A stretch of 22,612 nt of DNA from a virus. The notes under the pieces are model-generated. The model did no database searches. It had not been told where the DNA came from and was given only the letters and a program-made list of their open reading frames with translations. Positions 1 through 22,612 of the stretch are shown in pieces. The position numbers and the translations under genes were made by a program. The stretch covers positions 1 through 22,612 of the IMG/VR virus record IMGVR_UViG_3300010153_000130; one strand, written 5' to 3'. The number at the start of each line of letters is the position of its first letter. Within the stretch, counting starts at the first letter, position 1.

Positions 1-253
1 CTCTGTTGGGTGATATTTCTATTGATTTACCAGCAAATTGCATACTTCTCATTGATGGTAATATTTTCTTATCATATACTAATTTATATGTTTCTTCTAT
101 TTCTTTCTTTAAATCTGGATATTGTTTAATATGCATTTTTTCATTTCTAGCTACTAATTCACGCCAAGTTTCTCGTCTTTGAAACTCAGGTAAGTACCTA
201 GCGTATTTCATATAAACTGTAATATCTGATAAAATTTGTGAGGATATATCCAT
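1..253 (-). CDS. nrdJ: Ribonucleoside-triphosphate reductase, probable class II (B12-dependent), N-terminal part
   Basis: The gene starts with ATG at 251-253 behind a clear AGGAG and runs off the left edge, so only about 84 N-terminal residues are seen. They read MDISSQILSDITVYMKYARY..., then RRETWRELVARN, then LVYDKKILPSMRSMQFAGK. The blocks KYARYLPE-RRETW and KxxLPSMRSMQFAGK are typical of the N-terminus of monomeric adenosylcobalamin-dependent ribonucleotide reductases, recalled from the family. The enzyme reduces ribonucleotides to deoxyribonucleotides for phage DNA synthesis. The thiyl-radical cysteine and the cobalamin-binding region lie outside the window, so class II rests only on the N-terminal resemblance; a class I alpha subunit is the alternative. 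It is the last gene visible in the minus-strand run and follows the Mom-like gene after a 31-bp gap. Confidence 0.78.
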   Translation of the reverse strand, partial: MDISSQILSDITVYMKYARYLPEFQRRETWRELVARNEKMHIKQYPDLKKEIEETYKLVYDKKILPSMRSMQFAGKSIEISPNR

Positions 254-284
254 TCAATGTAACTCCTGTAATTAAGCGAACCAA

Positions 285-914
285 TTATAAATATTGATTT
301 AACATTTTCTTTTTCAATTTTTTATTCAAATAATAAGCAAAAATATTTTTAGGTTTTTTATCTATATAAAATATATTTTCATCCTTATTATCCCATCTTC
401 TTTTTAACTCTCTACCATAAGGTCTATGTTTATTATTCATAGATCTGGGATGGTACTCTTTCCCATCAACCATCAGTACCTTTGATGGTGACGTTTCACC
501 TAAATGTACAAAGTTTGTAGCTTTATAAATTGTACCTTCATGTCCTTGATTTAAATCAGAATATGAAATTATAACCTGTACATCTGTATTTTGTCTTATC
601 CATTGTAATGTTTTACCTATAAAGAAACTCTCCGTGTTTGTTGGTGTATCATCTATACAACACAATCTTCTCATTTCCCAACATCTTAATGGTTCATCTG
701 GGTGATATTTCTTAGCTGTATCTGGCATTGCTGGTTGCCCATATATAGCTGCTCCAATCATTCTTGGTAATCCAAACATACCATCAGGTGAATACAATGC
801 AAAACATTGTTTATGTTGTATCCCACCAGCGTAATGTGAATAATGATGTTTTTCAATAAAACCTGTTACTGCTTTTTTTACAACAGGTTCTATTGTAAAT
901 TCACTTACTTTCAA
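285..914 (-). CDS. Mom-like DNA modification protein, downstream copy
   Basis: This 209-residue protein resembles the phage Mu Mom family, a GNAT-like fold that converts adenine in DNA to N6-carbamoylmethyladenine and protects phage DNA from restriction. Visible family-type blocks are FIEKHHYSH (H24, Y25), MIGAAIYGQPA (52-62), RRLCCIDDTPTNTESFFIG (R83 central), ISYSD (116-120) and GTIYKATNF (127-135). His-Tyr, Arg, Ser and Asp residues in such blocks are reported to matter in Mu Mom; the mapping here is by eye. The start is TTG at 912-914, behind AAGGA; no ATG lies near it, and the paralogue upstream starts the same way. The frame overlaps that paralogue by 14 bp, which suggests translational coupling. 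The C-terminus is lysine-rich, as expected of a DNA-binding protein. The actual modification is unknown. Confidence 0.72.
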   Translation of the reverse strand: MKVSEFTIEPVVKKAVTGFIEKHHYSHYAGGIQHKQCFALYSPDGMFGLPRMIGAAIYGQPAMPDTAKKYHPDEPLRCWEMRRLCCIDDTPTNTESFFIGKTLQWIRQNTDVQVIISYSDLNQGHEGTIYKATNFVHLGETSPSKVLMVDGKEYHPRSMNNKHRPYGRELKRRWDNKDENIFYIDKKPKNIFAYYLNKKLKKKMLNQYL

Positions 915-1524
915 TATTTTTCCTTTTTAATTTCTTATCCAAGTAGTAAATATAAATATGTTTCTCACAAGTCTTTTTCCAATAGACATCTGAATCTTTA
1001 TCTTCCAATCTTTGTCTTATAATTTCAGCGTATGGTGAATCTTTTCTTAATGTTCTTCTATGATATTTCTTACCATCCACAATTAACACCTTATCACTCC
1101 CAGTCATATCATAATGAATAAAATTAGAAGCCTTATAAATAGTTCCATTATGATTATATTCAGGATCTGCATAAGATACAACAACTTGATAATCCGTGTG
1201 TTTATTCAACCATTTTAAAGTCTTACCAATGAAATAACTTTCTGTATTTTTAAGAGTATCATCAATACAACACAACCTATTTAATTCTAATACCTTACCA
1301 GACTGATTCCCATATTTATCAGTTCGTTGCCCTTCCATAGATGAAGGAACACCATATATCATAGATCCAATCAATTCATCCATCCCAAACTTACCTTCTT
1401 GAAATAAACCAAAACAATAAGATGTATGTAATCCTTTAACACTATTGGAATAATGATATTTTTCTATAAATGGTTTAACTACCTGAAATGTTGACAATTC
1501 TACTTTGTAATCAGTTACTTTCAA
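901..1524 (-). CDS. Mom-like DNA modification protein, upstream copy
   Basis: This 207-residue paralogue of the next gene aligns with it almost without gaps: FIEKYHYS, LIGSMIYGVP, NRLCCIDDTLKNTESYFIG, VSYAD and GTIYKASNF fall at the same residue numbers (H24, Y25, R83, S117, D120, Y130). All candidate active-site residues are kept in both copies, so neither looks decayed. The start is TTG at 1522-1524 inside the end of a 30-codon ORF. It is chosen because the paralogue begins with the same MKV[ST][DE][FY] sequence, with a GGAG about 10 nt upstream. The two proteins differ most between residues 63 and 80 and in the C-terminal quarter. They may form a heteromer, make different modifications or recognise different sequence contexts; the sequence alone cannot decide. 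Confidence 0.72.
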   Translation of the reverse strand: MKVTDYKVELSTFQVVKPFIEKYHYSNSVKGLHTSYCFGLFQEGKFGMDELIGSMIYGVPSSMEGQRTDKYGNQSGKVLELNRLCCIDDTLKNTESYFIGKTLKWLNKHTDYQVVVSYADPEYNHNGTIYKASNFIHYDMTGSDKVLIVDGKKYHRRTLRKDSPYAEIIRQRLEDKDSDVYWKKTCEKHIYIYYLDKKLKRKNIESK

Positions 1525-1603
1525 CTATAACATACTCCACATCATGTGATGATTCCCAGTAATCTTCTGGTATTTCTACATACCCTATTATTTTATTTTC
1601 CAT
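1511..1603 (-). CDS. Small 30-residue ORF between ASCH and Mom-like genes
   Basis: A short frame starts at ATG 1601-1603 and ends with TGA at 1511-1513. The product begins MENKIIGYVEIPEDYWESS and is acidic with no recognisable domain. Support for translation comes from a strong GGAGG 9 nt before the ATG and from overlaps at both ends: 11 bp with the upstream ASCH gene and 14 bp with the downstream Mom-like gene. It may be a real microprotein, or it may serve mainly to bring ribosomes to the weak TTG start of the Mom-like gene. No function can be assigned. Confidence 0.5.
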   Translation of the reverse strand: MENKIIGYVEIPEDYWESSHDVEYVIVESN

Positions 1604-1856
1604 TATAATTTACCTCCATAACTTTACCTAAATACAATTCAAAATCACCATCTTCATTTACATCCCACCCATTATACTCAACTAACATTGTTGGTGCATC
1701 TTTTGCATACCCATTTCTAAATTTTATCATGTCATATTCTCGATGTTCAATTCTTTTTTTCCAATATTCAGTTCTATTTCTATATTCAATAGTTTTAATA
1801 CCATCAGCTATTTCATCAAACCATTTTCTATATAAGTTAAGATTAAGAATCTTCAT
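1593..1856 (-). CDS. ASCH (PUA-like) domain protein
   Basis: This 87-residue protein matches the ASCH fold, a small beta-barrel related to the PUA RNA-binding domain. Recognisable blocks are LNLYRKWFDEIADGIKTIEYR at the N-terminus, the TEYWKKRI segment, YDMIKFRNGYAKDAPTM in the middle and a closing LGKV strand. In this superfamily the G-x-K-T-(I/V)-E-x-R motif near the N-terminus lines the ligand pocket. ASCH proteins are common in phages; proposed roles are RNA binding, and some members hydrolyse N4-acetylcytidine. The length is that of a stand-alone domain. The start ATG at 1854-1856 follows AGGA and overlaps the helicase stop by 14 bp, so the two are probably translated together. The position beside the Mom-like genes hints at nucleic-acid or nucleotide modification, but that is inference. 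Confidence 0.75.
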   Translation of the reverse strand: MKILNLNLYRKWFDEIADGIKTIEYRNRTEYWKKRIEHREYDMIKFRNGYAKDAPTMLVEYNGWDVNEDGDFELYLGKVMEVNYNGK

Positions 1857-3204
1857 TCATCAAATCCTCATAACTATTTTTCAACATTTTTCTGGCCACA
1901 TTATCTCTATTATTTATCTTATGTTGTTGTTCTTTACCATCAACAGTATCACCTTCATAAATTTTTATATCACCTATATTTGTATTTACTTTGGCTGGAT
2001 ATGTCAAACCATCAGGTCCGAATCTGTTTTTCATTACATGGAATCTACCAGTATTACCAATCTTATCTTCTACTTTTCTTGACAATGACATAACAAAATC
2101 TGCAGTCATAATCTTCTGATAACTTTCAGCTACTTTAGAAGCATCAATGAAATCTTCATCCAATGCACTTCTATTAGCCTGTGATGCTGTCCATATTGGT
2201 ATTTCAAACTCACCCGCCATACCTCTTAAATCTTCATAGATATTACCAAGTGCATGTCTTACCTCTCTAGCATTACCCACATCTCTCATTATGTCAGCGT
2301 AATCCACAACTACCATATCAATCTTATGTCCTAAAGTTTTCATTCTCTGTATATGAGCCGATATCGTATGTACAGAAGCAGATTTGGTTGGAAAGTATTT
2401 AATTGTTAAATTACCAGGTAAATCTTCTATTTTTTTTATTACATCATCTTTATGATATTTAAGATTTTGATTAGCTACACCTGAAAATACAGAATCATAT
2501 CTCAAACCAACATAGGCTTCATTTAACTCCAAAGTATAATGAATGACATTCATACCTTTTTTCAGAGCTCCAGACCCCAATGATGATAATACCCAAGATT
2601 TACCAATACCAGCAGGTGCTACAATCACACCAAGTTCACCTTGGCCCAAACCACCTTGCATCAAATCATTGATGACATCCCAAGGTGTTTCAACAGTAGT
2701 TCTTGCCATTTCCGAATATCTATGTTCAAAATCCTGAATATAATCATGACCGACATCTCGTTCAGTTCCAGCCTTCATAGCCTCATCAATTAAAACTTTA
2801 ATCTTCTCAAAATCACCACTACCCTCTAATATATCAACTGATTCTACAATAGCACTTTTAAGTGCTTGATTCTTAAAGAAGTCTAAAGCTTTATCTTGTA
2901 CAAACTCCAATTCAGGTGATTCTATGTTCTGGTATACCTGTTTTAGAGTATCAACAACTGTTGTTTTTAAGATATCATTTTTTATTTCACTAACAGACAT
3001 CTTAAATACATTTAATGTTGGTGATTTCTTATATTTAATAAAATACTTTTTACATTCTCGTACAACCCATCTTATAGCTTCATTGTCAAAATGTTTTTCA
3101 TCTAAAATGTCATGTATCTGTTCAACAAATTTAGATTCTGTCATTAAACTAACAATTAATTTTATTTGAAAATTATAACCAAAATCAGTTATTTTATTTG
3201 CCAC
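1843..3204 (-). CDS. 41: Replicative DNA helicase, gp41/DnaB-like
   Basis: This is a hexameric RecA-type helicase that would unwind DNA 5' to 3' at the phage fork and work with a primase. At 453 residues it is close to T4 gp41 (475). Residues 1-150 form the helical N-terminal domain and about 175-425 the ATPase. Walker A is APAGIGKS (196-203), the catalytic glutamate is likely E226 in TLELNE, Walker B is MVVVDYADIM with D301, the sensor glutamine is Q342 in ASQANRS, and KNRFG (392-396) fits the C-terminal basic motif. The start is GTG at 3202-3204 behind AGGGG. It overlaps the exonuclease stop by 11 bp. No separate primase is visible in this window, and the protein is too short to carry a primase domain. 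Confidence 0.9.
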   Translation of the reverse strand: MANKITDFGYNFQIKLIVSLMTESKFVEQIHDILDEKHFDNEAIRWVVRECKKYFIKYKKSPTLNVFKMSVSEIKNDILKTTVVDTLKQVYQNIESPELEFVQDKALDFFKNQALKSAIVESVDILEGSGDFEKIKVLIDEAMKAGTERDVGHDYIQDFEHRYSEMARTTVETPWDVINDLMQGGLGQGELGVIVAPAGIGKSWVLSSLGSGALKKGMNVIHYTLELNEAYVGLRYDSVFSGVANQNLKYHKDDVIKKIEDLPGNLTIKYFPTKSASVHTISAHIQRMKTLGHKIDMVVVDYADIMRDVGNAREVRHALGNIYEDLRGMAGEFEIPIWTASQANRSALDEDFIDASKVAESYQKIMTADFVMSLSRKVEDKIGNTGRFHVMKNRFGPDGLTYPAKVNTNIGDIKIYEGDTVDGKEQQHKINNRDNVARKMLKNSYEDLMNEDS

Positions 3205-4243
3205 TATTTACCCCTTTAATTCTATCCAATCTGATAAATTCTGTAACCCAGATATCAAAGTTTTTAATTTGATTTGATAATTTGTCTTGTAAAAACATTG
3301 TCTGAAATCTATATTTTATCAATTGTGGTATATCTCTACTTACTGCTTCTTGCACTTTTATTTTTATATGGTTAGGAATATCTACATCATCTAACTGCAT
3401 TAGTAGGTAATTCCGCTTAAGTAATATACCACTATTTTTTATATTATACAACAGCTTTATTTTAGAATCTGATTTTTCTGCATACTCCAATAAATCCTTA
3501 GCTGTAAATTTTTCCTCTTGTGAAATTCCAGGTAAAAATTTTATGAGGCTCTTTAGTCCGGCACCTTTTATTCCGCCTATATTATCCGATTTATCACCAT
3601 CTAATATTCTGTATGTGAGAAAGTTACATGCATGTATCCCATATTCTTCAAATATAGCTTTTTCATCATAAAATTTCTTTTTGGTTGGGCTCCAAACTTT
3701 AATTCTATTATCCACCAATTGTAAAAAATCCTTATCGGTGGACATTATAGTTATTTTACTATCTTTGAGTATTTGTTTAGATATATAAGCCATCACATCA
3801 TCAGCTTCAACATTATCAACTGATATTAATGTTATAGGTAATTGTTCTAAATAATCAACCAATCTACCCAATTGTAATTTCATTGATTCTTCTTCATCGG
3901 CAGGAGCTGTTCCCCAATCTACATTTCTATTGAGGCGTTTTCTTACTTTTCTATTTGCTTTATACTCTGGGTATATTTCTCGGCGTTTTTTTGATCCACC
4001 CTTACCATCAAATACAATAATACATCTGGAAGGTTGATGTAGATTTATTGAGTATCTTAATGATCGAAGAAATCCAATCAAACCACCAATATGCATACCA
4101 TCATCATTCAAAGATGGATTAACGGAATGGGCTCTAATAAATGTATTGAGCCCATCCACAATTAATACTCTATCATTTACTGATAGTTGTTTTGGTTCTT
4201 CATCTATTTGGTCTAAAAATGATATATATTTTTCTTTATCCAT
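3194..4243 (-). CDS. rnh: 5'-3' exonuclease, T4 RNase H / FEN-like
   Basis: This nuclease would remove RNA primers and adjacent DNA from Okazaki fragments. The 349 residues carry the FEN metal-site pattern: D30 in VLIVDGLN, D79 in IIVFDGKGGSKKRR, the EADD cluster at 146-149, D170 and D172 in STDKD, and D215/D217/D220 in LDGDKSDNIGGIKGAG, which also begins the helix-hairpin-helix. KKRREIYPEYKANR matches the arch region that threads the flap. T4 RNase H has 305 residues; the extra length is spread over N- and C-terminal extensions. The polymerase encoded upstream has no 5'-nuclease domain, so this separate gene probably supplies that activity. The start is ATG at 4241-4243 with a weak GGA upstream; it overlaps the preceding oxygenase by 8 bp. 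Confidence 0.9.
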   Translation of the reverse strand: MDKEKYISFLDQIDEEPKQLSVNDRVLIVDGLNTFIRAHSVNPSLNDDGMHIGGLIGFLRSLRYSINLHQPSRCIIVFDGKGGSKKRREIYPEYKANRKVRKRLNRNVDWGTAPADEEESMKLQLGRLVDYLEQLPITLISVDNVEADDVMAYISKQILKDSKITIMSTDKDFLQLVDNRIKVWSPTKKKFYDEKAIFEEYGIHACNFLTYRILDGDKSDNIGGIKGAGLKSLIKFLPGISQEEKFTAKDLLEYAEKSDSKIKLLYNIKNSGILLKRNYLLMQLDDVDIPNHIKIKVQEAVSRDIPQLIKYRFQTMFLQDKLSNQIKNFDIWVTEFIRLDRIKGVNSGK

Positions 4244-5060
4244 TATAATTTAATTTCCAATTTTTATATTTATCTTTTCTATTACTGACATTACTATAAA
4301 ACCATTGTATCATTGCATTACGTTCTATTTTTTTATTTTGAATAAAACCATGATAAGAATATGGTGATATTTCATACACAACCATTGAATTATTGACTGG
4401 TGGAATTTTTACATAAGGAATTTGATTTTCATAAGGAATCGCTTTAACAAAATTATTCTCATTATGATGTGTGTATAAACCTGTGTCCCCACCATACCCC
4501 TCATTCCACTCTTCATTACCGAGATAATATATACAAGCTATAGATTTTACTACTTGGTATGCGTTATCAACACCTGGTTCACCAGCATGTTTACATTGGA
4601 AATACCATGGATTTATACCATTGGGTAATTCATCTTTAACAAAATTCTGTAAATTCCAATCCGTATGTAAAAACCCGGATGTGCTGTTAACTTTGTGGTG
4701 ATGAAATGAAGATGCCGAATTTACAGTCAATTCTATATCAGGAAATAAATTTGATATAAAATTTTTCCATAAATTACTATAAAAAATAGATGTTATATTA
4801 CAATTAGGATCAGTCACTCTACTATAAGCGTCATATTTTGTTTCTTTAGTTATTTGACCGAAATAAGAAAACTTATTCATATCAAATGTATCAGAAATCC
4901 CACCGGATAATAATTCTATAAATTTAGAATGAAGCTTTTCATAAAATTCCTCAGTAAAAACATTTTTTATATGAGAATATCTGAAAGGTATATTTTCACC
5001 AAATATTTCAGCACTTTCATTAAAAATAGAATGATCAAAAAGATTATCAGGATATTTCAT
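4236..5060 (-). CDS. 2-oxoglutarate/Fe(II)-dependent oxygenase (prolyl-hydroxylase-like)
   Basis: This 274-residue protein has the double-stranded beta-helix signature of 2OG-Fe(II) dioxygenases. The iron ligands are likely H132 and D134 in LHTDW and H237 in YSYHGF; R247 in ERNAMIQWFY is placed to bind 2-oxoglutarate. Such enzymes couple decarboxylation of 2-oxoglutarate to hydroxylation of a substrate, which cannot be named here. A GTG two codons upstream would extend the frame to 5066, but AGAGG abuts that codon, whereas the ATG at 5058-5060 sits 5 nt from the same AGAGG, so the ATG is chosen. The gene overlaps the SDR gene upstream by 14 bp and lies in a three-gene oxidative cassette set between replication genes. 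Confidence 0.8.
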   Translation of the reverse strand: MKYPDNLFDHSIFNESAEIFGENIPFRYSHIKNVFTEEFYEKLHSKFIELLSGGISDTFDMNKFSYFGQITKETKYDAYSRVTDPNCNITSIFYSNLWKNFISNLFPDIELTVNSASSFHHHKVNSTSGFLHTDWNLQNFVKDELPNGINPWYFQCKHAGEPGVDNAYQVVKSIACIYYLGNEEWNEGYGGDTGLYTHHNENNFVKAIPYENQIPYVKIPPVNNSMVVYEISPYSYHGFIQNKKIERNAMIQWFYSNVSNRKDKYKNWKLNYNG

Positions 5061-5691
5061 ACACACCTCTTTTATTTTTTTCTATAGAATTTATAACATG
5101 AGAAGCAAAATATTCTACTGTTATAAAATCTTTTACTTTTTTATTGGTGTTTTTCCAATATGCTTCATGTTTACTTTTATAATCAAATCTATTAGTATTA
5201 TCATACTCACCTAATATTATTCCAGGTCTTAATATTAAAACCTTATCTTCATTATCCGTATATATTTCCCGTTCACATTTTAATTTATTAATACAATATT
5301 GTTTATAACCATATTCGTTCCCTTTATAAAAATTTATACCAAAATTTGATTGGTTGGTGTTATAATTACTGTAAAGATTTGAAGGAATATCATAAACTGA
5401 ACAACTTGAAATATAAACATATAAATGTATATTATTTTTAAAAAAATCAATGCTAGTTTTACAAAAAGAAGGTTCACCATACCAAGTATCAATAACAACA
5501 TCAAATTGTTCATAAAGAAGTGATGAATAATCATTTGTTAATCTATCACCTTGAAATCTAGGTACATCAGGAAATATATTATTATTAGTTACATTTCTAT
5601 TAAAGATACTTATATCATGTTTTCTTTTTATACATTCACTTACTATATATCTACCCACATAACTGGTGCCACCTAATATTAGTATATTCAT
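5047..5691 (-). CDS. NAD(P)-dependent epimerase/dehydratase-like protein (extended SDR)
   Basis: The N-terminus ILILGGTSYVGRYIV (GGTxxVG, 7-13) is the Rossmann dinucleotide-binding loop of extended short-chain dehydrogenases. YVYISSCSVYD (91-101) supplies the strand and serine of the active site, and Y132-x-x-x-K136 in QYCINKLKCE fits the catalytic YxxxK motif. ILRPGIILG (153-161) is also typical. At 214 residues it is about 80 to 100 shorter than usual nucleotide-sugar epimerases, and the missing part is the C-terminal substrate domain. It may therefore act on a small or unusual substrate or work in a complex. The ATG at 5689-5691 overlaps the previous stop as ATGA, so expression is coupled to the oxygenases on both sides. 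The substrate is unknown. Confidence 0.75.
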   Translation of the reverse strand: MNILILGGTSYVGRYIVSECIKRKHDISIFNRNVTNNNIFPDVPRFQGDRLTNDYSSLLYEQFDVVIDTWYGEPSFCKTSIDFFKNNIHLYVYISSCSVYDIPSNLYSNYNTNQSNFGINFYKGNEYGYKQYCINKLKCEREIYTDNEDKVLILRPGIILGEYDNTNRFDYKSKHEAYWKNTNKKVKDFITVEYFASHVINSIEKNKRGVYEIS

Positions 5692-6332
5692 TGCAATTCA
5701 CTTTCTTTGAAAAAAAATGTTTGTATCATTCTACAATTACTAAATTTATCACCAAAACCACTAGTACCAGAATGATACATATCACCTCGTGATAAGATAC
5801 ATCTGTTAAAAACATTACCAATTGATATATCATTAACCCAATTATCATTTTCTAAAAATATAGATTCTTTATCATTCAATGTTGCATATTTTATAGGTTC
5901 AACTGGTTTAACAACTTCATAACCTTTATCAATTGGGGCTTTTTTATTTAAAAAAATTATAGCTGACCAACCATCTTTACCAACATCATTACCATCACGT
6001 TTGTTTTTAATTTCATTATCATGTGAATGATATGACACGCTAGATCCTTCTAATTTACACAAAAATCTACCATTCCAAAAAACACCATCATCCCAAAATT
6101 TTATGTTTATACTATTTCCTATTATTTTTTCAAATTTTTTTCTAACTTTAGTAGGTTTATATAAACCATTGGATCTAAACCATCTATCTCTGCCAACAGA
6201 AGTATATGATTCACCATCCAATGGTTTATACGCGTGTGTAAAACCTGATTTTATAACATTATAAATTATATTTTCAGGTGAACTATAGAAATTATCAATC
6301 ACTATGAGTGATTTCCTATAGTTATATTTCAT
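5688..6332 (-). CDS. Putative 2OG-Fe(II) oxygenase-like protein (DUF6445-like)
   Basis: The 214-residue protein looks like a cupin/dioxygenase-fold protein of the type often listed as DUF6445. SVSYHSHDN (98-106) would hold the first metal ligands, GWSAIIFLNKKAP (121-133) is the core strand after them, and CILSRGDMYHSGTSGFGD (178-195) holds the distal ligand H187. NCRMIQTFFF follows, with R201 as the likely 2-oxoglutarate-binding arginine. The exact first two ligands are unclear because the segment reads HSHD rather than a clean HxD; catalytic competence is an inference. It overlaps UvsX by 11 bp upstream and shares an ATGA overlap with the SDR gene downstream. It shows no obvious sequence similarity to the other oxygenase, so the cassette does not look like a simple duplication. 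Confidence 0.6.
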   Translation of the reverse strand: MKYNYRKSLIVIDNFYSSPENIIYNVIKSGFTHAYKPLDGESYTSVGRDRWFRSNGLYKPTKVRKKFEKIIGNSINIKFWDDGVFWNGRFLCKLEGSSVSYHSHDNEIKNKRDGNDVGKDGWSAIIFLNKKAPIDKGYEVVKPVEPIKYATLNDKESIFLENDNWVNDISIGNVFNRCILSRGDMYHSGTSGFGDKFSNCRMIQTFFFKESELQ

Positions 6333-7443
6333 CCACTACATCATCAGTTTCAACTACATCATCAACACCAAGTTGTTTTGAATCATATTTCAAGATACAA
6401 GCTTTACATATTCCCTGATAACAATATTCTTTTAATTCTGGATTATTAATCATGAGATCTTCAAAATCTTTCGATTGGAATTTATGTTCGTTGATAAGTT
6501 CACCAGTTTCAATATCAACATGCTGTAATGTGTACCAAGCTCCAGCTGATTTTACAAGTTTATGTTCTTTCATCACATTTAACCAACTACCATAATCATC
6601 AATACCTTTATCAAAATAAAGAGGAAATTCAGCAACTCTCATTGGTGGACCTAATCTATTCTTTATGACTTGTGCTTTGATTTTTATACCTATGGTATTC
6701 TTTTTAGTATCTTTTATTTGTCCAGCATTCTTTAACCGAACACGAGTAGAGGCGTGAAATGGTAAAGCCTTCCCACCACTCGTTGTCCACGGATCACCAA
6801 ACATAACTCCCAGTTTTTGCCGTAATTGATTTGTAAATATAAGACATACTTTTTGTCGAGCAATCATTTGGGTAATCTTTCTCATAGCCTTACTTATAAT
6901 AATTGCTTTGGCAGTAGCCCAACCATCCTTATCAAAGTCAGCATCCATCTCTACTTTTGTAGAAGCTGCAGCTAAACTATCAACAAGTATAGTAACCAAT
7001 CTATCTTTATTTGATTCTCTTATTTTTGTAACGATTGTTTCAATTGTATCAAAAACTTCTTCAACTGTTTCAAGATGTACATATAACATATTTGTCGTAT
7101 CTATACCTATTGCTTGAAGAAATTCTTCTGACACAGCTGATTCTGTATCTATATAAACTGCAACACCACCTTGTTTTTGACAATCAGCGAGGGCGTGTGC
7201 TCCAATTAGTGATTTACCACTACCTTCTAAACCATTCAACTCTGTTATTCTACCAACAGCCATTCCACCATTCGGTTTATTTGCTATTGCTAAATCCAAC
7301 ATAGAGGATCCGGTTGAAGCGAATCCTCTTATGTCTGTTGGAGTTTCTGCATCACCACCTAAAAAATAGGCGACTTGTTGATGTTTGAATGTTTTGTTGA
7401 GTTCAGAGGCAATGACATTTGCAAGATCATCTCTTTCCGTCAT
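6322..7443 (-). CDS. uvsX: UvsX/RecA-family recombinase
   Basis: This 373-residue strand-exchange ATPase would form filaments on ssDNA for recombination-dependent replication and repair. Walker A is GLEGSGKS (71-78), the catalytic glutamate is E101 in YIDTES, Walker B is LVTILVDSLAA with D155, and the switch glutamine is Q206 in FTNQLRQK. The L2-like DNA-binding loop follows with GDPWTTSGGKALPFHAS (216-231). The length is close to T4 UvsX (391). The C-terminus is acidic (DDVVETDDVVDEI), as in T4, where the tail tunes protein contacts. A cluster of cysteines, C341, C346 and C349, lies just before this tail and is unusual. ATG at 7441-7443 follows AGGAG. The gene lies 13 bp behind the gp32-like gene, with which its product should cooperate. 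Confidence 0.93.
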   Translation of the reverse strand: MTERDDLANVIASELNKTFKHQQVAYFLGGDAETPTDIRGFASTGSSMLDLAIANKPNGGMAVGRITELNGLEGSGKSLIGAHALADCQKQGGVAVYIDTESAVSEEFLQAIGIDTTNMLYVHLETVEEVFDTIETIVTKIRESNKDRLVTILVDSLAAASTKVEMDADFDKDGWATAKAIIISKAMRKITQMIARQKVCLIFTNQLRQKLGVMFGDPWTTSGGKALPFHASTRVRLKNAGQIKDTKKNTIGIKIKAQVIKNRLGPPMRVAEFPLYFDKGIDDYGSWLNVMKEHKLVKSAGAWYTLQHVDIETGELINEHKFQSKDFEDLMINNPELKEYCYQGICKACILKYDSKQLGVDDVVETDDVVDEI

Positions 7444-7456
7444 TGTATTCTCCTAT

Positions 7457-8233
7457 TTATTTGTTAAACAACTCATCAAAAGCATCTTCAACATTGGATG
7501 CTGTTTCTGCTACTGGTTCTTTTTTTTGTTCTTTTTTTGAATCCCAAGGTGCGTCATTAGATGAATCAGAAGTTTCTGTCTGATCTTCAGGGTTAAGGAA
7601 ATTATTTAATTCCTCTTTCAAATCATCATAAGATGGTTCTTCCCACAATGTTTTGATATCAGATTGATTGCTGAGGATTTTCTCCATCATACCCTTATCA
7701 TCAGTGATTGAAGTTTGATTTGGTTTAACACGAATTGTAGTTTTACCATATTGATTACCCGCTTCTGCTGGTGTTTGTCTTTCAACCATAATATCACGAC
7801 CATTCATTGGATCTGTAATATCACCATAGTCAGGATCAGCTATAATTGATAACAATTCTTGATAAACTGTTTTACCAAATCCCCAAAATTTAACACCTTC
7901 ACCCTCTTCACCTCTGGCGATGACAGGAGCATAAGTTCTCATTTTAGGTTCTAATCTTCTACCATGTATCCATTCATCTTTATCACCTGTAGATTTTAAT
8001 TTCTGTGCAAATTCATTCACAGGATCTGGTTTCCCAAATGATAATGGTGAAATTATAGTTTTGTTACCGAAACCATAATGAAAAAACATTTCAATAAAAG
8101 GATTATCCTTATTAAATGCATAAGGTACAATTCTTATTACTGTTTTTCCTGCTGGGGGTTTCCAAAAACTATTTTTATTTGATGATTGATTTTGTAACTG
8201 ATTTAAGCGGCTCTTTATTTTAGAAATATCCAT
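7457..8233 (-). CDS. 32: Single-stranded DNA-binding protein, gp32-like
   Basis: This 258-residue protein coats ssDNA and coordinates replication and recombination. The start MDISKIKSRLNQLQ matches the short basic helix that T4 gp32 uses for cooperative binding. The core holds FWKPPAGKTVIRIVPY (23-38), FFHYGFGNK (50-58), GVKFWGFGKTVYQELL (113-128) and ITDPMNGRDIMVER (139-152). The last 45 residues are a disordered acidic tail ending VEDAFDELFNK, as in T4, where the tail recruits partner proteins. It contains no cysteine, so the Cys3His zinc site of T4 gp32 is missing. ATG at 8231-8233 follows AGGAG at a 7-nt distance. The leader carries heptad repeats and a dedicated promoter, which suggests control separate from the upstream genes. 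Confidence 0.9.
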   Translation of the reverse strand: MDISKIKSRLNQLQNQSSNKNSFWKPPAGKTVIRIVPYAFNKDNPFIEMFFHYGFGNKTIISPLSFGKPDPVNEFAQKLKSTGDKDEWIHGRRLEPKMRTYAPVIARGEEGEGVKFWGFGKTVYQELLSIIADPDYGDITDPMNGRDIMVERQTPAEAGNQYGKTTIRVKPNQTSITDDKGMMEKILSNQSDIKTLWEEPSYDDLKEELNNFLNPEDQTETSDSSNDAPWDSKKEQKKEPVAETASNVEDAFDELFNK

Positions 8234-8246
8234 TGATATTCTCCTA

Positions 8247-8274
8247 TTTATTGTTTATTGTTTATCGTTTATTT
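8247..8274 (-). repeat. Four heptad repeats in the leader of the gp32-like gene
   Basis: On the plus strand the sequence reads TTTATTG, TTTATTG, TTTATCG, TTTATTT in direct succession, so the mRNA carries A-rich, structure-poor heptads close to CAATAAA. The array ends one base before the AGGAG of the gp32-like gene. T4 gp32 represses its own translation by binding an unstructured A/U-rich leader with short repeats next to the ribosome binding site. The placement here fits a comparable autogenous operator; that role is inferred. Confidence 0.6.
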
Positions 8275-8290
8275 TTATATGTTTTACCAT
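8255..8290 (-). CDS. Possible 11-codon leader ORF before the gp32-like gene
   Basis: An ATG at 8288-8290 follows AATAGGTTAT, the same ten bases that precede the start of the DNA polymerase gene. It encodes MVKHIKINDKQ and stops with TAA at 8255-8257, inside the heptad repeats. It could be a translated leader peptide, or only a relic of a promoter-plus-leader segment copied from another gene. No ORF-level evidence beyond the upstream AGG exists. Confidence 0.25.
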   Translation of the reverse strand: MVKHIKINDKQ

Positions 8291-8305
8291 ATAACCTATT
8301 ACCTT

Positions 8306-8335
8306 AATATATATCTTTTTTGATATATAAAACAA
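8306..8335 (-). promoter_or_regulatory. Promoter for the gp32-uvsX-helicase operon
   Basis: Read on the minus strand, TTGTTT (8330-8335) and TATATT (8306-8311) are separated by 18 bases, with GC immediately before the -35 box and a run of nine A upstream of it that could act as an UP element. The polymerase gene upstream has the same boxes with the same 18-base spacing and a similar spacer (CATATA/TATATA then CAAAAA). Transcription would begin near 8300 and run into the gp32-like gene. Confidence 0.7.
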
Positions 8336-8348
8336 GCTTTTTTTTTAA

Positions 8349-8753
8349 TTATTTACATCCACATTTATTTTCATGACCACATTCCTTTGACCATTTTCCA
8401 ATAGGACATTCAGCAGTAGCATAATGAACTTTCACATTCATAAAACATCCACACTCTGTACATCTACCATCTTTTTTATTAGTATCTGGATTGAGTTCAT
8501 CATATAACAATTTAGGGCATTGTTTACAAATTTCCCACCTACGTTCAGCTTCTTGTTGTGTTGATATAACTTGCTTTCCACGAATAAAAGCTTTTAAACC
8601 TTTCCAATGATCTACTGCTATATTTCGTATCATTTGAGATGCTGGAGGGAGTTTGTTTTCTCCCTCTAACATCTGTTCAGTCTTATCAATACATTCAAGC
8701 TCTTCCTCAGTAGGTTTTCTTTCTACCGTAGGTTTAGGCCTGATTAGTTTCAT
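8349..8753 (-). CDS. Cysteine-rich probable zinc-binding protein
   Basis: This 134-residue protein has an N-terminal charged region, a LPPASQM segment (35-41), a helical linker and a cysteine-rich C-terminal half. The pattern is CKQCP (C76, C79), then CTECGC (98-103), then CP at 116-117 in ATAECPIGKWS, and a final cluster at C125, C131 and C133. The arrangement R-x3-C-x2-CP ... C-x2-CGC-x12-CP-x-GKW is one I recall from small uncharacterised phage proteins and is consistent with one or two zinc sites. No enzymatic motif is seen. It overlaps the thioredoxin-fold gene by ATGA and shares the short motif LPPA[DS]QM with it, so the two may act together. An iron-sulfur role is possible but less likely given the ribbon-like spacing. 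Confidence 0.6.
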   Translation of the reverse strand: MKLIRPKPTVERKPTEEELECIDKTEQMLEGENKLPPASQMIRNIAVDHWKGLKAFIRGKQVISTQQEAERRWEICKQCPKLLYDELNPDTNKKDGRCTECGCFMNVKVHYATAECPIGKWSKECGHENKCGCK

Positions 8754-9523
8754 TTTTTACTCTTTTGTGTTCTTCTCTTTTTGGGTGGTTTATTAGAAGC
8801 TGGTGGAGCTGGTAAACCTTTTGGTTGAGGTTTCACAACTGGAGCAGTTGGTTTAACCGGTTCAGTCGGCTTAGGTTCAGATTTTTCACCTAAAGTTTTA
8901 ATAATCTGATCTAACTTTGCCTCTAATATATTTTGTTTACTTTCCAAAATTTGTAATCTATTGTCAACTATAACATTCCCAGTATCACCCACAGAAGCTA
9001 TTGGAGCTGCTGGAGCTGCTGGAGCTGCTGGTGGTTGATTACCGGCCTGTTGAGCTTGTCTTTGTTCAAACATAGCTTTCTGTTGTTTTAATCTATCCAT
9101 CATTTGATCAGCTGGTGGTAAATTTGGCATGTGGTCATTCTCTTTCACCCACGTTTCATATCCATCTTTCCAAGTTTTGACTTGTGTTTCATCATCAAAA
9201 TCTGTTGGAGGAGGTGGTGGAGGACCTTTTGGTTTAGGCGGTTCTGGAATTTCTTCGCCTTTAGCCCATTTTTCAATTATATCTTTTTCACGAAATCCAC
9301 AAATGTTATTACCTGATTCGGCATCTATGAGCCAAGGTGTACCACATTGTTTTCCGTATTTTTGTTTTAACTGATTATTCAGTTCTTGATTATCTTTTTC
9401 ACTTAAATCCAGTTTAAGAATGTCATAATTCCCTGATTCATTTAACTCGTCAATCAAGGGTTCTGTTTTCTTACACCAACCACATCCTACTGAATAAAAA
9501 TAATATAAGGTAGATTCACTCAT
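8750..9523 (-). CDS. Thioredoxin-fold protein with Pro-rich, coiled-coil and Lys-rich extension
   Basis: The first 90 residues form a thioredoxin/glutaredoxin domain: YYFYSVGCGWCKKTEPLI has the redox pair C14-GW-C17, and GTPWLID (61-67) has the cis-proline. C60 and C75 are additional cysteines. Most phage redoxins stop there; this one continues for about 165 residues. A proline-rich linker holds six consecutive prolines (101-106). A helical stretch follows with LPPADQM (135-141), then Ala-Pro repeats (165-174), a predicted coiled coil (187-212) and a Pro/Lys-rich tail ending KKRRTQKSKK. The redox domain could reduce ribonucleotide reductase or a structural disulfide; the tail suggests anchoring to a partner or nucleic acid. 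AGGAG precedes the ATG at 9521-9523. The 67 bp upstream show no promoter of the type found at 8306 and 13134. Confidence 0.7.
   Translation of the reverse strand: MSESTLYYFYSVGCGWCKKTEPLIDELNESGNYDILKLDLSEKDNQELNNQLKQKYGKQCGTPWLIDAESGNNICGFREKDIIEKWAKGEEIPEPPKPKGPPPPPPTDFDDETQVKTWKDGYETWVKENDHMPNLPPADQMMDRLKQQKAMFEQRQAQQAGNQPPAAPAAPAAPIASVGDTGNVIVDNRLQILESKQNILEAKLDQIIKTLGEKSEPKPTEPVKPTAPVVKPQPKGLPAPPASNKPPKKRRTQKSKK
9003..9029 (-). repeat. Three 9-bp tandem repeats inside the thioredoxin-fold gene
   Basis: The plus strand carries GGAGCTGCT three times in a row with no mismatch. It encodes the Ala-Pro segment PAAPAAPAAP of the linker. Identical codon use in all units points to recent slippage expansion; copy number may vary between related phages. 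Confidence 0.8.
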
Positions 9524-9590
9524 AACCTATTTCTCCTGTATTGATTTATAACTGTTCTGTATATAAGTATATATTAAAATAACCAAACCA

Positions 9591-9986
9591 TTAAATTTTT
9601 ATTATTTTAAATATTCTTGTGTTTATTTTATTTAAGCCATCTGCATTAGTGACTAAAATAGAATTCTTGTAATTTTCCCAAGGTACAATTGTATTTGGGT
9701 CTTTAACTCCGTTGTTCATATTCATCACAACTTCATTTAATGCATTGATTGTATATAATGTATTTGTATGTTTTTTCCTATGTAGTGAAATTGTATTTTC
9801 TATTGCATTGTAATCTACTGAATTTGTCATATCAACATTATATGTGCAAATTAATTCTTTTGGTGTATCTTCATTTTGTAATATATAAATTTTATCAAAT
9901 ACTATTGGGTATGTAGCTTTGATTTTATCAACGATACCGTCTAAATATACTTTTGATGTGAATGTGGCTAAGAGTTGTGTTTTCAT
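9591..9986 (-). CDS. Conserved small phage protein of unknown function
   Basis: The product is 131 residues, starting MKTQLLATFTSK. The blocks KTQLLATFTSK, IVFDKIYILQNEDTPKELICTYNV and a C-terminal TRIFKI are reminiscent of a small protein I recall from T4-like and cyanophage genomes, where it has no assigned function. An ATG eight codons upstream (10008-10010) lies inside the HNH gene, but the ATG at 9984-9986 follows GGGGAAG at a good distance and comes 1 bp after the HNH stop, so it is preferred. The repeated strand pattern suggests a small alpha/beta domain. No catalytic motif or membrane segment is visible. A 67-bp gap separates it from the thioredoxin-fold gene downstream. Confidence 0.65.
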   Translation of the reverse strand: MKTQLLATFTSKVYLDGIVDKIKATYPIVFDKIYILQNEDTPKELICTYNVDMTNSVDYNAIENTISLHRKKHTNTLYTINALNEVVMNMNNGVKDPNTIVPWENYKNSILVTNADGLNKINTRIFKIIKI

Positions 9987-9987
9987 A

Positions 9988-11868
9988 TTAACTTCCCCAT
10001 ACCTTAGCATATCTTTTATTATTTGTTACTTTCTCTGAAAGTTTAACTCTTTTTTTAAGATAATTTACAAACTCGTCTTTTTGATTTTTGCCATAAGTTT
10101 TACCATTAAGTAGTTTACCATTTTCATCTCTTTGATTTGCAAATTTTCTAGCACCACTCCAAGCTTTTTTATATTCAGCTCTTTTTTCTTTTGGTGCATC
10201 AACAATAGATAAAACAAATCCACGATAAAAACTATCACTTGAAATTTGGTTAGTTCTACGATTTTCATCTTCAAGATTACCAGCTAACCCCAATGCATTT
10301 AATGTTCTTTTACCTATACTACTTATTAATGTATTGGCTTTCGAACGATCTTCTTTTTGTAATTTTTCTTTTAAAAGAGTTTTTTGATTTAAAAATTCTT
10401 TATCCTCAAATTCAAATTCATTTTCTAATGTATCATATGTTACATTTGAATTAAAATTAGCATCTACTATTTCAGGTCTACCATAATCTGTTAAAGTAAG
10501 TTCTGGTCTTTCTTCTGCATTCATAGCATCAATTTCAGATTGACTGATATTCCCACCACCCTTTATGGCATAATGAACATCATCCATTTGTCTCCAAGCT
10601 GTTTGTTCAGTCCTAGTTTTCATTGGTTCAACAGATTCAATAGATTGTTGTATTTTTTCAAAATCTTCTTTACTTCTTTTACTTAATGAATCGACTCTAC
10701 TTTCAAAAAAGTTTTTCATGTTCATATCTTTTTTATTTTGATTTGCTCTTGATGAAGTTAAAACATGATTTTTTTCATTTTCTCTATCCATATAATCTTT
10801 ATCTGTTGGGTTTCCTTTATCTGAATTTTCCAATCCTACAACATGTTCCAAATCCATAGCTTCCAAATCAAGTGGTAAACCAGTGTAAGCATCTACACCA
10901 CCTTGTTCCAAATACATTCTCCAAACCAATATACCTCTAGTAGTCGAAGGAACTCCACCTCTCACCACAACTGGATTACCTTTTTCATCTTTTTGAACAT
11001 CAGGGTCATTAATATCAGTTGTAGGTGTACCATCTGTTCTCTGATAACCATGAAAATGATTTTTACCTATTTTTTTACCACCCGACCCCGCACCTTTTAA
11101 ATATTTTTGTAATGGTTTAGGTAATGTACTAAAAGAAGATTGTACAACATTTTCAGGAACTTTATTTTTTCTAACTGACCTTACCAATTTTTCTACATGT
11201 TCTGGTGAACCATCACCATATCCTTCTATTAAATTTTTTCTATTACGAGTTAATTGTTGTACATCAGCATGACCAAATGCATTTTTCATAAATCCTGCAT
11301 TATCTCTTCTTCCATAAAGTTGTCCTATTGCCGTTAGATGTAAAATATTTTCTTGCATATCACCACCCATATCATTAAGTGCCGAACCTAATGCTTCTCT
11401 TATTTCATTTTTATTATTTTCTTCATCTTTTGTATCTTGATTAAATTCTTTTTTAGCTTCTTCATTAACAATTCTTTTTGATGAATCTGTTTGTTTTCCT
11501 ATATTATCTTTTAATTTTTTAGATTTTTGTTCTTTTTCTGAAGGTTCTACTGGCTTTAGTTTTCCAGAAGTATCAGGTTTTAATGTATCTGGATCACCGT
11601 CATAATATTTCCCACCTTTTGGACCTACCTTTATTTTTGCACCTTTTGGAGCTTTTCCAGCGGGCCAAGATGATTTATAAATTTTATCTTCCTCAATACC
11701 CCTAACACTATTCAACATTCTCAATTTTTGTTCTTCTGTTAAATCAAATTTTTCTAAAACACTTTCTAATATAACAACATGATATGGATTATTTTTATTA
11801 AGAATACCAGTGGGTATCGCATCTTGCCATGCATTACCTATATCTTCAACAATCTTATCAAATTCCAT
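9988..11868 (-). CDS. Large protein with an HNH-type nuclease motif
   Basis: This 626-residue protein has several regions. Residues 1-56 form a helical start (NPYHVVILESVLEKFDLTEE). Residues 60-165 are charged, probably disordered, and include a basic GPKGGKYYDGD motif (82-92). A helical middle follows, and at about 324-388 there is an HNH-like core: GVDAYTGLPLDL, then MDLEHVVGL with H342, then ENEKNHVL (N364, N367) and RANQNKKDMN (N376). The D-x-E-H, N-x2-N and N-x2-K spacing fits the beta-beta-alpha metal fold of HNH nucleases. The C-terminal 230 residues have no recognised domain. Possible roles are DNA processing, host DNA attack or mobility; a homing endonuclease is less likely because there is no intron or intein nearby. 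It starts 1 bp after the polymerase gene, with AGGAG overlapping that gene's end. Confidence 0.6.
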   Translation of the reverse strand: MEFDKIVEDIGNAWQDAIPTGILNKNNPYHVVILESVLEKFDLTEEQKLRMLNSVRGIEEDKIYKSSWPAGKAPKGAKIKVGPKGGKYYDGDPDTLKPDTSGKLKPVEPSEKEQKSKKLKDNIGKQTDSSKRIVNEEAKKEFNQDTKDEENNKNEIREALGSALNDMGGDMQENILHLTAIGQLYGRRDNAGFMKNAFGHADVQQLTRNRKNLIEGYGDGSPEHVEKLVRSVRKNKVPENVVQSSFSTLPKPLQKYLKGAGSGGKKIGKNHFHGYQRTDGTPTTDINDPDVQKDEKGNPVVVRGGVPSTTRGILVWRMYLEQGGVDAYTGLPLDLEAMDLEHVVGLENSDKGNPTDKDYMDRENEKNHVLTSSRANQNKKDMNMKNFFESRVDSLSKRSKEDFEKIQQSIESVEPMKTRTEQTAWRQMDDVHYAIKGGGNISQSEIDAMNAEERPELTLTDYGRPEIVDANFNSNVTYDTLENEFEFEDKEFLNQKTLLKEKLQKEDRSKANTLISSIGKRTLNALGLAGNLEDENRRTNQISSDSFYRGFVLSIVDAPKEKRAEYKKAWSGARKFANQRDENGKLLNGKTYGKNQKDEFVNYLKKRVKLSEKVTNNKRYAKVWGS

Positions 11869-11869
11869 A

Positions 11870-13111
11870 TTAATTCATCTCCTGATAATTATAACCTTGT
11901 TTTAACTTTACTGGATGTCCATTTCGTTCTAATATCTTTTTTACATTATACAATATATGTTCTCCATCTTGTTTTGAGAAGTCAAATAAAAAACTATCAT
12001 ATCCATACAATACTAAATCAGTTTTCTTATCTAATAAATATCTTTGTAATTCAATTATCGTTTTTATGTTCAATTCAGTTTCATGTGCCTGAATAAGATA
12101 ATTGAATACTTTATTAGCATTCATTCCCTGTAAATTATTGGATGTTATACTTCTATTATAAATATAAGTGTAAACACATTTATCTAAATTAAATAATTCC
12201 CATTTTTTATTAATAAATTTTTTAACTTTTCTAAAAAATGGTACTTTATTTGCTATGTCCTCACTTATACCACCATACAATATCCTAAATGTAATGGCTT
12301 TAGATTCATCATAATCAACCCCATACCAACCAGCTAAATACTCATGTACTGATCCTTCTGGAAATTTATACTCAACTAAATCAGCTATTATCCTCAAATG
12401 ATAAGCATCATAATCATATTCTACAAATATATCATTTTCAGGTATGAATGCTTTTCTCTTTTCAGGTTCAAGTGCTGCAAAATTAACTGAACCAAATGAA
12501 TTACTTGGCCGTCCCGTTGTTGTATTTAGAAAATAATCTGAATATAACCTATTATCCGATATATGTTTTTTAACTCTATTATCAAACACCTCACATACAT
12601 CATCTGAAACCTTGATACCTTTTCTCTCAATTGAGTAGTAAGCTAATATAGCTTCCTTATCATATAATAAATAGTTGTTAAAATTAATTTTATCTCTTTT
12701 TTCCCACAATTGTTCTATCTCATCAGCCACTTTGTTACAATATTCAAGATGTTTGTATATAGGAATTACAGTATTGATATTTTTAAGATTGTAAAATCTG
12801 TTATTCAGTATATCTATTGTATTTACTTTTATATCCAGATTCATTGGCTTATTATACAACCACCAATTCAACATATTCATATCATAAACTTTTTTGAATG
12901 GATGTACAGATAATAAGTGTTTTTTTGAAGGTGTTAATATAACCTCATCTTTTAGAAACTCATAAGAATCTGTTGATAATGAATCCATATGATTGAATGT
13001 GAGCACACGACCTTCATTTCCTAACTCTTTGACATAGAGCAGAGATAACCTATTATCTTTATGAAGTGGATGTAAAAATCCATCCGAATGTATTGGAATT
13101 ACAATATACAT
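11870..13111 (-). CDS. Compact family A DNA polymerase
   Basis: All core family A motifs are visible in order. TTTGRPSN (197-204) is motif 1. Motif A is EYDYDAYHLR with catalytic D233 and R240. Motif B is KAITFRILYGG with K271, F275 and Y279. NLQG (326-329) precedes the last helix, and motif C is YGYDSFLFD with catalytic D372. The steric-gate glutamate of motif A is a histidine (H238), and HDE of motif C is YDS. At 413 residues the protein is far below the 600 or more of Klenow-type enzymes. The region of the thumb (about 168-196) is only around 30 residues, and the N-terminal 110 residues look like an exonuclease domain that has lost its DxE site. It may be the phage replicase, with the 5'-nuclease supplied by the separate RNase H-like gene. 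ATG at 13109-13111 is preceded by AATAGGTTATAA. Confidence 0.8.
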   Translation of the reverse strand: MYIVIPIHSDGFLHPLHKDNRLSLLYVKELGNEGRVLTFNHMDSLSTDSYEFLKDEVILTPSKKHLLSVHPFKKVYDMNMLNWWLYNKPMNLDIKVNTIDILNNRFYNLKNINTVIPIYKHLEYCNKVADEIEQLWEKRDKINFNNYLLYDKEAILAYYSIERKGIKVSDDVCEVFDNRVKKHISDNRLYSDYFLNTTTGRPSNSFGSVNFAALEPEKRKAFIPENDIFVEYDYDAYHLRIIADLVEYKFPEGSVHEYLAGWYGVDYDESKAITFRILYGGISEDIANKVPFFRKVKKFINKKWELFNLDKCVYTYIYNRSITSNNLQGMNANKVFNYLIQAHETELNIKTIIELQRYLLDKKTDLVLYGYDSFLFDFSKQDGEHILYNVKKILERNGHPVKLKQGYNYQEMN

Positions 13112-13133
13112 TTATAACCTATTTATGTATGTT

Positions 13134-13163
13134 AATATACTACCTTTTTGTTATATGAAACAA
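13134..13163 (-). promoter_or_regulatory. Promoter for the DNA polymerase gene
   Basis: On the minus strand, TTGTTT (13158-13163) and TATATT (13134-13139) are 18 bases apart, with GC before the -35 box and an A/T-rich stretch further upstream. The layout is the same as at 8306-8335, including CAAAAA in the spacer and AATAGGTTATA a few bases downstream. It lies in the 61-bp gap after the hub gene. No rho-independent terminator is visible between the tail block and this promoter. Confidence 0.7.
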
Positions 13164-13172
13164 GCTAAAAAT

Positions 13173-16100
13173 TTAAACTGGTAATGGATATTTTTCACAA
13201 AATTCTTTAGGTGTCATAGCATTTTCACCTGTTCGGGTCAATATCATATACCGATCACCATATAGTATTATAAAATATCTATGTCCAGCTTCTATATCAG
13301 TTTCCCAAAATCCAAATTGGGTTGGATTGCTGTTTCCCCATCCAGGATGACCACCGGCATAACCCCCAAAATTACATCCCCTACCGGGATACATACTAAA
13401 AATCCATTTATTTTCGAAACCACCATAATTCACCTTATTATTTTTTTCATCCTTCACAGCCATAGCTGATAATATTATATCAGGTTGAAAACTAAATTCT
13501 TTAGTTTCTGTTACTGTAGAACAACCTCTCGAATGACCTTCTAAAATTTTGAATCTTTTCATAGTAAAAACTACAGGTTCAATATTATCATGTATCTTTA
13601 TATCTGTAAATAAATTTGAATAATTAACGGGCCATAAACTGTTCAAAAATTTCTGTGACATTTGTATATTCTCTTTGTATAATGCCATCTTATGGTAATC
13701 TTTTTTTACTTTTCTTTTTACTTTCATCAAAGTTTCAAAAGATGTGGTCCATGTGGTATCATCAATAGAATGACTAACCTTCTTAATTTGAAAAAAAACT
13801 TTACCTCTCCATGGATTTGGTATATAACTTAATTTAAAAATATTACCAGGAACTATACCCGATATCCCATATATAGATACACCACTCTCTATATACACTA
13901 TGGGTGTACTTTCAGTTTTAAAAAATTCAGTCCTTGCATTTTCTCTAAAATAATCTTCAATACTTTCAACAAAAAATTTATTTGGGTACATTTCTTGTTC
14001 TGATGATGCTTCTTCAATACCTGGAAGAGCCTTTTTAGTATCATCCAATTTAACAATATTATCTGTTAAATTATACTGACTGTCAACTCCTTCCTTAACT
14101 GTTTTTAAATCATTCATTAAGTCTGAATATTTATTCAATTTTATTCTGTGATCAGGATTGATATTCAATTCACTATTCTGTTTTTTTCTATTAACAGGTT
14201 TATTTATTTTTTTTGTTTGTTTCTTTTGTTGATCATAATCACCTATGGATGGTATATAATTTACATAAAACATATCTTCCAAATTTAAACCCCTCAATGA
14301 ATTCTGAGAATCAGATTCATTATTATCTATTAAAACGGGCGTCCTACCTGGAGAATTTTGTATAGATATCATATCTTGAGTACCACCTTTGGGTGATTGG
14401 AATGTTAAATCTAAACTTTTAACTATAGACATATTGGAATTAATTTGAAACTCAAATATTTTATCACCTACATCTTCATCAGAATCATCAACTTTGGCTG
14501 ACATATTAGCATCAACCACTTCTAACAATGAATTGGTTTTGTCAGGAGAATACAATTTTAAATCAAAAACACCAGCGGAATCTTTCGATATTTCATCTAA
14601 TATAAATAAAATGGCATCATTAATAGTATCTTTAGTTTTGAAAGCTTCGGAAATAATACTGACATTTATAAATAATTCTCTAAATGGTATTCTATTCTTA
14701 TATTTATCAAATTGAGTTACAGTCTTTGCATTCGACTCACCTGCACCTGATTCATATTGCATACCATCTACGGAATTCAAATCAGCATTTTCAGCAGCTA
14801 ATTCTCTTTCTCTAAATGATGGCACTTTCTCTTTCACAGTATTATATGTATCATCCCAATTAGGTGGATATAAAAAATCTAATTTAGTTTTACTATTACC
14901 CTTACCAATAGCCGAAAAATTTTGTGCCCTGTCTAAATGTGTATCAAATTTAACATAAGATTCTGATGAATCGAACTTACTAGCTAAATTTCCGAGTTCT
15001 ATATCTTCCGTATTTGTAGCTCCCTCATTTAAACCAATAGACAACTCTTTATTTAAAAGTTCATCTTCAAAAAAACCCCACATTATATACAAATTTCTAT
15101 TATCACTTATTGTACCCTTACTATTAATAGCTTGCCAGTAAACACCAGTATCTAAATTTATTTGTTGGATTGATACATCTTTTGATTCTGAATGTCCAAA
15201 AACTTTTTGGGCAAATGTGTTAGCGTATGCCGTACTTTCTGTTAAATTTTCTTTACTGGCTTTCCAATTATTTCTTAAAAAATTAAAGTCACCACCCTCA
15301 AACATACCAGCTGCTAAATTAATTATATATGGACTTAAACCTGAAACAAATGTCGCTTTTATAGAATCAGCTTCTGTGAAACTATGATCCAACAAAGATG
15401 CATTTTTGGAAATCAATTCCATAGTACATTCAAAACTACCATCAGTTTGTACCTTAGAATCAAATGAAACAACATGACCTACAATAATTTCTAAATCACC
15501 TGCATTCTCTTCAATATACCCATCTTTACCATATAATACTTCATCAAAACTATTACCTTTGTTTAATTTTTGTAATTTATCAGAATCAACAATATCATTA
15601 GGATCATACAAATTGGCCGTGTCCCAGCCAAAATCTACTATTATTTGTGCAGCTGGTTTTAAAAAATATCTACAATAGATGTCCTCAAAATCTTGAAAAT
15701 TAAAAACATGAAAAGTTACAGTTGTCCTTTTTATAGCACCAAATACACCTTCAGTATCAGAATTGACAGATTTGATTAAAGCTGGTGGATTATAAAAACT
15801 ATTTGATTCTAATTCATTTGGGAATATACCAGAACCTAGAGTTTCACCTGATTTACCAACCTCTTTAATTAAATTTTTCCTACTTTGAGTTTCTGGATTT
15901 ATAGGTGCTGTAGGATCAGCCTCATCTAATATATTTAATACGTTGTTACCCACAACATAAACTTTTCTTTCTAATGCAATATCTATATCTTCCTTTTGAT
16001 CAAATTCATCTTCATATTCCATAACTTTATGTCTAAAATCGTCTCTCAAAACTGCTCCAGCACCATATAAATTTAACATATCATTCCAATGACCAGCCTT

Positions 16101-16439
16101 TCTCATTTGATTCAAAGTATAATTCTGTATGTTTACTTTTTCTCCAATTTTTACCTTTGGATCAAAATAATGCAATTGAACACAGGTCCACATTCTGATA
16201 AATGGTGTACGGGATGATAAATCTAACATAGAACTACCATTTTGTGAAAAATTAGTTCTACCTATACCACCAAGAGCCTCCTTGATATCAGATGGTTTTT
16301 TACCATTAACTTCAACAAACTCAACATTGTCATTGCTGGGGTTGTTACCGGCTAAATGTTGCTTTGCTATCAATTTATTTTTAATTTTTGGATCTAAATC
16401 GGAACCGAAAACTATTTTTTTAATAGAACCTTGTGGCAT
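13173..16439 (-). CDS. Large baseplate hub protein (gp27/gpD-like)
   Basis: At 1088 residues this is the largest protein of the window. Residues 70-90 (SSMLDLSSRTPFIRMWTCVQ) resemble the start of large tail proteins in T4-like phages. A beta-rich domain at about 235-350 includes FHVFNFQDFEDIYCRYFL and the phrase IIVDFGWD. Residues 845-910 (SGVSIYGISGIVPGNIFKLSYIPNPW, then VFFQIKKVSHSIDDTTWTTSFETLM) match the closing beta-barrel of contractile-tail hubs, where a trimer joins tube to spike. The last 178 residues form an added module, rich in Gly, Trp and Tyr (MYPGRGCNFGGYAGGHPGWG), of unknown function. T4 gp27 has only 391 residues, so much of this protein is extra. The start ATG is 1 bp from the gp53-like stop, which supports co-assembly in the baseplate. 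Confidence 0.6.
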   Translation of the reverse strand: MPQGSIKKIVFGSDLDPKIKNKLIAKQHLAGNNPSNDNVEFVEVNGKKPSDIKEALGGIGRTNFSQNGSSMLDLSSRTPFIRMWTCVQLHYFDPKVKIGEKVNIQNYTLNQMRKAGHWNDMLNLYGAGAVLRDDFRHKVMEYEDEFDQKEDIDIALERKVYVVGNNVLNILDEADPTAPINPETQSRKNLIKEVGKSGETLGSGIFPNELESNSFYNPPALIKSVNSDTEGVFGAIKRTTVTFHVFNFQDFEDIYCRYFLKPAAQIIVDFGWDTANLYDPNDIVDSDKLQKLNKGNSFDEVLYGKDGYIEENAGDLEIIVGHVVSFDSKVQTDGSFECTMELISKNASLLDHSFTEADSIKATFVSGLSPYIINLAAGMFEGGDFNFLRNNWKASKENLTESTAYANTFAQKVFGHSESKDVSIQQINLDTGVYWQAINSKGTISDNRNLYIMWGFFEDELLNKELSIGLNEGATNTEDIELGNLASKFDSSESYVKFDTHLDRAQNFSAIGKGNSKTKLDFLYPPNWDDTYNTVKEKVPSFRERELAAENADLNSVDGMQYESGAGESNAKTVTQFDKYKNRIPFRELFINVSIISEAFKTKDTINDAILFILDEISKDSAGVFDLKLYSPDKTNSLLEVVDANMSAKVDDSDEDVGDKIFEFQINSNMSIVKSLDLTFQSPKGGTQDMISIQNSPGRTPVLIDNNESDSQNSLRGLNLEDMFYVNYIPSIGDYDQQKKQTKKINKPVNRKKQNSELNINPDHRIKLNKYSDLMNDLKTVKEGVDSQYNLTDNIVKLDDTKKALPGIEEASSEQEMYPNKFFVESIEDYFRENARTEFFKTESTPIVYIESGVSIYGISGIVPGNIFKLSYIPNPWRGKVFFQIKKVSHSIDDTTWTTSFETLMKVKRKVKKDYHKMALYKENIQMSQKFLNSLWPVNYSNLFTDIKIHDNIEPVVFTMKRFKILEGHSRGCSTVTETKEFSFQPDIILSAMAVKDEKNNKVNYGGFENKWIFSMYPGRGCNFGGYAGGHPGWGNSNPTQFGFWETDIEAGHRYFIILYGDRYMILTRTGENAMTPKEFCEKYPLPV

Positions 16440-16440
16440 T

Positions 16441-16731
16441 TTATCTACCTTTTGCGTGTTTTAAAGTTTTTGGTATTCTGATGGATGTTCCAGGTTCTAA
16501 ATTCATGGTATTTAGATTATTTGCTTGTGCTATATACCACCATAAAGTAGAATCACCATAAAATTGTTGAGCTAATAAATCTAACCTATCACCATCTGTG
16601 GTTAATAAATGAATATCACTGTTAGATAATGGTATTTTATCATATATGGTAGTTCTATATTTATTAAATATTTGATGTCTTTTGGAAGTTTTTTTAGAAG
16701 TTCCAATTTTAGTTTTGTCGTATCTGTCCAT
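16441..16731 (-). CDS. 53: LysM-domain baseplate wedge protein, gp53-like
   Basis: The 96-residue protein has a basic N-terminus and a LysM domain over about 38-90: LLTTDGDRLDLLAQQFYGDSTLWWYIAQANNL, then LEPGTSIRIPK. The pattern D-x-L-D-L-L-A-x-x-x-Y-G-D, followed by W-W-x-I-A-x-A-N and a final G-x-x-I-x-I-P, is that of gp53/gpX baseplate proteins, which clamp wedges and the tail tube in contractile phages. T4 gp53 is about 196 residues, so only the LysM core and a short tail are present. AGGAG lies 7 nt before ATG at 16729-16731. Its position between the tube-cap candidate and the hub gene supports a structural baseplate role rather than peptidoglycan binding. Confidence 0.82.
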   Translation of the reverse strand: MDRYDKTKIGTSKKTSKRHQIFNKYRTTIYDKIPLSNSDIHLLTTDGDRLDLLAQQFYGDSTLWWYIAQANNLNTMNLEPGTSIRIPKTLKHAKGR

Positions 16732-16743
16732 TGTTATCTCCTA

Positions 16744-19158
16744 TTATCCTATTAAACCATCACCAGCATTACTAGATAAATTTTCAAACGGATCATCCAT
16801 TGCAAAATCATCAAACCCTGAAAGCACTTTCAATTCAGGATCTCCTGGATCTGCATATCCGTAAAATGAAGTAGATGTACTAGGTACTGTTACATGCATC
16901 ACTTGAAAGCCTATAGATACAGTTACAAGTTTAGGTACTCTTTGACCTCTTCTAAATTCCCATGGTGAATTGTCATCATATGTATATGTTAATGATTTTA
17001 TATGTCCTATTTGATTCTTTTTATCACTACCAAATAATTCACCAATTCTCATACCAACTACAGGTGGTTGCATTCTATTTTGACTTAAACCACCCCCTGT
17101 TTTATATGTTGGATAACATAATGAATTTAATCTATCCATTTTCCTATATATACTATTCAATTCTTTTGGTGTACCTGCAAATAATTTCAAATCAAATGAT
17201 ATATCTCTTGATACATTCCCATAGATATAAACAGGTTCACTCCTACCAACATAATTTTCTTCATTCCAATTAGGTGCTACATTTTCAGTCAAACTAGATA
17301 TATAAGCTCTGAAAACTATATAACTACTTGATCTTAAATCTTTAAAATAAAATGGCATTCCATTATCAACCGATTCAATATAATTTGAATCACCAGTACC
17401 AGCTTTATACACATTCTTAATACCATCAACTTCAGCTACATCTAAAGAGTTACCAGACGCAATGGGTGATATAGTTAAAGGATCCCCACCACCTTTTTTA
17501 CCTTGTAATTTATCAGGATAAAATTTAGTTAAAACTTTAGCATCACCTAAATATTTAACTTTACCTAATTGTGAAAATGGTGTTGTTGGTATATTAGTAC
17601 CATACAATCTATCCATTTTTTTGGTTTCACTGCCTGGATCTAAATCAGGCATTGTAGCTCCTAATGAAAATATAGATTCTTTTGCAGCTAATTGTTCTCC
17701 CGGTGATAATAATTTTTTCGTATATGTAAAACTGAGAGCTCTAGGTTGATTTTTCTTAAATTGTGCCTGACCACCATTTGGTCCTGAATTTACACCAAAT
17801 GGATCTTTGAAAAAATCCATATCAAATCCTATATCAATATCAAATGGATTTACAGCTCCTATCACATTTCCAGCCGCACTCGCAATACTTCCAGCCGCAC
17901 CCGCAACACCACCAGCTACACTACCAGCTACATCTGCAACCCCGCCTACTACACTACCAGCTACATCCAAAGCACCACCGGCAAAATTTGAAATACCACT
18001 ACCAATGGAAGTTAAAAATGATGGCATTTTAAAACCTGTACCAAAACCCTCTTCTACACCTGAATCTTCATTTTCTGATTTAGAATCACCACCACCATCA
18101 AACCAACCAGTTACTTTATCAGCCGTGTTAGCTCCAAAATTTTTAACACTATCTTTAATACCTATATCAATATCAACTGATTTAACAAAATTACTAATAA
18201 GTGATATAGCGTTATAATCAGGTCCTACAACAGAATCTTGGTAACTGAAATCAGGAACATTTCCAAGTTTATTGATATCACCCAATACCTGAAAAGCCAC
18301 ACCTCTATATTGATTATCAAATTTAGAAATACCAAAACTCTCATTAGTTGATTTTAATGATGATGCATCTGAATCGGTTGGCATAGTATTAGATTTCCCA
18401 ACCAAACCACCATTAGTTAATTCAAATACAGTTTTTTCATACCTTGTACGACTTCCACCTTGAACTTCTCCTGTTAGTGATATAGGTCCAAATACATTAT
18501 TTATACCATCTAATCCAAATGGATTTTTCCTAACAACATCAACAATTTGAAATCCAGCATCCGCTACTCCAATCAATTTATCAAAATTATCACCAGCTAT
18601 GATATTAGCACCAGTAAATGCATCACCAATTATAGGTAACTTAGATATACCACGAGCTATGTCTAATCCAGCTCTAATTGAATCTTCCAATGACACACCT
18701 TTCGATTGTGGACCCATAAATCCATCAGATATACCCAATTTAGGTTCATTGTTAAATAATATAACATTATCCAGATTGCTATCTATACCAATGAAATGTG
18801 AATTGCCCAATTCACCATCAGGTATAGAATAACCACCTATATTAAAATTATTTGTAAATCCTTCTATTGGAGTTTCAAGTGCTGGAAAATAAGAATTTGA
18901 CTGCCCATCAAAAAAATCAAAAGGTCCACCTATTTCACCAAATGTATTTTCTATTTTAGAAATTTGTTCTGAATATTCACTTTCGTGTAAACCACCAATT
19001 GTAGGATTAGTAAAATCATAATTATATATAAAATCATTGGCTTGTGGAGAATTAAAACTGCCAACATTGTCATTCAAATTACTATCCATACCTATAATTG
19101 AACGAGATGATGGCTCTCTTATATCTGAAAATACACTTTTTAACTTTGATAAAGACAA
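16744..19158 (-). CDS. Probable baseplate/tail-tube initiator protein (gp48/gp54-like)
   Basis: The 804-residue protein has an Asn/Gly/Phe-rich, probably flexible N-terminal half and a Gly/Ala/Val-rich repeat (398-436). The C-terminal domain (about 600-760) includes PFYFKDLRSSSYIVFRAYI, APNWNEENYVGRSEPVYIYGN, ISFDLKLFAGTPKELNSIYRKMDRL and VTVSIGFQVMH. That block looks like the tail-tube fold, with curved beta-strands and a helix, used by the T4 tube initiators gp48 and gp54; the assignment is by pattern only. The start is TTG at 19156-19158, seven bases after GGAG; the nearby ATG at 19161-19163 is in another frame and gives a very short product. T4 gp48 and gp54 have about 320 to 360 residues, so the N-terminal half is an addition. 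It lies next to the tape measure gene, as tube-initiator genes often do. Confidence 0.5.
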   Translation of the reverse strand: MSLSKLKSVFSDIREPSSRSIIGMDSNLNDNVGSFNSPQANDFIYNYDFTNPTIGGLHESEYSEQISKIENTFGEIGGPFDFFDGQSNSYFPALETPIEGFTNNFNIGGYSIPDGELGNSHFIGIDSNLDNVILFNNEPKLGISDGFMGPQSKGVSLEDSIRAGLDIARGISKLPIIGDAFTGANIIAGDNFDKLIGVADAGFQIVDVVRKNPFGLDGINNVFGPISLTGEVQGGSRTRYEKTVFELTNGGLVGKSNTMPTDSDASSLKSTNESFGISKFDNQYRGVAFQVLGDINKLGNVPDFSYQDSVVGPDYNAISLISNFVKSVDIDIGIKDSVKNFGANTADKVTGWFDGGGDSKSENEDSGVEEGFGTGFKMPSFLTSIGSGISNFAGGALDVAGSVVGGVADVAGSVAGGVAGAAGSIASAAGNVIGAVNPFDIDIGFDMDFFKDPFGVNSGPNGGQAQFKKNQPRALSFTYTKKLLSPGEQLAAKESIFSLGATMPDLDPGSETKKMDRLYGTNIPTTPFSQLGKVKYLGDAKVLTKFYPDKLQGKKGGGDPLTISPIASGNSLDVAEVDGIKNVYKAGTGDSNYIESVDNGMPFYFKDLRSSSYIVFRAYISSLTENVAPNWNEENYVGRSEPVYIYGNVSRDISFDLKLFAGTPKELNSIYRKMDRLNSLCYPTYKTGGGLSQNRMQPPVVGMRIGELFGSDKKNQIGHIKSLTYTYDDNSPWEFRRGQRVPKLVTVSIGFQVMHVTVPSTSTSFYGYADPGDPELKVLSGFDDFAMDDPFENLSSNAGDGLIG
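17869..17967 (-). repeat. 33-bp repeat coding for an 11-residue Ala/Gly/Val repeat
   Basis: Residues 398-430 of the probable tube-initiator protein read DVAGSVVGGVA, DVAGSVAGGVA, GAAGSIASAAG, followed by NVIGAV. The DNA shows matching 33-bp units with codon changes between them, so the repeat is older than simple slippage. The unit is small and hydrophobic and could form a flexible or membrane-active helix. Confidence 0.7.
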
Positions 19159-19171
19159 TTCATTTCTCCGT

Positions 19172-21106
19172 TTAAGCTATTGAAGTTACTGGTGGTGTCA
19201 TTATTCCCTGTAATTTATTTCTATTAATTACATCGAATTTCATTTCCATTTTAGACACCTTTTCTGTTGCTGCTGCCAACTTATCTGCTTTTTGATTAAA
19301 TTTATTTATAGCACCTACTAATTCCGGTGAATTACCTCCACCCCCACCACCAGCTCCAATGGAAGGTATTGATCTCATAGTCGATCCTGCCGTACCAGTA
19401 ACAGTAGGACTACCCATAGTAAATGTACCACCCATAGCTGTATTCAAACCTCTCAACATCATATTGACAGGTTCCAATATAAATTCTATTAATTTTAACA
19501 ATGGTACTAAAATTCCTAAAACTGTATTTAATACAGGTCCGACTGTATTAGTCAATAAAGATCCTAAAGATTTTAAGCCAGATGTTAATCTTGTCAATGT
19601 TGTTATACCTTTATCACCTACCATTTCCTCAAATCCAGGTTGTCCTGCTAATTCACCAGCCAATGATACTGCTTCTTTCTCATGTGATAAAAACTTAGCA
19701 GCCTGATCAACACTCAAACCAACGGCATCAGCCAAAATCTCTCTTTCTTTGACATTCATTTTCAACCAACTACTCTGACTACCCAATTGGTTTAATTGTT
19801 CTTTTTGTAATGCTTCCAAATCACCAGCCAAAGATAATTCTTGTAATTTTTGTATATTGATTTCTCTACCAAGTAATACTGAAGCTTCAGTTGCTTTCGT
19901 AATTGAATCTTCAAAATTCAATAAATTATCTGCTGCAGTTGCTGCATCTTGCAAACTTATACCAAATTTTCTAGCTTGTACAGCTCCTCTAGCTACATTT
20001 TCTCCCGATGCATCTGTGAATTTAGCAATAGTTTCAGATGATTGAGCTATATCAGTCATTACAGCTTTTGGTGCAACATCACTTGCGTTAGCTAACAACG
20101 CTACCTGTTTAGATAGATTACTAGCCTGTTCAGTTGATAATCCACTTAAAGTTTTAAATGTACCTATTAATTGTGCACCTTCTTCGGTTGATAATCCTAA
20201 GGCTACTGATGTATCTATAACCGAACCAGCCATATTTCGAGCTTCATCAAATCCAATACCAAATTCAGATGTTAATGCAGAAATAGTAGTAACTACATCT
20301 TCCATCCCTTTCCCAAGTTTGGTAGCCTCTACTTCAGCTTCCATTAAATCAGCTCTGATTTCTCCACTATTTAACCCTATAGCACCAAATTCATCAGCAA
20401 TAGCTTGTAATTTGGCATCAAATGATACTAATGCCATTATAGCCAAACCTATACCAGCAGCCATTAACCCAGTAGATGCTGACATACCTTTGAAATTAGA
20501 TAACATATTACCAGTTAAATCATCCAACCCACCACTTGCAGCTTCTATAGCATTATCAGTTTTTAATTGTTTTTCTTTATTAACAAAAGTTTCTTTAGAA
20601 GCTTCTAAAATTGATCTCATTGGATCTTCAGGTGATAATTTATTTATCTGTTCATCTAAATCTTGTTGTTTCACCTTTAAAGCTGTTATATCTATCGTAC
20701 CTTGTTGTATATCATCAACAAAATCTTTCTGTTCTTTTAAAATAGCTATCCTTTTAGGATCTGTTTCTTGTCCAGTAGCACCTGACAATGTGTCCAATAA
20801 TTCTTTCTCAAGACTTAATTGTTTTTGTTTTATACCGAAAAAATCTTTTCCTGTAATATTTAATTTTCTTTGATCTTTTTCTAATGACTTATATGTACTT
20901 TTTATTTCTTTAACTAAATCTTTTTGTTCACTTGTTAATTCATTTTCTTTCTTTTTTAACTCATTAATTCTTTTTTGATTTTTTTCTATTTTGTCAAGAG
21001 TAGGTTGATATACTGTACCACCCTTCGCTATTCTATCATTAATTTCAGCTGATTCTTTTAGAAGTTTATTTAATTCTTTTTGTTCTTTTATTGATAATGC
21101 AGGCAT
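19172..21106 (-). CDS. Tail tape measure protein
   Basis: This 644-residue protein fixes tail length and is probably ejected with the DNA. Residues 1-190 are a charged coiled coil (KNQKRINELKKKENEL and similar). A hydrophobic segment follows at 213-229 (GLMAAGIGLAIMALVSF). The next 270 residues are an Ala/Ser/Gly-rich helical region, and a second long hydrophobic region lies at about 513-557 (LGSLLTNTVGPVLNTVLGIL onward). A Gly-rich stretch (584-591) precedes the C-terminus. This coiled-coil plus transmembrane layout is typical of tape measures. T4 gp29 has 590 residues, so a tail of similar length, about 95 to 100 nm by the 0.15 nm per residue rule, is expected. The start ATG overlaps the previous stop (TAATG), with AGGAG upstream. 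Confidence 0.82.
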   Translation of the reverse strand: MPALSIKEQKELNKLLKESAEINDRIAKGGTVYQPTLDKIEKNQKRINELKKKENELTSEQKDLVKEIKSTYKSLEKDQRKLNITGKDFFGIKQKQLSLEKELLDTLSGATGQETDPKRIAILKEQKDFVDDIQQGTIDITALKVKQQDLDEQINKLSPEDPMRSILEASKETFVNKEKQLKTDNAIEAASGGLDDLTGNMLSNFKGMSASTGLMAAGIGLAIMALVSFDAKLQAIADEFGAIGLNSGEIRADLMEAEVEATKLGKGMEDVVTTISALTSEFGIGFDEARNMAGSVIDTSVALGLSTEEGAQLIGTFKTLSGLSTEQASNLSKQVALLANASDVAPKAVMTDIAQSSETIAKFTDASGENVARGAVQARKFGISLQDAATAADNLLNFEDSITKATEASVLLGREINIQKLQELSLAGDLEALQKEQLNQLGSQSSWLKMNVKEREILADAVGLSVDQAAKFLSHEKEAVSLAGELAGQPGFEEMVGDKGITTLTRLTSGLKSLGSLLTNTVGPVLNTVLGILVPLLKLIEFILEPVNMMLRGLNTAMGGTFTMGSPTVTGTAGSTMRSIPSIGAGGGGGGNSPELVGAINKFNQKADKLAAATEKVSKMEMKFDVINRNKLQGIMTPPVTSIA

Positions 21107-21354
21107 TAATATTTACTCCTATCTATTGGTGGTAAACCATAGGCTTTCCTTGCTTTATCTATGGCATCTTCTGTTTTTTTGGCTTGTTTGTGAAAATTAC
21201 TTAAAGCTATTTTGACAGCTGGATTTTTTAATAAAGCCTTTTCTTTACTTGAAATATTTGATTTTTGTCCTGAAGATAATTTAAAAAGTTTAAATATCTT
21301 TTCTAAAAATCCTTCGGACAAAATATTTCTGGAATTCATATATGATTTTTTCAT
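21106..21354 (-). CDS. Small basic phage protein upstream of the tape measure gene
   Basis: The product is 82 residues from ATG 21352-21354, which has GGAG 9 nt upstream. A TTG five codons earlier (21367-21369) overlaps that GGAG and is unlikely to be the start. The sequence starts MKKSYMNSRNILSEGFLEKIFKLFKLS; the rest is helical and basic (SKEKALLKNPAVKIALSNFHKQAKKTEDAI). No domain is recognised. Its position between the gp26-like gene and the tape measure, and the 1-bp overlap with the latter, suggest a role in tail assembly or a minor structural part. It is not obviously a chaperone by sequence. Confidence 0.6.
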   Translation of the reverse strand: MKKSYMNSRNILSEGFLEKIFKLFKLSSGQKSNISSKEKALLKNPAVKIALSNFHKQAKKTEDAIDKARKAYGLPPIDRSKY

Positions 21355-21403
21355 TGCGAAATTCTCCAATTACTCATATATAAATATTAAGATATGTTAA
21401 AAA

Positions 21404-21628
21404 TTAACGATTAAAGCGGGATTTAAAAGATGGTGATTGGTTGGATTTTTTATTTTGTCTTTCTATTTCTTCTTTTTCTTTTTTTCTAACATCAACCAGT
21501 TTATTCATATAGAATCTTCTCAAATATATTGGCATTGTGTATAATGAATCATGGGTTAAACCAGGCATATTATATGACAATAAAAATATCTCTTCGTGTA
21601 TTTTGGGTTTATGCTCCGGCGTTAGGCC
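21404..21628 (-). CDS. Downstream frame probably fused to the gp26-like protein by frameshift
   Basis: Seventy-four codons are open from just after the T7 run to TAA at 21404-21406. The product starts GLTPEHKPKIHEEIFLLSYN and continues MPIYLRRFYMNKLVDVRKKEKEEIERQ with a basic end. It reads like a real helical phage protein, but the open frame has no ATG until residue 21 and is preceded by a TGA. A +1 (or -2) slip on the T7 run would append it to residue 243 of the gp26-like protein, giving about 317 residues. The alternative is a separate 58-residue protein from TTG 21578-21580, which has AAGAG 9 nt upstream. Gene order, immediately before the tape measure, is that of lambda G/GT-type tail assembly chaperones. 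Confidence 0.55.
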   Translation of the reverse strand, partial: GLTPEHKPKIHEEIFLLSYNMPGLTHDSLYTMPIYLRRFYMNKLVDVRKKEKEEIERQNKKSNQSPSFKSRFNR

Positions 21629-22358
21629 AAAAAAAGTCAGGGGTCATAGGTATAGATACCTCGACCACTTCTCCCTCCAATTCTATTTCTTGTTTTAAAT
21701 CTATATCTGGTGCATTTTTAGTTATACTTTGTCTTAAAAATAATGAATCTCTAGACAACATGTTATCCACAAAATTATTTATGATTGGCCTTTCCGTTTC
21801 ACCATCAACTGAGGTAATCGTGTATTTCAATCTTGTAGTTAATTCAGGAGCTATCTGTATTCCTGACTTTTTGATAGATTCTAATTCACTATCTATCATT
21901 TTTTCATCTTTACCTGTTAATATCTTATGTTTAATTTTAACTTTTGATACTGGTAACTCTAACTCAAATGAATTTGAATTTATACCATCAGGAAGTTTTT
22001 TGAATGGGCAATCTGCTAAATTAAAAGTATGATTAAGTTTATCACCTGTTTTAGGATTAACAACCTCACAAGAATATTCAGGTCCATATGCCAATATCCT
22101 AGCAGCAATCATAACTGCATTTTTATCACCAACAACCAGGTCATTTACACCAACACCTTCTGTGAGAATTAAAGAATCTAATAATTTTTCAATCACAACA
22201 CCTTTTTTGATTAGATTTTGAGATGTCAAAATATCTTCTTCTTTAGCCGTCATATATTTGATTTCTATTTTACCACTTCTCAATGGTGATTTTTCTGGAT
22301 ATAATTTACCTTCACTCGGTAAATCTACTACCTCAGTGTGATACTTGTTTTCAGCCAT
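21609..22358 (-). CDS. 26: gp26-like baseplate/tail assembly protein
   Basis: This 249-residue protein resembles the T4 gp26 family (Pfam T4_baseplate). Conserved-looking blocks are VVDLPSEGKLYPEKSPLRSG (10-29), IEIKYMTAKEEDILTSQNLI (31-50), VGDKNAVMIAARILAYGPEY (76-95), the middle LTGKDEK, LTTRLKYTITSVDGE and the C-terminal FFWPNAG. Family members act in baseplate hub assembly. T4 gp26 has 208 residues, so this one is slightly longer. AGGAGG lies 8 nt before ATG 22356-22358. The gene ends just after a run of seven T in mRNA sense, where a shift of frame would give a longer product. It follows the endolysin gene directly. Confidence 0.78.
   Translation of the reverse strand: MAENKYHTEVVDLPSEGKLYPEKSPLRSGKIEIKYMTAKEEDILTSQNLIKKGVVIEKLLDSLILTEGVGVNDLVVGDKNAVMIAARILAYGPEYSCEVVNPKTGDKLNHTFNLADCPFKKLPDGINSNSFELELPVSKVKIKHKILTGKDEKMIDSELESIKKSGIQIAPELTTRLKYTITSVDGETERPIINNFVDNMLSRDSLFLRQSITKNAPDIDLKQEIELEGEVVEVSIPMTPDFFWPNAGA
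21629..21635 (-). promoter_or_regulatory. Candidate programmed frameshift site (T7 run)
   Basis: In the mRNA sense the sequence is GAC TTT TTT TGG in the gp26 frame. A peptidyl Phe-tRNA on the second TTT can re-pair perfectly after a +1 or -2 slip and then read GGC CTA ACG. A -1 slip instead meets TAA within three codons. The 16 bases after the run are GC-rich (12 of 16), unusual in this genome. An inverted repeat (AGGTAT, two bases, ATACCT) lies 12 nt upstream, at 21648-21661. Confidence 0.5.
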
Positions 22359-22368
22359 TTGTAACCTC

Positions 22369-22612
22369 CTATACTTCTAACGCTCTCCTAAACCAACCAA
22401 ATAAGAATTTCTCTTGTTCTGGTTTTTTGTTTACTAAATCGTAGTAGTGTTTTAATCTATAACAACGAGTTCTGTTATCACATGGTTTATAATGATTGAT
22501 TGCTTCAATAGTTTTTGGTCCTAATCCACCATCAACTTTTAAATCACCACCTTTTGAATTAACAGCTCTCTGTAATACTTTTACTGCTGTACCTCTTCCT
22601 TGATTTATACAC
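22369..22612 (-). CDS. Endolysin, C-terminal part (GH108 with PG_binding_3 type domain)
   Basis: Only the last 80 residues lie in the window; the start is beyond the right edge. They read INQGRGTAVKVLQRAVN, then LKVDGGLGPKTIEAIN, then RLKHYYDLVNKKPEQEKFLFGWFRRALE. The phrases N-Q-G-x-G-x-A-V-K-x-L-Q and V-D-G-x-L-G-P-K-T are typical of the C-terminal peptidoglycan-binding domain of GH108 (ZliS-type) N-acetylmuramidases, which end in K-P-x-x-E-K-F-L-x-G-W. The catalytic glutamate domain is not visible. The enzyme would cut the glycan backbone of the host wall at lysis, or at entry if tail-borne. The stop TAG overlaps the AGGAGG of the gp26-like gene. Confidence 0.75.
   Translation of the reverse strand, partial: CINQGRGTAVKVLQRAVNSKGGDLKVDGGLGPKTIEAINHYKPCDNRTRCYRLKHYYDLVNKKPEQEKFLFGWFRRALEV

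Follow-up and report, generated by a model that had tools for sequence, protein, structure and literature searches.

The uncultured marine phage contig IMGVR_UViG_3300010153_000130 of IMG/VR (22,612 nt; this whole stretch was analysed and is called the window here) carries two different, adjacent Mom genes, both on the minus strand. Mom-A (285-914) encodes an intact Mom-family acyltransferase of 209 amino acids, and Mom-B (901-1524) encodes an intact Mom-family acyltransferase of 207 amino acids from a lineage other than that of Mom-A; both genes start with TTG, and AAGGA lies upstream of the Mom-A start. As the original prediction had it, the two Mom-like genes overlap, by 14 bp, and their products align almost without gaps (44% identity over 204 aligned positions with 3 gap positions, E 8e-64). 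We favor, with moderate confidence, the interpretation that both are intact adenine-modifying Moms, that Mom-A is ancestral in its genomic slot and that Mom-B was added for protection, probably through other sequence contexts or greater coverage.

Both profile searches and structure comparison placed the two proteins in the Mom family. The Pfam Mom profile (PF25680) matched A with 119.8 bits (E 1.6e-34) and B with 131.6 bits (E 4e-38) against a cut-off of 27.1, which excludes a chance resemblance to Mom, and PHROG 1384, annotated as 'Mom-like DNA modification protein', matched A with E 6e-51 and B with E 2.5e-56. The sole significant relative of solved structure found by sequence was phage Mu Mom (PDB 8bv8). 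AlphaFold2 models of both proteins were confident (A, pLDDT 92.6 and pTM 0.84; B, pLDDT 89.5 and pTM 0.82), and Foldseek ranked 8bv8 first for each (E 8.5e-13 for A, about 3e-12 for B), with ordinary GNATs six to seven orders of magnitude behind in either case. VIA structural realignment of A to Mu Mom gave Z 20.3 over 178 residues, with the next GNAT at 14.6. The Mom/GNAT fold proposed for both proteins was thus confirmed by structure comparison. Neither A nor B had a PADLOC match at E 0.1, to DruA or to any other profile.

All candidate active-site residues of the original prediction, H24, Y25, R83, S117, D120 and Y130, are identical in A and B under the same numbering, and the alignment showed them to be invariant across 44 relatives. 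S124 of Mu Mom, the residue named in the title of PDB 8bv8 ('inactive mutant S124A'), aligns with S96 of A and B; S96, which was absent from the earlier residue list, is kept in both proteins and is likewise invariant in the 44 relatives, so that the best documented catalytic position is present in both. The full set found in A and B comprises H24, Y25, E80, R83, D88, S96, S117, D120, Y130 and N134. Only one clade-diagnostic residue, C78V, separates the A-type from the B-type clade. A specificity signature in the loop at residues 60-77 was considered and rejected: the loop is 11% identical between A and B, a divergence at the 10th percentile among 498 pairs of similar overall identity and hence within the family background, which leaves no positive sequence sign of differing specificity.

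Two intact Mom/GNAT enzymes in one genome, where Mu carries a single Mom, had been proposed for this locus, and substitution patterns agree with this: dN/dS was 0.09-0.17 for Mom-A (window versus the orthologues in L003, L005 and L004) and 0.13 for Mom-B (window versus L051), values by which both copies are judged to be under purifying selection, with neither decaying. In a tree of 81 Mom-family proteins, A grouped with its counterparts from L003, L004, L005 and L215 (support 100/100) within a larger A-type clade (96/97), and B grouped with that of L051 (100/99) within a separate B-type clade (99/98). A recent tandem duplication was rejected, since the AU test excluded A and B as sisters (p-AU 1.9e-8); placement of B inside the A-type clade was rejected as well (p-AU 0.005). 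Both the tree and the AU tests therefore indicate that the pair was assembled from two old Mom lineages. A second pair of the same subfamily is found at L051:8001-9234, and the AU test also rejected these copies as sisters, placing them on separate branches. The first and last residues of the L051 copies are almost identical, which hints at possible gene conversion at the ends.

In the window, the slot occupied by the pair is bordered upstream by a DnaB-like replicative helicase gene (1843-3204) and downstream by the N-terminal part of a ribonucleotide reductase gene (2-253), which runs off the window. Between the helicase gene and Mom-B lie a gene for an ASCH-like (PUA-type) protein of 87 amino acids (1593-1856) and a conserved micro-gene of 30 codons (1511-1603) with the motif GY[IV]EIPEDYWxxSHxVEY, all on the minus strand. 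Related contigs fill this slot differently. In L003, the Mom-A is 87% identical to that of the window, and the place of B holds a DruA/Mom-like gene without equivalents of E80, S117 and D120; in L005, L097 and L117, the micro-gene abuts an A-type Mom directly, with no gene between. The position of B in relatives is thus either empty or filled by a DruA-like paralogue, and the slot between the micro-gene and Mom-A takes Mom-superfamily genes rather than housing a fixed two-gene system. Neither the scans nor a junction-pattern scan of viral contigs, which may conceal near-identical records, turned up a second contig with B adjoining A; this precise arrangement has been seen in a single contig of 22.6 kb, and constant co-occurrence of A and B in related phages did not hold among the contigs scanned.

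The small ORF noticed upstream of Mom-B proved to be a real, conserved gene that overlaps the Mom-B start codon. It was found in about ten relatives, each time upstream of a Mom and with the motif GY[IV]EIPEDYW or close variants, and its pooled pN was 0.154 versus a pS of 0.422. Its overlap with the TTG start of Mom-B suggests that the two may be translationally coupled. The gene upstream of it, initially described as an ASCH gene, precedes Mom repeatedly, in 6 of 97 dereplicated groups, but can be called no more than ASCH-like, as it scored 19.9 bits against the Pfam ASCH cut-off of 21.2; it matched PHROG 625 (unknown function) with E 2e-20. A dedicated operon of the ASCH-like gene, the micro-gene and the Moms was not borne out, because all of them are members of one long, overlapping, co-directional gene train that runs from the helicase to the ribonucleotide reductase. 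Promoter-like sites gave no sign of a dedicated promoter (24 observed versus 28.8 expected), and no minus-strand terminator-like site was found in positions 1-4300, the region examined for terminators. Neither a Com-like regulator, a known RNA element nor a tRNA was found in the window. The immediate neighbors of the pair are the ASCH-like gene and micro-gene on one side and the ribonucleotide reductase gene on the other, with no nuclease fused to or adjoining the pair and no extra biosynthetic gene beside it.

Elsewhere in the window, 2OG-Fe(II) oxygenase-like, NAD-dependent epimerase-like and DUF6445/PHROG 1644-like genes lie between an exonuclease gene and a RecA/UvsX gene (4236-6332). A 626-amino-acid protein (9988-11868) belongs to PHROG 3561 and has no Pfam match; a possible HNH-like stretch, YTGLPLD...DLEHVVGLEN, was recognized in it by eye only.

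Alignment-guided scans of IMG/VR, dereplicated by shared sequence, yielded 174 environmental viral groups. Among the matches listed, Mom-superfamily genes stand head to tail in 2 to 5 copies in 31 of the 174 groups, a count that depends on the queries and on best-80 lists and is not a population frequency. Two Mom subfamilies are distinguished here by the coined labels F and W, according to the residue with which their YxxxN motif ends. Among the matches listed, arrays were of the W-W type in eight cases, the F-W type in four (including L016 and L097, where an F-type Mom is followed by a W-type Mom) and the F-F type in two, the window and L051. Larger arrays include three W-type genes in L256, an F-W-W-W array in L215 and five genes in L134/L255; in L134, the array follows a helicase gene and consists of two DruA/Mom-like genes and then three consecutive Moms, of which the final one is truncated by the contig end. 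The four Moms of L215 all score over the Pfam cut-off; S117A in the third and D120S in the fourth show that full conservation does not extend to all array members. An HNH-like endonuclease gene overlaps the first of these four genes (L215:1317-4904); HNH genes adjoin Mom in L215, L086 and similar relatives, not in the window. The DruA/Mom-like family without the Mom catalytic set is widespread (L003:7409-7996, L023:8309-8914, L134:3688-4287, L328 and others); it occurs with no Mom nearby in 31 of 46 groups, and tblastn against isolate phages gave no match to it. Several F-type Moms begin with TTG, both in the window (901-914 and 1511-1524) and in L003, L016 and L097; these starts may serve to maintain low expression. 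Artificially expressed Mom has been reported to be toxic (PMC12707154).

In the cases examined, the arrays lie mostly inside replisome gene clusters. W-type Moms of relatives are found between the sliding clamp and the clamp loader, and F-type Moms either next to the helicase or behind a small gene of clamp-loader type; these replisome gene identities were read from sequence, and some were confirmed by profiles. In L145 (IMGVR_UViG_3300010883_012539), an F-x-x-W-[F/P] tail closes four Mom-superfamily proteins; it also forms the C-terminus of the family-B DNA polymerase of the same contig and occurs in 1 of 1,673 control ORF tails. The tail probably serves for docking to the sliding clamp. It is through the C-terminus that T4-type polymerases bind their clamp. 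The alpha-glucosyltransferase of T4, for its part, copurifies with its clamp (PMC13216743). Taken with the tail shared with the polymerase, both points suggest replication-coupled modification in the L145 phage. The observation of the L145 tail applies to L406/L407 too. A replication-clamp tail was also looked for on A and B and is absent from both, though clear in L145.

Judging from the conserved family features, A and B most likely both modify phage DNA; that they differ in target sequence context is our favored guess. Each Mom would modify the adenines of phage DNA at N6 with an acyl-derived group (methylcarbamoyl in the case of Mu), and modification during or after replication would shield this DNA from host nucleases. 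The lineage would already have had Mom-A in the slot between helicase and ribonucleotide reductase when Mom-B arrived from another lineage and became integrated between the micro-gene and Mom-A. B would then have been retained for protection beyond that given by A alone, most likely by hitting adenines in other sequence contexts or by raising total coverage. A measured precedent for keeping two modification enzymes comes from T4, in which one glucosyltransferase suffices against restriction but both are required once a glycosylase that targets the modification is added to the defences (PMC13216743). More tentatively, and with doubt outweighing confidence, we propose that marine viruses build Mom arrays of 2 to 5 enzymes from different lineages at replisome slots, which would give a combinatorial adenine hypermodification that differs between related phages, with some sets tethered to the clamp.

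Several other explanations of the pair were weighed. B might act on the same sites as A, so that a second copy lifts the modified fraction over a protection threshold or covers other infection times. The identical active sites and near lack of clade-diagnostic residues are consistent with such a dosage or back-up role, and a glucosylation threshold of about 80% matters in T4 (PMC13216743); however, plain duplication could supply dosage, whereas the two copies come from long-separated lineages and many arrays mix F with W subfamilies, and we regard this explanation as rather unlikely. A difference in chemistry, with each enzyme transferring its own acyl group to adenine or the two acting sequentially on one base, would suit an acyl-CoA-using GNAT fold and the combination of several subfamilies in one genome, but appears unlikely, given that the catalytic and surrounding invariant residues are all the same and no additional biosynthetic gene adjoins the pair. 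The existence of a DruA-like family that stands beside Moms without the catalytic set, and often without a Mom, raises the thought that the superfamily may have other roles, so that one copy might act on host DNA, on RNA or on a small molecule, for instance to counter defences or to take over the host; both A and B, though, are members of the Mom family itself and have complete active sites, which makes another target quite improbable for either.

The original prediction had also considered an obligate heteromer. Adjacent, overlapping genes for proteins that are 44% identical and of the same fold could encode one working unit, obligate or preferred, and two chains are present in the crystal entry of Mu Mom. 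Close relatives of Mom-A in L003, L004, L005 and L215 nevertheless lack B, and the closest relative of B, in L051, lacks A and lies in a different genomic context, so an obligate A+B unit is not supported; with full active sites in both proteins, neither resembles a silent partner, and a heteromer of any kind seems very unlikely. Finally, B and A might have been wrongly joined from two phages of one sample, as their junction was found in no other viral contig (with near-identical records possibly concealed) and the best relative of B has a different context. Against such an assembly chimera, which we consider highly improbable, the 14-bp overlap is clean, the conserved micro-gene lies upstream and the ribonucleotide reductase downstream, and independent contigs fill the slot in other ways (L003, L016, L097 and L134).

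In cultured phages, tblastn with B gave 284 Mom places in 283 isolate-phage records, one of which has two places, and a W-type query gave 220 places in 220 records, so that cultured phages carry practically one Mom each. Bacterial genomes yielded 27 loci, mostly distant partial relatives. No account of tandem Moms was found in the searchable literature, nor any of adjacent diverged Moms concentrated in marine-phage replisome clusters; the main Mu Mom enzymology papers lie outside that scope. An undescribed hypermodification system, as originally suggested, is thus too strong a description of the pair, since A and B are ordinary members of the known Mom family, while multi-Mom arrays as a class appear to be undescribed in the searchable literature. 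Mom is among the oldest known DNA hypermodification enzymes and has so far been regarded as one gene per phage. Intact, diverged Mom arrays would let phages mix adenine-modification enzymes as their hosts mix restriction enzymes, and related phages that differ by single Mom insertions represent a natural experiment on the sequence context of Mom.

Among known systems, DruA (DUF4338) of Druantia is a distant relative of Mom; A and B are Moms and not DruA-like, whereas the family that fills the place of B in L003 matches DruA by Pfam (1.2e-5, L023 member) and PADLOC (3.7e-6, L134 member). Mom-nuclease fusions of jumbo phages (PMC7824862) show the Mom family in large lytic phages, with a fused nuclease that the window pair does not have. 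The multispecific methyltransferases of temperate Bacillus phages, as cited in PMC12707154, presumably have the same aim of covering many restriction sites, but as described there they hold several target domains in one polypeptide, whereas several genes are used in the window. The alpha- and beta-glucosyltransferases of T4 are likewise a pair of DNA hypermodification enzymes, the second of which becomes necessary once defences are combined (PMC13216743); they resemble A and B by function only, being other enzymes that act on 5-hydroxymethylcytosine and are not adjacent homologues. Phage Mu Mom (PDB 8bv8, PF25680, PHROG 1384) has the same family and fold, and its active-site H, Y, E, R, D, S124-equivalent, S, D, Y and N are all kept in A and B. 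In the Mu-type com-mom operon, the gene for the zinc-finger protein Com overlaps mom, whereas the overlapping upstream gene of the window encodes a 30-amino-acid peptide without cysteine; and Mu has one Mom copy, preceded by com and located near the genome end, whereas the window has two copies in a replisome cluster.

Follow-up and report, generated by a model that had tools for sequence, protein, structure and literature searches.

The window analysed here is a 22,612-nt stretch of viral DNA (IMG/VR virus record IMGVR_UViG_3300010153_000130, positions 1 to 22,612). Its minus strand carries what is very probably the tail assembly chaperone (TAC) pair of a distant T4-like myovirus, consisting of a short form and a +1-frameshifted long form. 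The features of the locus are as follows.

22358..21609, minus strand: TAC-N, the gpG-like short form, 249 aa, in the PF12322 family of T4 gp26/gp51 relatives
21404..22358, minus strand: TAC-NC, predicted gpGT-like frameshifted long form, 317 aa, from a translation reading TGGC as one step
21407..21628, minus strand: TAC-C, gpT-like domain in the +1 frame, 74 codons from GGC, with its stop TAA at 21406-21404
21627..21635, minus strand: putative shift site TTT TTT TGG (tallied below over 181 distinct loci; family consensus TTY YTT TGG CCT)
21635..21629, minus strand: T7 run
21640..21668, minus strand: 5′ hairpin, with outer stem GGTC/GACC and inner stem GGTA/TACC, ending 4 nt before the T7 run
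19172..21106, minus strand: probable tape measure protein (weak PHROG tape-measure match, E 0.003), downstream of the chaperone pair

TAC-N matches Pfam PF12322 above the cut-off (E=9e-9), a family matched by both T4 gp26 and T4 gp51, and its PHROG match is PHROG 150, baseplate hub. On the minus strand its 3′ end reads GAC TTT TTT TGG CCT AAC GCC GGA GCA TAA. The +1 frame has a TGA shortly upstream and is open from the T7 run for 74 codons, and the −1 frame at the site reaches a stop after two codons. These frames confirm the initial annotation, which described a gp26-like gene ending just after the run, a 74-codon frame opening at it, and an immediate stop in −1. Folded separately with AlphaFold2 (translation table 11), TAC-N gave a model with a pLDDT of 90 and TAC-C a model of three helices with a pLDDT of 86. 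In a Foldseek search of TAC-N against the PDB, the highest-probability match among those listed was HK97 TAC (2ob9; E 1.3, probability 0.30), which is not significant; YqbN (3klu), a prophage protein that we take to be tail assembly chaperone-like, was also among the matches listed, again without significance. A fold search of the PDB with TAC-C returned no significant match. Of 70 TAC-C members, 14 also match DUF6760 (PF20546; function unknown) weakly, the best at E 5e-4; a link is possible on these sequence matches, which are a lead and not evidence of membership.

As expected of a gpG/gpGT pair, the TAC gene sits between the tail tube and tape measure genes. The order in annotated relatives is sheath, tube, PF12322 gene, a short or missing ORF, and tape measure, and the window agrees with it; Flavobacterium phage immuto has the same gene order, with the tape measure annotated. 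A joined CDS for the chaperone pair appears in none of the annotated relatives' records that we examined. A +1 shift would account for TAC-C having been overlooked, or recorded as a short ORF of its own, in immuto, SP-15, LIS04 and Mel-JY01. Between the chaperone and tape measure genes of the window lies an 87-aa ORF (21106-21369, minus strand) with no Pfam or PHROG match.

Relatives were collected by a scan with the window protein, which gave 38 viral contigs, by an alignment scan, from whose yield of at least 599 relatives we kept 80, and from genome assemblies, which gave 13; a distant scan was seeded with Bacillus phage SP-15 and other, much more distant proteins. Some contigs recur between scans, and the distinct +1 loci number 181. 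Located with an HMM of the downstream domain, TAC-C is in the +1 frame at all 124 testable loci of the first sampling. The distant sampling contributed 75 testable loci, with TAC-C in +1 at 66 and in −1 at the other 9. One +1-type phage tail locus (L137) lies in a 2.8-Mb record, the chromosome of a WOR-3 bacterium MAG (CP070664.1), and represents a prophage or a misassembly.

Across the 181 +1 loci TAC-C directly follows TTY-YTT-T. The site reads TTT TTT TGG CCT in 132 of them, TTT CTT TGG CCT in 16 and TTT TTT TAC CCT in 11, and rarer forms include TTC TTT TGG and TTC CTT TGG. A +1 shift calls for a conserved P-site codon able to re-pair one base forward before a slow codon; TTY YTT is present in 179 of the 181 loci, and the third codon begins with T in 180. 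The choice of the second codon departs strongly from background: where it encodes Phe it is TTT in 161 of 161 cases (background 81%, p 4e-15), and where it encodes Leu it is CTT in 18 of 20 (background 22%, p 2e-10). Such a bias suggests that, as in RF2, the tRNA on the second codon slips on YUU-U, although the slip codon is inferred from codon usage. The two exceptions to YTT, TTT TTA TGG and TTT CTA TTC, could slip on the first codon. In SP-15 (L043), LIS04 (L044) and GXN1 (L045) TAC-C is again in +1 and the site is different, with the Phe-Phe pair kept and NCC CGA a few codons on; these phages may slip at UUU-N or at NCC-C. At one locus (L069) an interruption of the PF12322 gene lies about 15 codons upstream of the site and probably reflects a sequencing error or a pseudogene.

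The median dN/dS of the +1 ORF is 0.10 (189 pairs of moderate divergence), and the other two frames of the same DNA give pN/pS values of 1.4 and 2.2. Judged by these ratios, the +1 frame is under purifying selection at the protein level. Conservation, selection and gene order together support what had been predicted for the locus, namely a frameshift that fuses the gp26-like gene to the downstream frame and a lambda G/GT-type role ahead of the tape measure gene, with the chaperone function itself being inferred. Conservation of the T7 run, which had been suggested as a check, did not hold in its strict form, since the sites outside the 132 vary. The prediction would have been refuted by relatives that start at an ATG and lack a slippery run; these were sought and not found in the +1 lineage.

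Frame alone cannot separate a +1 shift from a −2 shift, which reaches the same frame with one more Phe. Phage Mu is usually cited as an example of −2, and on the poly-U run of the window tRNA-Phe could slip two bases back. The variant sites are harder to reconcile with such a slip. TTT CTT TGG or TTC CTT TGG is found in 18 of the 181 loci and TTC as first codon in 7; in these the second-codon tRNA moving two bases back would meet UUC, UCC or UCU and no longer pair, whereas a move of one base forward puts it on UUU in every case. Because the CTT and TTC variants permit re-pairing one base forward and not two back, we favor +1, itself an inference, and regard −2 as unlikely; of the direction first given as "+1 or −2", the part that excluded −1 is supported and the choice is now narrowed. 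The two shifts would differ in their products, the expected +1 junction peptide being of the type ...DFFGLTPEHKPK (window ...DFFGL...), and −2 giving ...DFFFGL.... The same variants bear on slippage by RNA polymerase, which would drop one U at the T7 run with the help of the hairpin just before it. Stem-loop-mediated transcriptional slippage is known from IS elements, and a hairpin followed by T7 does resemble an intrinsic terminator or slippage-prone site in the window and in most relatives. Nonetheless, relatives with TTTCTTT (L022-L027, L083), in which the T runs are only three long, keep the +1 relation, many of them with the hairpin, and elsewhere the run reads TTC TTT, TTT TTA or TTT CTA. 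The CTT and TTC variants thus make transcriptional slippage very unlikely, and we infer that it is the ribosome that slips.

TAC-C could also be a separate gene with an internal start, such as TTG 21580, coupled to the TAC-N stop. Some ATG, GTG or TTG does occur early in the TAC-C frame at 96 of 178 +1 loci, and most cyanophages, which belong to a −1 lineage, carry an ATG close to where the domain begins, which has been annotated as the start of gp51. Yet 82 of the 178 loci lack any start codon ahead of the conserved first helix, a start with a Shine-Dalgarno match occurs in only 10, the shift-site codons are constrained far beyond background, and conservation of the domain begins directly after the shift site. 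With start signals lacking, independent initiation has only a very slim chance of being correct. A last alternative is an assembly error, homopolymer runs being error-prone, or a decayed gene. Both are already refuted by the comparative data and can in practice be set aside, given 181 distinct loci from many assemblies, the isolates immuto and Microcystis phage Mel-JY01, and purifying selection on the +1 frame.

There is strong comparative evidence that the 5′ hairpin in the window's clade is selected and covarying. The inverted repeat of the window beats synonymous recoding (p 0.02, tested on the twin locus L001), and across 178 loci the 30-nt stretch that ends 3 nt ahead of the site is much more structured than synonymous recoding would give (mean z −2.2), with the signal falling to about 0 beyond 24 nt under the same null. 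The 5′ stem typically ends 0–6 nt before the TTY codon (median 3). In an alignment of 28 relatives of the window, 93.5% of cells in the stem are paired, and the percentage paired, the number of both-side changes and the covariation score all lie above each of 500 shuffles; slid structures scored far lower. These shuffles ignore relatedness, and their outcome is to be taken as a strong result, not as a probability. The initial annotation had proposed two stimulators of slippage. Its upstream inverted repeat is present, conserved and covarying, but the GC-rich patch after the T7 run, also present, gives no convincing fold in the clade of the window. In two other +1 clades a covarying hairpin directly follows TGG CCN. 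At about 29 of 178 +1 loci no strong hairpin is found on either the 5′ or the 3′ side, so a hairpin is not universal. We found no rank correlation between 5′ and 3′ hairpin strength, which leaves a strict either/or rule unsupported. The 5′ hairpin was not seen in either −1 group. That it stimulates the shift in the window's clade is probable, an inference made without reporter data.

The −1 groups both use the canonical −1 heptamer, U UUU UUC. In ten loci (L046, L148, L152-L154, L158, L161, L162, L165, L179) it lies at the same Phe-Phe position, with TAC-C in −1. L046 had been considered a separate gene with its own ATG; this was dropped, and with its relatives it is a −1 case. In the cyanophages (L226-L308) and Rhizobium phage LG08 (L228), U UUU UUC is present in 83 of 83 loci with TAC-C in −1, and the examples that were folded have a stem a few nt downstream of the site (11 bp in P-SSM2). 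In the cyanophages and LG08 the tiny gene that follows gp26, annotated as gp51 or hypothetical, corresponds to TAC-C read in −1. A tree built on the PF12322 region places the +1 TTY-YTT clade, L042 included, in one group (99/99). The L046-type −1 group (100/100) adjoins this clade at a weakly supported fork (83/43), the SP-15-like +1 phages fall outside, and the cyanophages and T4 lie across the deepest branch. From this layout, the direction of the predicted shift has changed at least once.

A profile of cyanophage TAC-C matches both the C-terminus of T4 gp51 (hhalign 97%, E 8e-11) and TAC-C of the +1 family (93%, E 2.5e-7), and T4 gp26 is without the domain. Direct matches of TAC-C to T4 gp51, with single sequences or the +1-family profile, were weak and not convincing; only the cyanophage profile bridges the two. 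Since the domain is in gp51 and absent from gp26, two different genes of T4 encode the short and the long form.

We propose that most ribosomes would complete the 249-aa TAC-N and stop at TAA. A minority would pause while YUU (UUU in the window) occupies the P site and UGG the A site, and the P-site tRNA would re-pair one base forward on UUU, entering the +1 frame to make the 317-aa TAC-NC with its three-helix C-terminal domain. The upstream hairpin would refold as the mRNA exits the ribosome and favor the forward slip, replacing the internal Shine-Dalgarno duplex of RF2. By analogy with lambda gpG/gpGT, TAC-N would coat the tape measure protein and TAC-C would recruit tube subunits. In the absence of protein, ribosome-profiling or reporter data, the shift product itself, the ratio of the two products, the action of the hairpin and the binding of tape measure and tube are inferred; a requirement in tail assembly and absence from virions are further traits expected of such a pair.

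Most known tail genes slip backward (−1). The window shares with lambda gpG/gpGT and other TAC-N/TAC-NC pairs overlapping frames between the tube and tape measure genes, and a short protein with a long form that ends in a small helical C-terminal domain; unlike lambda, which shifts −1, it would shift +1 at UUU YUU UGG with a 5′ hairpin, and its TAC-N belongs to PF12322. With T4 gp26/gp51 and cyanophage gp26-gp51 it has the TAC-N family and a homologous TAC-C in common, but TAC-C is fused in frame in T4, reached by −1 at U UUU UUC in cyanophages and by +1 in the window's clade. A parallel in the site is RF2 (prfB), which shares with the window's family a slip of CUU-U or UUU-U onto UUU before a slow UGN codon, with an upstream duplex near the E site. 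RF2 has a CUU UGA stop and an internal Shine-Dalgarno and is autoregulatory, whereas the window has a sense UGG and an mRNA hairpin and is not autoregulatory. Listeria PSA likewise has programmed +1 shifts in phage structural genes (capsid and tail-shaft), but at CCC-U with a 3′ pseudoknot or a stop codon, in other genes with other functions.

Tests of upstream hairpins (SARS-CoV attenuator hairpin; Huang 2018, PMC6321510) likewise placed the hairpin a few nt 5′ of the shift site, where it is expected to promote +1 and oppose −1; they used synthetic constructs, whereas the arrangement in the window is natural and conserved. In those tests upstream hairpins stimulated +1 at CUUUGA in a 70S system (PMC6321510), and their stimulation of +1 and attenuation of −1 (PMC6321510, PMC5009743) fit the distribution of 5′ hairpins seen here. 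Downstream structure attenuated +1 at CUUUGA (PMC6321510), a poor fit with a stimulating role for the 3′ hairpins of the other +1 clades. On balance we think that these loci form a natural, widespread +1 class in which an mRNA hairpin refolding behind the ribosome stands in for the RF2-type duplex, and that as orthologues changed direction between lineages the duplex changed sides too, 5′ for +1 in the window's clade and 3′ for −1 in cyanophages.

Atkins 2016 (PMC5009743) describes G-T frameshifting as widely conserved, with T4 excepted, and the shift in the counterpart of the archaeal myovirus HSTV-2 as very likely +1, so a likely precedent exists for +1 at the chaperone position. Vladimirov, Gautam and Davidson 2022 (Virology 566:9-15), known to us only through the citing papers PMC10885494 and PMC12846349, identified the TAC genes of T4-like phages. 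Citing it, the former states that some T4-like phages have a short gene and a longer fused gene as separate genes, and the latter that poly-T sequences are −1 signals in T4-like phages. As published according to these citing papers, the T4 part of our findings is not new, and the cyanophage part is probably not new either. Within an incomplete coverage of the literature, we found no report of a +1 version in the PF12322 chaperone family, nor of a 5′ hairpin accompanying a +1 site in nature, and the +1 direction, the resemblance of its site to that of RF2, the 5′ hairpin and the switch of direction look new. Reviews treat G-T frameshifting as mostly −1 with T4 as the exception; among T4-like environmental phages, a large clade seems to rely on +1 at a site like that of RF2. 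Related lineages with +1, −1 or separate genes offer a natural comparison for shift direction, site and duplex position.

Elsewhere in the window, positions 285-914 and 901-1524 (minus strand) hold two paralogous genes, arranged in tandem and overlapping, that belong to the Mom DNA-modification family (PF25680, E 2e-34 and 4e-38).
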